Positions 1-64,000 of a DNA stretch of 64,000 bases are shown here, piece after piece. A program made the translations under genes and the position numbers. The stretch comes from Fibrobacter sp. UWP2. Lineage in GTDB: Bacteria > Fibrobacterota > Fibrobacteria > Fibrobacterales > Fibrobacteraceae. Each line of letters begins with the position of its first letter. Positions within the stretch are counted from its first letter, which is position 1. Location of the stretch: positions 248,001 to 312,000 of the forward strand of contig NZ_FQYM01000001.1 in assembly GCF_900141705.1 (NCBI RefSeq). Reading direction: 5' to 3'. The notes beneath the pieces were generated by a model that had not been told where the DNA came from, did no database searches, and saw only the letters and a list, made by a program, of their open reading frames with translations.

Positions 1-1
1 T

Positions 2-856
2 TCTAACGACCATACGTTCGACATCAATAAAAACATCCGTGTTACCGCGGGTTACGACCTCCAGTACCAGAGGCAATACCGCAACAACCAGCTGCATGGC
101 GACTACATTCTCGAAGATGGCATTTACAACGACGACTGGTTCAAGGCACGCAAGGATCGCGCTACTTCCAAGATCGTTGTTGACGGTGACACGACGCTTG
201 TGGACTCTGCTCGCTGGGCCGAGTACAACTCCCTTTCGGGCGAAGACTATCTTGCCTCCAAGTTCCTGGAACGCATTTACAAGCACACCATCAGGGCTGG
301 CGTAAGCGTCAAGGCGTTCAAGACGACGTTCAAGGCAGATGGCCGCTGGACCTTCCGTATAGACGCCTCCGAGTTCCTCCACGACGACCTCATCGAGGAC
401 ATGGATTTGAGCGACGAGACCTGGTCGATGCTCGGCTACTACTATGGCGGAGCCGACTACTTTGAGCACACCTACCCGATTTCGGCGACGACCTTCCTCC
501 AAAACATCCAGAACCGCTTTGCCTTGACTCCGCGATTCAAGAGCTACAAGCGCGACGACATGGAAGAATCCGAAATCTCAATCAGCGACGAATTCGAAAT
601 CGGATTCCTGAACCGGTTCCTGATTCTCGGCGTAAATGCCGAATTCCGCTACATGACTACCGAATGGGAAGAAGCTGACGAAAAGTTCGACGAGAGCGAA
701 ACCGACCTTTTGGGAGGCCTCAACCTCCGCGTAAACCACACCAAGCACTTCTATAGCGAATGGTATACCGGTGGTGCCCGCTACATGCGTCCAGACGACC
801 GTTCCAGCGACTACACCGACATTTACGGCGGCGTAAACCTGAACTACATTTTCTAA
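2..856 (+). CDS. Outer-membrane beta-barrel protein, C-terminal part (partial)
   Basis: The reading frame is open from base 2 to the TAA at 854-856, so this is the last ~284 residues of a longer protein whose start lies outside the window. The sequence is rich in alternating aromatic and charged residues and ends in GGVNLNYIF, a terminal Phe as expected for a beta-barrel inserted by BamA. Repeated strand-like stretches such as FLNRFLILGVNAEFRYM and FYSEWYTGGARYM fit antiparallel membrane strands. An intrinsic terminator follows directly. No family name can be assigned. It is inferred to be an outer-membrane protein; the substrate is unknown. Confidence 0.6.
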   Translation, partial: SNDHTFDINKNIRVTAGYDLQYQRQYRNNQLHGDYILEDGIYNDDWFKARKDRATSKIVVDGDTTLVDSARWAEYNSLSGEDYLASKFLERIYKHTIRAGVSVKAFKTTFKADGRWTFRIDASEFLHDDLIEDMDLSDETWSMLGYYYGGADYFEHTYPISATTFLQNIQNRFALTPRFKSYKRDDMEESEISISDEFEIGFLNRFLILGVNAEFRYMTTEWEEADEKFDESETDLLGGLNLRVNHTKHFYSEWYTGGARYMRPDDRSSDYTDIYGGVNLNYIF

Positions 857-874
857 CCGACGCCATATCTTTTG

Positions 875-911
875 AAAGACGCCGAGAATCAAAGCCTCGA
901 CGTCTTTTTTT
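875..911 (+). terminator. Intrinsic terminator after the barrel gene
   Basis: AAAGACG (875-881) pairs with CGTCTTT (901-907), with a further CGAG/CTCG pairing inside, and a T-run follows. The T-run merges into the TATATTAG element of the next gene, so the end of one unit and the promoter of the next are fused. Confidence 0.7.
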
Positions 912-918
912 ATATTAG
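911..918 (+). promoter_or_regulatory. -7 promoter element of the flavoprotein gene
   Basis: TATATTAG ends 5 nt before the ATG at 924. This matches the FCB-type -7 box (TAnnTTTG) placed so that transcription would start at or next to the start codon. No clear -33 TTG is seen at the right distance. Confidence 0.45.
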
Positions 919-923
919 GCATC

Positions 924-2504
924 ATGTTCACGTACCGCTTTAGAGAGCTCCCTGTAGACCTGCGCCAAAAAGGCAAGGTCCGCGAAGCATTGGCCCGCGA
1001 GCTGCGAGTACATCCTGAACAAATTTTCAACCTGAACGTGGAACGATTCGCCCTGGACTCGCGCCGGCGCGGCGAGCCGCACTGGAACTACAATGTCATT
1101 TTTGACGTGAACCAAAAACTGCGTGCCACCGGGAGCGCCGCCCGAGATTTGACCGAAGCAAGCCGCGAGAAGGAATCGCTGGAGAGTGACCCGCTAAAGA
1201 CGAGTGTCCCCATGGCAAGCCACGTGAGCGTTGTGGGAGCCGGCCCTGCGGGACTGTGGGCCACGCTCCACCTGCTGCGTCGCGGATTCACTGTGGACTT
1301 GTACGAGCAGGGCAAACCTGTCGAAGAACGTTTCCGCGACATCCGCAGGTTCTTCGCCGAACGCGTCTTTAACGAGCATTCCAACGTACTGTTCGGCGAA
1401 GGCGGGGCCGGCGCGTTCAGCGATGGCAAACTTAACACCCGAAGCCGCAATGCTTTTTCGGAAGCCGTCCTCAAAGACATGGTAAACTTCGGCGTAGACG
1501 AAAGCGTGGTCACGTTTGCCAAGCCGCACATCGGCACCGACCGCCTGGTTTTAATGCTCCGCAAAATCCGTGCCGAAATCACACGCCTCGGAGGGGGCAT
1601 CCACTTTTACACCGCCCTCGAAGACATCGAAATCAAGGACGCCCGTGTCGTCGCAATCAAGGTCGCCGGGCAATGGAAGCCCTGCGAAACGCTTGTCCTT
1701 GCCACGGGCCACTCCGCACGCCAAATTTACGAGCTCCTGCACGCCCGCGGCGTCGCCCTCGAAAGCAAGGCTTTTGCCATGGGCGTTCGCGTAGAACACC
1801 CGCAGGCGCTCATCAACCTGCGTCAACTCGGCAAGGGAGTTGATACAAGCCTCACGGGCAGCGCCGAATACGCGCTCACCGCCAAGACACTCAACGGGAC
1901 CTCCGCCGCCTACAGTTTTTGCATGTGCCCGGGAGGCGTGCTGGTGCCTTGCGCCTCGGAACCGGGGACACTTGCCACCAACGGCATGAGCTACAGCCGC
2001 CGCAACGGCCCCTTCGCCAACGGCGCCATCGTTGTCCCCATCCAGGCGAGCGAAACGCTTTTTGGCGGACTCGAATTCCAACGCAAAATCGAGCTGGATG
2101 CCTACCGCGTGGGCGGCATGAACTACGCCGCCCCCTCGCAAAGCATTCGCGCCTTCCTCGCCCACCACGCCGACAAATCCCTACCCAAGTCCACCTACCC
2201 CTGCGGGCTCGCCGCAAGCAACCTGTGGGACTGGCTTGACAAGACCATTTGCAAGTCGCTCGCCGAAGGCTTCCAAAACTTTGACCGCAAGATTCCCGGC
2301 TTTATTGACCAGGGATTGATTGTCGCGCCCGAGACGCGCACCAGTTCACCGCTACGCATCACGCGCAACAACGACACACTCGAAAGCGTGAACACACAAG
2401 GCCTATTTGTACTAGGTGAAGGCGCCGGCTACTCGGGCGGCATCGTCACCAGCGCCGCCGACGGCGTAAGGCTCGCCCTGCGAGCTAAAAAAGAACAAGC
2501 CTAA
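924..2504 (+). CDS. FAD-dependent oxidoreductase of the COG2509 type
   Basis: A 526-aa cytoplasmic flavoprotein. An N-terminal domain of ~90 residues (FTYRFRELPVDLRQKG) precedes the dinucleotide-binding motif VVGAGPAGLWA near residue 104. The family-typical GEGGAGAFSDGKLNTR follows, and near the C-terminus GEGAGYSGGIVTSAADG closes the FAD site. Length and motif order agree with the uncharacterised FAD-dependent dehydrogenases of COG2509. The substrate is not known for the family. The gene stands alone, starting 5 nt after a TATATT element and followed by a convergent lipoprotein gene. The start at 924 is the first ATG in frame and agrees with the family N-terminus. Confidence 0.85.
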   Translation: MFTYRFRELPVDLRQKGKVREALARELRVHPEQIFNLNVERFALDSRRRGEPHWNYNVIFDVNQKLRATGSAARDLTEASREKESLESDPLKTSVPMASHVSVVGAGPAGLWATLHLLRRGFTVDLYEQGKPVEERFRDIRRFFAERVFNEHSNVLFGEGGAGAFSDGKLNTRSRNAFSEAVLKDMVNFGVDESVVTFAKPHIGTDRLVLMLRKIRAEITRLGGGIHFYTALEDIEIKDARVVAIKVAGQWKPCETLVLATGHSARQIYELLHARGVALESKAFAMGVRVEHPQALINLRQLGKGVDTSLTGSAEYALTAKTLNGTSAAYSFCMCPGGVLVPCASEPGTLATNGMSYSRRNGPFANGAIVVPIQASETLFGGLEFQRKIELDAYRVGGMNYAAPSQSIRAFLAHHADKSLPKSTYPCGLAASNLWDWLDKTICKSLAEGFQNFDRKIPGFIDQGLIVAPETRTSSPLRITRNNDTLESVNTQGLFVLGEGAGYSGGIVTSAADGVRLALRAKKEQA

Positions 2505-2522
2505 ACGAAATACGAAAAGGCT

Positions 2523-2801
2523 TTAGTTGGAGGAGCAGGCTGACGACCTTTTGTCCTCGGCAACACGAGTCCAGGTACCGGCACCATCGCATTCGGCAAA
2601 GTCACCGTCCCATTCTTCAATCCTGACGCGCTCGCACTTTTTGCTCTTGGTGCAGGCGGTGCCAAAATTGTTCAACAAATCGTCCATGGTCTTAGTACTA
2701 TCGGGGAGTTCAATTTCCGCCGAGGAACTATTGTCGGAACAAGCAACAAAGCCGAACAGGGTCACCGCAAACAACAAAAAAGCCAACTTTTTAACTAACA
2801 T
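2523..2801 (-). CDS. Small secreted lipoprotein, unknown function
   Basis: A 92-aa protein with a lysine-led hydrophobic signal peptide and a lipobox (FGFVAC, Cys about residue 21) followed by SDNSSSAE, the serine/aspartate-rich lipoprotein tether common in this genome. The mature part has four further cysteines in two pairs, suggesting disulphides in the periplasm. The start is supported by TAGGAG seven bases before the ATG. It converges on the flavoprotein gene with an 18-bp gap. I recognise no domain. Confidence 0.7.
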   Translation of the reverse strand: MLVKKLAFLLFAVTLFGFVACSDNSSSAEIELPDSTKTMDDLLNNFGTACTKSKKCERVRIEEWDGDFAECDGAGTWTRVAEDKRSSACSSN

Positions 2802-2857
2802 AAAAGCTCCTATTTGTTAGCACTTTACAAAACAAGTATAGCTTTTTTAGAGAAGGC

Positions 2858-2920
2858 TCAGTCAATCAAACGCCCCATAATGATGATAGACAGCGAATAA
2901 TAAATTGTCTTGAAAATCAT
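2858..2920 (-). CDS. Possible 20-aa hydrophobic peptide
   Basis: An ATG at 2920 follows a textbook GGAGG with 5-nt spacing and opens a 20-codon frame ending in TGA at 2858. The peptide is one hydrophobic segment (KTIYYSLSIIIMGRLID), long enough to sit in the inner membrane. It lies alone in the 207-bp gap between the lipoprotein and ccsBA genes. Small membrane peptides of this size can be regulators or type I toxins, but nothing here decides that. The ribosome-binding site is the main evidence. Confidence 0.35.
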   Translation of the reverse strand: MIFKTIYYSLSIIIMGRLID

Positions 2921-3008
2921 GGATTCCTCCATTTTTATTGTTTTTTCAAAACAACACCGTAGGCCCCATGTTAAAATAACAACTTTAAGGGTTACAAAAG
3001 CACACAAA

Positions 3009-5114
3009 TTACCTTTTTAGCACTTTTTTGCGATAAACTAGCAACAAAACAAGACAATCTGCCATTACAAAGCCTATGAGCCATGCCGCCGTACCGTTTT
3101 GGAAGCCGTAGCTGTGGAGTCCCACACCGAGCAAGTTTACCCCAAACCAGCAGAGGAAGGTGACCATCACGTTGAAGCTGTTGAACAAGGCGAACCCGCG
3201 GGCGCTCACCAAATGGCCCACCCGCAGGTGAAGCCCGAGCATCGCCCAGAGAATTACGAACAGCGCTCCGCATTCCTTGGGGTCAAATCCCCAAAAGCGA
3301 CCCCAGGCAAAGTCGGCCCACACACCGCCGAGCAGCGTACCGATTATAGTAAACAGCGCACCGAAAGCAAGCGTTCCTTTCAGCAGGGCATAAAGCGGCG
3401 AGCCCTTCGGGTTTTCGGGCGTCGGGAGTGCCGTTCGATTCCTAATCAAAACCAGGTGCGCCACCACTCCCGAAAGGATCATCCCGGCAAAGCCAAGCGC
3501 AATGGTAAACACGTGTACCGTAAGGAATACAGAGGAATTGAGCGCTGCGGGAATCGGCTGGAATAGGTTCCCAGGCTCCAGAATGAACTTGGCAAAGAAG
3601 AGGAGCAGCGCAGCCATGAAGGCAACGGGAATCATCAAGGAAAACGTGCGTCTTTTGCAAAGGAGGAACGCCCCCGATTCAAAGGCGAGCAACAAAAGCG
3701 ATATCAGAAGCACGATTTCGTACAAACTGGAAAGCGGCGGACGGCCCAGGATGTAGAACCGGAAAGCAAACAGCACAGCAAGAATCGCAGCCGACAACAT
3801 ACACGCCCCGTTCGCCACGAAATCTACCCTGCGGGACCTGAAAATGAGATTGACCGCAGATAAAAGGCTCGCTATAAAGGCGAATATAAACGCCCACAGC
3901 GAAAAATTCATCTTGTTGTAGGAGACTTCCGACTTTGTGCGCCCCCGTTCTTTGGACTTTTTGAAATCGCCCCGTTCAATGGCATCGTAGAGTTGAAGAT
4001 TTGCCAAAAGACGCTTCATTTCCAAGGTCGCCGGATGTTCGTCGTTTCGGCTGGCATACAGTTCCAAAAGCCCCCGGGAATCCTTCAGCTGGTTGTAACT
4101 CACGTAGCGTTGATCCCTGGGCAGGTTCAAGGCATCTTGAACATCGCTGCGTAGGACCTTGAACAAGTTAAACGTACGGGCATTTAGGGAATCGACCTGA
4201 ACAAAGAACAAAATGTCGCTCGCAGAGTATTTTGCATTATCTCCCTTGTAAGAGACTTTCCCCATCCACTCATCCAGTACGCCCCGGGCAAATGAATCGA
4301 AGGAGCGCACCTCGCCCTCCATCAAAACGGGGTCGTCAGGCTCCGACAAGGTCCTTTCAGGCAGGTCGTGATAGGTGTTTTCGGTAGCGCTGGCAGGCAC
4401 TGGAGCAAAAGTCGCACTCACTACGAGAGCGAGGATACAAACACCCGCCCTGGGGGAGTCCCGCTTTACGCGCACCTTCACCGCGTAATGGAAAAAAGCG
4501 CTCAGCAAAAAAAGAAACATGAAGGCGTAAGGCACAAAGTGGAACGGATCGTAGGCAGCCCTATAAAGAGCCACATTCTTGCCGGGAGCCATTTCCACAT
4601 AACCGCGATACTGCACCGAGTATGGCCAACCTTTGAAAAGCGCTCCATCCACGGGAGCCTGCCCCACGCTATCGCCTGCGGCAAAGAACTTCACCTGGGC
4701 AATGTCGGCATCCATCATCGGTTCCTCACCGCCGGTCATGACAGCATACCCGTTGTACTCCTGCCTGAGGGAACTCCCCACCAGGCTGCCAAAAAGTAAA
4801 ACCAGAAGCGCCACATGCATGCCGTAAAGACCAAGATTCCGCCAGCCGCCATGAACGCCGCGCACCCGCGGCATGCGGTAGAGCATGCTCGCCACCAAGT
4901 TCAAGCTGGCAATGACAGCAAGCGACTTGAAGGCGGGTACAGGAATGACGCCCAGCGTCCACACAAAAAAACTTCCGAAAAAGCGGTCGGCGGCATCGGC
5001 AGCCGAGAGCCCTGCGGCTTCGGCGTTCGCCTGGCCCAGCACGCCCCAAAAAGTGAGCAACAAAAAGGCTATCAGCACAAGGGCCGTCACCTTGAGCGAG
5101 GCGAGCCTTTTCAT
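3009..5114 (-). CDS. ResB-CcsA fusion, cytochrome c biogenesis (system II)
   Basis: A ~701-aa integral membrane protein that in system II carries haem across the membrane and ligates it to apocytochrome c. The N-terminal third looks like ResB/Ccs1, with hydrophobic segments around LKVTALVLIAFLLLTFWG and LYGMHVALLVLLFG and a periplasmic loop region. The C-terminal half is CcsA-like, with several membrane helices and the haem-handling tryptophan-rich motif WGRFWGFDPKECGALFVILW. Single-chain ResBC fusions are known in epsilon-proteobacteria and Bacteroidetes. I chose the ATG at 5114 because it overlaps the stop of the upstream phosphoesterase gene by ATGA, which indicates translational coupling. 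The usual second Trp/Tyr positions of the WWD motif are partly replaced (FDPKECGAL). Confidence 0.8.
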   Translation of the reverse strand: MKRLASLKVTALVLIAFLLLTFWGVLGQANAEAAGLSAADAADRFFGSFFVWTLGVIPVPAFKSLAVIASLNLVASMLYRMPRVRGVHGGWRNLGLYGMHVALLVLLFGSLVGSSLRQEYNGYAVMTGGEEPMMDADIAQVKFFAAGDSVGQAPVDGALFKGWPYSVQYRGYVEMAPGKNVALYRAAYDPFHFVPYAFMFLFLLSAFFHYAVKVRVKRDSPRAGVCILALVVSATFAPVPASATENTYHDLPERTLSEPDDPVLMEGEVRSFDSFARGVLDEWMGKVSYKGDNAKYSASDILFFVQVDSLNARTFNLFKVLRSDVQDALNLPRDQRYVSYNQLKDSRGLLELYASRNDEHPATLEMKRLLANLQLYDAIERGDFKKSKERGRTKSEVSYNKMNFSLWAFIFAFIASLLSAVNLIFRSRRVDFVANGACMLSAAILAVLFAFRFYILGRPPLSSLYEIVLLISLLLLAFESGAFLLCKRRTFSLMIPVAFMAALLLFFAKFILEPGNLFQPIPAALNSSVFLTVHVFTIALGFAGMILSGVVAHLVLIRNRTALPTPENPKGSPLYALLKGTLAFGALFTIIGTLLGGVWADFAWGRFWGFDPKECGALFVILWAMLGLHLRVGHLVSARGFALFNSFNVMVTFLCWFGVNLLGVGLHSYGFQNGTAAWLIGFVMADCLVLLLVYRKKVLKR

Positions 5115-6103
5115 GCGCAGCCCACCCACACGAACTTGCGTGCATCCAGTTCTTGTTCGCCGTCAAAGCGGTACGCCGCCAAGTGCCCATCACCGCGACA
5201 ACCCGCCACACTGTAGTCGAGGCAGCAGACATTACTGCGGATCAGTTCGGGAAGTCCCGTAAGCCAGTAATGTCCAAAGAACACCGGACGTTCGTTTTCG
5301 CCGTAGTAGCCGCGGTTGCAAAGCTCGGGCGACACGTCGCAGGCGGGGAGTTCCACCCCCGGCTGGAAACTCAATTCCCGCAAAGTCGCGTGCTTCGGGT
5401 CCACCCACCAGCGCAAACGCGCCCTTTTGCGCAACACACCTTCCCCGTCGTAAAAGGTAATGCCGTTGGGCAGGTTCATTTCGGGGCCTTTCAAAAAGAT
5501 GTCCACCGGGTAGAACAGAGAATCCGCGTATTCGCTGTACTGGTCGTTCGCCCGCGCAATGAGTTCGTCAAAGTTGCCATCGGCAAAGCTCTGCACGCCC
5601 GCCGCATTGAGTTCCTCGGCACAGCGCAAGTCAAAGCAGGCGTGTTGAGCCCGGAACAAGTCCGTCTCCAAATAGATCGGGAGCGTCTTCAAAAAATCGA
5701 GCATCTCGGCGAATTCCGCCTGACGACCCTTGTAGGCTTCCACCGTCTTGACGTGAATCGCCACCTTGTTGAACGTATGTTCACGCAGGTAACCGCCACG
5801 AATACTCTTGATTACATGACCGTCGCCGGCTCCATTCGGTTGCCAAAAACTGAGGGCGTTAAATTCATGGTTACCCATCAAGGCAACGGCCGAGCCAGCA
5901 TCCCGCATGGCTCGCACCAGGTTCACCGTCTCGCGAACCTGCGGCCCGCGGTCAATGTAGTCGCCCAAAAAAACCACCGATCGCGCGCCACCCGGATAAC
6001 GGAAAGCACCTGCCGACTCCACGTAGCCCAGTTTTTGCAACAACGCGCGAAGTTCATCGCAATGCCCGTGAATATCGCCAATAAAATCGATGGAAGAATT
6101 CAT
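5111..6103 (-). CDS. Calcineurin-like metallophosphoesterase (Ser/Thr phosphatase type)
   Basis: A 330-aa cytoplasmic phosphoesterase. The metal-binding motifs are in order near the N-terminus: GDIHGH (about residue 8), GDYIDRGP (about 47) and GNHE (about 77), the signature of PPP-type phosphatases and Ap4A hydrolases such as PrpE/ApaH relatives. The chosen ATG at 6103 directly precedes the first motif; an upstream extension would run through the promoter shared with the divergent DUF5662 gene. The stop overlaps the ccsBA start by 4 nt. The substrate (phosphoprotein or dinucleoside polyphosphate) cannot be told. Confidence 0.8.
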   Translation of the reverse strand: MNSSIDFIGDIHGHCDELRALLQKLGYVESAGAFRYPGGARSVVFLGDYIDRGPQVRETVNLVRAMRDAGSAVALMGNHEFNALSFWQPNGAGDGHVIKSIRGGYLREHTFNKVAIHVKTVEAYKGRQAEFAEMLDFLKTLPIYLETDLFRAQHACFDLRCAEELNAAGVQSFADGNFDELIARANDQYSEYADSLFYPVDIFLKGPEMNLPNGITFYDGEGVLRKRARLRWWVDPKHATLRELSFQPGVELPACDVSPELCNRGYYGENERPVFFGHYWLTGLPELIRSNVCCLDYSVAGCRGDGHLAAYRFDGEQELDARKFVWVGCA

Positions 6104-6107
6104 ACTG

Positions 6108-6123
6108 GAAATATATATATTTG
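6108..6123. promoter_or_regulatory. Overlapping divergent -7 elements
   Basis: The AT repeat at 6108-6123 reads TATATTTG on the plus strand (5 nt before the ATG at 6129) and TATATTTC on the minus strand (4 nt before the ATG at 6103). The two -7 elements abut in a 25-bp intergenic region, so two divergent leaderless transcripts are predicted. Confidence 0.5.
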
Positions 6124-6128
6124 GAGCC

Positions 6129-6665
6129 ATGATCCACCCGCTCAAGCACTTTATAACGATTACCAAGCACCGGAACGAAGTCATCCGCCTCTGCTTCAAG
6201 GCGGGCATTGGATTCCAGGGACTTTTTCACGACTTGAGCAAATACAGCCCTTCGGAATTCATCCCCGGGGCCATCTACTGCACCGGCAAAGAGTCGCCCA
6301 ACAACGGCGAGCGCCGCGAAAAGGGTTACAGCCTTGCGTGGATGCACCACAAGGGCAGAAACAAGCACCACTTTGAATTTTGGTACGACTACGACCTGGT
6401 CACCAAAAAGATCGTGCCCATGGACATGCCCGACCGTTACATCAAGGAGATGTTCTGCGACCGCGTGGCCGCCTCCAAAACGTACAACAAGGAAGGCTAC
6501 ACCCAGAAGTCGCCGTTACTCTACCTCACCAAGAGCACCGCCCACGAAAAGATGACCGAAAGGACCTACCAAAAGTTGCTATACCTTTTGAAGATGCTCG
6601 CCGAAAAAGGCGAAAAGGAGACTCTCCGCTTTATTCGTGGGTGTCAGGATTTGCCAACGGGGTAG
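6129..6665 (+). CDS. DUF5662-family protein
   Basis: A 178-aa protein matching the DUF5662 pattern: HFITITKHRNEV, GLFHDLSKYSPSEF, SPNNGERREKGYS and AWMHHKGRNKHHFEFW. The conserved histidines and aspartates (HD in FHDLSK, HHKGRNKHH) look like metal ligands, but no activity is established for the family. The ATG at 6129 is preferred over the track-like upstream start because it follows the TATATTTG element. The 3' end overlaps the convergent helicase gene by 35 bp. Confidence 0.75.
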   Translation: MIHPLKHFITITKHRNEVIRLCFKAGIGFQGLFHDLSKYSPSEFIPGAIYCTGKESPNNGERREKGYSLAWMHHKGRNKHHFEFWYDYDLVTKKIVPMDMPDRYIKEMFCDRVAASKTYNKEGYTQKSPLLYLTKSTAHEKMTERTYQKLLYLLKMLAEKGEKETLRFIRGCQDLPTG

Positions 6666-8967
6666 TGTCACCCTCTACAACCGCCTTGAGCGGATACTCA
6701 AAGTGGATGGCGCGCGGGGTCGCCACATTGTCGAAACGTATTGTATAGCCGAAGTTCTCTTCATCTACCTTTTCCACCGTCCCGAAACCCAGAATGCGGT
6801 GATGCACACGAGCGCCCACGCCAAAGGCGGCCTTCGGAATCATCGCGGAGTCGAGCGGTCCGTCACCCAACAAGTCGCGATTGCGATCCGCCTCGGCTAT
6901 GTGCTCCCGCGCAGCGCGGTACCATTCCTCGTTAAAGCCATTCACGATGTGCAGGTCGGCAAGGTCCATCTCCAATAAAAAGCGCGACGGGTAACGCACC
7001 GCCTCCTCGCCCGCCCCACCGCCCTCGGCATCACTCAAAAAGAGTCCGTCCTCGGCACGGGTGAACGCCACGTATGCAAGGCGGCGTTCCTCCTCGAGCT
7101 GGATCTTGGTCTGCACCTTTTTGGCGGGGAAAAAGCCCTCGTTCATGCCGCACACGAACACGTAAGGGAACTCGAGCCCCTTCGCGTTGTGAATGGTCAT
7201 GAGCTGCACCTGGTCCTTGTCGCCCGGGTCCTCGTCGGCGTTGGTAAAGAGCACGACGTTTTGCAGGTACTCGTCGAGTGTCGCGTCCTCTTCAAAGTAC
7301 TTTTCGAACTCCATGAGGCCCTGCTTGAACTCGGCGAGGTTATCGAGGCGGTTGTCGTCGCCATCGAGGCGGAGCATCTCCTCGTAACGGCTCTCCTGGA
7401 GCATTTTGGTGAGCGTCTCGGAAGGGCGCATCGACGGGTAGTCGCGGCGGAACTTCTCGATGAGGTCCACATACTCGGCCACACGGCTCTTGGCAATAAA
7501 ACCGCGGCAGTCAAAACCCGTTTCCCTAAGAGTCTGGTCGGCCACGGCGTCGCCGGAGCGGGCCATATTCACAACCTCGACCAGAGTCTCGTACAGGTTC
7601 AGGCCAAGACTCGCGGCTAAATCCTGCAAGGCAACCAGTTTCTTGTTGCCGAACATGCGCTTGGGCGTATTCACTGTCCGCACAAACGAGAGGTCGTCGC
7701 CATACACCAGCATGCGCAAATAGCAAATGACATCCTTCACCTCTTGCCGCTGGTAGAACCCCACTCCGCTGTACACCTTGTACGGCACGTTCGCCGACAT
7801 CAGGGCCTCTTCAATAGAGCGCGACTGCGAATGCATGCGATAAAGGACCGCGATATCGCGGCGCTTGACACCGATGGCAGTAAGGCCCTCGATTTGAGAG
7901 ACTATCCACCCCGCCTCCTCGCGCGTGTTCTTAGCGTGGCAAAAGAGGGGCGTGCGGCCGCCGCTACGCATGGGCTTCAACTGTTTGTCGATGCGGTACT
8001 GGTTGTTTTTAATGACCCGGTTGGGGATTTTCAAAATCGAGGGCGTCGAGCGGTAGTTGTTCTGCAGCAATATGGTGCGGGTGTTCTCATGGAACTTGTC
8101 GAATTCCAAAATGCGGTTCACGTCGGCACCGCGCCAGGTGTAAATAGTCTGGTCCGGGTCGCCTACCACAAACAGGTTCTTGTGGTAACCCGAGAGCAGG
8201 TCGGCGAGCATGTACTGCTGTCCATCAATATCCTGGAACTCGTCCACCATCACATACATCATACGCTCTTGCCACTTTTTGAGTTTTTCGGGGAAGTGCT
8301 GCAATATATAGATGGTCACCAAAATGAGGTCGTCAAAGTCCAGCGCGAAAATCTTCTTTTGCTCGTACAAGTAGCGGTAGTAGACCCGCATCCACTTATC
8401 GGGGGCACCCTCCACCATCTTGAGGAGCGATTCCGCGTCGTGCTCCGCAAAAAAGGGCACGTGGTCCATCTCGTTAGCCTTGCGTCCGCCAATAAAGTCG
8501 AGCGCACTGCTGATCTTCATGTCGGAGAGCTGCATACGGAGTTCGCCATAGGCCTTTTTGAGGATGGACTTTTGGTCCTCCTCGTCCAAAATCATGAACT
8601 CCTTGGGGTAATTGAGCACGTGGATTTCTTCGCGCAAAAAACGGACACAAAAACCGTGGAAAGTCGAAATGTAGCCCGAATCGTCGCCCTTCGCCATTTT
8701 ACGGATGCGGTTCTTCATCTCGGTGGCGGCCTTGTTGGTGAAGGTCACGCAAAGGATGTGCGAAGGCGAAATCCCGAGTTCGTTGAGCAGGTAAAGGTAA
8801 CGGTGTGTGAGCGTGCGGGTCTTGCCCGAGCCCGCGCCGGCGATGACGCGCACAAAGCCCTCGGTCGTCGTAACGGCCTCGCGCTGTTCCGCATCCAAAT
8901 GCGAAACATCCCAGGCGGGCGACCCGCCCACTACGACCTCGTTTTGCTTGTTTACCGGCAGCTGCAT
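6631..8967 (-). CDS. UvrD/PcrA-type superfamily I DNA helicase
   Basis: A 778-aa 3'-5' DNA helicase for repair and replication-fork maintenance. Motifs are complete: Walker A AGAGSGKT (K49), motif II VDEFQDIDG, motif III GDPDQTIYTWRGA, motif IV LQNNYRST, motif V TIHNAKGLEFPYVFV and motif VI VAFTRAED. The C-terminus carries a VGARVHHRILGFGTVEKV stretch, like the Tudor-like RNA-polymerase-binding tail of PcrA/UvrD. I use the ATG at 8967 because the first in-frame ATG (8994) lies inside the predicted -7 element TATATTAT (9000-8993) and so would not be transcribed. Which of the two paralogue names applies is uncertain. Confidence 0.85.
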   Translation of the reverse strand: MQLPVNKQNEVVVGGSPAWDVSHLDAEQREAVTTTEGFVRVIAGAGSGKTRTLTHRYLYLLNELGISPSHILCVTFTNKAATEMKNRIRKMAKGDDSGYISTFHGFCVRFLREEIHVLNYPKEFMILDEEDQKSILKKAYGELRMQLSDMKISSALDFIGGRKANEMDHVPFFAEHDAESLLKMVEGAPDKWMRVYYRYLYEQKKIFALDFDDLILVTIYILQHFPEKLKKWQERMMYVMVDEFQDIDGQQYMLADLLSGYHKNLFVVGDPDQTIYTWRGADVNRILEFDKFHENTRTILLQNNYRSTPSILKIPNRVIKNNQYRIDKQLKPMRSGGRTPLFCHAKNTREEAGWIVSQIEGLTAIGVKRRDIAVLYRMHSQSRSIEEALMSANVPYKVYSGVGFYQRQEVKDVICYLRMLVYGDDLSFVRTVNTPKRMFGNKKLVALQDLAASLGLNLYETLVEVVNMARSGDAVADQTLRETGFDCRGFIAKSRVAEYVDLIEKFRRDYPSMRPSETLTKMLQESRYEEMLRLDGDDNRLDNLAEFKQGLMEFEKYFEEDATLDEYLQNVVLFTNADEDPGDKDQVQLMTIHNAKGLEFPYVFVCGMNEGFFPAKKVQTKIQLEEERRLAYVAFTRAEDGLFLSDAEGGGAGEEAVRYPSRFLLEMDLADLHIVNGFNEEWYRAAREHIAEADRNRDLLGDGPLDSAMIPKAAFGVGARVHHRILGFGTVEKVDEENFGYTIRFDNVATPRAIHFEYPLKAVVEGDTTPLANPDTHE

Positions 8968-8992
8968 ATAGTGAACATTTGTTTTACTGCAC

Positions 8993-9023
8993 ATAATATA
9001 GCTAATTATTACGACAAAGTCAA
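8993..9023 (-). promoter_or_regulatory. FCB-type promoter of the helicase gene
   Basis: On the minus strand TTG (9023-9021) is followed after 20 nt by TATATTAT (9000-8993), matching the -33/-7 layout of Bacteroidetes promoters. It predicts a leader of about 20 nt and a start codon at 8967. Confidence 0.5.
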
Positions 9024-9055
9024 ATTTTCCAAATTTTTTTCAGCTAAAAGAAAGC

Positions 9056-9063
9056 TATATTTG
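9056..9063 (+). promoter_or_regulatory. -7 element of the CvfB-like gene
   Basis: TATATTTG ends 4 nt before the ATG at 9068, a perfect match to TAnnTTTG. A leaderless or nearly leaderless transcript is predicted. Confidence 0.5.
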
Positions 9064-9067
9064 GGGC

Positions 9068-9901
9068 ATGGAACTTGGAAAATACAACAAAGCCCGTGTC
9101 GAGAGCATCATGCCGCAAGGTTACTACCTGGAACTGGAGACCGGCGGGCGCGTGCTCCTCCCGGGCAACCAGAACAAGTTCCAGCTGGAATTGGGCGAAA
9201 TCGTCGACGTGTTCGTGTACATGGACTCCGAAGACCGCCCCATCGCGACCTTCGACAAGCCGTACGCCCAGGCGGGCGAATTCGCCGTACTCACCGTCAA
9301 GGAAGTGAACCGCTTTGGTGCGTTCCTCGACTGGGGCATCAACAAGGACCTCATGCTCCCCTTCAAGCAGCAGCTAGGGGAACTCCAAAGGGGCGACAAG
9401 TGCGTCGTCTACGTGCTTGAAGACGAAAAGAGCGGGCGCCTCGTGGCGACCGAAAAAATCAAGAGCTTTTTGGACTTGAACACCGAAGACCTCCACATTG
9501 GCGAACGCGTGCAACTCGCCGCCTACGAGGTCACTCCCGACTACGTGGACTTTTTGGTCAACTACCGCTACACGGGCCGCCTTATGGTGCAGCCGGGTAC
9601 ACCGCGCATTTACATTGGCGACACCATGACGGGCTACATCCAGCGTTTCACCAGCGACGGCAAAATCACCCTGAATCTGACTCCCGTTGGGTACAAGGGG
9701 ATCATGAACAGCGAGAGTCCCGCCGCCATCATGGAAAAGCTCGAGGCCGCAGGCGGATTTTTGCCCTACGGCGACCACACCGACCCCGAAACAATACGCC
9801 AGGAGTTCGGAATGTCCAAAAAAACGTTCAAAAAAATCCTGGGGACTTTGTTCAAAGAGGGCAAAATCCAGCTCGGTGACGACGGATTCCGGGGCATATA
9901 G
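9068..9901 (+). CDS. S1-domain RNA-binding protein, CvfB/YitL type
   Basis: A 277-aa protein with tandem S1-like beta-barrels and a C-terminal winged-helix-like segment, the layout of CvfB/YitL. The first barrel holds YYLELETGGRVLLPGNQ, the second VKEVNRFGAFLDWGINKDLMLP (an S1 signature), and the C-terminus FGMSKKTFKKILGTLFKEGKI reads as the DNA/RNA-binding helix-turn-helix of the family. CvfB binds RNA and affects virulence gene expression in Staphylococcus; the role in this phylum is not known. It is divergent from the helicase gene, with a 100-bp gap. Confidence 0.8.
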   Translation: MELGKYNKARVESIMPQGYYLELETGGRVLLPGNQNKFQLELGEIVDVFVYMDSEDRPIATFDKPYAQAGEFAVLTVKEVNRFGAFLDWGINKDLMLPFKQQLGELQRGDKCVVYVLEDEKSGRLVATEKIKSFLDLNTEDLHIGERVQLAAYEVTPDYVDFLVNYRYTGRLMVQPGTPRIYIGDTMTGYIQRFTSDGKITLNLTPVGYKGIMNSESPAAIMEKLEAAGGFLPYGDHTDPETIRQEFGMSKKTFKKILGTLFKEGKIQLGDDGFRGI

Positions 9902-10025
9902 TCCCAAAAATCTTCTCTGTAAACATTATTTTTTGAGATTTTTTTTCGGGAGGCTCCTCAACTCCCGTTTTCGGTATATATTAAAGGTGTAATACTGTTA
10001 GTTGACATCGAATCGAGGTGTGGAA

Positions 10026-11021
10026 ATGGGTATTTTGGGCCGTTTGGCTGTGGCCTGCATTTTGGGTACGGGACTCACGTTTGCAGCATCCGTTGTGGAT
10101 TCCCGCGATCATCACTCTTACAAAACTATGCCCAACGGCAAGTTGAACTGGTTTACCGACAACCTGAATTTTCAGAAGACCGCCAGCTTTGCCGACCATG
10201 GCAAGAACCAGTTCTATACGCAAGAAGCCTGGGATGGCGCTTGCCCCACCGGCACGCACCTCCCCGACGTAACCGAGTGGAACGAAATCTACAAGGATCG
10301 TTTCACGGGTCCGCGTAAAAAACCGAACGTCAAGTCGTTCGCAGGCAAAACCCGCGGCTACTACCTGATGGGCGACAAGAAGAAAGACACCAAGGGCAAG
10401 GACGCCGCCTATTTTGCCATCGCAGGCTCCAACGGCAGGGCGATGATGCTCGATATCAAGCGCGGCGTCGCCAAACCGGTGAGCATACCCAAGGACGCCG
10501 CAGTCAACATCCGCTGCGTGGGTGAGCGCAACCTTTATGCCGAAAAGAACGTCTCCAAAGAAGACATGGTCATGACCGACCCGCGTGATGGAAAAAAATA
10601 CAAAGTCGAAGAAAAAAGCGGACTCCTTTGGATGACTTCCAACCTCAAGTTCAGCCTGCAAAGCGCCAAGCAATGCTTTTTGGAAGACACCGTCTTTTGC
10701 AAAAAGCACGGGCGCTTTTACACCCACGCCGAAGCAAAAAAAGCATGCCCCGTCGGCTGGCACCTGCCCGACGACGGCGAATGGCGTGACTTTCAAAAGG
10801 ACTGGTCCAAGCTGGATTGGAACAACCTGGGCGTCGGCGGCTGCAAGGACTGGGACGAATACTGCGATGAGGGTGCCACAGGCCATTATTGGTCCTCGAC
10901 CTCCATCACCAAGAACACAGGGCGCTCGTGGGAGTTCCGTCGCGTGGGCAAGAACATCAACCGCACCGACGAGAATGTTCAAAAGGGTCTCTACGTAAGG
11001 TGTGTCGCCAGCCTGGAATAG
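10026..11021 (+). CDS. Secreted FISUMP-domain protein (two copies)
   Basis: A 331-aa exported protein with a signal peptide (GRLAVACILGTGLTFAAS). Two related units follow. The first has GKLNWFTDNLNF, FYTQEAWDGACPTGTHLPD and EWNEI. The second has GLLWMTSNLKF, FYTHAEAKKACPVGWHLPD, EWRDF and a longer tail with HYWSSTS and YVRCVASLE. This is the pattern of the Fibrobacter succinogenes major paralogous (FISUMP) domain, whose function is unknown. The ATG at 10026 follows AGGTGTGGAA; a TTG upstream is less likely. Paired cysteines suggest an extracytoplasmic location. The next gene is another exported protein 48 bp away, perhaps cotranscribed. Confidence 0.8.
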   Translation: MGILGRLAVACILGTGLTFAASVVDSRDHHSYKTMPNGKLNWFTDNLNFQKTASFADHGKNQFYTQEAWDGACPTGTHLPDVTEWNEIYKDRFTGPRKKPNVKSFAGKTRGYYLMGDKKKDTKGKDAAYFAIAGSNGRAMMLDIKRGVAKPVSIPKDAAVNIRCVGERNLYAEKNVSKEDMVMTDPRDGKKYKVEEKSGLLWMTSNLKFSLQSAKQCFLEDTVFCKKHGRFYTHAEAKKACPVGWHLPDDGEWRDFQKDWSKLDWNNLGVGGCKDWDEYCDEGATGHYWSSTSITKNTGRSWEFRRVGKNINRTDENVQKGLYVRCVASLE

Positions 11022-11069
11022 CCCCCGGCAAGGCAACCACCGGTGAGTTTTAAAAAAAAAGGAAAAATT

Positions 11070-11852
11070 ATGCGTAAGTTATGGAAGCTTTTAGGCGCGG
11101 GCACCGCAATATCGGTCGCGCTATTCCTTGGAGCCTGTTCCGACGACTCCAGCAACACTACCGGAACGGGTGTGGACCACGGTGAAATCTCCGTGCCGAT
11201 CCCAGACACTGAAACCGACGCATCGTCGACAAGCGAAGAGACTTCTTCGGCTACCGAAAAGCCGAGCAGTTCCAGCGACGCCACAAGCAGCGAAACAAAG
11301 CCCGCGAGCAGCTCCGTAAAAGAAACGTCTTCGGCAAGCGAAGAGACTTCTTCGGCAAGCGAACCACCGAGCAGTTCCGCGACATCAAGCAGTTCTACAG
11401 CCGAAGTCGTCGCTAAGAGCTGGCGCGAAAACTGCCTTGACACCATCAACGCCTACCGCGCAACCGAAAACGTCGCCCCGCTCACCCTCGCCGCCGACAG
11501 CCTACAAGCTTGCACCGACAAGCAGGCCGCTGCCGACATGGAATCGGGCAAGGCACACGGGCACTTTGGCGACTGCCACGAAGGCGCCCAAAATACAGGA
11601 CCGAACATCAATACTAGCTGGCAGGGAACCGACACGACCAAGATCGCCTACTACTACGCCAAGATGATGTGGGAAGACGAAAAGAAGCTCGTCACCAGCG
11701 GCGAGCGCGACCCCAACAAAGACGAGGACTACAGTTACATTGGCCACTACCTGAATATGCGCAACCCCAGGTACACCAAGGTCGCCTGCGGCTTTGCCGT
11801 AAGCAGTGACGGCAAAAAAGCCTGGCTCAACATGAACTTCTACTCCAGGTAG
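11070..11852 (+). CDS. CAP/SCP-domain lipoprotein with Ser-rich linker
   Basis: A 260-aa lipoprotein: signal peptide, lipobox (ALFLGAC, Cys about residue 22), then a long linker of Ser, Thr and Glu repeats (about residues 45-115), then a CAP/SCP domain (WRENCLDTINAYRATENVAPL, ACTDKQAAADMESG, HGHFGDCHEGAQN, FAVSSDGKKAWLNMNF). The CAP fold is used by secreted proteins of several activities, so the reaction is open. The linker is partly a DNA-level duplication: the same ~20-bp unit recurs near 11231 and 11336. The start follows AAAAGGAAAAATT. Likely anchored in the outer membrane with the domain projected away from it. Confidence 0.8.
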   Translation: MRKLWKLLGAGTAISVALFLGACSDDSSNTTGTGVDHGEISVPIPDTETDASSTSEETSSATEKPSSSSDATSSETKPASSSVKETSSASEETSSASEPPSSSATSSSSTAEVVAKSWRENCLDTINAYRATENVAPLTLAADSLQACTDKQAAADMESGKAHGHFGDCHEGAQNTGPNINTSWQGTDTTKIAYYYAKMMWEDEKKLVTSGERDPNKDEDYSYIGHYLNMRNPRYTKVACGFAVSSDGKKAWLNMNFYSR

Positions 11853-11863
11853 AAGCGTCGCCT

Positions 11864-12574
11864 TTAAAGTTCGTGAGTTTCCACTTCGTCCGTATTGAGA
11901 ACGCGAATCTCAATACGGCGATTTTTTTTGCGCCCAGCTTCCGTGGCGTTGTCGGCCTTGGGCTGGCTGGAGCCATAGCCCGTCGCCGTCACGCGGTCCT
12001 CGGAAATCCCGTGTTCAATCATGTAGGCGCGCACGCTGTAGGCGCGCTCCGCCGAGAGTTGCTGGTTAAAGCTATCGCCACCTTCGCTGCTGGTATGTCC
12101 TTCGATTTCAATACGGGCCTTGGGGTTCCTTTTAAGCCCAGCAATGGCGTTATCCAGCGTTTTGAGCGATGTCGGCACGAGTTCGGCACTCCCCGGTTCA
12201 AACGTCACGCCCGTGAGTTCCACGCGCGTATCGTCAAACACGATCGTCACGCCGCCTGTGCTCGCCCCCATGGAAACATACGGGGTTTCACCGCAATCGA
12301 ACATGCCCGTTACCGTCTCGCACAAAATGGAGTAGGTGTCGCCACGGGGAATCATGATGGCCGCTTCGCCGTTGGCGTCCGTCGTAACCGAAATCCTTTT
12401 TTTAGAGTCCTGCTGACCTTCGAACACCAGCCTTTTTTTGGCATGCGGCTCGTCGTCATTGTTCACATACAAAATATTCAGTACCGCGTGCGTCTTGTTG
12501 GGGGCCAAATCACGAGCGCCACAAAAAGGGACTGCCATAGATGACGCCAAAACAACCAAAACCCATTTATTCAT
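11864..12574 (-). CDS. OmpA-family peptidoglycan-associated protein
   Basis: A 236-aa exported protein with a signal peptide (NKWVLVVLASSMAVPFCGA), a middle beta-rich region and a C-terminal OmpA domain (about residues 120-230). That domain has VTFEPGSAELVPTSLKTL, IEIEGHTSSEGG, LSAERAYSVRAYMIEHGI, TATGYGSSQPKADN and RKKNRRIEIRV. The Asp and Arg of this fold bind the diaminopimelate of peptidoglycan, so the protein should tie the envelope to the wall. ATG 12574 is chosen because it begins the signal peptide and follows a GGAG. It converges on the CAP gene with an 11-bp gap. Confidence 0.85.
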   Translation of the reverse strand: MNKWVLVVLASSMAVPFCGARDLAPNKTHAVLNILYVNNDDEPHAKKRLVFEGQQDSKKRISVTTDANGEAAIMIPRGDTYSILCETVTGMFDCGETPYVSMGASTGGVTIVFDDTRVELTGVTFEPGSAELVPTSLKTLDNAIAGLKRNPKARIEIEGHTSSEGGDSFNQQLSAERAYSVRAYMIEHGISEDRVTATGYGSSQPKADNATEAGRKKNRRIEIRVLNTDEVETHEL

Positions 12575-12749
12575 CGTACACTCCAAATTTTACACCTACA
12601 CCGATTTTTTCAACTAACGGGCTAAATATATACTCAAAGACGCCCAAAAAGGGGGGGTAAAAAAAACTTTGTTGTTTTTTTTCTAAATTCACAACAAAAT
12701 TTAACACATGTGAATCTTCAAACAACGAGATTCCACATAAGGAGAGCAC

Positions 12750-13832
12750 ATGAATCTCATGAAATTTGCTAGCACCCTGCTTGTTGCAGGCATGGCAACC
12801 GCAGTCTTTGCTGCCGACGGCGATTTCAACCTGAAGGGCAACGTCCAGACCCAGGTGACCAAGTCCATCGCCGACGAAGACAACAACTTCAGCAGCGGCT
12901 GGATCCGTGCCAACATTGGCGGTCAGTACAAGTCCGACAACCTGGACGCTACCATCATGCTCCGCATTTGGGGCCCGGAATTCGGCAACAGCCTCGTCAA
13001 AGGCGTCGACTTCGAAAAGGAATCCACCACCAAGAGCAACATCGACAAGATTCTCGCCGACCTCTACTGGGTCAACTACAAGTGGGCTCTGGGTGAAAAG
13101 GACCTCCTGAACTTGAAGATTGGTCGTTGGAAAACCGACTGGTCGCAGTCGACCCACTTTGGTACCTATGTGGACAAGGACCTCACTGTTCGCGGTCTTT
13201 GGATGCGTGATTACAGCCACAACGCCGTGGAGATGGGCTGGAAGCACGGTTTGAACCAGTTGACTGCCATGGTCGCAGCCAAGAACGGCACCGCCAACCA
13301 GGGCTATGTGCGCATTGAAGACGACATGAAGTTCACCTTCCCCCTGGAATTGAAGGTCGCCTACCGCACCAACGCCGTTGACGTCGTGCAGAACACGGCC
13401 TTGCTCACCCACCGTTTGGCCGCTTACGCGAGCTACACCATCTTCCCGGGTCTGCGTGCCTACGGCGAATACGCCTGCATCTACACCCAGGACGAAGAAG
13501 ACATTGACTACGACGCCCCGAACTACCTCGCTCCCGAATTCAAGTACTACCAGCCGGGCATCTACTTCCAGCCGTTCTACCTGGGTGCCGAACTTCCGGT
13601 GGCTGCCGTCCCCGGTTTGAACTACGTCTTGAGCAACCTCATGGTGGAATGGGAATACATCAACAAGCGCGACAACCTCTACCAGGTGACCGAACAGACT
13701 TACGACGACTGGGCATGGACTGTCGCCCTCGTAAGGAACATTGGCAAGTCCAAGCTCCAGTTCAGCCTGTACAGCGAAAACGAAATGACCGACCTCGGCC
13801 TCGCCTTCCGCCTCACCAGCACCATCAAGTGA
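12750..13832 (+). CDS. Porin-like outer-membrane beta-barrel protein
   Basis: A 360-aa protein with a clear signal peptide (MKFASTLLVAGMATAVFA, cut before ADGDF) and repeated amphipathic strands rich in Tyr and Trp (LKIGRWKTDWSQ, LKVAYRTNAVD, YASYTIFPGLRAYGEYACIY, LQFSLYSENEMTDLGLAFRL). The Shine-Dalgarno AAGGAG is perfect. The codon use is strongly biased (Lys AAG, Gly GGT/GGC, Phe TTC), which suggests high expression. It probably forms a general or specific pore; substrate unknown. It is divergent from the OmpA-family gene with a 175-bp AT-rich regulatory gap. Confidence 0.65.
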   Translation: MNLMKFASTLLVAGMATAVFAADGDFNLKGNVQTQVTKSIADEDNNFSSGWIRANIGGQYKSDNLDATIMLRIWGPEFGNSLVKGVDFEKESTTKSNIDKILADLYWVNYKWALGEKDLLNLKIGRWKTDWSQSTHFGTYVDKDLTVRGLWMRDYSHNAVEMGWKHGLNQLTAMVAAKNGTANQGYVRIEDDMKFTFPLELKVAYRTNAVDVVQNTALLTHRLAAYASYTIFPGLRAYGEYACIYTQDEEDIDYDAPNYLAPEFKYYQPGIYFQPFYLGAELPVAAVPGLNYVLSNLMVEWEYINKRDNLYQVTEQTYDDWAWTVALVRNIGKSKLQFSLYSENEMTDLGLAFRLTSTIK

Positions 13833-13833
13833 T

Positions 13834-14631
13834 CTAGAACATGGCCGTGAGGCCTACGCTATTGAATCCGGCCCAGAGCGATACGCGCTGGGTCTTTTTT
13901 TTGTGCATTTCAATCACAGCGAGGCTAATGCCAGTGCCGGCCAGCGCCCCGACAATCACATCGGACGGAAAATGCTTGCCGGCGGCAATGCGGAGCACGC
14001 CCACAAAGCCAGCCGCCGAAAGGCTCCCCGCCCACACCAAGGATTTGTACGGTGAGTTCGGGTACAGCTCGCTGAACCACTCCCCCGTAAAGACGGCGAC
14101 CGTGAACGCCGCAGAAGTGTGCCCGCTAAAAAAGCTCCCGTAAGCTTCACCCTCGGCGTCGGCGGTTTTGGCGGCGCCTTCGCCATCTGTGGCGTAAACG
14201 TAGGGGCGCGGCCAAAACGCCATGGAGCGCACCATGAGCCCTATGCCACTCTGCAAGGCCAACGCCTGCGCGAACATGAGCGTATAGGCCCCGAAGTCAG
14301 AACCGCGGGCATCGCCCGCATACCAGGAGTAGCCGGCGACAGCGAGCGGCATCACGCCAAAGACCGCGGCCAAATCGCTCGCCTTGTCGGCGGCTTCGCT
14401 GTACCGCCCCGCAAAAGGACGGTCCCAAGGCAACAGGTGCGACTCGTCCAAAACATCGTCTTCGCTGGGCACCGCCATTTGCCCCAGGCGGTAATTGCCA
14501 TAAACGCTTGCAAAGGCCGCAAAGAACGTGAGCGGCATGTCGCGGCTCCACGACAAGGAGTACGGCTGCGCCAGCGCCGGCACAGCAAGTACCATCACGC
14601 AAAAAATCTTTTTTATCCAGCCTGCAATCAC
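13834..14631 (-). CDS. PAP2-superfamily phosphatase
   Basis: A 265-aa membrane-associated phosphatase of the type-2 phosphatidic acid phosphatase superfamily. Motif 1 is seen as R-x6-RP (VRSMAFWPRP, Lys replaced by Arg), motif 2 as FFSGHTSAAF and motif 3 as RIAAGKHFPSDV; together they form the His-based catalytic site. An N-terminal signal or anchor (IKKIFCVMVLAVPALA) places the enzyme in the envelope. Substrates in the family range from undecaprenyl pyrophosphate to phosphatidylglycerol phosphate. The start is GTG at 14631; an ATG at 14595 is possible but would shorten the signal. The gene ends two bases after the porin stop, on the other strand. Confidence 0.8.
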   Translation of the reverse strand: MIAGWIKKIFCVMVLAVPALAQPYSLSWSRDMPLTFFAAFASVYGNYRLGQMAVPSEDDVLDESHLLPWDRPFAGRYSEAADKASDLAAVFGVMPLAVAGYSWYAGDARGSDFGAYTLMFAQALALQSGIGLMVRSMAFWPRPYVYATDGEGAAKTADAEGEAYGSFFSGHTSAAFTVAVFTGEWFSELYPNSPYKSLVWAGSLSAAGFVGVLRIAAGKHFPSDVIVGALAGTGISLAVIEMHKKKTQRVSLWAGFNSVGLTAMF

Positions 14632-14675
14632 CCTTAAAAATTAACAACAATCAAGAAGAATACAAGAAAAAAACT

Positions 14676-14683
14676 TATATTGA
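14676..14683 (+). promoter_or_regulatory. -7 element of the ArsR-methyltransferase gene
   Basis: TATATTGA ends 4 nt before the ATG at 14688; same geometry as at 911, 6116, 9056, 15847 and 20502. Confidence 0.4.
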
Positions 14684-14687
14684 TAAC

Positions 14688-15620
14688 ATGCAACGCGAAC
14701 CGATTACCCCTACGATGGATTTGTTCGGCGCCATCTCCGACGAGATGCGTCTCAAAATTTTGATGCTCCTGGACCAGGCCGAATTCACGGTCAACGAAAT
14801 CAAGGACATCTTGGACATCCACCAGAGTAACGCAAGCCGTCACTTGGCCAAACTCTCTGCCTGCGGGCTCCTGAAGGACCGCCGTGACGGAATCAAGGCC
14901 TATTACCGCTTGAGCGAGGAACTCCTCCTCTCCAAGCGCATGCTCGCCGTGATTCGCGACGCCTACGGAGAACTCCCCGACAAGGACATTCTGCTTTGCC
15001 GAGCCGAACAGACGTTGCAAGACCGCACCGACAAAACCAAAGGTCAAATCCACAAACTGGACCAGGCCGGCGGAAGCCTCAAGGCGCAAATCAGCCTGTT
15101 TAGCAAGCTGATGGTCCCTTTCGAGAACGCCGTGGACATCGGCTGTGGCGAAGGCGGCGACTTGAGCCTGATGCTCGCCAACCGTTGCAAAAACGTGACC
15201 TCGCTGGATTACGACCCCAAGGTCATTAGCGGACTCCAAAAGATTTTGAAGCAAAAGGGCATCGACAATGTGACGCCGAAGGTCGCCGACATGACCAAGA
15301 CGGGTCTCCCCGACAATGATGCGGACCTCGTCCTCATGAGCCAGGTCTTGCACCACGCGACCGACCCGCGCCTCGCCCTCAAGGAGGCCATCCGCATTTT
15401 AAAACCGGGTGGAACGCTCGCCCTGCTCGACCTCGCCCAGCACAAAGAAGAATCCTTCCGCGAAACGCACGGGCACATTTGGCTGGGATTTGACCGCAGC
15501 CAGCTTGAATTCTTTGTGAAGGAATTCAACTGCAAGGTCATCGAAAGCGAAATAATCCCCAGCGAAAACGAAGTAGACAAGAAACTACCCGTAATTTGCA
15601 TGATTCTTACCAAGAATTAA
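14688..15620 (+). CDS. ArsR-type regulator fused to a SAM-dependent methyltransferase
   Basis: A 310-aa protein. Residues ~8-85 form an ArsR winged helix (FGAISDEMRLKILMLL, FTVNEIKDILDIHQSNASRHLAKL, LLKDRRDGIKAYYRL). Residues ~140-300 are a class I methyltransferase with motif I VDIGCGEGGDLSL, an acidic SLDYD, a motif IV-like ADLVLMSQVLHH and motif VI ILKPGGTLALLDL. Such fusions occur in many anaerobes and are thought to couple a metal or metabolite signal to methylation, but the substrate is not known. No metal-binding Cys cluster is evident in the ArsR part. It is divergent from the PAP2 gene (56 bp). Confidence 0.8.
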   Translation: MQREPITPTMDLFGAISDEMRLKILMLLDQAEFTVNEIKDILDIHQSNASRHLAKLSACGLLKDRRDGIKAYYRLSEELLLSKRMLAVIRDAYGELPDKDILLCRAEQTLQDRTDKTKGQIHKLDQAGGSLKAQISLFSKLMVPFENAVDIGCGEGGDLSLMLANRCKNVTSLDYDPKVISGLQKILKQKGIDNVTPKVADMTKTGLPDNDADLVLMSQVLHHATDPRLALKEAIRILKPGGTLALLDLAQHKEESFRETHGHIWLGFDRSQLEFFVKEFNCKVIESEIIPSENEVDKKLPVICMILTKN

Positions 15621-15687
15621 CAAAGCACCGCTTGTTTTTTTGAAAAAATCAAATAAATTTGGAATATAACGAAACAGGAGAAAAAAC

Positions 15688-15798
15688 ATGGGCAAAATCA
15701 TCAAGTACCTGGTCATTGCGGCAATTCTCATTTTGTCCGGATTCGGCATTTACAGTTTCCTCAAGTACAGCAAGGTCGACGAGAACACCCTTGACTAG
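15688..15798 (+). CDS. 36-aa single-pass membrane protein
   Basis: ATG at 15688 follows CAGGAG with 7-nt spacing. The 36-aa product has a basic N-terminus (MGKIIKY), one hydrophobic helix (LVIAAILILSGFGIYSFL) and a charged tail (KYSKVDENTLD). It is flanked by the methyltransferase gene and an intrinsic terminator, so it would be the last gene of that unit or transcribed alone. Function unknown. The clear ribosome-binding site and signal-anchor-like sequence make it likely real. Confidence 0.6.
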   Translation: MGKIIKYLVIAAILILSGFGIYSFLKYSKVDENTLD

Positions 15799-15821
15799 AT
15801 TTTTGCATTTCACAAACAACC

Positions 15822-15847
15822 GCCGGGCCCGAGGTCCGGCTTTTTTT
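15822..15847 (+). terminator. Intrinsic terminator before the YfhO-like gene
   Basis: GCCGG (15822-15826) pairs with CCGGC (15836-15840), extended inward by CC/GG, and is followed by seven T. The T-run runs straight into the TATATTTC element at 15847-15854. Confidence 0.75.
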
Positions 15848-15854
15848 ATATTTC
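15847..15854 (+). promoter_or_regulatory. -7 element of the YfhO-like gene
   Basis: TATATTTC ends 4 nt before the ATG at 15859 and shares its first base with the T-run of the preceding terminator. Confidence 0.45.
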
Positions 15855-15858
15855 CATC

Positions 15859-18606
15859 ATGAACTTTTTGAACAAGAAACCCGTATTCTTCGCGGCCATG
15901 GCCGTGCTGTTCTTCGCGATTCTCCTCATTGTTTTTAGGGAGTTCGTCTTCGATTCCAACCAGCTGATGCTGAATTCCGACCAGCTCAACGGCATTGGCA
16001 GCCGCATTTTGCGTGCCGAGAATGTCGTCGTCACCGAATGGGACGACAGCCGACTGGGGGGCGTCCCCACAATTGACGCACTGTTCGCCGATGCCTACCA
16101 CCCGCTAGTCTGGACACAATTCCTAATGGACCCCGCCCGCGCCGTGGGCTTCAAGTTCATCTTGACCGTCTGGGTTGCCTTCATGAGCGCCATGCTTTTG
16201 GCGTGGAACCTGACCGGCAACAAATGGTGGGGCGCACTGCTCGGTTTCTTGTACGCGTTCTCGCCCGAATACTTCACCTACATTTACGGTGGACACGACG
16301 GCAAAATGATGGTGTTCGCCATCGCGCCTCTCGCCCTCCTCGCCATCCGTAAAGTCGTACGCGAGGCAAGCATCGGTTACCTGATCGTTTTAGCCCTGAG
16401 CATCACCTGGATGATCCTGGGTTCCCACCTGCAGCTCACCTACATGTTCCTGTGGGGCGCCGGATTCTACACGCTGTACGAGGTGGCGTTCCACTGCGAC
16501 GGCTTAAAGACCCGCGGCAAGCGCATTGGCCTTGCGGCAGCAGGACTCGCCTTCGGACTCGCCTTGAGCTGTTTCCAGGTCGTCCCGCCATATATTTACA
16601 CCACCACGCAATCGGTACGCGGCGAAGGCGACCACACCAACTACGGCCACGCCACCAGCTGGTGCCTGCACCAAGAAGAACTCATGCAAATGGTGCTGCC
16701 CGGGTTCATTGGCGTCGACGTTTACGAGCGAGACGAAAAGACGAACGACCTCAACGGCAGCTCGTTTGTGAACGTTACCATGCAGGACTACCGCAAGATG
16801 ATGGAATCTGGTTCCCAGGGGAGCCCGTTCTACTGGGGTCACAACAGCTTCAAGTTGGACCATAACAACGCCGGCGCCCTCCTCACCTTCCTCGGTTTCC
16901 TCTGCCTGTTCCTCCCCGGCAAGCGCCGCTGGGCGTGTTTCTGGGGTCTCGGCGCCGTCCTCGCCCTCAGTTACGGCATGGGCGTCCATTCACCGCTATT
17001 CAAGCTATGGTACAACATACTCCCCGGCGCCAAGAATTTCCGCGCCCCGGGCATGTCGATGTTCTGGCTCCCGCTCCTCCTCGTGATGATGGCAGGTCCC
17101 GTACTCAAGGCGTTTACCGACGACACCGCCGAAGCACTTAAGAGCCGCAGGGCGCTCCTCCATGGCGCCGCAATGTTCGCCCTCCTGCTTGTGCTCGCCG
17201 TTGTCGCCCGTTTCAATTGGACTCTCTTCATCGGCCCGTTCGGTCTTGTGGTTTCTGTCCTATACGCAGTCGCATGCCTCGGCATCATGAGCATTGACGA
17301 CCAAGGGAAGGATTTCAGCGTCAATAATTTTGTGGACGCCTTCAAGAACAAGCTCCCTGGCACAAAGCGCGCTGTGCAAGCTTGCATCGTTTTGGGATTC
17401 GCCTTTATCGGGGTATTCCTCATGAGCGGGCAGAACCTGATGAACGACCCCATCGCCGCGCCGTACTTTAAGCCACTGAACGAAATCGTGATGAACGCAA
17501 CCGCGGGCAAGGTTATCCCTGGATTCATCTTGATTTTCGCCATCATGGCCGTCGCCATCGGCACATTCAAATGGAAAGGCAACATTGCAGCCAAGGCCGC
17601 CATCCTCGCCATTGCCGCCGCGGTGGAACTGTTCTTTATTGACGGAGCCTTTGTGCAGAATGTCGCCAAGGCCGAATACCTGCAGCCAAACAACGGAATT
17701 GCCAACGCCATCAAGGCGCCGTACAAAGCTGACCCGCAAAACACCCCCCGCGTGCTGAGCCTTTCCCGCTCGCAGGCATTGAGCGGCAACAGTTTCCCGC
17801 AATACCACATGCGCAACGCCGCTGGCATCCACGACAACGAACTCGCCTCCTACCGCGAATTCCGCGGCGGGCAGCAAAACGAGAACTTCTTGCAGAACAT
17901 CAACAACCCCGATGCAGCCCATCCGTTCCTCGACCTCATGAACATTGGCGCCATCATCTTTGATACACAGCGCGGCACCACCTACATGCCGATTCCCACC
18001 GCCATGGGCGAAGCCTACATTTACGGTGAATCTGTCGTGATGAGCGATGCCGAAGCCATCAGCACCTTAAAGACCAAGGCCGCCATCCGCAAGCCCAAGG
18101 CCCCGGAGCCCGCCGTCACCGAATCCGCCGACACTACTGCTGCAGCACCTGCCGACAGCACCGACGCCGATTCCACGCAAACCGCCGAGGTCGAGCCCGA
18201 CGACGACCCCAACGCCTTCTATTACCGCGAAAAGGTGATCCTCTCCGAAGCACCGGAACACGCTGGCCAAGGCGGCGTCGCCCAAGGTTATGCCAAACTG
18301 GTCGAAAGTCCCAAGATGGACACGCAAGTGTTCCAGGTCGAGAGCGACCGCGACGGATTCATGGTCGTCGCCGGCAACTACCATCCCTACTGGCACGCGA
18401 CAGTCAACGGTGCTCCGGCGAAGGTCTACAAGGCGTTCGGTTCCCTCCGCGCCGTCGAGATTCCCAAGGGCAAATCCGAAGTGCGCATGGAATACCGCAG
18501 CACTCCGTTCCACGCCTGCCTCAAGGTGAGCCTGGTCGCCGCCATTCTCCTTATTGCCCTCGGCATCTTTGCCACGGCAAAATGCAAAAAAAAACCATCG
18601 GCTTGA
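15859..18606 (+). CDS. YfhO-family polytopic membrane protein
   Basis: A 915-aa inner-membrane protein of the YfhO type (GT-C-like fold). The first ~550 residues hold about a dozen hydrophobic helices around a large loop with GGVPTIDALFADAYHPL, EYFTYIYGGHDGKMM and NFRAPGMSMFWLPLL. The C-terminal ~300 residues are mostly soluble and end in one more membrane helix (LKVSLVAAILLIALGIFA). YfhO in Bacillus is needed to glycosylate lipoteichoic acid; in this Gram-negative setting a lipid-linked sugar transfer to an envelope glycan is inferred. An acidic, Ala/Thr-rich insert (about residues 750-795, EPAVTESADTTAAAPADST) breaks the C-terminal domain and looks like a flexible linker. Confidence 0.8.
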   Translation: MNFLNKKPVFFAAMAVLFFAILLIVFREFVFDSNQLMLNSDQLNGIGSRILRAENVVVTEWDDSRLGGVPTIDALFADAYHPLVWTQFLMDPARAVGFKFILTVWVAFMSAMLLAWNLTGNKWWGALLGFLYAFSPEYFTYIYGGHDGKMMVFAIAPLALLAIRKVVREASIGYLIVLALSITWMILGSHLQLTYMFLWGAGFYTLYEVAFHCDGLKTRGKRIGLAAAGLAFGLALSCFQVVPPYIYTTTQSVRGEGDHTNYGHATSWCLHQEELMQMVLPGFIGVDVYERDEKTNDLNGSSFVNVTMQDYRKMMESGSQGSPFYWGHNSFKLDHNNAGALLTFLGFLCLFLPGKRRWACFWGLGAVLALSYGMGVHSPLFKLWYNILPGAKNFRAPGMSMFWLPLLLVMMAGPVLKAFTDDTAEALKSRRALLHGAAMFALLLVLAVVARFNWTLFIGPFGLVVSVLYAVACLGIMSIDDQGKDFSVNNFVDAFKNKLPGTKRAVQACIVLGFAFIGVFLMSGQNLMNDPIAAPYFKPLNEIVMNATAGKVIPGFILIFAIMAVAIGTFKWKGNIAAKAAILAIAAAVELFFIDGAFVQNVAKAEYLQPNNGIANAIKAPYKADPQNTPRVLSLSRSQALSGNSFPQYHMRNAAGIHDNELASYREFRGGQQNENFLQNINNPDAAHPFLDLMNIGAIIFDTQRGTTYMPIPTAMGEAYIYGESVVMSDAEAISTLKTKAAIRKPKAPEPAVTESADTTAAAPADSTDADSTQTAEVEPDDDPNAFYYREKVILSEAPEHAGQGGVAQGYAKLVESPKMDTQVFQVESDRDGFMVVAGNYHPYWHATVNGAPAKVYKAFGSLRAVEIPKGKSEVRMEYRSTPFHACLKVSLVAAILLIALGIFATAKCKKKPSA

Positions 18607-18626
18607 TGGTCTCTCTAAAAAAATTT

Positions 18627-18655
18627 AAGCCGGTTACTAGGTAGCCGGCTTTTTT
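18627..18655. terminator. Bidirectional intrinsic terminator
   Basis: AAGCCGG (18627-18633) pairs with CCGGCTT (18645-18651), with TAC/GTA inside, and T-runs lie on both sides. It serves the YfhO-like gene on the plus strand and the lipoprotein gene on the minus strand. Confidence 0.75.
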
Positions 18656-18679
18656 GTTGGTTGTTTTTTTACGAGGGCA

Positions 18680-19657
18680 TTACTTGATGCCGCTAAACAT
18701 CACGTCGACAATTCCGCCTGCAAACGCCTTGGCTTCAGAAGCGAGGGAAGCTTCCTTCTTGAGCGGGATTCCCTGTTCCTTTTTCATCTGGAGAATCAAT
18801 TCCTCGATGCAGTAGTCGTCGTAATCCGTGGTCTTCCAGTAGTTGTCAAAAACAAATTCCTCATCCTTGCTTGCTTCAAAGTCATCATAGGCGGCTTCGC
18901 AGTCAGCCTTTTCAAACGCATAGCGAATGTTGAACTTGATCGGGCAGGATTTATTCTTGTAGCTCACCGTGTAGGAGCCCGAGGATTCCTTGAGTTCGTT
19001 GATCTTGATAACCACGAGGCCGTCGTACATCGACATCTCGTCGCAATCCGAGGCGCGGATGTCGTTGAGCATCGTCTTTGCGCTGAACTCGTCATCCGGC
19101 CCTAAAAAGCGCTTGTAAAAACCGCTCAATAGCGAATCGTATTCGGCGAGGGCGGAATTGCTGTTGTAGAACGAAGCGTAGAAATCCTTCAAGAAGCACT
19201 TGCCGCTGTAACGGAACACCTTCTTGAACATGTTGTACGAGGTGAGCCTCTGTGCATTTTGGATGCTCTTCTTGTCGTTATCCGGATCCAGCCAGTCGCC
19301 TACCGGGAACTTCTTGCCGCTAAAGGTGTAGTTTTGAGTTTCTTCACCGTCATCGACAGTAATTGTCGACTTCTTGATGAACGCCGTAACGGGTTCCACA
19401 TCTTCATCGCCCCTGCTCCAAACCAAGTTGCCCAATGTGCCCACCTTGCAAACCGGCTTGTAAAAGGCCATCGTCGAATCCTTGGACTTGTAGGCATACA
19501 TGCCCTTCTCCAAGTCAATCTCGAAAGAGCCCTCGAGATTGAATGCAGAAGACACGACTTCTTCGTCGCCGCTGCTGCTGTCGTCGCCGCAGCCCACCAA
19601 GGAGACTGCGCCCAAAGCGAGGGCAAAGGCTGGAATAATCTTGACAAATTGATTCAT
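18680..19657 (-). CDS. Lipoprotein of unknown function
   Basis: A 325-aa lipoprotein with signal peptide, lipobox (AVSLVGC, Cys about residue 23) and the usual GDDSSSGDEE tether. The mature part has seven or more cysteines (KPVCKV, GKCFL, ASDCDE, KSCP, KADCEA, DDYCIEE), suggesting several disulphide bonds, and many aromatic residues. No domain is recognised. It starts 12 nt upstream of nothing but the HAD gene's stop region, so the two minus-strand genes may be one unit. Confidence 0.7.
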   Translation of the reverse strand: MNQFVKIIPAFALALGAVSLVGCGDDSSSGDEEVVSSAFNLEGSFEIDLEKGMYAYKSKDSTMAFYKPVCKVGTLGNLVWSRGDEDVEPVTAFIKKSTITVDDGEETQNYTFSGKKFPVGDWLDPDNDKKSIQNAQRLTSYNMFKKVFRYSGKCFLKDFYASFYNSNSALAEYDSLLSGFYKRFLGPDDEFSAKTMLNDIRASDCDEMSMYDGLVVIKINELKESSGSYTVSYKNKSCPIKFNIRYAFEKADCEAAYDDFEASKDEEFVFDNYWKTTDYDDYCIEELILQMKKEQGIPLKKEASLASEAKAFAGGIVDVMFSGIK

Positions 19658-19676
19658 TGAACAACCTCAATAAGTA

Positions 19677-20465
19677 TTATGATAAAAATCCGTCAAAGTC
19701 GATTTCTTTTACGTTCTCTACAACATACTCGGGTTTGACCTCGAGTTTTTCCAAATCGGACCTTTTGGTCTCGCCGCAAAGAGGCAACACAAAACGGCAA
19801 CCAGAACGTTTCGCCAATTCAAAATCCGTGTAAAGCCGGTCACCCACAAACAAGATCTCTTCGGGTTCAAACTTTTTGAGAAGCCCCTCAAGCATCGCCG
19901 GATTCGGCTTGCCAAAGCTTCGTTCGGGTTCCACGCCGTACGCCGTTTTGAGAAGTGCCATGAAACTCCCGATATCGGGCACCGGACCGCGGGCATCGGG
20001 GCAAACAAAGTCGGTGTGCGTCACCCAGAACGGGATTTTACGCTGCACGCGGAAACTGAGTTCGCAAAGCTCGCGGTAGTCAAAGCTGTTGTGGTAAGCC
20101 ACTAGCACCAGTTCCGTATCTTCTACAGAGGGGCGCAGGTTCAAGCTGGGGTCTTGCGCAGCAAACCACTCGTACACTTCGGGGTTCGCAAAAAAGAAGA
20201 CATTCTTGATTCCCTTTTCGTGGATGGCATCCAAAGATAGGGACAACGCCGAAATAATGGAGTCCCCCTTTAAGGGAAGACCCATGACCTTGAGGCGATT
20301 CTCGTAAAAAACCGGGGATTTGCTGGTATTGTTGCTCAAGTAGTAAACAGGCACCTGTTTGGCAACCCGCTTTACCGTCTCGACGGCACCAGGATACGGG
20401 CGACCGCTCAAATAAAGCGTCCCATCCAGGTCAAAAACGACTGCCTTTACCGGTTTGTGGCTCAT
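19677..20465 (-). CDS. HAD-superfamily IIA phosphatase (NagD-like)
   Basis: A 262-aa sugar-phosphatase-type HAD enzyme. Motif I is VVFDLDGTLYLSG with the nucleophile Asp, motif II YLSNNTSKSP, a lysine in FGKPNPAMLEGLL and motif III LFVGDRLYTDFELAKRSG. The large cap between motifs II and III places it in subclass IIA with NagD, AraL and pyridoxal phosphatase. The exact substrate cannot be read from the sequence. ATG 20465 follows TAGATTTA by 6 nt and lies 48 bp from the divergent rsmE start. Confidence 0.85.
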   Translation of the reverse strand: MSHKPVKAVVFDLDGTLYLSGRPYPGAVETVKRVAKQVPVYYLSNNTSKSPVFYENRLKVMGLPLKGDSIISALSLSLDAIHEKGIKNVFFFANPEVYEWFAAQDPSLNLRPSVEDTELVLVAYHNSFDYRELCELSFRVQRKIPFWVTHTDFVCPDARGPVPDIGSFMALLKTAYGVEPERSFGKPNPAMLEGLLKKFEPEEILFVGDRLYTDFELAKRSGCRFVLPLCGETKRSDLEKLEVKPEYVVENVKEIDFDGFLS

Positions 20466-20471
20466 GTACTT

Positions 20472-20479
20472 TAAATCTA
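20472..20479 (-). promoter_or_regulatory. -7 element of the HAD phosphatase gene
   Basis: On the minus strand TAGATTTA ends 6 nt before the ATG at 20465. It sits back to back with the rsmE promoter in a 48-bp divergent gap. Confidence 0.4.
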
Positions 20480-20501
20480 GCAAAAAGACGCCGGAGTTTT
20501 T

Positions 20502-20509
20502 TATTTTTG
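20502..20509 (+). promoter_or_regulatory. -7 element of rsmE
   Basis: TATTTTTG, a full TAnnTTTG match, ends 4 nt before the ATG at 20514. Confidence 0.45.
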
Positions 20510-20513
20510 GGGC

Positions 20514-21233
20514 ATGAAGACTCCCGATAGCCGTTTTTACTGCCCGCTCATTACCTGTGGCAACATCGTGCTCGACGAAAACGAAAGTTCCCACGCCGTA
20601 CGCGTATGCCGCGCCGCCGTGGGCGACACTCTGGAGCTCTGCGACGGGCTCGGCCACTACGCCGACGCGACCATCGTGAAAGCCGACGCCAAGGCATGCG
20701 AAGTACGGGTCGACTCGGTAGAGGACGCCCCGCGCCCGCGACCGCACGTAAGCCTTGCCATCGGCTGCCTCAAGGACGACGCCCTCGAGGAGGTCGTTTT
20801 CCATGCCGCCCAAACCGAAATCGAGAGCATCGTGTTTTTGCGCACCGACTATTCGCAGGAGCCCAAGAACTCGGACCTGCACAAGCAAGTGCGCCGCTCC
20901 GAACTCAAAAGCCTGGTAAGCCTAAAGCAATCCAAAAAGCCGTGGCTCACACGCATCGAGGGCCCCGTTGAATTCGACAAGTGGCTCGAGACGTACCAGG
21001 GCGACTTGGTCCTGTGCGACATTGACGGCGAAAAGGATTTTTGCGTGGACCCTGTTTCGGGAGACACGACCCCCGTTACGCTCCTGGTGGGACCCGAGGG
21101 TGGTTTCTCGCCCCGCGAAATCGAGCTCGTAAAAAAACACGCAGGCGGAAAAATCCACCTGCTCAACTTAGGGAGCACAAGGCTTCGCGCAAGGACAGCT
21201 GCCGTTGTTGCCCTCGGCCGCATTTTACGCTAA
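20514..21233 (+). CDS. rsmE: 16S rRNA m3U1498 methyltransferase RsmE
   Basis: A 239-aa SPOUT-class enzyme that methylates N3 of U1498 in 16S rRNA. The N-terminal PUA-like part (HAVRVCRAAVGDTLELCDG) is followed by the SPOUT domain with IGCLKDDALEEVVFHAAQ, the family motif RSELKSLVSLKQSKK, the SAM-binding knot LLVGPEGGFSPREIELV and LLNLGSTRLRARTAAVVALG. The usual LRxETA is here LRARTA, so the Glu is replaced by Arg/Ala context. Length matches the family. It ends just before a bidirectional hairpin terminator. Confidence 0.9.
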   Translation: MKTPDSRFYCPLITCGNIVLDENESSHAVRVCRAAVGDTLELCDGLGHYADATIVKADAKACEVRVDSVEDAPRPRPHVSLAIGCLKDDALEEVVFHAAQTEIESIVFLRTDYSQEPKNSDLHKQVRRSELKSLVSLKQSKKPWLTRIEGPVEFDKWLETYQGDLVLCDIDGEKDFCVDPVSGDTTPVTLLVGPEGGFSPREIELVKKHAGGKIHLLNLGSTRLRARTAAVVALGRILR

Positions 21234-21240
21234 AGCAAAA

Positions 21241-21261
21241 GCGCGGTTCCAAGAACCGCGC
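21241..21261. terminator. Bidirectional hairpin terminator
   Basis: GCGCGGTTC (21241-21249) pairs perfectly with GAACCGCGC (21253-21261), 3-nt loop. The T-run is better on the minus strand (TTTTGCTTTA), so it mainly ends the envelope operon but also closes rsmE. Confidence 0.7.
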
Positions 21262-21271
21262 CAATCTTTAT

Positions 21272-22444
21272 TTATTTGCAAGCCTTGGTAAAGGCGTCAA
21301 AGATCTTTGTGGCGGGAAGCTTTTGAACCGCCTTCGACTGGGCGGCGTCCGCATCTCGTCCTACGCCTTGGGCGTTCTCGGTCAGCTGGACCTTGCCCGA
21401 TTCAAGAGTCGCCGTTACGCGCGAAGTGCAAAGTGTCTTGCCGCTGTTGAACTTGTCACTGAACGTGAGTTTTGCCGAGAGCTTGGGGAGTCCCGGCTTG
21501 TCGAGCGTCGGGAGACCCGAATCGTTCAAGTACTTTTGCAAAGCGCCGCACGCTTCGGCAGGACCATCACAAACAAACTGGAATGTGCAGCTGCTCTTGT
21601 CGCTCGCATAGCTCACCGTTTGCGTAATGAAGTTCGCCGTACGCACATACTTGAAGTTCAAGTCGGCATGCACGGTCACTTCGCCTGTGGGCTTTCTCTT
21701 TTTTACCTGGGCAAGCGAGAATACGGCTTCGCCCGAGGCATTCGTCTTTTCGTGGGCCAAGTCCTTGTTGTCTTGCGTCAAGGCTATCGGGAACGCTTCT
21801 ACCGGGCCAGCCACGTCAGTGATGGTCACCATCAAGGCCTCGCTGGTCAAATCGGTTTCCATTTTGACTGTCGAAAGGTTCGTCACCACAAAATCCACCA
21901 GCTTGCCCATGGCCGTTTCCAGCTTGAGCTCCGGCGGGATTTTTTGCAGGCAAGAGAGATTCTCAAGGTTGAAGGCGTATTCGTCGGCAAGTTTTTCAAA
22001 GGCAATCATGTCCGTCGTCATTTTGCGGTAATCGCCATTTAAAATGTCCTTGCGGATAATTGGGTCCAGTTCCTTCATTTTGTCTTGAACCGCAGCCAAA
22101 TCCACACGAATCTTGGACGCCATCTGTTCGGTATCCACCGAGGCGGTCGCCTGGAACATGCCATCTTGCTTGGGGCCGTGGATAATTTTGGCGCCCTTGA
22201 TGACGATGTCGGTAGACACCTTCTTTTTGCTCAAAACCGATTCCGAAATGTTGCCCGCTGCATCCTCGGTCTTTGTCACGGCAAACTCAGACTCCACCCT
22301 AGAGCGGAGTTGTTTGGCAAGGCCGTCCATGGCAAGCTGGTCGGCTTCCTTTTGCGATTTTTTTGAAACCGCCGTATAGGAGACTGTTGCCGCCGAAGCC
22401 ATGGTGGCAAGAGCGAGTAGTACCGCGACAATTAACTTATTCAT
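21272..22444 (-). CDS. Exported LPP20-like protein
   Basis: A 390-aa exported protein with a signal peptide (VAVLLALATMASA). Residues ~25-110 resemble the LPP20/FlgT-like fold (SKKSQKEADQLAMDGLAKQLRSRVESEF, then VSTDIVIKGAKIIHG, GMFQATASVDTEQMA). The rest is beta-rich with a disulphide-like Cys set (SSCTFQFVCDGPAEACGAL). It is the last gene of a three-gene operon; its ATG lies 1 nt after the stop of the DUF6175-like gene. It has no lipobox, unlike its neighbours, so it may be a soluble periplasmic partner. Function unknown. Confidence 0.65.
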   Translation of the reverse strand: MNKLIVAVLLALATMASAATVSYTAVSKKSQKEADQLAMDGLAKQLRSRVESEFAVTKTEDAAGNISESVLSKKKVSTDIVIKGAKIIHGPKQDGMFQATASVDTEQMASKIRVDLAAVQDKMKELDPIIRKDILNGDYRKMTTDMIAFEKLADEYAFNLENLSCLQKIPPELKLETAMGKLVDFVVTNLSTVKMETDLTSEALMVTITDVAGPVEAFPIALTQDNKDLAHEKTNASGEAVFSLAQVKKRKPTGEVTVHADLNFKYVRTANFITQTVSYASDKSSCTFQFVCDGPAEACGALQKYLNDSGLPTLDKPGLPKLSAKLTFSDKFNSGKTLCTSRVTATLESGKVQLTENAQGVGRDADAAQSKAVQKLPATKIFDAFTKACK

Positions 22445-22445
22445 A

Positions 22446-23411
22446 TTATTGTATCTCGAGAATAATCAGTTTCTTTGTGATATTCTGCTTACGCACCTTG
22501 GCAAGGTTCTCCAAGCCTTCATAGAACACACTATAAACCATCTGGGCATCATCGTAAGTGTTCGGATCGGCAAATACGAGCACGTCAAACGTATTGCGGC
22601 TCATCGAAATCACCTGCATCTTGTTGAACTTCTTGCGAATCTGGACAGAAACCATGTTGGAGATTTCTTCGGCCTGTTCATCGGTAAATTCACCCGTCAA
22701 GTGAGCCACCACCTTGTACTGCACGCCCTTCTCGAGGTCAGCAGCCAAACGGTCACGCACCTTGTTTTCGAGTTTTACAATCGCCTCTTGCATGGCTTTT
22801 TGCACCAGCACGCGCATGCCCTCACCCTCGTCCTTCATGCGGACAGACTCACTGGCGAGCAAGTTGGCGGTCGAGGCTTCGGTAGCATTCAAATCAATGA
22901 CGATGTTCTCGTCTTGAATGCTGCCAGAATAAGTGATATTGATGTCGGCACCAACGCTCAAGCCTGCCACATAGGCCAAGTCTTCATCGTTACCGGCAAT
23001 ATCGTTTTGCAACTGCACCACTTCATCGAGTTGTGCCTGGCTTTCGAGGCCAATCACGCTGTAGTCTCGAGTCGAGAGGTAAGCGTTGATGACTTCCATG
23101 GCAGTCTTTGCAAGCGGGTTCTTGCGAATCACTTCAATAGAAGGATTGTCTGTCCTGCCCATGGCCGGGGCGACAAGCACCGTGGGGCGGGACTTGAACT
23201 TGGCATTGGACACAGCAATGGTGGGGGTTCCAGCATCGTCATTCTTTTTTATAGAACCTGTGGCAGATTCGCCAAACTCCTGGTCGGCGGCGTCGTAAGC
23301 GGCGGCGGCACGCTGGCGGGCAGGGTCGTTGTTCTCAGGCGGGTTCGATGCGCATGCGGCAAACGCCAACACAGAACCACAAGCCAAAATCATCTTCATG
23401 TTCTTTTTCAT
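22446..23411 (-). CDS. DUF6175-like lipoprotein
   Basis: A 321-aa lipoprotein with signal peptide and lipobox (SVLAFAAC, Cys about residue 20). The mature domain has RPTVLVAPAMGRTDNPS, MEVINAYLSTRDYSVIGLES, GADINITYSGSI and a C-terminal part with TGEFTDEQAEEISNMV. This resembles DUF6175-type and CsgG-neighbour proteins that form envelope assemblies, but I cannot be sure of the family. It sits 9 nt after the FecR-domain gene and 1 nt before the LPP20-like gene. Confidence 0.55.
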   Translation of the reverse strand: MKKNMKMILACGSVLAFAACASNPPENNDPARQRAAAAYDAADQEFGESATGSIKKNDDAGTPTIAVSNAKFKSRPTVLVAPAMGRTDNPSIEVIRKNPLAKTAMEVINAYLSTRDYSVIGLESQAQLDEVVQLQNDIAGNDEDLAYVAGLSVGADINITYSGSIQDENIVIDLNATEASTANLLASESVRMKDEGEGMRVLVQKAMQEAIVKLENKVRDRLAADLEKGVQYKVVAHLTGEFTDEQAEEISNMVSVQIRKKFNKMQVISMSRNTFDVLVFADPNTYDDAQMVYSVFYEGLENLAKVRKQNITKKLIILEIQ

Positions 23412-23420
23412 AAGGACCTC

Positions 23421-24962
23421 TTATTCTTCCTTCAACATTCCTCTTTGCTTGACCATGTCGTATTCCTCTTCCAGGCTCACGAGATTCTCGCCGCCCTGGT
23501 GGTTACGCGGGTTGCAATAAACTTCATACGTCTTCTTGGCACTGTATGTTTTGCCATTCTGGGTTGTCACAACGACTTCGAAGTTCGCAATCGTATTTTG
23601 CGGAATCTTCGCCGAGAACTCGTAACTAAGCGAATTGATGGCATTGGCGTTCACCGTTTCGACAACAGCGCCCTTGCGCTTTAACACAATGGACTTGATC
23701 TGACCCAGGTCGCCCGCCGTAATTCCAGAAAGGTTGACCTTCATATTTGCCGTATATTCGCCCGTGTGGTGGACGCGTTCGGAACGCGCACCGCCAAACT
23801 TGACAGACAACTTCACATCCTTTGCCGCAGGAGCGGCCTGGCTTTGCGCAGCCGGCTTTGCCGTCTCAGCCGCAGGCTCAGCTGCGGGCTGTTCGGCGGC
23901 AGGTTCGCCTTGTGCTGTCGGAGCCACGTAATTCGTGGTCCACATAAAGCACGGGATTTCCACGTCACCGTCGCTGCAGCTGGCGAGGAAGCGCTTGGTT
24001 CCATAAGCGTCATCACCCCATTCAAAGGTACGCTGGTAAACGCCGTTTGCACCAACCGTATCTACTTCGCCAAGCACCGTCACAATCACGCCCGGGTTCA
24101 CACGGGCCTGCAACGTCACGTTCGGGAAAAACACCTCGGCAGGCAGCGCCGAAGCCTGGAAACGCAAGTTCTTTTCGAATGCGGCACGGCGTTCCTTGTA
24201 GCTAGCATCGAACTTTTTCAAGACAGCCGAAAGTTCCTTCGCCACATCGGCTTCGGGAGCCGCCGCCAGCAAAGAGTCCAATGTCTTGGAAAGGGCTCCC
24301 GTACCAGAAGCGCCCAAGTCCATCTTCACAACACCCTGCTTTTCGTCAACGACCACCGTCTGGTTCGCGGTAATGGATTCCACTTTGCCACTCTTATTGT
24401 CGGTAACATCGATCCGGCCTTCCTTCAAGGAGGCGACCATCTTGCCGTTCACTGCACCGACAAAGCCCGCCGTACCACGAATGGCAGCCACGGCCGTACC
24501 GGTCCTGAATTCCATGGTATTGCCGTCCACCTGCTTTTGAACGTCAAATCGCACTTGACCGTTTTCAATCTTAATCGAGATTCTCTTGTTCAAGGAATCC
24601 AACATTTCCACGGTAAGCGTGACGTCAGAACGTTCCGTAATCCACAAAGAAGAACCATCCTCCACCGCCAAAACGGCCTCGGACTCCACCGCCGTACGAA
24701 TTCTGTTATTTTCAACGACCTTTTGCCCCGTAATCAAGCGCTTCCAGGTTTCGCCCTGATTCTTGGACAACTCGGTTTCACCAACCGACTTACGGACCTT
24801 GGCCTTTATTTTGGACTTTACAGGAGCATCTTCGTCAGGAGCTACTGCGGAAGCTTCATTTTGCGCCATTGCTTTGGGATTGGGTTCCTCTTTGCATCCT
24901 GCAATCACAAGAGCGGCCGAAACCGTAGCCGTCAAAAGAAGAGATTTTCGTAAGAACTTCAT
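23421..24962 (-). CDS. FecR-domain lipoprotein
   Basis: A 513-aa lipoprotein (lipobox LVIAGC). Residues ~40-215 are a FecR-like domain: KAKVRKSVGETELS, TGQKVVENNRIRTAVESEAVLAVED, IENGQVRFDVQK, FRTGTAVAAIRGTAGFVG and ASLKEGRIDVTD. A helical region, an Ala/Pro/Glu-rich linker (about 375-405) and an Ig-like end domain follow. FecR domains sense or scaffold at the envelope; there is no anti-sigma helix or sigma gene nearby, so a structural role is more likely than transcriptional control. The ATG at 24962 follows TATATTTG by 6 nt and starts the operon. Confidence 0.7.
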   Translation of the reverse strand: MKFLRKSLLLTATVSAALVIAGCKEEPNPKAMAQNEASAVAPDEDAPVKSKIKAKVRKSVGETELSKNQGETWKRLITGQKVVENNRIRTAVESEAVLAVEDGSSLWITERSDVTLTVEMLDSLNKRISIKIENGQVRFDVQKQVDGNTMEFRTGTAVAAIRGTAGFVGAVNGKMVASLKEGRIDVTDNKSGKVESITANQTVVVDEKQGVVKMDLGASGTGALSKTLDSLLAAAPEADVAKELSAVLKKFDASYKERRAAFEKNLRFQASALPAEVFFPNVTLQARVNPGVIVTVLGEVDTVGANGVYQRTFEWGDDAYGTKRFLASCSDGDVEIPCFMWTTNYVAPTAQGEPAAEQPAAEPAAETAKPAAQSQAAPAAKDVKLSVKFGGARSERVHHTGEYTANMKVNLSGITAGDLGQIKSIVLKRKGAVVETVNANAINSLSYEFSAKIPQNTIANFEVVVTTQNGKTYSAKKTYEVYCNPRNHQGGENLVSLEEEYDMVKQRGMLKEE

Positions 24963-24968
24963 ATGCTT

Positions 24969-24976
24969 CAAATATA
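24969..24976 (-). promoter_or_regulatory. -7 element of the FecR-lipoprotein operon
   Basis: TATATTTG on the minus strand, 6 nt before the ATG at 24962; full match to TAnnTTTG. Confidence 0.5.
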
Positions 24977-25090
24977 TGTAAAATTTTAGACAAATCATAG
25001 ATAAAAGAATCGTTATAGCAAAAGCCTTAGCCCTAGTAGCGCCCCTTTTCAGATAAAATGTGCAAAAAAACACTTTTTGATAAAAATCTC

Positions 25091-25121
25091 TTGACTTTAC
25101 AAAAACATTAAAATACCTTTA
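25091..25121 (+). promoter_or_regulatory. FCB-type promoter of the LPP20 lipoprotein gene
   Basis: TTG (25091-25093), 20-nt spacer, TACCTTTA (25114-25121). A leader of about 25 nt with AAGGAG follows, so this gene is led, unlike many neighbours. Confidence 0.5.
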
Positions 25122-25153
25122 CATCAAAAGTTTAACATCTCAAGGAGAATCTC

Positions 25154-25699
25154 ATGAAAAAGTTACTCGCCACACTCGCTACCCTCGCCCTTTTGGCAGG
25201 CTGCGCAAGCACCCCGCAAGAAAAGGCTGCTAGCGCCCTTGCCGAAATGCAACAAGAAAAGAACGAACTCATCCAGAAGGGCGTCGTCGCCGGCTTTGGC
25301 ATTGGCGAATCCCAGGACGAACAGATCGCCTATGACAAGGCCGACCTGAACGCCCGTACCGACATTGGCCGCGAACTGGAATCCAAGCTCCAGAACCTGA
25401 CCCGCGCCTACGCCGAAGAAGTGGGCAGCGAACTGACCCAACACTTTGAAGAAGTGAAGAAGAACGTCGTTTCGACCACGCTCCGCGGTGCTACCATCAT
25501 CAAGATCAAGACCGAAGCCAAGGAAAACACTGTGAAGGTCTACGCCATCATGGCCATGGACCCGAAGCTCGTGCGTGAAGCCTTCGAAGCCGAACTCGCC
25601 GCCCAGCAGGCTGACGTCGCCCGCTTCCGCGCCGCCAAGGCTTACGGTGACGCCAACGCCGAATTTGCCGCTTACGAAGCCGCCAAGGCCAACAAGTAA
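25154..25699 (+). CDS. LPP20-family lipoprotein
   Basis: A 181-aa lipoprotein, lipobox ALLAGC (Cys 17), with an LPP20 domain: GVVAGFGIGESQDEQIAYDKADLNARTDIGRELESKLQ region, then LRGATIIKIKTEAKENTVKVYAIMAM. It ends in an Ala-rich helix. LPP20 proteins are outer-membrane lipoproteins of unknown role in Helicobacter and many others. It is divergent from the FecR operon, whose last gene carries a second LPP20-like domain, so the four genes are probably one functional set. Strong codon bias and a perfect ribosome-binding site suggest high expression. Confidence 0.8.
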   Translation: MKKLLATLATLALLAGCASTPQEKAASALAEMQQEKNELIQKGVVAGFGIGESQDEQIAYDKADLNARTDIGRELESKLQNLTRAYAEEVGSELTQHFEEVKKNVVSTTLRGATIIKIKTEAKENTVKVYAIMAMDPKLVREAFEAELAAQQADVARFRAAKAYGDANAEFAAYEAAKANK

Positions 25700-25722
25700 T
25701 TCCTAGCGAATCCAAAAATTTC

Positions 25723-25747
25723 GCCTCGGCACTGCCGAGGCTTTTTT
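25723..25747. terminator. Bidirectional intrinsic terminator
   Basis: GCCTCGGC (25723-25730) pairs perfectly with GCCGAGGC (25734-25741), 3-nt loop, T-run after it and an A-run before it. Confidence 0.8.
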
Positions 25748-25758
25748 GTTTGCCAAAA

Positions 25759-26289
25759 CTACTTGGCCGATTTACGCCAACGCTCGCGAATAAGCTGCAA
25801 GTCGTGCTGGTACGGGTTCCGCTTAAAGTCCTCGAACGCCCACGCTGTCGGGTGGAACTCCCCCTTGGCGTAGGTGAGGAGCATGTCGAGCCACACACCG
25901 CCACCGGCATAGAGCTTGAACGGCCCCCGCTTGTAGCTGGGCAAAACAACCTTATCCAAGTCCATGTAACCGATATCCACGTTCACATGGCGATGGTCGG
26001 AGTTGTCGCTTGAAGCCGTCGTGAGTTCCAAGGCGTTGCTGCGAGCCTTCTCTTGCGCAATGGTCTCGGGAGGGATGCACTTTTCAAAACTCACCACCCC
26101 TCGGAACAGGCCGTCCCCCATCTCGGGAGTGTAGTAGTCCGTTTTATCGAAGGGGAACAATTTGCCTTTGTAACGGAGAGGCCCCCAGGTAGACTCCAAC
26201 AAGTTGACTACGACAGGGTCCCATTCAGGGCCTTTTTGAAGCACGAAGGCAATCAGTTGTGCCGGTTCAGAAAAATGAGTTGCTTTCAT
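25759..26289 (-). CDS. DUF4416-family protein
   Basis: A 176-aa cytoplasmic protein with the DUF4416 pattern: WGPLRYKGKLFPFDKTDYYTPEMG, GLFRGVVSFEKCIPPE, KARSNALELTTAS, HVNVDIGYMDLDKVVLPSYKR and FKLYAGGGVWLDMLLTYAKGEFHP. No function is known for the family. It lies 17 nt after the metzincin-like gene on the same strand, so both may be cotranscribed. Confidence 0.75.
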   Translation of the reverse strand: MKATHFSEPAQLIAFVLQKGPEWDPVVVNLLESTWGPLRYKGKLFPFDKTDYYTPEMGDGLFRGVVSFEKCIPPETIAQEKARSNALELTTASSDNSDHRHVNVDIGYMDLDKVVLPSYKRGPFKLYAGGGVWLDMLLTYAKGEFHPTAWAFEDFKRNPYQHDLQLIRERWRKSAK

Positions 26290-26306
26290 AACGAGGGCAA
26301 TTAAAA

Positions 26307-27575
26307 TCAGTGTGGAAAAATCATCAAGTTCTTGCGGACAATTTCGAGTTGCTTTTGAGAAAACCCTTCATACGGCAATTCGGTAGCCGCCGGGAACATG
26401 ACATTGCTCGCATCGGGGCAGTCCTCAATCTCAAACGCCTTGGCATCAAAATAGTACTTGCGTGCGACTCCGCCAATCTCGTCGTCATTCACACTCATGT
26501 ACCCGCCCAAAATCAAATTTATGCAATAGGGGGTTTCTTCGATGCCGTCTTCGAGATTGGAGTAATCGCCCTCCGCTTCCCAGTCCCCGGGTGTCGTAGT
26601 CGTGTGACGCAAGCCAAAAAAGTGGCCGGTCTCGTGCAAGGCGCTTTCCACAATCTCCTTGGACGTCAAAGGCACTTCGCCACCAAGGGAGGGCGCGTAT
26701 ATGCGGTTTCCCACAATAACGGTGCTTCTTTTTCCGCCACCCATGTTGCCACTGAAGAGCGCGGCAAAACCCAAGGAGCCCTCTTCCTCAATACGATGCA
26801 TGTAGACAATGTCCAAGGCATTCCTGAGATTCGCCTCGGGCCAGCCTCCCAACTCCGACAGGTACATATCATCTGACGAGTAGCCTGCACGCCACGGCTC
26901 GTCTGCCGGGTATTTTTTCCCGAGAGTCGGGTGCTCGTGAGCATAGCGCACGTAAAGCGTATCGACCTTGATTGTACTGTAATACCTGCGGAAATCCTTG
27001 AGCATAAGATTTGCAAGGCTGTCCACATCGACGCTGTCCTTCGTCGGCAAGATTTTTCCCACCGCAACCAGGTTAATGCTCATGTGGTCCGAATAGGCCC
27101 CTTCGCCTGTCAATTTCACATTTTTTGTCGGACCCCTGTAAAAAGTTTCTCCGTCCAACAAAGATGTAGCCCAGTAAATCATCTCGTTTTCTTCACAGAC
27201 AAACCGATACACAATCCGGTCACCCACAAATTCCCCTTCAAGTTCGCGGACCTTGTGGACCTTGAACTGAGTCTCCGTTTGCTCGTACAGCCGGTATAAC
27301 TGAAGTACGGGCGCCTTTTCGGCTCCACTCCTATCAAAAGAAAGCTCGTAGCTTGCATTGGGATGGAGCTGGAGCTTGACGCCATGGGCCAGGTTCGCCG
27401 CGATGGAGTCGTTCACCGCCTCGTCGTTGGGGAACAAGGTAAAACGAACCCCGCTATCTGGAAGAAGATTGATTTCAGGATCGGATTCTTCGGAACAGGC
27501 GGCAAAAAGGCAAAAAAGCGCCGCCAAAATGACGTGCATCGGAGAAAAAAAGTTTTTCAAATCAAAATGGCACAT
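26307..27575 (-). CDS. Metzincin-like metalloprotease lipoprotein
   Basis: A 422-aa protein with a hydrophobic export signal ending in a lipobox-like LFCLFAAC. The zinc motif HETGHFFGLRH (about residues 314-324) fits HExxHxxGxxH of the metzincin clan, and NVMFP further on is a good Met-turn. A small set of Cys lies between. It should cleave proteins or peptides outside the cytoplasm; substrate unknown. Two starts are possible (27575, or 27539 directly before the hydrophobic segment); I keep the longer. The divergent comEC start is 66 bp away. Confidence 0.75.
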   Translation of the reverse strand: MCHFDLKNFFSPMHVILAALFCLFAACSEESDPEINLLPDSGVRFTLFPNDEAVNDSIAANLAHGVKLQLHPNASYELSFDRSGAEKAPVLQLYRLYEQTETQFKVHKVRELEGEFVGDRIVYRFVCEENEMIYWATSLLDGETFYRGPTKNVKLTGEGAYSDHMSINLVAVGKILPTKDSVDVDSLANLMLKDFRRYYSTIKVDTLYVRYAHEHPTLGKKYPADEPWRAGYSSDDMYLSELGGWPEANLRNALDIVYMHRIEEEGSLGFAALFSGNMGGGKRSTVIVGNRIYAPSLGGEVPLTSKEIVESALHETGHFFGLRHTTTTPGDWEAEGDYSNLEDGIEETPYCINLILGGYMSVNDDEIGGVARKYYFDAKAFEIEDCPDASNVMFPAATELPYEGFSQKQLEIVRKNLMIFPH

Positions 27576-27641
27576 TTTCCGTCAAAATTCCGTTTAATAG
27601 ACAACAGTTTGCATCAAACCATTCAAGGTAAAGGTATAAAA

Positions 27642-28384
27642 ATGAAACGGCAATATGGCATATGGCGGGGTAAAATAAATGTTTCGCTACAAGATTTATT
27701 GACCCCTCTCACAGGGAAACCGGCACTGACCAGCGCCCTGGTACTCATGGCCACCTACGCGAGTTTCAACTGCCCAGAATTCGCTCCGGTTCTGCTTTTG
27801 CCGCTCGCCATGTCTATACGTTTTTTTCCAAAGGGCGTCCAGTGGTCCATCTTGTTTTCGCTTTTGGTCGGGATCGCCAGCCATTATGCCGCTTCAAGCT
27901 CCGCCAGTCGGGACCTCTGGCAAGTGCCACGCGCCAAAGGGTGCGGCATCGTAGAGACGGTGATGCCGAGGGCAAACGGGACCGCGTTCATTGTGGCAAG
28001 CAGCCAACGCGTCCGCCTCACCGAAAAACGCGAATTGCGGGCATTGCCCCTGCCAGGCGATTCTATTTGCTACGAAGCCAGCTGGTACCCCATCACGCCA
28101 CCAACCGTCCCCGGAGGCTTCGACACCCGTGGCTGGCTCAAAAGCCAAGGGCTCGCCGCCTACGGCAAGTTCACGCATTGGGACTCCTGGCGCGGGCACT
28201 GGACTCCCGAACGCAGTTTTTATGCATTTCGCATGTGGATCAAATCGAGGTTCGAGGAGTACCTGGCCCCCGCCGAGACCGGGCTTTTGCTCGGGCTACT
28301 GGCGGGCGACAAGAGCGGCATCCCCGAAGCCCTGCGCAGTGACTTCCAGCGTTCCGGACTGGTGCACGTGCTTGCCATTAGTGG
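27642..28384 (+). pseudogene. comEC: comEC, 5' part, interrupted by the prophage
   Basis: Codons 1-247 of a ComEC/Rec2 DNA-uptake channel gene: N-terminal membrane segments (LALVLMATYASF region), the DUF4131-like beta domain (ELRALPLPGDSICYEASWYP, GGFDTRGWLKSQGLAAYGKF) and the start of the competence domain (ETGLLLGLLAGDKSGIPEAL, GLVHVLAISG). Directly after LAISG the frame enters prophage sequence and reads 47 foreign residues to a stop at 28526, so a 294-aa truncated protein may be made. The missing part starts at 61569. Joining 27642-28384 to 61569-63165 gives 2340 nt, exactly 780 codons, with the expected LAISGFHVVLLAG across the joint. Confidence 0.9.
28379..28384 (+). other. attL core
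   Basis: TAGTGG, where the comEC frame (…GCC ATT AGT GG) changes to prophage sequence. It is the only short repeat whose collapse with the right copy restores the comEC frame and motif. Confidence 0.75.
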
Positions 28385-28430
28385 TTCCGCCGAACGGTCC
28401 ATTCCGGAAAGCTGGTGCCGATTTTGCCCA

Positions 28431-28485
28431 GTTTTAGCCCAATACAACCCCTTCGACCTTGAAAAATTCGTACATTTAGTGCACG
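28431..28485 (+). repeat. Left copies of attachment-site arm repeats
   Basis: GTTTTAGCCCAATA (28431-28444) and TAGTGCACG (28477-28485) both recur in the same orientation at the right end (61528-61541 and 61514-61522). They lie on the prophage side of the core and fit integrase arm-binding sites. Confidence 0.5.
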
Positions 28486-28541
28486 ATATTGTACAGATTT
28501 CAACTACATGGAATCAAATACAATAACAAAGGACACATAAC

Positions 28542-29603
28542 ATGGCATCTTACTGCATATTCATCAAGAACAAGCGTGACCGGGGGTTCTGGTACCTCCG
28601 GAAATCCGACCACGGCAAGGTCACGGACGTGAATCTCAAAACCCACGACCGGAAAGAGGCCGAGGTCCAGCTCATGAAGGTAAAGGTGGCACAGGCCGAG
28701 CTCGACCGGCAGAATGCCTCCGGCGAAGCCCTGAACGCCCTGGACGTGAGACAGAAGGAACTGCGCTCACCGGTGGACCTACCGGGTGGCGTGCTCGATA
28801 TCTGGACGGATAGGCTCAAGGTGGAAGGTTATCGAGAACAGAGCATCAGCCGGTACCTCAGGGCCGCACAGTGGCTTCTGAGGGGCGTGAACATCGCCGA
28901 CCTGACCGCGGACAAGGTGGCGGAGATTTTCGCCACCAAGACCGTCAAATTGAAATCCACGACCCGGCACGGCTACGTGAACGCGCTCAACAACCTGTTC
29001 GACCACTTCGGGAGGGACGACTTGAAAAAGGGTTTGCCCAAGGTAAAGGTCGAGCCTCCGACAAAATCGACGTGGACTCGCGAACAGATGTACGACATAA
29101 TTATGAACGTGCGGAGCAACACTGCGGAGCGGACAGAACAATACCGCCTGTACTTCTCAGTAATGGCGATTATCGGCAGTCGCCCCGGCGAAACTTACGA
29201 CCTTCTATGGTCCGACTTAAACGAGGACACCGGCATAATCCATTTTAGAGCCGAAATCGTAAAGACCCGCCGGGAGCGTTTTTGCCCTCTCCCGTTCTCT
29301 CTGTGGGCACAACTCGAAACGATAAGGGGTGAACCCGACCAACGCATTTTCTCGGCCTGTAGCCCATGCCAGGCGAGCCGCTTCACGGTCCTGAGCAACG
29401 CCATCAAAAGGGCCGGCGTACCGAAGGGCGGCTTAAAGACGTTCAGGACCTCGGTGAGCAACATATTGTACCGGAAGTCCGGTGATATCGTGAAGGTGTC
29501 CCAACTGCTCGGGCATGGCCCCGGTACCGCGATGACCTGGTATCAGTCGGTAAGGGCCCCGGAGGAGCTGGCCGACCTGGTCAACGACGAGGTGATACCA
29601 TAG
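28542..29603 (+). CDS. int: Tyrosine-family phage integrase
   Basis: A 353-aa site-specific recombinase with the N-terminal arm-binding region, a core-binding helical domain (about 75-170) and the catalytic domain. Catalytic residues seen: Arg in GSRPGE (R214), Lys in EIVKTRRE (K241), box II TFRTS (R302, with Lys at 299 where His is usual), His in LLGHGPG (about 325) and the nucleophile Tyr in TWYQS (about 334). It lies 150 bp inside the left attachment core, the usual place. A ribosome-binding AAAGGA precedes the ATG. It should insert and excise the phage at comEC. Confidence 0.9.
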   Translation: MASYCIFIKNKRDRGFWYLRKSDHGKVTDVNLKTHDRKEAEVQLMKVKVAQAELDRQNASGEALNALDVRQKELRSPVDLPGGVLDIWTDRLKVEGYREQSISRYLRAAQWLLRGVNIADLTADKVAEIFATKTVKLKSTTRHGYVNALNNLFDHFGRDDLKKGLPKVKVEPPTKSTWTREQMYDIIMNVRSNTAERTEQYRLYFSVMAIIGSRPGETYDLLWSDLNEDTGIIHFRAEIVKTRRERFCPLPFSLWAQLETIRGEPDQRIFSACSPCQASRFTVLSNAIKRAGVPKGGLKTFRTSVSNILYRKSGDIVKVSQLLGHGPGTAMTWYQSVRAPEELADLVNDEVIP

Positions 29604-29610
29604 GGCGGGG

Positions 29611-29632
29611 GGGCGATATTTTTCGCCCTTCC
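29611..29632 (+). terminator. Weak hairpin after the integrase gene
   Basis: GGGCGA (29611-29616) pairs with TCGCCC (29623-29628), followed by a pyrimidine tract rather than a pure T-run. Probable end of the integrase transcript. Confidence 0.4.
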
Positions 29633-29886
29633 CCTTCCTCTATAGATATTATTATACCTTTATATATTATTATTTTTTTTTATTTTTTTTCTAAAGTAAG
29701 AGAAGATAAGCCCCCTAGCCCCTTTCTTACTCTCAGGCGGATTTCAGCCCGCCCTCAACTATGCCCCCACCGATGCCCCCCATTTACCCCCCTTTAAAAT
29801 TTCGCAAATTTCGGCACATGTAAGTATAAGGCATTTTTCGTCTACCGACGGCGTCCCTTGAAACCTACCAGCGCATAAGAGTCGAA

Positions 29887-29915
29887 CCGACCAGAAGTTC
29901 TGGCCGGCTTTCTTT
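29887..29915 (+). terminator. Hairpin upstream of the structured-RNA promoter
   Basis: CCG(A)CCAG at 29887-29894 pairs with CTGG(C)CGG at 29900-29907 and is followed by CTTTCTTT. It would insulate the RNA promoter from read-through out of the integrase gene. Confidence 0.45.
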
Positions 29916-29964
29916 GTAAAGATGTAACTGTCACCGTTTCACAAAATTTTTTTTAAGATTTTTG

Positions 29965-29994
29965 TTGCTTTAGAATTTTTTTATGCTATATTTG
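29965..29994 (+). promoter_or_regulatory. Consensus FCB-type promoter for the structured RNA/early operon
   Basis: TTG (29965-29967), exactly 19 nt, then TATATTTG (29987-29994): the best match in the window to the Bacteroidetes -33/-7 consensus. Transcription should start near 30000. Confidence 0.65.
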
Positions 29995-29999
29995 GTTAC

Positions 30000-30210
30000 A
30001 GCAAGGCGGTCCGACTCCGTCTTCGTGGCATAAGTCCAGGCGGTCCTGGCAGTGGCCATCAAGAATGGCCGAGCTCAATTAGCTCTCAATCCTCAAAGAA
30101 CATAACAGACTTTAAACGACCATCTACCCAGTTAGTCGTCCGACCTTAAATATGGCAGTCCATAGTTAAGTCCGGGCAGCGGAGGGGTAGACCGCTGCCC
30201 GGTTTCTTTT
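30000..30210 (+). ncRNA. Candidate structured RNA (~210 nt) with intrinsic terminator
   Basis: Between a consensus promoter and a strong terminator the sequence has no gene but tiles into hairpins: CCAGG/CCTGG (30036-30049), GGCCAT/ATGGCC (30054-30070), GAGCT/AGCTC (30071-30085), ACGAC/GTCGT (30116-30139), TATGG/CCATA (30151-30164) and the terminator stem CCGGGCAGCGG/CCGCTGCCCGG (30172-30202) with TTTCTTTT after it. Hairpins two and three abut, so they can stack. It is either a free-standing phage RNA or a leader that controls read-through into the early operon, whose Shine-Dalgarno starts at 30211. I know no family it belongs to. Confidence 0.6.
30172..30210 (+). terminator. Terminator/attenuator directly upstream of the early operon
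   Basis: Perfect 11-bp GC-rich stem (30172-30182 with 30192-30202), 9-nt loop, then TTTCTTTT, followed immediately by AGGAG and the ATG at 30221. Its position between promoter and ribosome-binding site is that of an attenuator. Confidence 0.75.
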
Positions 30211-30220
30211 AGGAGCCACG

Positions 30221-30553
30221 ATGGAGAGCCTTGCCCAATCCTACCTGCCCAGCACGGGCGACAAGACGACAATAAACATTTACCGGTGTGACGGGGCCAC
30301 CCAGGAGGACACCCTCCAGGAACAGCTTTTGAGGCACGGCCTTATAAAGTCCAAATGGACGCTTGACGATGATAAGCCAGGTACAGTATTCTACTGGTTT
30401 AGGCACGTCGCCGCCCGAGCATACAATATAACACACTTTATATTAAGCGAAGAAGGCCATTGCGGTATTTGCTACCATAGTATACTCAATAAGTTCTTCT
30501 ACCAGAATTACCTACAGGAGCCGGTCCATCTAAAGGACAATATTTATATATAA
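30221..30553 (+). CDS. Early phage protein, unknown function
   Basis: A 110-aa protein beginning after AGGAG with 5-nt spacing, first gene of the early operon. The sequence is mixed and soluble (KTTINIYRCDGATQEDTLQEQLLRHGL, WFRHVAARAYNITHFILSEEGHC) with two Cys near HCGICYHS, which could be half of a metal site. No helix-turn-helix is apparent. I recognise no family. Confidence 0.55.
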   Translation: MESLAQSYLPSTGDKTTINIYRCDGATQEDTLQEQLLRHGLIKSKWTLDDDKPGTVFYWFRHVAARAYNITHFILSEEGHCGICYHSILNKFFYQNYLQEPVHLKDNIYI

Positions 30554-30569
30554 GTCTGTAGCGACCGAT

Positions 30570-30740
30570 ATGGCTCACGCCCTGCTGGAACCCAGGGTTG
30601 TACGGGCTTATGATGTATTCAGGGGTTTCGACGAGTATGGTAGATGGGCCCAAGACAATACGCCTAATCAATGCGCTTCCAAAGGCTACTACGTTATAAT
30701 CACGCAAGATTCAGCAAGCAGGCTGGTAAAGGAGATTTAA
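30570..30740 (+). CDS. 56-aa early phage protein
   Basis: ATG 30570 to TAA 30740, 56 codons, lying between the 110-aa gene and the helicase gene with 3 nt to the next ATG. The composition is protein-like (YDVFRGFDEYGRWAQDNTP, YYVIITQDSASRLVKEI). No good Shine-Dalgarno precedes it, so it would depend on coupling. Function unknown. Confidence 0.45.
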   Translation: MAHALLEPRVVRAYDVFRGFDEYGRWAQDNTPNQCASKGYYVIITQDSASRLVKEI

Positions 30741-30743
30741 GGA

Positions 30744-32876
30744 ATGACAGTAGACGAGTTTATTTACCTGTGCGACTACGCTGGACTTTTACCGAGCAAA
30801 TTCGATGAACAGACGTGGACCCAGTCGATTGCCAAGTTTGTAGGCATCGGAGTCGACTGTGCCGACCTTATGAGCGAGACGGCCAAGTTCCCCGGTTCAA
30901 AATCCGACGTTAACACGACCTTGAAAAAATACAAGGAAGCCCTGAGGACATCCGATTCCACGGATTCCTTGGCTGTAAGCATCGATGCCAATAAGTTTGT
31001 GGCGATGTCAGACGATAAGAAGCGTAAGGAGTTCAAGGCCTACCTTAATTTCTGTGAAAAGACATTCTTCCCGGCATACATCTTCGACCTGAACCCCAGA
31101 GTGAGGGACTTCTTGGCCAAGAACTTCATGTTCACTTATGCCAACGATGGCAAGCGGATTGTGTATATGAGGAACTTGGATGCGCCTGGAACAATATGGC
31201 GGGAAGCAGCCAGCAGTGAAAACGCATTCTTACAGTTGCAGGGGTCGATGCGCAAAAAGTTAACCGGCCTCTTGTCGACTACGAACGAGTGCTCTACAGT
31301 ATCCGTAATATCTATTCAGGATGGACAACCGGAAGTACAGGATGGCATACCATACTATAAATTGTACGAGTACTACGAGCAGAGCATAATGAAGGGTGTT
31401 TCGGGGACTCCTGCCAACGTAGATTATTTTAAGACAAAACTGCACGAATACATTGAAAACCTAAAACGCAGCTTTGAAAACAAGAAGTCTAAGAGCGAAC
31501 TGTCTAGGGGACTCCAGAAGATACCTGAAATGCTTCATAACATGGATGTCGCAATGGATGAATACGGTTTTATCTACAAGGAGCAAATAGAACTTCCAGC
31601 CTTCACCAACGACCCGAATGAACCGGCTTTTATGTACTTCGACCTGAACAATATCGTGGAAGGACCGACACCCGACTTTGATGGTTTTATGGAGTCCGTT
31701 GTACCGGCTTGTCGAGAATCTTTGATGGCGGGTATATTTGCCACGTTCTTCGCCCAGTCGCACCTTAACCAGTACATTTGGATTGAGAGCCGAGGGGGTG
31801 ATGGCAAATCAAGCCTATTCAACGCTATGGCAGAATATGCCGGTAAAAATCTTTCGTGTTCCCTTGGACAAACGCTTAATACGGAGTTCGGCCTTGAAAA
31901 TGCCGTCGGAAAACGCATGGTTATCTTGAGCGACGTGAAAACCGGGCTCTCAGTAAAAAGCCAGTTGATACACAACCTGACCGGACACGATATAATTAGC
32001 ATCAACCGAAAGAACAAGCCAATTATATCGGCAAGGCTTGACCCGATTTTGTGGATTGCGGCCAACAACCCGCCTGATGTGAACTTTGCGAACAGGAACG
32101 AGGCTCGCCGGTGCTTGTATATCAAAATGCAAGAACCGCCCATTGAAATAAAGAGGAAGTTCTACTTCACTGATGACAAGGGCAACTTGATTCTTGATGC
32201 CTCAGGAAAACCAATCAATAATGGCTACGACCTCAAAGGCAACCTTATCAAGGAAATGCCCCACATACTCTACAAGTGCCGAGAAGTGTTTAAACGGGTA
32301 TGCCCACCACCTTACAGCGTTATCAAACAAACTACAGAACAATCTGCCCTTACGCTTGAAAACTGTGTCGACCTGGACGCCAATGAATGGTCTACTTATA
32401 TCGAAGAAACGTTCGATTTTAGAAACCCCACAGCCAAGTTAAAAATAACAGAAATTCAGGAAGCCATACGCGAAACACGCTTAAACCACGGTGAACGCTC
32501 TGCTATTTCAAACTACCAGAAGGGAGATATCATCCAGCTTCTAGTAAACGGCTACAAGTGCTCCAAGAAGAAGGTCAAAGGTATCCGGTACCTTGAAGGA
32601 ATCAGCATTGCCAATACCTCCGTTATATCATGGGCAAAGTCGGCCAATCTGCAATGCACGGCAGCACCTACAGAAATGTTGCAGAACCTTTATGATGATT
32701 ATAAGCAATGGTGCCACGAGTGCGGAGCCTACGCCAAGTCCAGAGATATTTGGCTCAATGGCCTACGCAACGTCTTCCCCAACCTTATTACTGCCGTCGA
32801 TAATAAGAACGAACTTATAAATCTAGAGTATTGCCCGGCGTTCAACACGTTTACCCCAGTCTCGAAGGTCGTATGA
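30744..32876 (+). CDS. Phage replicative helicase, SF3 (D5-like)
   Basis: A 710-aa replication protein. The C-terminal half is a superfamily 3 helicase: Walker A ESRGGDGKSSL (K355), Walker B KRMVILSDVKTG, motif C DPILWIAANNPP and an arginine finger candidate in NRNEARRC. The N-terminal ~300 residues are not recognised; no primase motif is visible there, and a separate primase gene follows with an ATGA overlap. It should unwind the phage origin as a hexamer. The ribosome-binding site is GGAGATTTAAGG just before the ATG. Confidence 0.8.
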   Translation: MTVDEFIYLCDYAGLLPSKFDEQTWTQSIAKFVGIGVDCADLMSETAKFPGSKSDVNTTLKKYKEALRTSDSTDSLAVSIDANKFVAMSDDKKRKEFKAYLNFCEKTFFPAYIFDLNPRVRDFLAKNFMFTYANDGKRIVYMRNLDAPGTIWREAASSENAFLQLQGSMRKKLTGLLSTTNECSTVSVISIQDGQPEVQDGIPYYKLYEYYEQSIMKGVSGTPANVDYFKTKLHEYIENLKRSFENKKSKSELSRGLQKIPEMLHNMDVAMDEYGFIYKEQIELPAFTNDPNEPAFMYFDLNNIVEGPTPDFDGFMESVVPACRESLMAGIFATFFAQSHLNQYIWIESRGGDGKSSLFNAMAEYAGKNLSCSLGQTLNTEFGLENAVGKRMVILSDVKTGLSVKSQLIHNLTGHDIISINRKNKPIISARLDPILWIAANNPPDVNFANRNEARRCLYIKMQEPPIEIKRKFYFTDDKGNLILDASGKPINNGYDLKGNLIKEMPHILYKCREVFKRVCPPPYSVIKQTTEQSALTLENCVDLDANEWSTYIEETFDFRNPTAKLKITEIQEAIRETRLNHGERSAISNYQKGDIIQLLVNGYKCSKKKVKGIRYLEGISIANTSVISWAKSANLQCTAAPTEMLQNLYDDYKQWCHECGAYAKSRDIWLNGLRNVFPNLITAVDNKNELINLEYCPAFNTFTPVSKVV

Positions 32877-33718
32877 TATTCCTCTGTAAACCCAACCAGT
32901 TCAGCAAGTACATGCACTTGGCTTCCATGAGCAACGAACAGTGGAACGAACTGCTCGAGCATCCGCCCGTGTTTAGCGATAAGAGCAAGGCGCCACTGGC
33001 CATCTATGGCTCGATGGTCCGGGACCCTGAACCGGTCTCCGAGACCGTGCGTCGACCGAGGTGTACAGGGGCAAATGTGGAGCATTTAGACTGCTTGCAA
33101 TTAGATTTCGATAACGGGTTCAGCATCAGGGAATTTGCGGAACATTATGCAAAGTGGAGGTGGACACTTTATACGTCCTACTCTTATGGGTATAAGGAAG
33201 GAGACCGCTTTCGGGTGATTTTACCTCTGCAATCCAAAATGCCTTGCCACGTCCTTAATAATAGGCGAGTCAAGGCCAATCTTGCCTGGCACTTCCCTCA
33301 CGTCGACCAGTGCTGTTTTGATAGAGGCCATTGGCAAATTTTGCCATGTGTTCGCTCAAAAGGCGCCCCATACCAATACCTGCGAAACAAAGGCGAACTC
33401 TGGGGTGGCGATGACTTCTGGAAGGAATACGAATGCTGGGTCAAGGACGATGAAATCGAGTTTGCACGCCGGGCCGAAAAGGCAAAGGAACTTACAAAAA
33501 CTGTCAATGTCGAAGAACTAGTTTCCCAGCTGGAAGATGAACTGAATATGATTCCTGTCGGTGCCGGTCAGAGGTATAATAGAGTGAAGCACCTGCTCGC
33601 CAAATACGTACATAAAGGTCTTGGTGAAGCCGTATTGTCTGTGCCGTGTCCGTGGTCCGATAAGAAGTGGCAAAGACAATGGCCCGGCCTAGTAAATTGG
33701 GCGGCAACGATTACTTAA
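32873..33718 (+). CDS. AEP-superfamily primase-like protein
   Basis: A 281-aa protein whose ATG overlaps the helicase stop (ATGA). It shows the pattern of small archaeo-eukaryotic-type primases in phages and plasmids: LQLDFDNG with D78 and D80 as metal ligands, a strand YTSYSYG, GDRFRVILPL, and DQCCFDRGHWQILPC. In relatives I know, the strand corresponding to YTSYSYG ends in Ser-His, whereas here it reads Ser104-Tyr105. It should make primers for phage replication with the SF3 helicase. The changed position means activity is uncertain. Confidence 0.6.
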   Translation: MIFLCKPNQFSKYMHLASMSNEQWNELLEHPPVFSDKSKAPLAIYGSMVRDPEPVSETVRRPRCTGANVEHLDCLQLDFDNGFSIREFAEHYAKWRWTLYTSYSYGYKEGDRFRVILPLQSKMPCHVLNNRRVKANLAWHFPHVDQCCFDRGHWQILPCVRSKGAPYQYLRNKGELWGGDDFWKEYECWVKDDEIEFARRAEKAKELTKTVNVEELVSQLEDELNMIPVGAGQRYNRVKHLLAKYVHKGLGEAVLSVPCPWSDKKWQRQWPGLVNWAATIT

Positions 33719-33792
33719 AAAAGTTGTTGCCACGCGAAGTTTAAAATGCTATTGGTATAACAGAAACAAAAAACGATAACAAGGAGTAAACT

Positions 33793-34635
33793 ATGTCAAT
33801 GTTTCTCGCACCTGCCGCATCTGCAAGCGGCGAATTTAACCTGCTCGAAGACGGCTGCTATGAAGCCGTCTGCGTGGGCCTCCGTGGCTTTATGGGAACA
33901 AAATATCAGAGCGACCAGCCTGAACCTAAAATGCAGTTTGTATTCCAGGTCCAGGATGATGAAGGTCGGCTCCACTATCTTACCACAAAGCCATTGACCA
34001 ACACCATCAACGACAAGAGCAATCTCTTCAAGGTGCTCAATGGTCTCACCGGATACGGCCTCGACAAGTTCCCGGTCGGTTTCGATTACAGGGTTCTGGT
34101 CAATGCAGAAAAAACATTGAAGTGTCAACTCACCATAAAGACGGTGGCATCCAAGAAGGACCCCACCAAGCAATTCAACGAAATCGACGGTTATCTTAAG
34201 GCCAAGAAAGGGCAGAAGACTACATTCGTTGCCGACGACAAGGCCCCTGCATGGCTCAACCAGAATGTCATCGAAACCTGTTGGATGCCGGGTCTTGGAT
34301 TCCAGGAACAGAAGGTTCAGTTCGGCGCACCCACTGAACAGAAACCGCAATTCATTCCCACCAATACCACGCAGGTAAATGCCGGCGATTTCTTGGGGCA
34401 GTCGCCCATGCAGCAAGCCTGCGGAACCAATGTGGCTCCATCTGAATGTGCCGTGGCTCCGTTCCCGACGGCGCAGGAAGTGGCACAAACACCGGCTACC
34501 CAGCCGTCCGCTTATGTGGCGCCGCAGCCCAAGCAGACTTATGTTCCGCCTGCCGCCCCGGCCCCGCAGCCGACTTGGCCGGCCCCGCAGAACCCGGTCG
34601 TGGAAGTCGACGACGGAGATTCATTGCCTTTTTAA
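33793..34635 (+). CDS. Phage single-stranded-DNA-binding-like protein
   Basis: A 280-aa protein with an N-terminal beta-rich OB-like region (about 15-150: GCYEAVCVGLRGFMG, KMQFVFQVQDDEGRLHYLTT, YRVLVNAEKTLKCQLTI), a long Pro/Ala/Gln-rich linker and an acidic tip VEVDDGDSLPF that imitates the DDDIPF tail of bacterial SSB. That tail recruits replication proteins. The gene follows the primase with 74 bp and AAGGAG. The OB assignment is an inference from pattern and context; the C-terminal tail is directly visible. Confidence 0.65.
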   Translation: MSMFLAPAASASGEFNLLEDGCYEAVCVGLRGFMGTKYQSDQPEPKMQFVFQVQDDEGRLHYLTTKPLTNTINDKSNLFKVLNGLTGYGLDKFPVGFDYRVLVNAEKTLKCQLTIKTVASKKDPTKQFNEIDGYLKAKKGQKTTFVADDKAPAWLNQNVIETCWMPGLGFQEQKVQFGAPTEQKPQFIPTNTTQVNAGDFLGQSPMQQACGTNVAPSECAVAPFPTAQEVAQTPATQPSAYVAPQPKQTYVPPAAPAPQPTWPAPQNPVVEVDDGDSLPF

Positions 34636-34660
34636 GACAAACTAACCCAGTATAACCTCG

Positions 34661-34712
34661 TGCCCCGCCCGGTTCTATACTGCTGCTTCTTTGAGGGCGG
34701 GGGCATTTTTTT
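34661..34712 (+). terminator. Intrinsic terminator after the SSB-like gene
   Basis: TGCCCCGCCC (34661-34670) pairs with GGGCGGGGGCA (34695-34705, one bulge); seven T follow. The loop is long (24 nt). Confidence 0.65.
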
Positions 34713-34727
34713 AAAAAGGAGTTTAAT

Positions 34728-34793
34728 ATGTGTACAACTACAATTGTATTAATCAATAAGTGGGCCGAGAAGACCAAGGGGAAAAAGAAATGA
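34728..34793 (+). CDS. 21-aa phage peptide
   Basis: AAAAGGAG precedes the ATG at 34728 by 6 nt; 21 codons end in a TGA that overlaps the next start (ATGA at 34790-34793). The peptide is short and basic at its end (KWAEKTKGKKK). It may be a leader that couples translation of the following gene. Confidence 0.45.
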   Translation: MCTTTIVLINKWAEKTKGKKK

Positions 34794-35167
34794 ATGAAGT
34801 CGAAGAGGTCAGATACCTCACGGATTTACTCTTAAGTGCGACCCGCTGGATACGCCCAGATGAAGACTCTGCAACGGGGTTGGAACTCGAAATCCAGGAC
34901 CGCATCAATAGGCTTACCAGCGTGCCCACTGACCGCCTCGTTGGGCCGGAAGAACCGGTGGAGATAAAGCCCACATATTTTGCGCAGAAGAAATACTGCG
35001 AAAACAAGGTGCGTGTTTCGTGGACCGATGAGGAAGGCAAGACCCACAGGTCTTGGTTTGACAGGGAATTGTGCAAACAGATTCCGATTGCAGCCGGGTG
35101 TTGCACGAAAATGAAGTGGGTGCTAAAAGAACCGAAAGAACTGGACCAAGAGCAAACAACGGAATAA
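34790..35167 (+). CDS. Early phage protein, unknown function
   Basis: A 125-aa acidic protein, last gene of the rightward operon, coupled by ATGA to the 21-aa peptide. The N-terminal half is helical (VRYLTDLLLSATRWIRPDED, LELEIQDRINRLTS); the C-terminal half has KVRVSWTDEEGKTHRSWFDRELC and a CC pair. No family recognised. Confidence 0.55.
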   Translation: MNEVEEVRYLTDLLLSATRWIRPDEDSATGLELEIQDRINRLTSVPTDRLVGPEEPVEIKPTYFAQKKYCENKVRVSWTDEEGKTHRSWFDRELCKQIPIAAGCCTKMKWVLKEPKELDQEQTTE

Positions 35168-35173
35168 TGCGCA

Positions 35174-35236
35174 GGCCGGGCGGGAATGGTTTCGCTTCCG
35201 GTCTAGCCATGGGTTCAACGCCCGTGCCGCCCGGCC
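35174..35236. other. 63-nt three-way-junction structure between convergent operons
   Basis: GGCCGGGCGG (35174-35183) pairs perfectly with CCGCCCGGCC (35227-35236). Inside are a hairpin GGAA/TTCC (35183-35199) and a T-arm-like hairpin with GGG-TTCAACG-CCC (35211-35223). It resembles a tRNA without D-arm, but no T-run follows on either strand. It lies where the early and late units converge. Confidence 0.4.
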
Positions 35237-35367
35237 ACTTATTCACACACTTGCCGAATTTTGAAAAATTTGGCCGAAAAAATGTTGATAGATTGTTAAC
35301 ATAATGTTTGGAGAACACAATGAAGCTTAAGCATATTGCCAAATCGGCGGTCGCAAGCTCACACCCT

Positions 35368-36921
35368 TTAGGGCGTGGGTAGTTGACTAAGGTCCATACC
35401 GGCATAGATACGTCTATGCCCGACACAGTCACTGACCGTTAAGTTATCGTTACCGTGCGCCCGGGCCCAATGGTCCGGGCCTTTGTATCGGCAGTGTAAC
35501 AGGCGCACACGTTCATCATCAATTTTAATTCCGTTCACGCCACAGCCGTTCACGATATGCCCATCACAAGTGAGTGCATAGGCATGGCAAGAATGTTTTG
35601 GGACGTGCCCACCCGCCGGGTTTTCCCAGGTCTCTTGATAATGTACAGGGCCATCACGCCTGACGATGCACTTGATGGTATCGTCGCCAAGTTTCATGAA
35701 CTGCCTGCTTAGTCCGGGGTTTTCTACCTTACAGTAGTCGAGCACACTACCTTTTCGTTCCTTACTGAAATCGAGCGGGAAAAGGTGGCGCCATCTTATT
35801 GCAAGCATTCCCAAGTGCGGTAACTTCTTTTGATAGTAGTCGAGCATTTCCGCCACGTTCTTGAACTTGCCAAGGTCGAGGTATTCGTCGTCGTCAATAG
35901 GCATTATCCATTCTGCTTGCGACTGGTAATTAACGTATCTATCATACAATTTGTATTGTCGTGGATGTCCTTCTACCAATTCATAAGTAACTCGGTCACC
36001 AAAACTTAAACACGCCGCCTTAACTCCAATATCACTCTCGTTGTCGAATACGTGTATGCGGTCAAACCCGCACCTGGACAGGTGCCAGTCCAACCACTCC
36101 ACCATGTCCTTTGCGTTCATGTGCTTTGCCAAGAGCATAGCCTCGGTCTTGTACCGGTATGTTCTAGGATACTCTATGGCCTTCGAGAACCGGCGGGGCG
36201 ATACAGGCACGTTGCATATATAGTAGTACTCGTCGTGGTTCTGGTATTTGGGCACCGGTTCGACCTTGCCGTGCGCACAATAGTTCATGTATGTAGACTG
36301 AATAATTTGTATCGATACCGGGAACAGCTTTACACCGACAGCACTGTATAGCAACTTGTGGAGGACCACCTCGTCTAATCGGGTCTTACCAAGAGCCAGA
36401 ACCTGGCTCCATGTATCTTCCAGTAGTTTCAGTACCGGTTCGGTCTTCCTCAGCATCATGAAGGCGCACCCGATGGAACCCTTCCAGAATGTCTGATTGT
36501 GTTCGTCTATGAACTGCTTGACCCGGTAAATTTCATCATCGTCGACGCGGCGCAGCCTGTTCTTGAACACGTCCATCTTCTGTTCATCATTTGTATAGCT
36601 TGTGAGCATCGGAGCATAGTCTGCACCAGAATCGATGAACTCAGCTACGATTGGTTCAAGGCTGTCGTTGATTTGAACGGACGCATCCACGACGATAACA
36701 ATGTCGGTCTTGGCGTACTTCCACGGGTGGTACCTGACAAAGTACGAGTCGTGTATCGGGTCCTTGCCGGGCAGGTCCTTGTCCTCGACGAACCTCCACT
36801 TGGACTTGCCCTCCGGCACTTTGTCCGAGACATAGATGTATTCGGCGTTAGGGTCGGTGACTCGTGGTTCCCGGACCGGTTCGTAGCCTTTGAAATTGAA
36901 TGATAAGACAGTGTACTTCAC
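35368..36921 (-). CDS. Two-domain glycosyltransferase-like protein
   Basis: A 517-aa protein with two putative GT-A-type halves. The N-terminal half (about 1-230) has SYFVRYHPWKYAKTDIVIVVDASVQ and SIGCAFMMLRKTEPVL, similar to DUF616/TOD1-type glycosyltransferases. The C-terminal half (about 255-510) resembles GT92/DUF23: KDMVEWLDWHLSRCGFDRIHVFDNES, EWIMPIDDDEYLDL (the metal-binding acidic motif), and HCRYKGPDHW. In a prophage this would modify a host surface glycan or the virion. The start at 36921 is a lone ATG; it overlaps the end of the 212-aa gene by 4 nt. Confidence 0.7.
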   Translation of the reverse strand: MKYTVLSFNFKGYEPVREPRVTDPNAEYIYVSDKVPEGKSKWRFVEDKDLPGKDPIHDSYFVRYHPWKYAKTDIVIVVDASVQINDSLEPIVAEFIDSGADYAPMLTSYTNDEQKMDVFKNRLRRVDDDEIYRVKQFIDEHNQTFWKGSIGCAFMMLRKTEPVLKLLEDTWSQVLALGKTRLDEVVLHKLLYSAVGVKLFPVSIQIIQSTYMNYCAHGKVEPVPKYQNHDEYYYICNVPVSPRRFSKAIEYPRTYRYKTEAMLLAKHMNAKDMVEWLDWHLSRCGFDRIHVFDNESDIGVKAACLSFGDRVTYELVEGHPRQYKLYDRYVNYQSQAEWIMPIDDDEYLDLGKFKNVAEMLDYYQKKLPHLGMLAIRWRHLFPLDFSKERKGSVLDYCKVENPGLSRQFMKLGDDTIKCIVRRDGPVHYQETWENPAGGHVPKHSCHAYALTCDGHIVNGCGVNGIKIDDERVRLLHCRYKGPDHWARAHGNDNLTVSDCVGHRRIYAGMDLSQLPTP

Positions 36922-37556
36922 TTCTTCTTCCTCTTTTTCTGCTGCTTAGTTGGCACCGCATCGATAAACCCGTTTCGCTTTCTAAAAACTGCCTCTGATA
37001 CTGGAGTTACAAAAGTCTCTTTGCATTGCGCACAATAATCTTCGTACTCTTGTAGAGCACGGCGATTTTTGAGGTATACTGTGGCTAGTTCTTTGTATGG
37101 TTTTATATGTCGGTGTATATAACCGTTATATGGTCGCTCGTGTGTAATAATCGGGTTCAATGCTGACTCGGGAACCATATCAGCCACCAAGGTCCCGTTT
37201 TCATTGACGCCGTTTATGTCTACTGATTCGATGCGTTTCTTGATTTCTTCAAATTTACGGTTTACAAGAAGTGTGCGACACGACCAGGCTACACTTTGCA
37301 CGTTCTGGAAAAACGTATGCTTTTTGCTGTAAGGGGCAATATTTGACGAACCCCCACGAATCTTGCGTAGAACATTAATGACTACATATAAAGTCATTTC
37401 TTCAATAAGTTCATTAATTTCTTCGTGGTTAAATCGTGGTAATCCATACCGCTTTGTAAATAGCATTATATAGGTGGCGAGCGTGGCCGCCCTCCACAAA
37501 TTTTGCATTGCTGTTTCGTTCGGGTTTAGAACAAACTTTTGCTTGGACTTCATCAT
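36918..37556 (-). CDS. Accessory phage protein, unknown function
   Basis: A 212-aa basic, helical protein between the 113-aa gene (ATGA-type overlap at 37553-37556) and the glycosyltransferase gene (ATG overlap at 36918-36921). The segment EMTLYVVINVLRKIRGG then FFQNVQSVAWSCRTLLVNRKFEEIKKRI faintly recalls sigma-region-2 helices, and the C-terminus is a Lys/Arg tail (KQQKKRKKK) that could bind nucleic acid. This is not enough for a call. Confidence 0.55.
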   Translation of the reverse strand: MMKSKQKFVLNPNETAMQNLWRAATLATYIMLFTKRYGLPRFNHEEINELIEEMTLYVVINVLRKIRGGSSNIAPYSKKHTFFQNVQSVAWSCRTLLVNRKFEEIKKRIESVDINGVNENGTLVADMVPESALNPIITHERPYNGYIHRHIKPYKELATVYLKNRRALQEYEDYCAQCKETFVTPVSEAVFRKRNGFIDAVPTKQQKKRKKK

Positions 37557-37894
37557 AGCAGCATCCCCTGCGCAATGTACAGCTCGTTCTGTTCATAAGC
37601 CGACAGCTCGTGCCAGTCATGGACGCGCTCTTCCAGGTACTCTGGGGTCACGTCCATTTCGGCAACCTGGCCAATGAAGAAATCGCCACCATCCAGCTCT
37701 TCCGAGGCCCGGCAGGCCTTGACATAGTTGGCCGTGGCCCCAACCTCGAACAGCCTGTCCGCATCTGGCTCGACCAACCGGGCGAAGACGACCCACTTCT
37801 TCTTGGTTACGGAACCGGCCGTGAGAAGGCGGCGGGTCTTTACTAGGAAATGCCCTATCATACAACCATAAATGATGCAAGACAAATATTTCAT
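37553..37894 (-). CDS. Accessory phage protein, unknown function
   Basis: A 113-aa protein, first of three coupled minus-strand genes (113 aa, 212 aa, glycosyltransferase). The start may be 37894 or the ATG at 37861; the first overlaps the beginning of the divergent membrane-protein gene. The sequence KKKWVVFARLVEPDADRLFEVGATANYVKACR looks globular. No family recognised. Confidence 0.5.
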   Translation of the reverse strand: MKYLSCIIYGCMIGHFLVKTRRLLTAGSVTKKKWVVFARLVEPDADRLFEVGATANYVKACRASEELDGGDFFIGQVAEMDVTPEYLEERVHDWHELSAYEQNELYIAQGMLL

Positions 37895-37909
37895 ACGATT
37901 AAACTATGC

Positions 37910-37917
37910 TATATTAA
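37910..37917 (+). promoter_or_regulatory. -7 element of the opposite-strand membrane gene
   Basis: TATATTAA ends 5 nt before the ATG at 37923, the same geometry as the host genes at 924 to 20514. Confidence 0.4.
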
Positions 37918-37922
37918 AAGTT

Positions 37923-38189
37923 ATGGCCAAGCACGTTACCAGAATTGTCATCTACGTTATCGTGGACGTTCTTCTCTTTATTTATCTTCTGAAGGGCGAT
38001 GCCTTCAAGGGCGAGCTCTTTCAAACCTTATTTGAAATCTTCATCATAATAATGGTCATCCGGGGGCAAGCCTACTACGTCTTGGACTACCTATACGAAT
38101 GGAAAGCGTATTGGAGAGAGACATACAAGGAAGTGAAAGAGCTTCGCAAGGAAGTGGCCGGTAAGGAAGACAAAGAAAACCTCCCGTGA
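37923..38189 (+). CDS. Small two-helix membrane protein on the opposite strand
   Basis: An 88-aa protein (ATG 37923; a longer start at 37872 is possible but would lie upstream of the -7 element). Two hydrophobic helices (IVIYVIVDVLLFIYLL and TLFEIFIIIMVIRGQAYYVL) are followed by a charged coiled-coil-like tail (WRETYKEVKELRKEV). It is the only plus-strand gene in the late block. Own promoter, own terminator and membrane location suggest a gene expressed in the lysogen, such as superinfection exclusion; a holin is the other possibility. Confidence 0.6.
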   Translation: MAKHVTRIVIYVIVDVLLFIYLLKGDAFKGELFQTLFEIFIIIMVIRGQAYYVLDYLYEWKAYWRETYKEVKELRKEVAGKEDKENLP

Positions 38190-38206
38190 GTCCGGGAGGC
38201 TTTCTC
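38178..38206. terminator. Bidirectional terminator between the membrane gene and the tail-fibre gene
   Basis: CCTCCCG (38180-38186) pairs with CGGGAGG (38193-38199). On the minus strand it is followed by TTTTCTTT, so it is the likely end of the tail-fibre transcript; the plus-strand gene's TGA lies in the loop. Confidence 0.65.
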
Positions 38207-38219
38207 ATGTAATTAACTA

Positions 38220-39521
38220 TTACAGGTCCGATAGGTTCATCCATTGCAGGTAACCAGAACTGTTAATGGCGAGTACCTTACCAGCATCATCTGTCGGATC
38301 AAACCACGGCAATTCTGGATCAACACGAAGTCTACCGGAACTTGTGAAGGATATACCGCTACTTGGCGCAAGGTTGAATTTGATTTTTGCGGTAGCGTCT
38401 GTGGATATCACAACTTTAGCGTTGACGGCAACCAGGGGGTCGCCAACCGCGACATTGTTTGTAGTATCCCATGCGTATAGCTTGGCATAAGTGGTGCCGT
38501 TAGCTTTTAGGCCGGCTTGTGCCAAAGCATATTCAGTGCTGTTGGGGAAAAGACCAAACGCCCCAGTCCACATGTTAGCCTCATACCATAGGCCGTCAAT
38601 ACTATTTGCGCCCTCGACAAGCGTTTTGGTGTCGGCTATTGCACCCGTCTTTAAGTTATAACCAGACACAATTTCTTTCCAACCGTAACCAGAATTGCTA
38701 CCGAAAGCTAACCTTATTGGTAAGCCAGCCTGTGCGGCAGACGCTGTAATTGTAAACGTATCCTGAGAGGTTCTACTAGCGGCTCCAGCAACGTTTAAAT
38801 ACACTTTACAAGTGTTTCCTTGCTTTATGTTGTCTGTGACGCCGATTGCCGGCGACGTGCTACCGGAGAGCCAAGTATCAGATACCAGCAAATCGTCGGA
38901 AACCACAAATCCTTTTCCCAACTTAACGGAAATTACCTTATTTAGGCTGTATTCAGAGATATTGATTCCGTCACCAGCTATGTAGGGTTTTCCAGCACTC
39001 GGTGCCGCCCATTCCGGGCCATTGCTGCCAATGGTCAACACGTCACCCTGGCTTGCACCACTAGTCTCCGGGACCGGGTTGGCGACCTGCACACCGACAA
39101 CTGCGTTGTTGTCGATTGTCTCGACAAAAGTGCCGTTACTATTCTCGACGATTGTGTCGTAGTCGAGCATAACCCCGCCGGAGTCGTTAAAACTGATGCC
39201 ACCGGACTCGTCACGGAAAATGCTAATTTCGCCAAGGCCGTTAATATCAATGCCGTCACCGGCAGTATAGCTGGAACCGCCCTGAGCTTCCGCCCATTCC
39301 ACGGCCGGCCCGCCAGCGTCGTACACGGCGGTCAGGACCTTGCCATTGTCGTTCTTGGTCACCTGGGGAACTTGCCCGGATGCACCGGCAATGGCACGGG
39401 CCACGCCGTCAGACGTGACGGTGTTGAAACTGTTAACGGTCGGGGTCGTGTCGAAGACGAGCTCCGAGATGGTCTCGGACTGGAACTTCGGGTCTTCGGA
39501 ATTGATAATTTTATTAATCAT
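38220..39521 (-). CDS. Tail-fibre-like protein (fourth in the series)
   Basis: A 433-aa beta-rich protein with low-complexity Gly/Ser/Asn composition. Repeated modules YTAGDGIDINGLGEISI, YIAGDGINISEYSLNKVISV, GDVLTIGSNGPEWA and KVLAINSSGYLQWM are of the type found in phage fibre shafts. The N-terminus (INKIINSEDPKFQSETISEL) differs from the other fibres and would attach to them or to the tail. GGAGTAGGCA precedes the ATG. It ends at a bidirectional terminator and so closes the structural operon. Confidence 0.65.
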   Translation of the reverse strand: MINKIINSEDPKFQSETISELVFDTTPTVNSFNTVTSDGVARAIAGASGQVPQVTKNDNGKVLTAVYDAGGPAVEWAEAQGGSSYTAGDGIDINGLGEISIFRDESGGISFNDSGGVMLDYDTIVENSNGTFVETIDNNAVVGVQVANPVPETSGASQGDVLTIGSNGPEWAAPSAGKPYIAGDGINISEYSLNKVISVKLGKGFVVSDDLLVSDTWLSGSTSPAIGVTDNIKQGNTCKVYLNVAGAASRTSQDTFTITASAAQAGLPIRLAFGSNSGYGWKEIVSGYNLKTGAIADTKTLVEGANSIDGLWYEANMWTGAFGLFPNSTEYALAQAGLKANGTTYAKLYAWDTTNNVAVGDPLVAVNAKVVISTDATAKIKFNLAPSSGISFTSSGRLRVDPELPWFDPTDDAGKVLAINSSGYLQWMNLSDL

Positions 39522-39562
39522 TGCCTACTCCAATAGAGGGTGATTTTCTTCATTTTTTAAAA

Positions 39563-40354
39563 CTACACCGGGTAAACCATCGCATCAACCCGATCAAGCA
39601 ATTTATTCAAAGGGGCCGTAAATTCTTTTCCATAATTTTTATCAAGTTCATCGGCAATACCACTCAACGACACCCGTTTACCATCATGAGTAGTATATGC
39701 TATCTCGTTTGTCGACATCACTCTCTTCACTGCTTCCGGATAGTCCTTGCCAAGGTCAATGAAAAAATCGTTACCGAGCTTCCCACTCTGCATCACATCG
39801 TACACCTCGGCTGTGTTCATGTTCTTCAATGCCGGATGCTTATCGACAAACTTGCTGAGCGACTGCAGTGCTTCTTCCGGGTACCTATTGGCGAACCTGT
39901 TTGCAATCGGGTTTTTGAGAATGTTATAGATGGCCTTGGCTTCGGCAGTCTTGCCGGCCTTCACCAGTCCCACCAGCCCCGCCTTGATAATGCCTCCGCC
40001 CGGGAGCATATCGAGTGCGCCCGGCTTGTTGCCAGTTGCTGCCGTGCCTACTGCTGCACCGGGGCCGGTAAAGCCAAGAAGGATATCGCCAACGGAATTG
40101 CCAGTGCCTTCACCGATAATAGCTTCCGGCACGGCTTCGGCAATGTTTTGCAGGCCCCGGTTGAGTTGAGGATTGCTTAAAGTACGGTAAACGATGTTGT
40201 CAGGTTTCTGCTCAGGTTCGACAAGGTTGTACGTGTCTCCCGGCCACAACTGGGCAGGGGCCTTCACGGCAGGCTTGGCACCGGCACTGTCGAGCAATGC
40301 CCGGGCACGACCGGCCCAGTCAATATCGAGAACGTCCCTGGAACTCATCGCCAT
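39563..40354 (-). CDS. Late phage protein, possible paralogue of the large ejection-type protein
   Basis: A 263-aa protein. It starts after GGAGGGG with the ATG at 40354 overlapping the stop of a 34-aa gene. A Gly/Ala-rich hydrophobic middle (GNSVGDILLGFTGPGAAVGTAATGN, LPGGGIIKAGLVGLVKAGK) resembles a similar stretch in the 660-aa protein at 48155-50137 (LELGNIGLMSIPGSGFVKAGG). Such segments can be membrane-active. The rest is helical. Function unknown. Confidence 0.5.
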   Translation of the reverse strand: MAMSSRDVLDIDWAGRARALLDSAGAKPAVKAPAQLWPGDTYNLVEPEQKPDNIVYRTLSNPQLNRGLQNIAEAVPEAIIGEGTGNSVGDILLGFTGPGAAVGTAATGNKPGALDMLPGGGIIKAGLVGLVKAGKTAEAKAIYNILKNPIANRFANRYPEEALQSLSKFVDKHPALKNMNTAEVYDVMQSGKLGNDFFIDLGKDYPEAVKRVMSTNEIAYTTHDGKRVSLSGIADELDKNYGKEFTAPLNKLLDRVDAMVYPV

Positions 40355-40458
40355 TACAAGCCCCTCCATGTATCGTTTCTGTCATCGTCGTCGTTAAAGG
40401 AAAAGTACCCGCAAACTAGGACTAGCACAATAAATCCAACTGTAAATACTGCTGCCAT
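40354..40458 (-). CDS. 34-aa single-pass membrane protein (holin/spanin candidate)
   Basis: ATG at 40458 overlaps the preceding stop (TAATG). The 34-aa product is one hydrophobic helix (VFTVGFIVLVLVCGYFSF) and a strongly acidic short tail (NDDDDRNDTW). Its stop overlaps the next ATG. Together with the 111-aa neighbour it is the best candidate for a lysis pair. Confidence 0.5.
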   Translation of the reverse strand: MAAVFTVGFIVLVLVCGYFSFNDDDDRNDTWRGL

Positions 40459-40793
40459 TACTTGGCCTCCTTGAGGTCATGCAGCAGTTCGATGGCCGAG
40501 TCCAACTTTGTGCTCAACTTGGCCAACTCGGTATTGAGTACACTGAGCTGCATCTGGTGGTCGTCCAAGCCCGTCCGGAGGAACTGCACGTCCTCTTTTA
40601 ATCGGGCGTTCTCCCACGTTAAACGCTGAACAGAGTCATGCAGGCTCTGGCTATCAGCGTCCCGTTTGGCGGTCGTTTCAGCCCGTTCTGCCTTGACCTT
40701 GGCCAGCTCGGTCCAGACCTTTAAAAGCCCGGCACCGGCGGTCAGAAACAAGACCACCGCACCAACGAGCATTTTCCAGAGTTCAGGTGTCAT
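40458..40793 (-). CDS. Membrane-anchored coiled-coil protein (spanin- or holin-like)
   Basis: A 111-aa protein with one N-terminal membrane helix (LVGAVVLFLTAGAGLLKVW) and a long coiled coil (about 30-110: ELAKVKAERAETTAK, WENARLKEDVQFLR, LNTELAKLSTKLDSAIELL). This is the outline of an inner-membrane spanin; small holins with such tails also exist. GGAGG precedes the ATG by 8 nt. It follows the tail-fibre genes, a common place for lysis genes. Confidence 0.55.
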   Translation of the reverse strand: MTPELWKMLVGAVVLFLTAGAGLLKVWTELAKVKAERAETTAKRDADSQSLHDSVQRLTWENARLKEDVQFLRTGLDDHQMQLSVLNTELAKLSTKLDSAIELLHDLKEAK

Positions 40794-40808
40794 TTTCTGC
40801 CGCCTCCA

Positions 40809-42206
40809 TTATTGGTACGAATACGCGTACTTGCCCTTGAGCAACAGGTATATACCGTTACTAGTCGGTGCTGCGTTTGGAATCATGAATCGGACACTGG
40901 CATCGAGTTCGAGCCATTCACCATACGGTGCACCCGTGTCTACCAGGAAGCGATGGGCTTCCTGGTTCTGTGGCATATTGCTTGACGGCGTCGATGGGTT
41001 TACATGGAACTTGAATCCATACTGGTCGGGTATTATCGCCGTCGTATAAGGGTCGTTGCCGTCGTAGTACCATAATGAGTTGGTGTAGTCGTATGTATTT
41101 CCGTTCTTATATTTATAACAATTTTGGACCTGGTACGAGCCTAACTTAATCTTGCCGGTTTCGCTCGCGTACGAATGGTTGATGCGGATGCGAATAGCTT
41201 CGTCGGCGTTGCCCCAGTCAGAAAAACCCTTCAGGTGTACGTGCACTCGCCAATTACCCCAGTAGTAGTCGAGGTCGTAGTTGTTGGCGAGCGTGTCCCA
41301 CGTGATGCAGTCGTTTACAACGCTTTCGTGCATCGTGTTGGCGATTACGGTCGTATCCTGGGCGCCGGGCCCGATTGATATACGGGTGCCTGCGGTTAGT
41401 TTCTTCTGCATTTCGTTGCACGTTACAAAGTGCCCGTTGCTGTCGATGTAGAGCGGGGTCGTGTCGTCGCCCTTGCCGGCACCGTTGTTGATACCGGAGT
41501 CGAGCAGGCCCTTGTACGGCCCCATCACAAGGTGCCCCTTAGTTACGTTGTCTGCTTTCAGCAGTGCGTAGCCTTCCGGGTCATCGCTGTCGATAAGCAA
41601 CGTGGCCACCCGCGACGCCTCGCTGTCGCCGTAGTTGAGCTTCTGCACAAGGCTGGTGCCAGATGCCGTCGCGAGGTTCACGGTCGAGTTCGACCAATTT
41701 CCAGAGCTGTCGACCGAGGCAATCTTTACGGAGGCGCCGTCAGACACGACGGACGCGAAGTTCGCGTAGGCTCCGTAGCGGGTCACCTCGCGCAGGTAGG
41801 CAACTGTGGAGTAATAAGTTCCGGGAATCAGCGTTAACACTTCCTTGCCTGCATTCTTGGCTGCGGAAATTTCCGCAACCGTGGCCACCCCGTATTCAGC
41901 AAGGAACACGTCGTTAGTATCCGTAGCGCTTATCACGTTGTTCAAAATAGTGATGTTGGAACCAGCCGTAAGGACGTCCTGCTTTCCAGCAAGGTCCGTT
42001 TGTGTCGCGTAGACGCTTAGGTCCGGCTGGTCAATCCATTCAATACCTGTCGCGGACGAGTTGACCGCCAGTATATCGCCGGCATGCCCGGTCTTTGCAG
42101 GCAGGTCCTCGACGCCGATGTTACTGCGGGCCCGGGCCTGTTCACTCGGCGTAACGTAGCCGGTCTGGTCCGCATTGAAAAGTACTTTTTTAATCGCTTC
42201 TCGCAT
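40809..42206 (-). CDS. Tail-fibre-like protein (third in the series)
   Basis: A 465-aa beta-rich protein. The N-terminal ~110 residues contain SSATGIEWIDQPDLSVYATQ and KQDVLTAGSNITILNNVISAT, a module also present in the 558-aa protein. The rest (YYWGNWRVHVHLKGFSDWGN, IRIRINHSYASETGKIKLG, GIYLLLKGKYAYSYQ) looks like a compact receptor-binding domain. The start is 3 nt after the previous stop, with GGGG before the ATG. Confidence 0.65.
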   Translation of the reverse strand: MREAIKKVLFNADQTGYVTPSEQARARSNIGVEDLPAKTGHAGDILAVNSSATGIEWIDQPDLSVYATQTDLAGKQDVLTAGSNITILNNVISATDTNDVFLAEYGVATVAEISAAKNAGKEVLTLIPGTYYSTVAYLREVTRYGAYANFASVVSDGASVKIASVDSSGNWSNSTVNLATASGTSLVQKLNYGDSEASRVATLLIDSDDPEGYALLKADNVTKGHLVMGPYKGLLDSGINNGAGKGDDTTPLYIDSNGHFVTCNEMQKKLTAGTRISIGPGAQDTTVIANTMHESVVNDCITWDTLANNYDLDYYWGNWRVHVHLKGFSDWGNADEAIRIRINHSYASETGKIKLGSYQVQNCYKYKNGNTYDYTNSLWYYDGNDPYTTAIIPDQYGFKFHVNPSTPSSNMPQNQEAHRFLVDTGAPYGEWLELDASVRFMIPNAAPTSNGIYLLLKGKYAYSYQ

Positions 42207-42209
42207 AAA

Positions 42210-43886
42210 TTACCCCGCTGCGTTACCGCCCCAAGACTGCGGAATCTGGTCAAGGTCCCCGGCGATTGCCGGTGTGTTGATGCCGTAATTCTTGAAGCAT
42301 CCGTAGTGCCTCGTTATGTTCGGGTTTGCGCTCAACTGCTGATACAGAGGCAGACAGGACTCGGTCATGTTAGAACAGTTCTCAAACATGTTAGAAACGT
42401 CCGTCGCACTTGTATAGTCTAGGTTCGGGAGTGTCGTCATAGACAGGCAACCCCTAAACATGGAAGGCATGCCTACCAGTTGACTCGTATCCATTGTAGG
42501 TATCTGGTTAGACGGCAGCGACTGGCAATCTCCAAACATGGCAAATGATTGTTGTATCGGTCCGCTAAACGTGATCGGACAAATACTTTCCAGCCTCGTA
42601 CAGCCATTGAACATTGCAACAGTATCCTGAACATTAATGGTCCCGGCGGCAACAACAGCTATCGTGTTGGCCGGTAGACGGAACTGTTGTTGCCTCGGCG
42701 AAATGTCGTAGTAATAAGGATCGGAGCCGCCCAACACTTGTTTAGAACTCGTTATATAGTCGGCTACGGATAATACAGCCTCGCCGTCAGTATGCACACG
42801 GACTGTGTTGACGGACGGATTGTCCGTTATGTACTTACAACCAAGTACTCGAGCCACGACTTTTGCAGGGTCCTCCCAAGTAGCCGTGCTGGCACCGGAA
42901 CTATAATGTGCCTGCAGAATATTGTTGTTGTCGCCTGCCGTGATGTCCGGCAGTCCACTGCCGCTTCCACCAGTGGAACTGATAACGTTGTTCTCAATCG
43001 TTATGTTGTCACCTGGAATCAGTTTTTCCTGATATGTCTCGGCAGCCTCGTCCTTGGAAAGTACACCACTAGGAATATAAGGGGCGCCCGAGTAGACCCT
43101 GTGAATATCGAGGTCAACCAGCTCGAAGGCACCGGCATTGACATCCTGACCGTTTATCTTCAATACCAGTTCGGCATCGTCTTCAACGGCTACATCAAAC
43201 GACACTTCAAACTCTTGGGAAAGGCCCATGGAGTAATCGACAATTTCCTTCTTGCTGCACACCGAGGTAAGAGGCGTCGCGTACATGTAAAAGTCGATTG
43301 AAACCTGGTCGTAGTTAGGGCTGATGCCGGTCTTGGTCGCACGGATATGCGAGGTAACGTGGTAGTACTGGCCACCCGTCAGCAGCACGCCGTACGTGCC
43401 GACTTCCATAGTGCCTTCAACCACGGTCGGCTTGTAGTAACCGTCCTCGATGGTCGCACCCGAGCATTCGATGTACCCGAGCAGTTCCGGGTCGTCCTCG
43501 ACGTGCGCGGTAAGGTCGAACGTGACCTTGGAACCACTTACGCTCCTGTCGACCCCGATGGACCCGTCAGAGGAAATAACGTCAACGATGTTGCCTGCTC
43601 CGCCACCGCCCGCGCCCGGATACAACGGCTGCTGCGTGTAGAGCAGTTCCCCGCTGGGCAGGTAGACCTCGAGCCTGTACGGGATACCGTCCTCGACAAT
43701 CATCGGGGCGCGGCCATTGTTGTCGATGACAATCTTGGCCGGGGCCAGTGTGCCGGTGAAATCGTAGTATACTTCGGCACGGTCGTCCGTGTCCATACGG
43801 AAAACTTCACACCAGCCGGATACGTTATTCACGCCTGCCCTGTTCTGGAATTGCAGGCACGGATCAAGTAAGTATGCAAGAGCCAT
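42210..43886 (-). CDS. Tail-fibre-like protein with BspA-type leucine-rich repeats
   Basis: A 558-aa protein. N-terminal ~90 residues form a virion-anchor-like domain (PAKIVIDNNGRAPMIVEDG, IPYRLEVYLPSGELLYTQQP). A fibre module with DNITIENNVISSTGG follows. Residues ~420-506 are repeats with MFNGCTRLESI, FAMFGDCQSLPS, MDTSQLVGMPSMFRGC and DVSNMFENCSNM, the DUF285/BspA leucine-rich pattern usual for bacterial surface proteins. On a phage tail this is likely a receptor-binding or adhesion domain. CGAGAGG precedes the ATG. Confidence 0.7.
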   Translation of the reverse strand: MALAYLLDPCLQFQNRAGVNNVSGWCEVFRMDTDDRAEVYYDFTGTLAPAKIVIDNNGRAPMIVEDGIPYRLEVYLPSGELLYTQQPLYPGAGGGGAGNIVDVISSDGSIGVDRSVSGSKVTFDLTAHVEDDPELLGYIECSGATIEDGYYKPTVVEGTMEVGTYGVLLTGGQYYHVTSHIRATKTGISPNYDQVSIDFYMYATPLTSVCSKKEIVDYSMGLSQEFEVSFDVAVEDDAELVLKINGQDVNAGAFELVDLDIHRVYSGAPYIPSGVLSKDEAAETYQEKLIPGDNITIENNVISSTGGSGSGLPDITAGDNNNILQAHYSSGASTATWEDPAKVVARVLGCKYITDNPSVNTVRVHTDGEAVLSVADYITSSKQVLGGSDPYYYDISPRQQQFRLPANTIAVVAAGTINVQDTVAMFNGCTRLESICPITFSGPIQQSFAMFGDCQSLPSNQIPTMDTSQLVGMPSMFRGCLSMTTLPNLDYTSATDVSNMFENCSNMTESCLPLYQQLSANPNITRHYGCFKNYGINTPAIAGDLDQIPQSWGGNAAG

Positions 43887-43913
43887 CGCTAACCTCTCGA
43901 TTACGAAACTACA

Positions 43914-46286
43914 CTAGGGGAACCTGGTGATGCCGCCCGGAACGTCCATGATAGGCAAGTCCCATGTGAGGCACAGGTACTCGGTAAACTGGTTGTTGGC
44001 ATCTTCATCCATCAGGTCGGACGGCACGGGAAGGCCGGCGGACCAGCCGAAGGCTACATTCCTTGGATATGCGCTCTCGCCGATACTGGCCACAACCTCG
44101 GCCATGCAGTCCTCGCGGCCGTCCCCAGCCTGTGCCATCTCGGGAATGTCCTGCGACAGTGTAATCTGGTATGGCGCCCAGGCGTTGAAAACGTTGTCGG
44201 AAATTATCCATTGCTGGCCGACCATTGACGGGGAGCTTTTCTTTTCTTGCGAGAACGTAGTCGCGTTGGAGATGCGAGCCGGTTTCACCACCGGGCAGTC
44301 GCCGGTGTTGCCACTGTACTCCCACGGCCCGCATACAGGGTTCATGAAGTGCGTGAATGCATACGGGTGCTCGCGGAGCATCTTGACGCCACCGGCACCT
44401 CCGCTGAAATCGTTGTTCAAAATACGGCACACGCCGAACTTGACGTTCCCGGCCATGTCAGTGCGCGGCTCTGTCGGAGAGAACACGCCCGTGAACCATA
44501 TCCTACCACTGCCCTGCAAGTTGTTGCGCTGGAAGTCGAGCTCGTACCAGTACGAGGAATTTTCCTCGTATGGATACATGTCGATGAGCACGTCGCCTAC
44601 GCAGTTGTGGCAGTACAGACGGTTGAGCCTCCACCTTGTGGAACCGGCAAGGCGCACGTTCTGGAACACCACGTTCTTGGACTTGGTGTAAGGCTCGCTG
44701 ACGCCGAGGAAGCCAAGGAAGGTACCTCCGGAAATGTTCAGCGCCGTAGTGGACACGTCTACGGCCGGGTTGCCGGCCATGGTGATGTCACAGTCGCGTG
44801 CCACGAGCTGGGCAAGGCCGGAGGGAGCGGCGGGGAAAGTCAGGAGGCAGTTCTCTGCAAATAGAGCACAGTCCGTAGCGTTCACGCTAACGGAGCCGAC
44901 AACGTTGTACAGGTTGCAAGCCGAGCCGTACACGAAGATTTCGCCGTTGACGGAGCCGTTCCGTAGCCCGGTAAAGCCGTTGGTGGCGTTCAAGTAGATG
45001 CTGTTCGACAATGTACGGCCCTGCAAGTCAATGACAGTCGTAGGATAGACATTGCCCATGCGAGTCTTGCGCTCGGTAGCCACGGCTACGAAGTTGTCCG
45101 GACTCTCGAACCAGTCAAGGTCCGGGGCCATGTCGTACTGGGTGTGGTGTCCCTCGACAATACGGCCCGGGTCGAACGTCCCGGTCGTAATGAGGTTCTT
45201 GTCACCGGCCATGCTCATGAACCTGACGTAGTCGAGCGTACGGGAGAATACCCGCCCCTCGACGGTGCAGTTCTGCAGGCCGATGTAGGCATTGGACTGG
45301 TATGTCAACGGGAGCCTGTTGGCGCCGATGATTACCTTGCCCTCCAGCGACAGGGCATACTTCACGACGGAGTTCCCGAAATAGTTCGTCGGGTCGATTA
45401 ACAGCGTGCTTGCGCCGCTGAGCAGGAAGGCGTTGGCCGTCCTGAACCAGCTAGAATGAGCCGTGACGTTGGCGCCCGTGAACTCGAAGTCTGCGATGTA
45501 GTCGGCAGACGGGTTGAACAATCTGATGTTCGGGCAGGCGAAGGTGGCCTTCGGGAACTTGGCGCCCTTGTCGAAGCACAGTTCCTTGGGAGTGGAGAAC
45601 CTGACCTCGCTCTCGTAGGTGCCTGCCAAGAAACGCACGCAAGGTGCGGTCTTGAGCAGGAAAGAGCCGACCACGTCCGGGTAGTTCAGGAGCAGGTTCA
45701 TGTTGGCTTCTTCACCGGCAGTGACACCGTAGACGCTGCAAGGAAGAACATCGTCAGACCACATCAGTATCCATCGCCCGGAATCGGAATTGTTGCTCCT
45801 TACCACGTAGCCGCCGTCTTCCTCGTTCTGGGCCAGTTCGTCCCAGACGTACGTGCGGGGCACGCAGTCGCCCGGCGTGGAATACCACCTGACCTCGACA
45901 ATGCCGATGGCAGGGTCTGCATCACGGAGCCCTTCCATATCGCCAACACGGACCACGTTCAGGCCGGAGAAGTCGTAGTCGAGGCCGTACTCGAAAATAT
46001 CGAGCTGTTCAAAGTCCTCGTCCGGGCTGTCGATGGCCATCATGCCTTCGGCACCGATGTACTTTTCCACCACAAGGTCGACAAGGCCGACCTCAGTGAA
46101 CAGTGATGCATCGACATAGCCGCCGTGAATCAGGGTCGGGTTCTCGGCCTCGACAAAGTCCTGACCTTCCAGGGTGTACACGGGAATAATCACCGACGAG
46201 CCGTGTTCACGGACGGTGAGACGCCCTTCCACCGGAAGGCCGGTGGAACGGTCGATAAACGGTTCGTTTACTATGCACATCTTCAT
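43914..46286 (-). CDS. Tailspike-like protein, beta-helix (first in the series)
   Basis: A 790-aa protein coupled to the portal gene by TAATG. The N-terminal ~110 residues resemble the anchor domains of podoviral fibres and spikes (EPFIDRSTGLPVEGRLTVRE, YTLEGQDFVEAENPT, EVGLVDLVVEKYIGA). The remainder is a long right-handed beta-helix-like stretch with many N/T/V turns (ASTLLIDPTNYFGNS, LINGSVNGEIF-like rungs, DCALFAENCLLTFPA). Such spikes often cut or bind surface polysaccharide; catalytic residues cannot be identified by eye. Confidence 0.65.
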   Translation of the reverse strand: MKMCIVNEPFIDRSTGLPVEGRLTVREHGSSVIIPVYTLEGQDFVEAENPTLIHGGYVDASLFTEVGLVDLVVEKYIGAEGMMAIDSPDEDFEQLDIFEYGLDYDFSGLNVVRVGDMEGLRDADPAIGIVEVRWYSTPGDCVPRTYVWDELAQNEEDGGYVVRSNNSDSGRWILMWSDDVLPCSVYGVTAGEEANMNLLLNYPDVVGSFLLKTAPCVRFLAGTYESEVRFSTPKELCFDKGAKFPKATFACPNIRLFNPSADYIADFEFTGANVTAHSSWFRTANAFLLSGASTLLIDPTNYFGNSVVKYALSLEGKVIIGANRLPLTYQSNAYIGLQNCTVEGRVFSRTLDYVRFMSMAGDKNLITTGTFDPGRIVEGHHTQYDMAPDLDWFESPDNFVAVATERKTRMGNVYPTTVIDLQGRTLSNSIYLNATNGFTGLRNGSVNGEIFVYGSACNLYNVVGSVSVNATDCALFAENCLLTFPAAPSGLAQLVARDCDITMAGNPAVDVSTTALNISGGTFLGFLGVSEPYTKSKNVVFQNVRLAGSTRWRLNRLYCHNCVGDVLIDMYPYEENSSYWYELDFQRNNLQGSGRIWFTGVFSPTEPRTDMAGNVKFGVCRILNNDFSGGAGGVKMLREHPYAFTHFMNPVCGPWEYSGNTGDCPVVKPARISNATTFSQEKKSSPSMVGQQWIISDNVFNAWAPYQITLSQDIPEMAQAGDGREDCMAEVVASIGESAYPRNVAFGWSAGLPVPSDLMDEDANNQFTEYLCLTWDLPIMDVPGGITRFP

Positions 46287-48127
46287 TATGCGCTACCCCC
46301 GAAAATCTTGCTTGCCATATTGATGCGGTTCGTGAGTTCCTTGTTCTCCAGGTCCATCCGGTACTTCTCGGCCTTGTGGTCGAGGTCCATCTGTTCGGAC
46401 TCGGCCTTGATTGCGGCAGACGTTGCCTCGGACTGGACCTTGATACGGTCGCGTTCCGCATCGACTGCGGCCTTGTCGGCATCGGCACCCTGTTGCAGCT
46501 GGGCATCCAGAATCTTGTCCTCGATGCCGAACTGGTGTTCAAGTTCCATCTTCTTAATCTGGAATAGCTTGTCCTTGTAAGTGTTCTCGATTTGCTTCTT
46601 GTACTCTTCGAGCTGGGCAGACATCTGCTGTATCTGCATGTTCTTGTCGTAAAGGGCCTGCTTCATCTGCATTGCGACATTCTGCATCTCCATTTCCATC
46701 GGAGTCGGAGCTTGCATAGAATTGAGGTCGACATAGAGCTGGGCAAGGATTTCATTGTCAGGATGCGTCCTGAGGATTGCATTGACAAGGGCGCCCTTCT
46801 GGTTCGGCTCGACCACGCCCATCAAGGCCGTCAGTTCCTGACGGGCCGTCTGCATTTCCATATAGCTTTCCGGTCCTTGAGCAATTTCCACCTTGATATC
46901 CGGGTGGCCGAGCATCACCATGACCGTGTCACCGAGAGCCTTGAAGCTCGTACGGAGGTGGCTGAAATAGTGCTTCACGTTGTTCTGGAATACCTTGCTC
47001 GTGTAGAGCACGGCAGTCGCCGTGACTTCGGTTTCGACATTGGCGAGGCCCTTGCTGTCCACGCCCGTAATCGAAGACATCATGTTCAGTGTACCGTCCA
47101 TGATGCCTTGCAGGTCCGTGAACTGGATGTTCACGTCGGAACGCTTCGGGAGTTCGAGAATGGTCGTGCCGTCGTTGGCAAGACGCTGGGCAGGGACAAT
47201 CGGGTTCACGCCGGAACCGGCCTTCTTGTAGTACTTGGAATAGCCCTTGAAGCTTTCCATGTAGCCGACCCACTGCGGCTTCGGGGAAAGTGCAAGACGG
47301 TCCATTAATTGGACCATGCTGTAATTTACAATCCTCTGAACATCTTTAGCTTTCGATACTAAGCCGCAGTATGTCTGCTTGTCGTTTTCATCCCAGGTCC
47401 TCTCTCCCCAGACAGGAAATATCGGTATTCTATGGATTGGGATAACGTCCTCGCCTTCCGCCATCGGTACTTCACGGTCGTTGACGAACGTCGCGACATG
47501 GCACCCGTCTTGTTCAAGCCAGTAGTATGTGATAATCGGAACGAGCTCGTTACAGGTCGCATTCTCTATAATCATCTTCTTGTTTTCGTCAGGCACAAAC
47601 TCGTCGCCCATGTGGACACGGACCCAGTCACGTGACCTGTAATCGACCAGCCCGCCTTCCATCATATCACCGCCATCGAGTTCGGTCGAATCAGGGTCCA
47701 GGAGAACTCGTTCCAGGTCGTTCACCGCGTAGATGACCGGCACGGTGTTGCCCGCCACGTCAATGTCGGTTCCGAGTGCAAGCACGCCCAAACCGAACGA
47801 GACTGTGTCCAGCAGGGCCTCTTCCGAGGCGAACCTGTTGGAGTCCACGTTGAAGAACTGGTCCACTTCACGGTCAACATCGGCGTTGCCGGTGAACCAG
47901 GTGAACGGGAAAGTGCTGTAGCTGTTCGAGACGCTGTGGCACTGGTTGCTGAGCACGTTGACCGTGATACGGTTACGGCTCGGGTCGATGAAGTTGTCAT
48001 CCGCCGAGGTCCATTGCTTGGCGCCACTCATGAAGGCACGGTCAACCTTGATTCTCTCGTGCAGGGAAGCATAGGCTGCCTTGCTCTTGGATGCGAACTT
48101 CTTAAACTTTTCCAACTTGTCGGTCAT
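46286..48127 (-). CDS. P22-type portal protein
   Basis: A 613-aa protein forming the dodecameric DNA gate of the capsid. Family features: RNRITVNVLSNQCHSVSN, VSFGLGVLALGTDID, IPIFPVWGERTWDE, KDVQRIVNYSMVQLMDRLALSPK and VETEVTATAVLYTSKVF. The last ~140 residues are a long helical barrel (MQQMSAQLEEYKKQIENTYK-like, ERDRIKVQSEATSAAIK) as in P22 gp1. The gene is placed after the ejection-type genes rather than next to the terminase. A CTC/GAGAGG ribosome-binding site precedes the ATG. Confidence 0.85.
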   Translation of the reverse strand: MTDKLEKFKKFASKSKAAYASLHERIKVDRAFMSGAKQWTSADDNFIDPSRNRITVNVLSNQCHSVSNSYSTFPFTWFTGNADVDREVDQFFNVDSNRFASEEALLDTVSFGLGVLALGTDIDVAGNTVPVIYAVNDLERVLLDPDSTELDGGDMMEGGLVDYRSRDWVRVHMGDEFVPDENKKMIIENATCNELVPIITYYWLEQDGCHVATFVNDREVPMAEGEDVIPIHRIPIFPVWGERTWDENDKQTYCGLVSKAKDVQRIVNYSMVQLMDRLALSPKPQWVGYMESFKGYSKYYKKAGSGVNPIVPAQRLANDGTTILELPKRSDVNIQFTDLQGIMDGTLNMMSSITGVDSKGLANVETEVTATAVLYTSKVFQNNVKHYFSHLRTSFKALGDTVMVMLGHPDIKVEIAQGPESYMEMQTARQELTALMGVVEPNQKGALVNAILRTHPDNEILAQLYVDLNSMQAPTPMEMEMQNVAMQMKQALYDKNMQIQQMSAQLEEYKKQIENTYKDKLFQIKKMELEHQFGIEDKILDAQLQQGADADKAAVDAERDRIKVQSEATSAAIKAESEQMDLDHKAEKYRMDLENKELTNRINMASKIFGGSA

Positions 48128-48154
48128 GCTAAACCTCTCGTGAAGTAAACTACC

Positions 48155-50137
48155 CTATTCTACCTTCCACAGCGGCCTGTGAGCCTCTGTTCCACGGAGC
48201 AGGTCATTGCCGCCCGTGATGAGCCAGAGCTTGAACTTGTCGTTCTCGGCCGGGTCGGACAGACCAACAGTCATCACGTCCGGATTGTCGGCAATGAGCT
48301 GCAGATACTTATGGTCATCGGCTGACAATGTCTGGGCCTTATTGCCTGCATCGAGAACACGGGCAACCCCGGCCTTCTTGGCCTGGTTCTTGGATTCCTC
48401 ACGGTTGGAGTCGATGTCCTCCTTCACTACGTCGGCAACTTCACGGGCGAACTTGGAACGTCCGGCCTCGTTGACGACAAGGCTTGCCTCGGCCTGATTG
48501 AGCGCGTTGAACAACTTGTCCGTCTTGGAGGCGCCGTTCTTCCAGTAGGCATAATTGAACAGTTCCGGATGTTTAAGGAACGCTTCCTCGACAGTCTTCT
48601 TACCGAGAGCTTGTTTACTTGCAAGGTCCTGTACCGCTTCCAGGCCATTCAGGATGTCAGATGGTTTAAGACCCGGTGCAAGACGGCCACTGTTTGCAAT
48701 ATCGTTCATGATATTCACGTCGGAATTGCGCTTCACCAGACCGGAGAAGTCTCCGGTTTCCAGAGCATACTGGGCGGCCTTTTCTGCATCAGCGGCAGAC
48801 ATTTCTTTGGCCTCTCCCATAACTACCTTTTTCGCATCTTCAGTAGCTCTTTTCACGGCATTGTTAATGGCCTTCGCATCCTTGAACGTGATTGTACCGT
48901 TGTGAACAGCGTCAAGAACCTTCGCAAGTTCCATGTTGTTCATCACGTCTTCAAGGTTCATACCTTCCGGAATAATGTTGCGCCCGTTCTGCAAGGCCCT
49001 GAGTTCACCCGGAGTAATGGCCGTGCCGTTGGTGAACGGACGGACCAATTGGGTATTGTTCAGTCGAATGTCGTTGGCAAAGGCGTTGCCGAGTTCGGCC
49101 TTGGACTTGCCAAGGTTGGACAGGATGTCTCGCACCTTCCTGGCACCTGCACCACGAGCAAGAGCACCGGAATACTTGTCGGCCAATGGACCGGCCATCT
49201 GCAAGAGACCACGGTTCACTGCCTGATTAACTGCAGTGCCGAGAAGAACATCGCCAACTGAGAAGTTGGCACGTTCGTCCATGCCCTCACCCTGGTCGTA
49301 CACAACATCATCAAGAATTTCTGATGTGAGCGGTACAACCGCGTTGCCAGCCGTGTTGGCAGCAGCACCTGCGAGGCCAGGCAACGTGGAAGCTACGGCC
49401 GAGCTGCTCTTGCGGAGCTCATCGGCTGCCTTCTTGGCTTTCAGGACAGCACTCGGCACAGCATGCCTGGCAATGGCCCCGCCGGCCTTCACAAAGCCGG
49501 AACCCGGAATGGACATGAGACCGATGTTGCCAAGTTCAAGCGCAACATCCTGTGGTTCAACTGAACCAGTATTGGCCAGTCTTTCAGTGGCTCGCGGGAA
49601 TGCAATTTTTGTCAGTGTGGTAGAGCCTGGAATGTTGGGCAGTGTAAACAGGCCGTAATCAAGCGGGGCATCTTCCATTGCCTTTAAACGGGCAGCCTTG
49701 ATGTCCTCATTCATCAGGTCGATGTTGGCACGTTTCCACATGTCCTTGACCGTTTCCCAACCACGTTCGCCGAGGAGATTGTTCTCCATGATGATTTCTT
49801 TCCAGTTATCCTTCTTGGATTTCCAATCCTCGACGAACTTTCTTGCGGCGGACCGGGCATTCTTTACCTTCTTCGGGTCGTCGTCGGTCAGGCCGAGCGC
49901 CTTCAATATCATCGGAAGGGTCGGAATGACCGGGTCACGAGAATACTTGATACCGTCATCACCAGTGAGCCACCACGGCATCTTGTCTGTGCCGCCGAAG
50001 GCGTCGATGACATTGTTGGTATACAGCTGGTCGGTGACACCGGGCGTGGTGTCACGGATGGCAAGGATTTCGTCCGGTACCGGGGTCTTCGGGTTGGACT
50101 CTCTTGCTGCGATTATTTCACTGAACTTGGTAGCCAT
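48155..50137 (-). CDS. Large internal virion/ejection-type protein
   Basis: A 660-aa mostly helical protein in the position of P22 gp16/gp20-type ejection proteins. A Gly-rich hydrophobic region (about 195-290) holds LELGNIGLMSIPGSGFVKAGG and STLPGLAGAAANTAGNAV, and long helices follow. Proteins injected with DNA need such segments to cross the envelope. No lysozyme or transglycosylase motif was found. Its ATG overlaps the previous stop (TAATG). Confidence 0.55.
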   Translation of the reverse strand: MATKFSEIIAARESNPKTPVPDEILAIRDTTPGVTDQLYTNNVIDAFGGTDKMPWWLTGDDGIKYSRDPVIPTLPMILKALGLTDDDPKKVKNARSAARKFVEDWKSKKDNWKEIIMENNLLGERGWETVKDMWKRANIDLMNEDIKAARLKAMEDAPLDYGLFTLPNIPGSTTLTKIAFPRATERLANTGSVEPQDVALELGNIGLMSIPGSGFVKAGGAIARHAVPSAVLKAKKAADELRKSSSAVASTLPGLAGAAANTAGNAVVPLTSEILDDVVYDQGEGMDERANFSVGDVLLGTAVNQAVNRGLLQMAGPLADKYSGALARGAGARKVRDILSNLGKSKAELGNAFANDIRLNNTQLVRPFTNGTAITPGELRALQNGRNIIPEGMNLEDVMNNMELAKVLDAVHNGTITFKDAKAINNAVKRATEDAKKVVMGEAKEMSAADAEKAAQYALETGDFSGLVKRNSDVNIMNDIANSGRLAPGLKPSDILNGLEAVQDLASKQALGKKTVEEAFLKHPELFNYAYWKNGASKTDKLFNALNQAEASLVVNEAGRSKFAREVADVVKEDIDSNREESKNQAKKAGVARVLDAGNKAQTLSADDHKYLQLIADNPDVMTVGLSDPAENDKFKLWLITGGNDLLRGTEAHRPLWKVE

Positions 50138-51222
50138 TATTGAATCGTCCCCTTTACAAGGTCGACTTTGTATCCGTACTTTGTAAGAAGTTCACGTTGC
50201 TTGACCGTGAGACCATTCCACCATTTTTCCAGGTCGTCCTTGCTCTTATTAAGGCCCTCTTTGCGGAGCTTCTCTGCTGCTGCCTTTTCACGAGCCCGAG
50301 CAGCACGCTTCTCGACGGTATCGTTCTCGTACTGCTTGACAAGTCCTCTAAGGGCCTCAGTTTCCTCGCCGTTCGGGTCCGCCTCAATCTGAGCCTTTAT
50401 TGCCTCGATGTCGGCATCAGTAAGGGTCTTTTTATTAGCCTTGAGGAACATCGCGTTGGAAGTGATTCTGGCATTAGCATTGCCAATGTCCTGGTTATTG
50501 TCTTCATCAGACTTGGCAAGCTTTTCCTCCAATTCATAGTAGATGCTTGGAAGAGCAGCGCCTGTCTTGTCGGCCTCGGACTTGGCACGTTCAAGGGCTA
50601 CTTCAATCTGGTTCCTTGCCGCTGCCCGGTCCTCGGTGGAGTCGGCCTTCAAACCCCAGGTCAGCTTGGCCGCATTGTACAGTTCGTTTTCAATTCCCTT
50701 GGCAGTAGACTTGGCCTCGGCCATACGGTTATGGCCACGGCTCACGATGTTGTCGTATGCCGAGAAGTCGCCGACCTCTGCACGCTTGGCGGCGATTTCC
50801 CATTCGTTCCCGCCGATGCCAGGGACTTCCTTGTCAATCTGGGCGATACGGGCATCGATACTGTTCAGCTGTGCCTGCAACTTGTTAATCTCGCCTTCAA
50901 TTACGGCTCGGTTCTCAGCATCAGCAGCTTCACGGGAAGCATCGGCGCGGTACTGTTCGTACACGTCCATATTGTCCGGAGCCATACCCCTGCCATAACC
51001 TTGCCGGGCATTGAAGGCAATGCCAGTTGTATAGGAATTGATTGGACGGTACCCAGCCATTGCAGCAGATGCAGAGACAGCCGGGGCGTTGTTCACCGGT
51101 GCAAATGCGGAGTTGGGAGTGTACCCCTGCATGGACACGGCCTGCTGTTCACCGATTTCCGGCGGCACCATCCCGTAGTCATCAGGTGTACGGTCACCAT
51201 ACTGTTTCCATCTAAAAGCCAT
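50137..51222 (-). CDS. Coiled-coil internal virion protein candidate
   Basis: A 361-aa protein. The first ~75 residues are Ala/Asn/Pro-rich (VNNAPAVSASAAMAGYRP), then a long coiled coil (about 90-340: EINKLQAQLNSIDARIAQIDK, EKRAARAREKAAAEKLRK). This is typical of podoviral ejection proteins. It is coupled to the 660-aa gene. Function by context only. Confidence 0.5.
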   Translation of the reverse strand: MAFRWKQYGDRTPDDYGMVPPEIGEQQAVSMQGYTPNSAFAPVNNAPAVSASAAMAGYRPINSYTTGIAFNARQGYGRGMAPDNMDVYEQYRADASREAADAENRAVIEGEINKLQAQLNSIDARIAQIDKEVPGIGGNEWEIAAKRAEVGDFSAYDNIVSRGHNRMAEAKSTAKGIENELYNAAKLTWGLKADSTEDRAAARNQIEVALERAKSEADKTGAALPSIYYELEEKLAKSDEDNNQDIGNANARITSNAMFLKANKKTLTDADIEAIKAQIEADPNGEETEALRGLVKQYENDTVEKRAARAREKAAAEKLRKEGLNKSKDDLEKWWNGLTVKQRELLTKYGYKVDLVKGTIQ

Positions 51223-51233
51223 CGTTCAGCTCC

Positions 51234-51932
51234 TTAATAGTTCGGGTTGTAGTACTTCTCGCCCCACCAGCCCATATTCTTGTCTTTTACTTTGTTTGCA
51301 GTTACGTCCTTGGAGTCAGTATGTGCATACTGGCAACGGACACGGTGTCCCGGACGACCGCCTTCACGAGCAACCGCACGGCCAATACTCGGGGAGGTAA
51401 GCAGTTCCATCGCCATCTTGGAGGAGGCGCCTGCATCGGCACCGGCCTTGTACGTGTACCACTTCGAACCCTTGTACCACTTGACCTGCACAGTCCCGTC
51501 CTTGTTGATACGGATGCCTTCAACGGCAGAGCTGGACGGGCTTATCGTAAGTCTCGGTTCGGTGTCCTCGCCCGGCCACCACTGTTCAAGGTCCTTCTCG
51601 TTACCTGCTTTTATGGCCCGGTTGTGCTCGGCCACGGACTGGGCCAGGGCCGCACTCTCGTTCGCACGGTTGATATGTTCGTTCAGGGACGGGAACTTGG
51701 TGGTAATCATACGGCCGTTCTTTGTAACGGTCGAAGTATGGCCACCCTGCACCATCGGGTAGTTGAAATCCTTGGTAAACGCCGGATAGTCAAAGGCCAC
51801 GCCCTTCAAGTTGTCACCAAGTGCACGCTCGGCAATGGCGCCTGCAGCCATACGGCCGACACCTATTCCCGGCAACAGACCGGCCAGGAACGTTGGCAAT
51901 GCCTTCAATACTGTCGACCACTGGACCGCCAT
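51234..51932 (-). CDS. Virion-associated protein with a KTSC-like domain
   Basis: A 232-aa protein with a hydrophobic N-terminus (LPTFLAGLLPGIGVGRMAAG). Residues ~130-190 (SSAVEGIRINKDGTVQVKWYKG, WYTYKAGADAGASSKMAMELL, SPSIGRAV) have the layout of a KTSC domain, a small fold seen next to RNA-binding and phage proteins, although KTSC itself is not spelled. Lies in the ejection-protein chain. Confidence 0.5.
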   Translation of the reverse strand: MAVQWSTVLKALPTFLAGLLPGIGVGRMAAGAIAERALGDNLKGVAFDYPAFTKDFNYPMVQGGHTSTVTKNGRMITTKFPSLNEHINRANESAALAQSVAEHNRAIKAGNEKDLEQWWPGEDTEPRLTISPSSSAVEGIRINKDGTVQVKWYKGSKWYTYKAGADAGASSKMAMELLTSPSIGRAVAREGGRPGHRVRCQYAHTDSKDVTANKVKDKNMGWWGEKYYNPNY

Positions 51933-51935
51933 CTA

Positions 51936-52274
51936 CTAGCCTCCAATCCTTGCCTTCAACTCGTCAATCTGTGCCTGAATCTGGGCACGCTGTGCAACCA
52001 GCTGGTCACGCTCGGCCTTCCTCTGCCTGATAAGCTCGGCAGAATCCTTTTGCGCCTGGATGCGCCTGTCCTCTTCCGCAATGCGGCGGGACCGGTCTTC
52101 ATCCTCAATCGTGTCCCGCCTCTTGTCACGGGCCTTCTGGTAACGGATTTTCTGCAAGTCGGCAATGGCGTTGCCGGCCTGCGTCAGGCTCTCACCGGTC
52201 TTGTTCTTTTCCCAGTCGGTCTGTGCCGCCTGAATGTTCGGGGTTTTCCACCTCCACTGAATCGCTAATGGCAT
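51936..52274 (-). CDS. Small coiled-coil late protein
   Basis: A 112-aa protein, almost entirely a charged coiled coil (about 40-110: RDKRRDTIEDEDRSRRIAEE, RKAERDQLVAQRAQIQAQ). AAGGAGG precedes the ATG by 5 nt. Probably an internal virion component; no family recognised. Confidence 0.5.
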   Translation of the reverse strand: MPLAIQWRWKTPNIQAAQTDWEKNKTGESLTQAGNAIADLQKIRYQKARDKRRDTIEDEDRSRRIAEEDRRIQAQKDSAELIRQRKAERDQLVAQRAQIQAQIDELKARIGG

Positions 52275-52283
52275 AGACCCTCC

Positions 52284-53000
52284 TTACTTGAAGAACGCCG
52301 TGGCGAACTGTGCAATAGGCCCGATTGCCGAGCCGATGCCCTGCTTGCGCTGTGCATCAAGGTTCGCGCTGTTCTGGGCCACGTCGCTGTACACTTCAAG
52401 GTCGGCATTGTTCTGGTTCGCAATGTTGCTGTAATAGTTGCCCATTGCATCGGCAATACCCTGACGGTCCTGACCGTAGAGCCCGGCAAGGCTGCCCAAG
52501 TTCTGAATCTTCTGCTGGCCGGTCTGCCACTGTTGAAGCTGGGCGCTACGGTCCTGGATCATCTTGTCGAACGCCTTCTCCCACTCCTGGGCCGCAATTC
52601 CTTGGCTCTGGGCCATTAACTTGTCCTGATAGTTTGAGCTAAATCTGGAACCTCCAGAACTGGCAGCGGCGTTGAGCTGCTGTGCAGCCTGACGCTGACG
52701 CATCTCCATCGCCGGGTTCAGGAAGTCCTCGGTCGAGCCGGTGTACTCGAAGTCACCACGGTTGGCAATGGCATCGGCATACTGTTTCACGGCATCGCTG
52801 TACTTGGCAGCATTGTCGCCGTACATGCCCTGCATCTGGTTCCAGTAGTTGTCGTAGATGCCACGGTTCTGGGCCGAGACCTGGTTCGCACGGGTGTTGA
52901 TGCCCTGCAGGGTTTGCTGGGCGGCATCAATCTGGTCGTTGTTGTCCGTGCCGAGAATACGGCCGACACCCTTGGAAATTTCTTCTAACGGATTATACAT
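52284..53000 (-). CDS. Gln-rich internal virion/ejection-type protein
   Basis: A 238-aa protein rich in Gln, Asn, Ala and Ser (AAQQTLQGINTRANQVSAQN, RQRQAAQQLNAAASSGG), similar in character to gp7/gp14-type ejection proteins of P22-like phages. The ATG at 53000 overlaps the stop of the 48-aa gene by 8 nt and follows GGAGGAAAAGG. Confidence 0.55.
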   Translation of the reverse strand: MYNPLEEISKGVGRILGTDNNDQIDAAQQTLQGINTRANQVSAQNRGIYDNYWNQMQGMYGDNAAKYSDAVKQYADAIANRGDFEYTGSTEDFLNPAMEMRQRQAAQQLNAAASSGGSRFSSNYQDKLMAQSQGIAAQEWEKAFDKMIQDRSAQLQQWQTGQQKIQNLGSLAGLYGQDRQGIADAMGNYYSNIANQNNADLEVYSDVAQNSANLDAQRKQGIGSAIGPIAQFATAFFK

Positions 53001-53139
53001 CCTTTTCCTCCTTGCCCTTCCCGGCAGGTTTCTTATCTTCCTTCTTCTCATCGACAGCATCCATGTCGATGTTGTCGAGGTAATCCTGGATGGCGTTCCT
53101 CATCTTGATGAGTTTCGCCTTCAATTCCTTGTTATCCAT
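52993..53139 (-). CDS. 48-aa charged late protein
   Basis: A 48-aa protein: helix KELKAKLIKMRNAIQDYLDN, then a Lys/Glu/Asp tail (EKKEDKKPAGKGKEEKDV). ATG 53139 overlaps the upstream stop. Overlaps at both ends show it is part of a coupled chain. Function unknown. Confidence 0.6.
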   Translation of the reverse strand: MDNKELKAKLIKMRNAIQDYLDNIDMDAVDEKKEDKKPAGKGKEEKDV

Positions 53140-53449
53140 TGTCGTTATCCCCATAGAATGTCGCCTCGACAAATGCCGGCTCCGGGAGGTCAAACCCTGT
53201 TTCGCCTGCCCTGATAATCAAACTACCCGAGTTGTCTTTCGAGGTCCAGTATAAAGCCTTGGTTGAGTTGGGTGCAAGCGGCAATTCCTGCCTGCCCGCC
53301 TGTAATGTGGCCTCCATGTGCACAAAGAACGGGCACTTGGTCACGAGCCACTCGTTGTTCACGCCTCGCCTGAACGTGCCCCAGACACCCGTGAGGATGC
53401 CCCACACGTCTTCCTTCGGGGAGGCCATGTTTATCACACCGCTTCTCAT
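53132..53449 (-). CDS. 105-aa tail-region protein
   Basis: A 105-aa protein starting at ATG 53449, which overlaps the gp10-like stop (ATGA). It is a beta-rich small domain (WLVTKCPFFVHMEATLQAG, LIIRAGETGFDLPEPAFVEATFYG). It lies where P22 has the gp26 needle but is too short and not coiled-coil, so it is not a needle. Function unknown. Confidence 0.6.
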   Translation of the reverse strand: MRSGVINMASPKEDVWGILTGVWGTFRRGVNNEWLVTKCPFFVHMEATLQAGRQELPLAPNSTKALYWTSKDNSGSLIIRAGETGFDLPEPAFVEATFYGDNDNG

Positions 53450-55056
53450 ATCATTGCCCCCGTGGACTCGGCCCTGATGGAACAGCTGGTAAGCACCAAG
53501 TCGGTTGGATGGCTGTACGTGATTTTCAACACGCAGAGCCTCGTGTACCCCACGTTGAACCACCTGACCCGATGCGAGTAGTCGCCGGTCGAGCCGAGGC
53601 TCTCGCCGTGCATGTTCCCGAAGGTCATTCCCCCGTCGTGCGACACGCTCAGGTAAATTTCCGGTTTCAGGTCGTAGTCCTTCCAAGTGCCCACGTTCAT
53701 TTCCAGTGCCAGCTCCTCGATGACAAACGGTTTCAACCCGTCAGTCATCACCGGGGTCTGCCTGTGCCTGACCATCGGCAGGCTCGTTCCGTCCGGGTAG
53801 TCCTCGCTCCAGTAGTCGGTCTGGAACCGGCAAATCATGCCGTCGTTCGTGAATGCATAGAACTTCTCGCGATAGTAGGCGATTGAACCGACCCGCCACT
53901 GGCCTTCGATACCGGCCAGCTTTTCTCGTGAAATTCTCTGGTGCCAGCCACCGTCGAGAGCATCGTAAACCCAGGTCTCGCCAAGGCTGTTGAGCTGTAG
54001 CACGTAGAAGTTGTGCTCGCCAACCGAGTAGCAGTAACCGTATGCCGAGTCAGTCGATTCCTTCAACAGCTTTTCCTCGAGCCAGTCCTCGCTGATTTTC
54101 TCGAACGAGGCCCCGGACACCCGGACCACGGCCTTGCCGTACTGGGCGCCACTGGCTATGAAGTACACGATGGAGCCGGAACTGGCCACGCTGTTGGGCG
54201 CCTCCAGGCCGAAGCTGTTCTGGGCAGTGTAGGACGTGCGTATCCAGTCCTCGAACTCGCCCGAACCCCTCTGCCAGATTTCAACGGTCTTCGAACCGTA
54301 CACGTAAAGCGTCGGCCCGACAGCAAAAACAGCCACGACATTGTCTGAACTTGATTCACCCGCAAAGTACATCGGGGCCCCGTAATCGTTCTCGAACACG
54401 TGCTTGTCTGACTCGACCTGTTCGGTCTTGATGGTAACACCGTCATCCTCGTACACTACCTTTCCGTCCTGGACCACGTACATCTCACGGGTGTCGTTGT
54501 TGAGCGGATACGGCTGGGAGTAGTACACGTAGCCGGAACCGCCCGCATCGTTCACGGCGATGGAGCCTGCCACCACGGCCACCGAACTTGGCGTAATCGT
54601 CCCGCCCTCGGCGGTGATGCGTTCGGGCAGCTGAATCTGCTTGAGCTCGCCACCTTCCAACAGGTCGTAGTAGTACAGGGAGGCACCGTCGCAAACAAGC
54701 AACAGTGCCCTAGGCCCGCCGGTCTCGGCGAAGGATACCCGCCTTCCATTGAACGCCACTCTGCCAATCCTCGTGGCGTTGCCGTATGCGTCCACCCGGT
54801 AAAGCGAGGCGCCGAACACGACGAACATGTCTTCCTGGCTGCCATCGGCCTTCAAGCCGATGGTCGACACGTACGAGCCGCGGCAGCGTCCCGCCAGCAG
54901 CTCGAGCCTCTTCAGGCCCGGGAGCGACTCCATGTATTCCTGCTTGCCGTTCTTGGCATAGTACATGTTGCAGCTCCACTCGCTGCCCATTACCGCCGGG
55001 AACTTCGCCTTCTTGGTGGAGCCGACAAAGTTATTGTACACCTTGCTTGTGGCCAT
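53446..55056 (-). CDS. P22 gp10-like packaged-DNA stabilisation/tail hub protein
   Basis: A 536-aa beta-propeller-like protein. Pattern in common with gp10: a start with KAKFPAVMGSEWSCNMYY, then SLPGLKRLELLAGRCRG, repeated Gly-Ser-Leu-Tyr-Val blades (FGASLYRVDAYGN, GPTLYVYGSKTVEIWQRG, GTSLPMVRHRQTPV) and a final KITYSHPTDLVLTSCSIR. gp10 closes the portal after packaging and carries the needle and spikes. The order coat, gp4-like, gp10-like agrees with P22. Confidence 0.75.
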   Translation of the reverse strand: MATSKVYNNFVGSTKKAKFPAVMGSEWSCNMYYAKNGKQEYMESLPGLKRLELLAGRCRGSYVSTIGLKADGSQEDMFVVFGASLYRVDAYGNATRIGRVAFNGRRVSFAETGGPRALLLVCDGASLYYYDLLEGGELKQIQLPERITAEGGTITPSSVAVVAGSIAVNDAGGSGYVYYSQPYPLNNDTREMYVVQDGKVVYEDDGVTIKTEQVESDKHVFENDYGAPMYFAGESSSDNVVAVFAVGPTLYVYGSKTVEIWQRGSGEFEDWIRTSYTAQNSFGLEAPNSVASSGSIVYFIASGAQYGKAVVRVSGASFEKISEDWLEEKLLKESTDSAYGYCYSVGEHNFYVLQLNSLGETWVYDALDGGWHQRISREKLAGIEGQWRVGSIAYYREKFYAFTNDGMICRFQTDYWSEDYPDGTSLPMVRHRQTPVMTDGLKPFVIEELALEMNVGTWKDYDLKPEIYLSVSHDGGMTFGNMHGESLGSTGDYSHRVRWFNVGYTRLCVLKITYSHPTDLVLTSCSIRAESTGAMI

Positions 55057-55065
55057 ACTGACCTC

Positions 55066-55800
55066 CTAGAACCCGTTGCCGCCGAGCAGGTTGTAGTACG
55101 GCGTCATGTAGTCGGCGACCGAGTCCACGCCGTTCACGAGAGGCTGGTTGTTGGCGGCGTTGGTGTCGATTGCCTTCATGGCCTTGGTCAGGTTGAGCTG
55201 AACCTTCGGCTCGTAGGAGTAGAGCTTGTACTTGTCCACCATGAACATCTCGGTCTGGTAGAGGACAAGGCTGTAGTAGAGCGGGCTCAGGTAGATGGCG
55301 TCGCCCTGCCTGTAATGGGGCATGGCGGAGTTCTCGTAGATGCGGAGCTCGGTCGGTGCTGAACCGTTCAGCCTGACGACACCGACCCTGCGCTCGTTGC
55401 CCGAAGGCGCCGTCTCGGTCGTGATTTCGTAGCACCAGAGCTGGGGCAGCGAGTACGTAATCGCGTGGTCCATCTGTTCCTTGTTCGCTCCAACCAGTCC
55501 AATCCAGCGGATGCCGACCTTGCGCGATACTCCCTGTACAGCGTCGGGCGGTTCCTGGTCGATAGTGTTGGCCGGACGTTCCTCGCCTTCTTCGAGCTTG
55601 CGGAAGTAGACAGAACCTGCCACCATAAGGTCGTGCGTCTTTACGGACAGGCTGATGAAGTTGTCGGAGTTGAGGGCCGTGATTGCACGGTTCAGGCATC
55701 CCTCGGCGGATGCCGCCCTCTTGCCGGAAAGCTGCTCTCCGTCCTGTACCATCGACAGGTCCTCGGCGGCTTCTTGCAGTAGCTGGTTTACTGTGAACAT
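55066..55800 (-). CDS. P22 gp4-like tail accessory protein
   Basis: A 244-aa protein between coat and the gp10-like gene, the place of gp4 (head-to-tail connector that binds the portal after packaging). It has an N-terminal helical part (FTVNQLLQEAAEDLSMV, AASAEGCLNRAITALNSD) and a C-terminal helical part (ALVLYQTEMFMVDKYKL-like) as in the gp4/tubular-protein-A fold. It is longer than P22 gp4 (166 aa). Assignment is by position and pattern. Confidence 0.6.
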   Translation of the reverse strand: MFTVNQLLQEAAEDLSMVQDGEQLSGKRAASAEGCLNRAITALNSDNFISLSVKTHDLMVAGSVYFRKLEEGEERPANTIDQEPPDAVQGVSRKVGIRWIGLVGANKEQMDHAITYSLPQLWCYEITTETAPSGNERRVGVVRLNGSAPTELRIYENSAMPHYRQGDAIYLSPLYYSLVLYQTEMFMVDKYKLYSYEPKVQLNLTKAMKAIDTNAANNQPLVNGVDSVADYMTPYYNLLGGNGF

Positions 55801-55835
55801 TTAAAAACCTCTCTGCACCTTAAACTACACGGGAC

Positions 55836-55870
55836 AAAAAAAGGGGACGTACCCAAGAAGGGCACGTCCC
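55836..55870 (-). terminator. Intrinsic terminator after the coat gene
   Basis: On the minus strand GGGACGT-GCCC pairs with GGGT-ACGTCCC around a 5-nt loop, followed by a run of T (A-run 55836-55842 on the plus strand). Confidence 0.75.
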
Positions 55871-55894
55871 GTGTAGGAGCACTATGGCTATCAA

Positions 55895-57148
55895 TTAAGC
55901 CAGTTCGAGGTAAGTCGTGACCGACTGCCTGATTTCGAATTGCTTGGCCACCCAAGGCAAATCGATACGGAGACAGTTCACACCGTTGAGCAGCTGCGGG
56001 GCAGACTGCATCTTGAGAGTGATGTTCTCGTACGTGCCGATTTCGTCCTGCTTGGCGGCTGGCAACGAATCGAAACGGTACTGATCAAAGCTCAAGCCCT
56101 TGATGGTCCTAGCCTGGCCGCAGAGATACTGCTTGGAAGCGGTAAGCACCGGGGACAGGGTGAGGGTCACGTCGGAGCCGGATACGGCAGCGGCGATGGC
56201 GCTCGCGGACATGTGAGCATTTGGGTTCCCATAGGATTTGCCAGTGGCGGACACACGCACTTCGGGAATGTACTGGACCGTAGAGGCATTGCCATCGGCG
56301 TCGTAACGGACTTCTTCGTTGACGATGATAATGTATTCCTGAGCGGTCTCGATGCCGCCTTCATCGACCACATACAGGCCGGACACCTTGTACGGAACGC
56401 CAGTGATGAGCGAGCCGGTACCGGAACCGGTGATAGTGTTGATGGGCTTGATGCCGATGATGTTGTTGGAAGCATCCTTCACGACTTCGGCCGTCACGGT
56501 CGGAGCAGCGTCCATACCGGTCGTGTCGACAATCGGGAGACCCGGGAGCTGGACCTGGCCAACCTGGTGGTAGGTGCCGAGCGCGGCATCTTCGTAGATG
56601 TCGGTCATGATGGCGGACGGGAGGAAGTTCTTGAGGGTGCTGTCACCAATCTTGTCGAACACGGTCGGGGTCTGGAAGCAGACCTTGTCGCCGTCCACCT
56701 GGAGCTCTTCGAGCTTGGCAGCGGCTTCACCGAGCATGGACAGGCCGGCGGAAGTGGCAACCACGCACTGGGCGGAACGGAACACGTTCTCGGCCATGAC
56801 AGCCTTCTGCACTTCACGGGCAAGCTTGCCGGAACGCTTGTCGACAATTTCCTTACGGAAATCTTCGATGTTGGTGAATTCGTCCCACATGTCGACTTCG
56901 ACAGCGGTGTTCTTGTTTCTCAAGTAGGCAGTGATTTCTACCTGGTGAGCCTTGTCCGGAGTCGCGACCAGGCCGTCATTGACGGTGCCACAATCAGGAA
57001 GATACCCGTGGACAGCCATGCCGTACTTGGCGCCCTTCATGTAAGACTGAGGGAAGAGCGAACCGGCGTTCTTGATATACGGCATCTTTTCTGCAACAGC
57101 AGCCGCAAGGAGCCGCAGGGCCTTGCGTTTGGAGAATGTACCAGCCAT
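55895..57148 (-). CDS. Major coat protein, P22 gp5-like
   Basis: A 417-aa protein. I chose ATG 57148, which has GGAGG 8 nt upstream, over an extended start at 57217. Features: KALRLLAAAVAEKMPYIKN, FTNIEDFRKEIVDKRSGKLA, a helical spine (REVQKAVMAENVFRSAQC), a beta insertion (about 210-330) like the gp5 I-domain, and the C-terminal P-domain strands. Length and place after the scaffold fit the HK97-fold coat. It is bounded by a terminator on each side and shows the cleanest codon use of the prophage, as expected for the most abundant protein. Confidence 0.8.
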   Translation of the reverse strand: MAGTFSKRKALRLLAAAVAEKMPYIKNAGSLFPQSYMKGAKYGMAVHGYLPDCGTVNDGLVATPDKAHQVEITAYLRNKNTAVEVDMWDEFTNIEDFRKEIVDKRSGKLAREVQKAVMAENVFRSAQCVVATSAGLSMLGEAAAKLEELQVDGDKVCFQTPTVFDKIGDSTLKNFLPSAIMTDIYEDAALGTYHQVGQVQLPGLPIVDTTGMDAAPTVTAEVVKDASNNIIGIKPINTITGSGTGSLITGVPYKVSGLYVVDEGGIETAQEYIIIVNEEVRYDADGNASTVQYIPEVRVSATGKSYGNPNAHMSASAIAAAVSGSDVTLTLSPVLTASKQYLCGQARTIKGLSFDQYRFDSLPAAKQDEIGTYENITLKMQSAPQLLNGVNCLRIDLPWVAKQFEIRQSVTTYLELA

Positions 57149-57317
57149 TATTTGGCCTCCATAAATTTTTGAATGAGTTTGTCTGTTTGGCGCCCGCGCC
57201 TCTACGGACAAAATCAAGGAGGCAAATGGTCGGCATCACGCGGCCGGTCGCGAATACTTTATGACGGCAAAGCTCCGGGGAATTTTTCGTTCCTACTTCC
57301 AGAAACAACACCAAAAC

Positions 57318-57342
57318 AAAAAAAGGTGGTGTAACCACCACC
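57318..57342 (-). terminator. Intrinsic terminator before the coat gene
   Basis: GGTGGTG (57325-57331) pairs perfectly with CACCACC (57336-57342), 4-nt loop, seven T on the minus strand. It lies four bases after the stop of the 53-aa gene. Confidence 0.75.
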
Positions 57343-57345
57343 TTT

Positions 57346-57507
57346 TTAGCCATTTTCCTGACGCAACTGGTTTATCTCCCGTACCGCCTTTTCAAGGATT
57401 TGCCCTTCCTCGGAGGCGAAGTACTCGACAGTCCCAATCAGGTATACCCGGCCGTCCTTGTCGAGGAACTGGACGTCCTCGATTCCCATCGACCCGTCCT
57501 TCTTCAT
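57346..57507 (-). CDS. 53-aa late protein coupled to the scaffold gene
   Basis: ATG 57507 overlaps the scaffold stop (ATGA). The 53-aa acidic product (MGIEDVQFLDKDGRVYLIG, EEGQILEKAVREINQLRQ) has a short beta part and a C-terminal helix. Directly followed by a terminator. A small capsid or assembly cofactor is possible. Confidence 0.6.
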   Translation of the reverse strand: MKKDGSMGIEDVQFLDKDGRVYLIGTVEYFASEEGQILEKAVREINQLRQENG

Positions 57508-58466
57508 CGATGGCTCCTGATGTAGGCCTTCATGGCCTTGTCGTCAGTCCAGATGTCCGGGGCAGCTCCAGAGCCGGCCTGCTTGCCCGGCTTGCCAAGG
57601 TTCGGCAGTTTCGGCTTGGCCGGTGCAGTCTCGGCAGGGGCGGCATTGCGGAGCTCGGAGTCGAGCTGGCGCAACTCGTAGTAGATGTCCAGCTGAGAAG
57701 TCATCTGGTCGTTGAATACTCGGCTGAACGCATCCGGGTTGTCGAGCAGGTGCTCGAGCACGACAGGCCCCCTCGGGTTGTTCATGAGGTAGTCTGCCGC
57801 CACCGGACAATTGTCGAGGATATTCCCGAAGCCCTTGTCGGTCGCATACTGGACCTTGTTCAGGAACGTGTTTTCACGGGCCTTGTCACCGGCGAACGCA
57901 GCGTTTACATTGTTGAGCCATGCGTTCTGACGGTCGGCCAGTTCACGGTCGGCCTCGGCCTGTCTACGTGCGGCCTCGGCAGCCTCTTCCTGCTTCTTCT
58001 TGTTCTCGGCTACCCATTCTTCCTTGAACTTCTCGAAGTCGCGCTGGTTCAGGGCGTGTATGAAATCCTCGTCGTCGCCGAACTTGTCACGGGTCAGCTC
58101 GTCCTTCTTTTCGGGAATGCGCTTTTTAAGTTCCTCGAACTCCTGGGAGAGCTTGTCGTACTTATCGTCACGGTTTTTCAGTTCGGCCTCGTACTTTTCC
58201 TTCTGCCGACCTAGCTGACGCTTGAACGCGAACTCGGCACGCTGGAACTTGTCCTCGGGTATCGGGGCCGGCTTGTCCTCGGGCGGTTTGTCCTCCGGTT
58301 TGTCCTCGGGCGTATCTTCGGGCTTGTCCTCGACAGCAGGCGCCGGGTCTTCCTCGGGCTTGTCCTCGACGGCCGGGGCAGGCGAGTCCTCGACCTGGGT
58401 GGTGGTTTCTGCCGGCTCGGTGTCGGCCTTCATCTCTTCATACAGAGCTTCGAATTTGGATGCCAT
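57504..58466 (-). CDS. Scaffolding protein
   Basis: A 320-aa protein of the phage scaffold type. The N-terminal ~80 residues are a Pro/Glu/Asp/Lys repeat (EDKPEDTPEDKPEDKPPEDK-like, several 10-residue copies). A coiled coil follows (about 95-190: RQLGRQKEKYEAELKNRDDK, EFEELKKRIPEKKDEL), and the C-terminus is basic (MKAYIRSHR), the coat-binding end in P22. Position before the coat gene agrees. AGGAG precedes the ATG. Confidence 0.75.
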   Translation of the reverse strand: MASKFEALYEEMKADTEPAETTTQVEDSPAPAVEDKPEEDPAPAVEDKPEDTPEDKPEDKPPEDKPAPIPEDKFQRAEFAFKRQLGRQKEKYEAELKNRDDKYDKLSQEFEELKKRIPEKKDELTRDKFGDDEDFIHALNQRDFEKFKEEWVAENKKKQEEAAEAARRQAEADRELADRQNAWLNNVNAAFAGDKARENTFLNKVQYATDKGFGNILDNCPVAADYLMNNPRGPVVLEHLLDNPDAFSRVFNDQMTSQLDIYYELRQLDSELRNAAPAETAPAKPKLPNLGKPGKQAGSGAAPDIWTDDKAMKAYIRSHR

Positions 58467-58478
58467 ATTGTGCTCCTG

Positions 58479-58958
58479 TTAGTTCATGTTGCGGTCGACC
58501 GTGTCGACCTTGTGTGATTTCACGTTGTTGATTCTTCGACCGTCGAGGTTGCAGGCCACCGGCCCGACCTCGGAAATGTCAATGCCCAGCACCGTATCGG
58601 TCACGAACTCGATGCGTGCCTTGCGCCTGGTCGTGTCCCGGACGTGGTTCCTGAGCCGGTTCTGGACCACCTTGACGCAGTAGTTCACCAGCTTCTTCGG
58701 GCTACGTGTGTCAACGTTCTTTTCAAGCGCGGCCAATGCGTGCAACAGCATCGTGGCCTGCACGTCCTCGTTCATCAGCTCCGCACGGTGCGCCCTGTAC
58801 TTAGGCGCCTGGACCAGCAAGGCCGTGGCCATGTTGACCATGCTCTGTACTATCTCCCCGTACAGGTTGTCTATCTCGGGCGGACAGTTATCGGTCTTGC
58901 GCAGCCTGACCGCCATCGCCAACGCATCGGCATTCTCCCAGCAGTTAATCCTTGGCAT
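58479..58958 (-). CDS. Sigma-region-2-like phage protein
   Basis: A 159-aa protein between large terminase and scaffold. Residues ~55-115 have the helical pattern of sigma70 region 2: NEDVQATMLLHALAALEKN, then YCVKVVQNRLRNHVRDTTRRKAR, with the Asp/Gln opening and the basic helix that contacts core polymerase and the -10 strand. No region 4 is seen. A phage late sigma factor is a reasonable reading; a packaging accessory protein is the alternative. GGAG precedes the ATG. Confidence 0.5.
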   Translation of the reverse strand: MPRINCWENADALAMAVRLRKTDNCPPEIDNLYGEIVQSMVNMATALLVQAPKYRAHRAELMNEDVQATMLLHALAALEKNVDTRSPKKLVNYCVKVVQNRLRNHVRDTTRRKARIEFVTDTVLGIDISEVGPVACNLDGRRINNVKSHKVDTVDRNMN

Positions 58959-58996
58959 CTACGACTCCTACATCCTGTAAACTATCTCACTTCAGT

Positions 58997-60361
58997 TTAT
59001 ACGTCTTCCATGATTTCCGCTTCCTCTTCGGCGGAAACCGAGGCAACAGTGTTCGCCTTGAACTTAGGGTCGATACGAAGGATACGGTCGAGGGCGGCAA
59101 GCATCAGTGCATCGGCCGGGTCAGGGCTCCGGTGCAGGCGTTCACGGATTAAATCCTTCTTCTCGATTAGGAGTCGTCCATCGTTGGCGATGGTGAAGTG
59201 CATGTTGGTTATCTCGCGCTTGTACTCGGCAACGATGTCCTCGTCGATGAACTCGTTTGGCTCCACGTCCACGCACAGGCCTTCCCGGTGCATCTGGCAC
59301 AGCTTGAAGAAACCGGATGCCCTGATGTTGCCGTACTGTCTCTGCTCCTGCTCGGTCGGGGCCTTCTCGGCAAACGACACCTGGCGGCACGGTACCTCGT
59401 ACCGGAGCTGTTCGAAAACCGCCTCCGACCACGCGATATCCATGTTAAGCGATGTCATCTTGTACTTCTTGTTGAAGTTCCGAATCCACCTTGCCACTTC
59501 CAGGGAATCGCAGACGCCGAACTGGTGGAAGGCCACGAGGCGGTTGCCCTTGATGGCTCCGAAGCAGTGGCTGTCCCTCTGCCCGCCATGCGCCATGTCC
59601 AGGCCACCGTAGACACGGTCGTCGGAGAAGTACGGCACCTCTGTCGGGAACTCGCGCAGGGAAATCAGGGCCGTCGCGTCCTGCGCCATGATGATTTCGC
59701 CGTCGACTTCCTGCCGGCGCAGGTCCGCCGAGAATATGGATGCGGCGATGCCGTCCTTTACAGACTGCGGGACCATGTGTTCGGGCATGTCCGCAAGCCT
59801 CGCACGCAGCAGCTTGATGCCATATTTCTCGTGCTCGACCAGCATGACCTGCCAGAGGCTTTCCATGTTCGGTGTCGACACGGCGCGGATTTTAATCCTG
59901 TCTATGCTGTTGCCGTAGTTGTCATGGCCGCGCATGCAGGGAGTCAGGGCCCCGAGCACGCTTGGCTTGCTTAAAACGAATTCATCCAGGTAAAGTGCTG
60001 ATATCTCAGTGGCGCCTCTCACTTCATCACAGTCGGAGGTGTAGCTACCCATGTACATCTTGCTCTCTATGCCGTTGCCGAGCGAGAGCGTGCCGGTCTT
60101 ATACGTGGAGTTCCATTTCCAGCGGTCGCGAAGGTTGAACTTTACCAGGAAGTCCTGCAGGTGCTTCCAGGGGCCTTTATAAAATGCACCGTCGGTCTGG
60201 CTGCAATAGATGACGTTCTTGCCCTGCATCATGTCGGTCAGGGCACAGAGCATGGCAATCCATGATTTACCGCAAGAGCGCGAGCTTACAATCGCAACGA
60301 AATCCTCCGTCGACTCCATGAATTCCTTCTGGACTGGAAGTCGCTCGAGCTCTACCTGCAT
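58997..60361 (-). CDS. Terminase large subunit
   Basis: A 454-aa packaging motor. ATPase part: Walker A IVSSRSCGKS (K32), Walker B ISALYLDEF, and a coupling region GALTPCMRGHDN. Nuclease part: YGGLDMAHGGQRDSHCFGAI with the first acidic ligand, SLNMDIAWSEAVF with the second and DPADALMLAALDRIL with the third. The ATG at 60361 overlaps the small-subunit stop (TGATG). Length is near that of P22 gp2 (499 aa). Confidence 0.85.
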   Translation of the reverse strand: MQVELERLPVQKEFMESTEDFVAIVSSRSCGKSWIAMLCALTDMMQGKNVIYCSQTDGAFYKGPWKHLQDFLVKFNLRDRWKWNSTYKTGTLSLGNGIESKMYMGSYTSDCDEVRGATEISALYLDEFVLSKPSVLGALTPCMRGHDNYGNSIDRIKIRAVSTPNMESLWQVMLVEHEKYGIKLLRARLADMPEHMVPQSVKDGIAASIFSADLRRQEVDGEIIMAQDATALISLREFPTEVPYFSDDRVYGGLDMAHGGQRDSHCFGAIKGNRLVAFHQFGVCDSLEVARWIRNFNKKYKMTSLNMDIAWSEAVFEQLRYEVPCRQVSFAEKAPTEQEQRQYGNIRASGFFKLCQMHREGLCVDVEPNEFIDEDIVAEYKREITNMHFTIANDGRLLIEKKDLIRERLHRSPDPADALMLAALDRILRIDPKFKANTVASVSAEEEAEIMEDV

Positions 60362-60783
60362 CAACCCTCTTTATTTGGTTGCAAGTCCTTGAAGACAAGT
60401 TCGAGCTTGCTGTCGACCTTGCCGTTCAGGGTCGTGTCTGCTTTCAGGTCGACCTTCTGCACGGCCTCCTCGGACGAGCCGAAATCGAGCCCCGTCAGCT
60501 TCATTGCCGACTCGATAATTTTCATGCGGTCGGTGTCCGAGTTCTTCATCGCCTGAATGAACATCTTGTCGATGCCTTCGTCGACAGCAGCCTGCAATAT
60601 CTTTGCACGCATCGCCTTCCTGAGATTACGTGCCCGTGTTGCCGCTTCCTGGGCTTTCTTGGCAGTGAGAGTGGTGAACGGAGTAAGGTTTCCGCCTTCC
60701 TCCTTCTTCTTGTTTACGGTCACGGTTCCGCGCCTGGTTGCCCCGGAATGTTCCACGTTATGTTTCACGCCTTCCTTAGACAT
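60361..60783 (-). CDS. Terminase small-subunit candidate
   Basis: A 140-aa basic helical protein directly before the large subunit. ATG 60783 overlaps the stop of the 78-aa gene by 8 nt. The N-terminal half is basic (KKAQEAATRARNLRKAMRAK), the second half (MFIQAMKNSDTDRMKIIESAMKLTGLDFG) resembles the oligomerisation helices of small terminases, and a beta end follows. Call by position and pattern. Confidence 0.55.
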   Translation of the reverse strand: MSKEGVKHNVEHSGATRRGTVTVNKKKEEGGNLTPFTTLTAKKAQEAATRARNLRKAMRAKILQAAVDEGIDKMFIQAMKNSDTDRMKIIESAMKLTGLDFGSSEEAVQKVDLKADTTLNGKVDSKLELVFKDLQPNKEG

Positions 60784-61012
60784 GCGACCGCTCCATTCTT
60801 GCCCGGACAAGCTCGCGCAGGATGGCGTCGAGGCGGGCAATGATGTTGCCCTGGCCAATCCATCCATACTCCTTGTCGAGTTCGTCGTTCACCAGTTTGT
60901 CGAGGGTGACGGCAGGTCCCGTAAGTGAACCGGGCTTATCCTCGCCATGCATGGGCGAAGGGACACCTTGCCCTCCACCTGCCGCACCCAAGCTCTTCTT
61001 TGTTTTAGCCAT
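60776..61012 (-). CDS. 78-aa late protein
   Basis: A 78-aa protein with a Gly/Pro-rich N-terminus (KKSLGAAGGGQGVPSPMHG) and a helical C-terminus (LDKLVNDELDKEYGWIG, RLDAILRELVRARMERS). AGGAG precedes the ATG. It is coupled to the small terminase gene. No family recognised. Confidence 0.55.
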   Translation of the reverse strand: MAKTKKSLGAAGGGQGVPSPMHGEDKPGSLTGPAVTLDKLVNDELDKEYGWIGQGNIIARLDAILRELVRARMERSHV

Positions 61013-61111
61013 AATATTCTCCTACACCTCTTATGAAACAACACCTAAATCTTGGCAAAGTCCGACACGTCGAGCTTCGGCTTCCTCATCTCCTCGACCT
61101 CCTTGATGATT

Positions 61112-61477
61112 TCAGCCTCGCGCTGTCTCGTCCTCCACCGGGTACATCTCGTTGTAGTCGGTGTCCCAGTCGTGCCTCGGGAAGTCACAGAGGTCGGCAA
61201 AGCAGTCCAGGGCAAAGGCGATGTCCTCAATTACCTCTCCGTGGGTCATATCATTGGATTCCAGGCCACAAGCAAAGGCGTGGTGGACGGTCTTGCAGAG
61301 CTTTTCCCAAGATTCACGTGTAGGGTTAACCCGGTTACAGGGTAGTAAGGCAAGGTTATTGTCATACGTATAGTCCCGCCAATACCGTTCAAACCCTGCA
61401 ATGGCCTCGACGGGCACGACAATGGCCTTCTGCTTGCCATTGTCCGCCTCAATTACCTGTGCGATTTTATCATTCAT
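61112..61477 (-). CDS. First gene of the leftward unit, unknown function
   Basis: A 121-aa acidic protein after AGGAG with 6-nt spacing. It is helical with a few Cys and Trp residues (AGFERYWRDYTYDNN, EDIAFALDCFADLCDFPRHDW). It lies 85 bp inside the right attachment core. No family recognised. Its place at the right end of the phage makes an excisionase or a late activator conceivable, but no helix-turn-helix is evident. Confidence 0.5.
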   Translation of the reverse strand: MNDKIAQVIEADNGKQKAIVVPVEAIAGFERYWRDYTYDNNLALLPCNRVNPTRESWEKLCKTVHHAFACGLESNDMTHGEVIEDIAFALDCFADLCDFPRHDWDTDYNEMYPVEDETARG

Positions 61478-61513
61478 GCTAGTCTCCTACACTTGGGAAA
61501 CTAGTGCATTTTA

Positions 61514-61541
61514 TAGTGCACGTTCACGTTTTAGCCCAATA
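61514..61541 (+). repeat. Right copies of attachment-site arm repeats
   Basis: TAGTGCACG (61514-61522) and GTTTTAGCCCAATA (61528-61541), with one more TAGTGCA at 61502-61508; same orientation as the left copies. Confidence 0.5.
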
Positions 61542-61562
61542 ACTGCGCATACTATATGGAAG

Positions 61563-61568
61563 TAGTGG
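61563..61568 (+). other. attR core
   Basis: TAGTGG. Following it, GTTCCACGTGGTGCTCCTG reads FHVVLL in the comEC frame, which continues the motif broken at 28384. Confidence 0.75.
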
Positions 61569-63165
61569 GTTCCACGTGGTGCTCCTGGCGGGGATGCTCA
61601 TGGTATTCTTGAAGGCGACCGGCCTCCCCCACAAGGTGGTGCGCATCGCCGCCATCGTCCTCCTGTTCATCTACATTCCCATAACCGGAGGCTCGCCCGC
61701 AGTGAGACGCGCCGTACTGATGTTCGCCGTGCCGCAGCTGGGGGCATTGCTGCAACGCCCCGCAAACACCCTGAACAGCCTCGGCGTCGCCCTGCTGTTC
61801 ATCTTGATTCCCAACCCGGGCGTGCTCTGGAATCCCGGTTTCCAGTTTTCGGTCACCGCCACCATGGGAATCCTTATCGGTGGTCCGATAAACCCACTCC
61901 AAAAACTTCCCGAAGCACTCACCAAAAACAAATGGTGGATGCGTTTTCAAAATTTCATCCTAAACCCCACATATGTTACTTTATGCGCAACCCTTTCAAC
62001 CGCCCCGTTCCTAATACACCATTTCAAGACGCTCTCCCCCGTCGCCTGGCTCGGCAACATCGTTGTCGTACCCGCCATTTCGTGGGGTATGCAGGCGGGG
62101 CTCTTTGCCCTCTTGAGCCCTGTCGATTTTTTGCGGCAGCACTTTTGCTATGCGGCAGGGTTCTTTTTGCGCATCGCAAGTCTCCTCACCCGGATGCTCT
62201 CGGACTCCTCGGAAGCCTCCATCACGGTAGGGCCCTTCGCGCCGGCGGAGCTCCTCATTTTGGGAATTCTCTTTTTGCTGATTCCCATGATGAGGAAAAA
62301 CGCCATCGCCCGCGCCTACGCCCTTATAAGCGTCCTTGTGTTCGCCTTCCTCTTTTGCTTTGGCGCCTACAGGGAGATTGTCCACCCCACATGGAAACTC
62401 GCCATCATCGACATCGGTCAGGGCGACAGCATCCTCATCACGACGCCCTCGGGCAAAAACCTACTGGTGGACACCGGTCCCAATGACAAGCGCGACTCCG
62501 GTAAAGACATCATTGTCCCATACCTGCACCACATTGGCGTCATGCGGCTGGACGCCCTCATCATCTCGCACCCTGACGCCGACCATTTCGGCGGTGCCAA
62601 GGCCATCATCAAGTCATTCCCCGTAAAGGAGGTCTGGATTACCGAATGCGCAAGGACCGAACCCAAAAGCGCCTGGCTCAGTACCTTGGCGGAGGCCGCC
62701 GACAGGGGCATCCTCATCAGGGACATCCGGCGCGGCTTCACTTGGAAGGAACGACTGTTCGAACTCCATGCCGTCCACCCGCAGCCCAACGAATGCGTCG
62801 AGACCAACGAGGGGAGTATCACCCTCCGCGCCAAGGGACTCGGACATTCCGCCGTACTCACCGGCGACCTCACGACCGCCGGCGAAAAAGAAATCCTCCG
62901 CACGGGAGCCTACCTCAAAAGCGATGTTCTAAAACTGGGCCACCACGGAAGTAAAACCTCGAGCAGCGTGCTTTTTTTAAATGCGGTAAATCCCCGCCTG
63001 GCGCTGATTTCCAGTGGGCGCCACAACCGGTTCCGGCACCCACACAAGCAGGTGACAAGGCGGCTGGATTCTTTAGGGATACCTTACCTGAATACGGCGA
63101 CGAGCGGAACCATCACCGTCAAGTTCACGCCCGACACCATGCTCATAAACACGATGTGGAACTAG
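61569..63165 (+). pseudogene. comEC: comEC, 3' part, interrupted by the prophage
   Basis: The remaining 532 codons of ComEC: the competence membrane domain (FHVVLLAGMLMVFLKATG, IPITGGSPAVRRAVLMF, many helices to about 62390) and the C-terminal metallo-beta-lactamase-like domain (IIDIGQGDSILITTPSGKN, LIISHPDADHFGG, DVLKLGHHGSKTS). HPDADH and GHHGS are the expected metal ligands. No ribosome-binding site precedes it in the lysogen, so it is probably silent. The stop at 63165 overlaps the phosphatase gene end by 4 bp on the other strand. Confidence 0.9.
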
Positions 63166-63962
63166 TTGTTCATCAAGCGCAGGACTTCTTCGTGCAGGAG
63201 CCCGTTCGTCGCAATGCTCGTGAAGCCTTCGTAAATCGGCGCCGTGGGTTTTCCGCTTGCGTCAAAGAGTTCAGTCTTGCCGTCAATGGTGCTGAACTTG
63301 CCGCCAGCCTCCTGCAAAAGGAGCGGGAACGGGGCAATGTCCCAGAGCGAAACGACCGGGTCTAGCATAATATCGGCGCGGCCGGCGGTCACCAGGTAGT
63401 AGCCGTAGCAATCGCCCCACCCGCGGTAGAGCTTGGCGCTGCGGCGAAGTTGAGTAAAGCCTTCACCAAAACCTTTGGTCTCCATGGTGTTCACCGTACC
63501 CGAGAGCACAGTGGCGTCTTTGAGAGCCGCGGTCTTGGAGCAATGACACGGCTTTCCGTCCAAAAAGGCGCCACCGCCGTTCACCGCCCACACCGCCGTA
63601 TTCATCGCCGGGATGCGGATCACAGAACAAACGGGAACGTTGCGCTTGTAAAGCGCAATCAACGTACCGAACAGCGGCACACCATGCACAAACGACTTGG
63701 TGCCGTCAATCGGGTCAATGACCCACTGGTATTCGGCATCGGGGCTCTCGATCCCGAACTCCTCGCCAATCACGCCAAAGCCCGGAGTCTCCTTGGCCCA
63801 AAACATGCGGGCGACTTCTTCGGTGCTCTTGTCGGCGATGGTCACCGGCGTATTGTCGGCCTTCCACTCGACGCCCACATCCGCCTGGTAATACTTGAGG
63901 ATGTTCGCCTGGGCAAGCTCTGCCGTCTTGAGGGCAATCTTCAAAAGTTCCTGGTTTTCCAT
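63162..63962 (-). CDS. Inositol-monophosphatase-family phosphatase, HisN-like
   Basis: A 266-aa Mg-dependent phosphatase. Motifs: GEEFGIE (first metal Glu), VIDPIDGTKSFVHGVPLFGTLIAL (metal Asp residues) and SLWDIAPFPLLLQEAGG (third site). DGTKSFVHG and the GDCYGYYLVTAGRADIM stretch are close to the HisN-type histidinol-phosphatase branch rather than SuhB or CysQ, so histidine biosynthesis is the best guess. ATG 63962 is chosen because it overlaps the stop of an upstream frame (TAATG) and begins the family N-terminus. Confidence 0.8.
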   Translation of the reverse strand: MENQELLKIALKTAELAQANILKYYQADVGVEWKADNTPVTIADKSTEEVARMFWAKETPGFGVIGEEFGIESPDAEYQWVIDPIDGTKSFVHGVPLFGTLIALYKRNVPVCSVIRIPAMNTAVWAVNGGGAFLDGKPCHCSKTAALKDATVLSGTVNTMETKGFGEGFTQLRRSAKLYRGWGDCYGYYLVTAGRADIMLDPVVSLWDIAPFPLLLQEAGGKFSTIDGKTELFDASGKPTAPIYEGFTSIATNGLLHEEVLRLMNN

Positions 63963-64000
63963 TAGCCTACCCACTTTTTGACGAGAGCCACCAAAAATTC
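63962..64000 (-). CDS. End of an upstream gene (partial)
   Basis: On the minus strand the frame from 64000 reads EFLVALVKKWVG and stops at TAA (63964-63962), overlapping the next ATG by TAATG. It may be the last 12 codons of a cotranscribed gene; too short to identify. Confidence 0.3.
   Translation of the reverse strand, partial: EFLVALVKKWVG

Follow-up and report, generated by a model that had tools for sequence, protein, structure and literature searches.

Genomic context of the leader

The window, i.e., the whole stretch of 64,000 nucleotides of the Fibrobacter sp. UWP2 genome that was analysed, contains a prophage of about 33 kb that sits in comEC and displays a 14-bp repeat at either edge (28431-28444 and 61528-61541); comEC is a competence gene, and the Listeria prophages in comK constitute a parallel to this insertion. 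The structural genes of the prophage (terminase, portal, head) lie on its minus strand, and the plus strand carries the integrase gene, a gap of 617 bp and the early operon, which includes genes for proteins of 110 and 56 aa, a D5-type primase/helicase and a primase-like protein, among others (Table 1). No convincing relative of the first early protein was found. The right half of the gap between the integrase and the early operon is occupied by the leader element described in this work. A very AT-rich tract (29639-29700), a possible unwinding or recombination site, lies between the integrase gene and the leader.

Table 1. Coordinates of the leader, its parts and its neighbouring genes in the window
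Feature	Position	Strand	Basis	Details
Integrase, upstream neighbour	28542..29603	+	PF00589, phrog_1	
Terminator-like hairpin	29889..29918	+	Read from sequence	Closes the integrase side, 5′ of the promoter
Promoter TTG-N19-TATATTTG	29965..29994	+	Sequence, genome count	TTG 29965-29967; TATATTTG 29987-29994
Predicted leader RNA	29998..30209	+	5′ end inferred from promoter, 3′ end from terminator	~210 nt
Four local hairpins	30003..30085	+	Fold	30003-30023, 30035-30048, 30053-30071, 30071-30085
Hairpin K	30116..30139	+	Fold, complementarity	5-bp stem; loop with UCUACCC (30123-30129)
Hairpin separating K from the terminator	30145..30170	+	Fold	
Terminator	30172..30210	+	Sequence and fold	Stem 30172-30182/30192-30202, loop 30183-30191, T-run 30203-30210
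Shine-Dalgarno AGGAG of the first early gene	30211..30215	+	Sequence	ATG at 30221
First early gene	30221..30553	+	Family scans, comparison with relatives	110 aa, family-less, unconserved in relatives
D5-type primase/helicase	30744..32876	+	PF19263, phrog_864	
Primase-like protein	32831..33718	+	Alignment search	Query for relatives
SSB-like conserved early protein	33793..34635	+	Alignment search	Query for relatives

Anatomy of the predicted leader RNA

An earlier note, made from the sequence alone, had described a promoter, a hairpin-rich non-coding stretch of ~210 nt and a terminator ahead of the early operon, and all of these were found where it had placed them. The 3.2-Mb genome contains 12 copies of the exact form of the promoter, TTG-N19-TATATTTG, versus 2 of a reversed control. 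Six consecutive hairpins are present, as claimed, but not all of them are perfect, since the first contains a G-U pair and the sixth an A/G mismatch. The terminator, read from sequence and fold, has the 11-bp stem that had been reported, which is perfect and is followed by TTTCTTTT, and its T-run stands directly before the Shine-Dalgarno sequence of the first early gene; a simple terminator scan with a loop limit of 8 reported only part of this terminator, whose loop is of 9 nt. The lack of a reading frame was likewise borne out, as no frame with a Shine-Dalgarno sequence occurs within the window leader and the sole frame of at least 6 aa is a 17-aa GTG frame without one.

The leader has a minimum free energy of -72.8 kcal/mol (z -2.61), and 3 of 200 shuffles were as good, so that its fold exceeds chance expectation, though only modestly in this copy; the folds of the relatives were stronger where tested (z -3.89 in L074 and -4.07 in L073, see below). 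Searches of the window leader yielded no match in Rfam 15 at the gathering score, in agreement with the statement that no RNA family fits, and no tRNA, tmRNA, iterons or tandem repeats.

Phages with the same leader anatomy

Relatives were found through alignments of the primase-like and SSB-like proteins, and correspond to five IMG/VR contigs: L073, L074 and L075 came from the primase-like protein alignments, and L113 and L114 from that of the SSB-like protein. Each of the five has the integrase gene, the gap and the D5/primase genes in the order of the window (integrase, leader, D5), and in all five the gap contains a TTG-N20-TAnnTTTG-like promoter, a non-coding stretch of 230-270 nt and a strong terminator immediately ahead of the early operon, no more than about 35 nt away from its first start codon. 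Besides the promoter, the leaders share almost no sequence, except those of L074 and L075, which are 75% identical. No leader open reading frame with a Shine-Dalgarno sequence was found in any of the six leaders, and the five relatives gave no riboswitch matches up to an E value of 1. In L074, a sub-threshold match to YrlA (Y RNA-like; 28.5 bits, E 0.05) was observed at positions 8540-8645, where ARAGORN detected no tRNA.

The first early genes vary from phage to phage among the carriers of the same leader anatomy, and thus the leader belongs to the operon rather than to one partner gene. Furthermore, no such leader occurs in L036, a relative whose portal is 71% identical but whose early module differs, which indicates that the leader goes with the D5 module. 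A portal search led to L017 and L018; the early module on the contig of L017 is of another kind and lacks a leader of this type. No sequence homologue of the window leader was found in its own genome, in 111 family genomes or in 50,697 phage records; a search of viral contigs with the D5 protein and scans of genome contigs with the primase alignment gave no match. The pattern CAAGAACCAGTTGTGA was found in 30 stretches of the viral contigs, among which only those of the L074 and L075 contigs are real; the others were rejected as chance matches in coding sequence.

An element of ~5 kb in another genome of the genus (L053:7800-12700) has D5 and primase-like genes, and no integrase was seen in it. 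A structured leader (z -3.6) precedes its D5 gene without a terminator, which counts against the attenuator reading. Its upstream promoter lies within an inverted repeat that may be an operator (GACGAATTTG-CAATT-CAAATTCGTC).

Complementarity between the terminator loop and an upstream hairpin

The main feature of the element is a predicted long-range loop pairing that the earlier note had overlooked. In all six leaders, the apical loop of the terminator is complementary over 7-8 bases to an upstream segment, which is a clear hairpin loop in five of them. The pairing was first noticed in the window, where the terminator loop holds GGGUAGA (30185-30191), complementary to UCUACCC in the loop of hairpin K, 49 nt from the terminator stem; it then served as a prediction for the relatives and held in each. 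The corresponding K-loop/terminator-loop pairs are CCUUCAC/GUGAAGG in L113 (49 nt to the terminator stem), GAUGCAG/CUGCAUC in L114 (48 nt), CCCUUAAU/AUUAAGGG in L073 (73 nt), and GAACCAG/CUGGUUC in both L074 and L075 (53 and 47 nt, respectively), whose 7-nt loops are complementary along their whole length. Hairpin K of L114 is weak and fails the hairpin criterion. A second copy of the K-loop sequence occurs farther upstream in L113 and L114.

Dinucleotide-preserving shuffles over the 90 nt upstream of the terminator gave p values of 0.044, 0.037, 0.0047, 0.002 and 0.039 for the five independent leaders. The combined Fisher p was 6e-6 over these five and 1.6e-5 without the window, with a 90-nt limit that was chosen after the pattern had been seen; when the whole upstream region was searched, it was only 0.0018. 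Against the leaders of other phages, the terminator loops reached a complementarity of at most 6 within 90 nt, the L074/L075 pair excepted, and a value of 7 was never reached by the 47 further, partly overlapping terminator calls made in the retrieved DNA. The loop sequences change fully while complementarity and distance stay, which fits the expectation for a real interaction. Covariation in related prophages, a check named in the earlier note, is seen in the loop complementarity kept across the relatives, and the 5′ hairpins of the window were left without an alignable homologue. Since the anatomy and the terminator-loop complementarity outlast a complete change of sequence, the element is a real RNA element and no chance cluster of hairpins.

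Segments complementary to the arms of the terminator were also observed, at 30048-30055 and in two GGCGGUC copies that match the 3′ arm. These pairings were rejected: they are weaker than the local stem and do not recur in all leaders.

A crossing helix in two leaders

In L074 and L075, a 10-bp helix (CUUCGGAAAA/UUUUCCGAAG and AUUCAGAAAA/UUUUCUGAAU, respectively) crosses another long-range helix, and its pairing is kept through two double changes. When the structure was slid by 1-3 columns, pairing in these leaders fell from 97% to 35-46%. Because only two leaders align by sequence, a formal test of covariation gives weak statistics, 145 of 500 shuffles being as good. Similar long helices surround hairpin K in L073 (12 bp), L113 (10 bp) and L114 (7 bp), and a bulged one of 7 bp in the window, the crossing helix being clear in L073-L075 and possible in L113 and L114. 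Given that a duplex shuffle test over all leaders was not significant (p 0.13), the crossing helix is claimed for L074 and L075 only.

Proposed mechanism and comparison with known systems

Judging from its sequence, the element is probably the 5′ leader of the replication operon, acting as a conditional terminator (attenuator) with a kissing-loop switch between hairpin K and the terminator. The earlier note had offered a free regulatory RNA, an attenuator and a protein-binding leader side by side; as the T-run abuts the Shine-Dalgarno sequence, a second promoter would not fit in between and expression of the operon from this promoter requires read-through, which makes the element an attenuator by position and favours this reading over a free-standing sRNA gene. 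RNA polymerase would start at the promoter, make ~210 nt and normally stop at the terminator. The loop of hairpin K, ~50 nt upstream, would pair with the terminator's own loop, and this kissing pair could form as the 5′ arm and loop of the terminator emerge, ahead of the synthesis of the 3′ arm. Most likely, on the principle of the guanidine-IV riboswitch, kissing would keep the outer part of the terminator stem from forming and thereby favour read-through; the sign may also be the opposite, with kissing stabilising the terminator. The remaining leader would serve as a sensor, presumably under the control of a phage or host signal, and the terminated short RNA may also act in trans.

In the guanidine-IV riboswitch (GGAM-1), kissing with the terminator loop has been proposed to exclude the outer terminator stem and so allow read-through (PMC7736828, PMC11611296, PMC10907184). 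An upstream pairing with the terminal loop of the terminator appears common to both systems, by complementarity in 6/6 leaders here; however, the phage leader is much larger, has no Rfam match or conserved sequence and precedes a replication operon, whereas the riboswitch serves guanidine export. In the prophage Gifsy-1, according to the abstract of the report on IsrK, a promoter gives rise to a short terminated RNA and to a read-through mRNA of phage genes, and the short IsrK acts in trans on translation (PMC4825925). The phage leader likewise has a promoter, an intrinsic terminator and downstream phage genes reached, by position, by read-through; in contrast, that abstract describes no terminator-loop kissing, and no sequence similarity between IsrK and the phage leader is known. 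In the immunity systems of P4 (CI RNA) and P1 (c4 RNA), a structured leader with internally complementary segments precedes the replication or anti-immunity operon, which is controlled at the RNA level. The phage leader is also complementary to its own sites (the K and terminator loops, and the weaker pairings with the terminator arms), but it differs in the intrinsic terminator at the Shine-Dalgarno sequence, in the pairing of a hairpin loop with a terminator loop and in lacking an Rfam match. Kissing between a leader loop and the hairpin of the expression platform is also found in the cobalamin riboswitch (L5-L13; PMC10907184). There, however, the platform is the ribosome-binding site, and the phage leader has no cobalamin aptamer. 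Finally, the put RNA of HK022 is a phage early-operon leader RNA that influences termination, acting on RNA polymerase at distant terminators, an action that is not indicated for the phage leader. Overall, the element appears to represent a new family of structured leader RNAs from phages, which varies on the known attenuators that work by a terminator.

The literature searched yielded no account of how lysogeny is controlled in Fibrobacter phages. If the attenuator reading is true, these phages gate their replication operon by a structured attenuator in which a second hairpin reads the loop of the terminator, a way of working that has to date been proposed for one small class of riboswitches. 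As the pairing partners change fully while the geometry stays, the leaders provide natural compensatory pairs for testing the effect of a kissing loop on intrinsic termination, and the diverged loop pairs could be used as orthogonal parts for synthetic attenuators. In this virus, dormant in a gut bacterium, and in its five relatives, the match between the terminator loop and an upstream segment of the same RNA suggests a previously unrecognised RNA switch that would turn on viral replication.

Alternative explanations

The terminated RNA might itself be the product, as a stable trans-acting sRNA aimed at phage or host RNAs or, like IsrK, at the read-through mRNA, with kissing stabilising its 3′ end and the operon depending on leaky read-through. 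Its own promoter and strong terminator, the strong structure in the relatives and the precedent of IsrK in a prophage, as far as the abstract describes it (PMC4825925), are in line with this, but a free sRNA gene has no need of a terminator at the Shine-Dalgarno sequence of the replication operon, where it is found in six of six phages, and no conserved unpaired seed sequence was found between the leaders; we thus regard an sRNA as an unlikely explanation. An RNA immunity of the P4/P1 kind, in which the prophage's leader RNA would act in trans, using its self-specific loops to pair with the leader being transcribed from an incoming phage and to enforce termination, is quite improbable: the position ahead of a replication operon, loops that match their partner in the same phage but not in others, and the second K-loop copies in L113 and L114 would suit it, but a purely cis interaction would also give the loop covariation. 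In addition, it draws on the fact that no repressor family was recognised among the scanned prophage proteins, most of which are without any family, so a repressor may have been missed. As a bolder and equally improbable extension, this group of temperate phages could control both replication entry and superinfection immunity by an RNA circuit that needs no protein, in which the hairpin loop and the terminator loop of a pseudoknotted leader would be a self-specific key and lock, diverging between phages and acting in cis and in trans.

Binding of a phage protein (e.g., an early gene product) to the leader hairpins, resulting in antitermination or repression, with a loop pairing that merely shapes the binding site, would account for the several local 5′ hairpins and for first genes without an assigned function; these genes are, however, unconserved among phages of the same leader anatomy and the leaders were found to have no 5′ hairpin sequence in common, and we deem this very unlikely. 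It is hardly credible that the locus serves chiefly at the DNA level, as a replication origin or a recombination site, with hairpins that are not used as RNA, even though it adjoins the primase/helicase gene and the AT-rich tract, given that in six phages a promoter stands at one end and a strand-specific terminator at the other, that loop pairing needs single strands, and that iterons are lacking. Other identities were rejected: a type III toxin-antitoxin system (ToxIN), as the leader has no tandem repeats and the first gene no toxin family, the variation of first genes between phages also arguing against such a pair; a leader-peptide attenuator, by the reading-frame results in the six leaders; and tRNA, tmRNA or known Rfam families, by the searches described above.

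Other features of the prophage and its relatives

Several further features were observed in these phages. Tandem repeats of a GCTCGAAAGAAAACGGACACAC-like unit are present in the divergent early module of L036 (14090-14250). In the window, a gene on the minus strand adjoining a scaffold-like gene (58479-58958) encodes a 159-aa protein that weakly matches a sigma factor (phrog_1740, E 6.7e-4), and a similar protein is encoded in L036 (8540-9019). A glycosyltransferase-like protein (PF13704; 35368-36921, minus strand) adjoins the tail genes of the prophage, and a tRNA-Ala (TGC) gene lies within its right end (60908-60984, minus strand).
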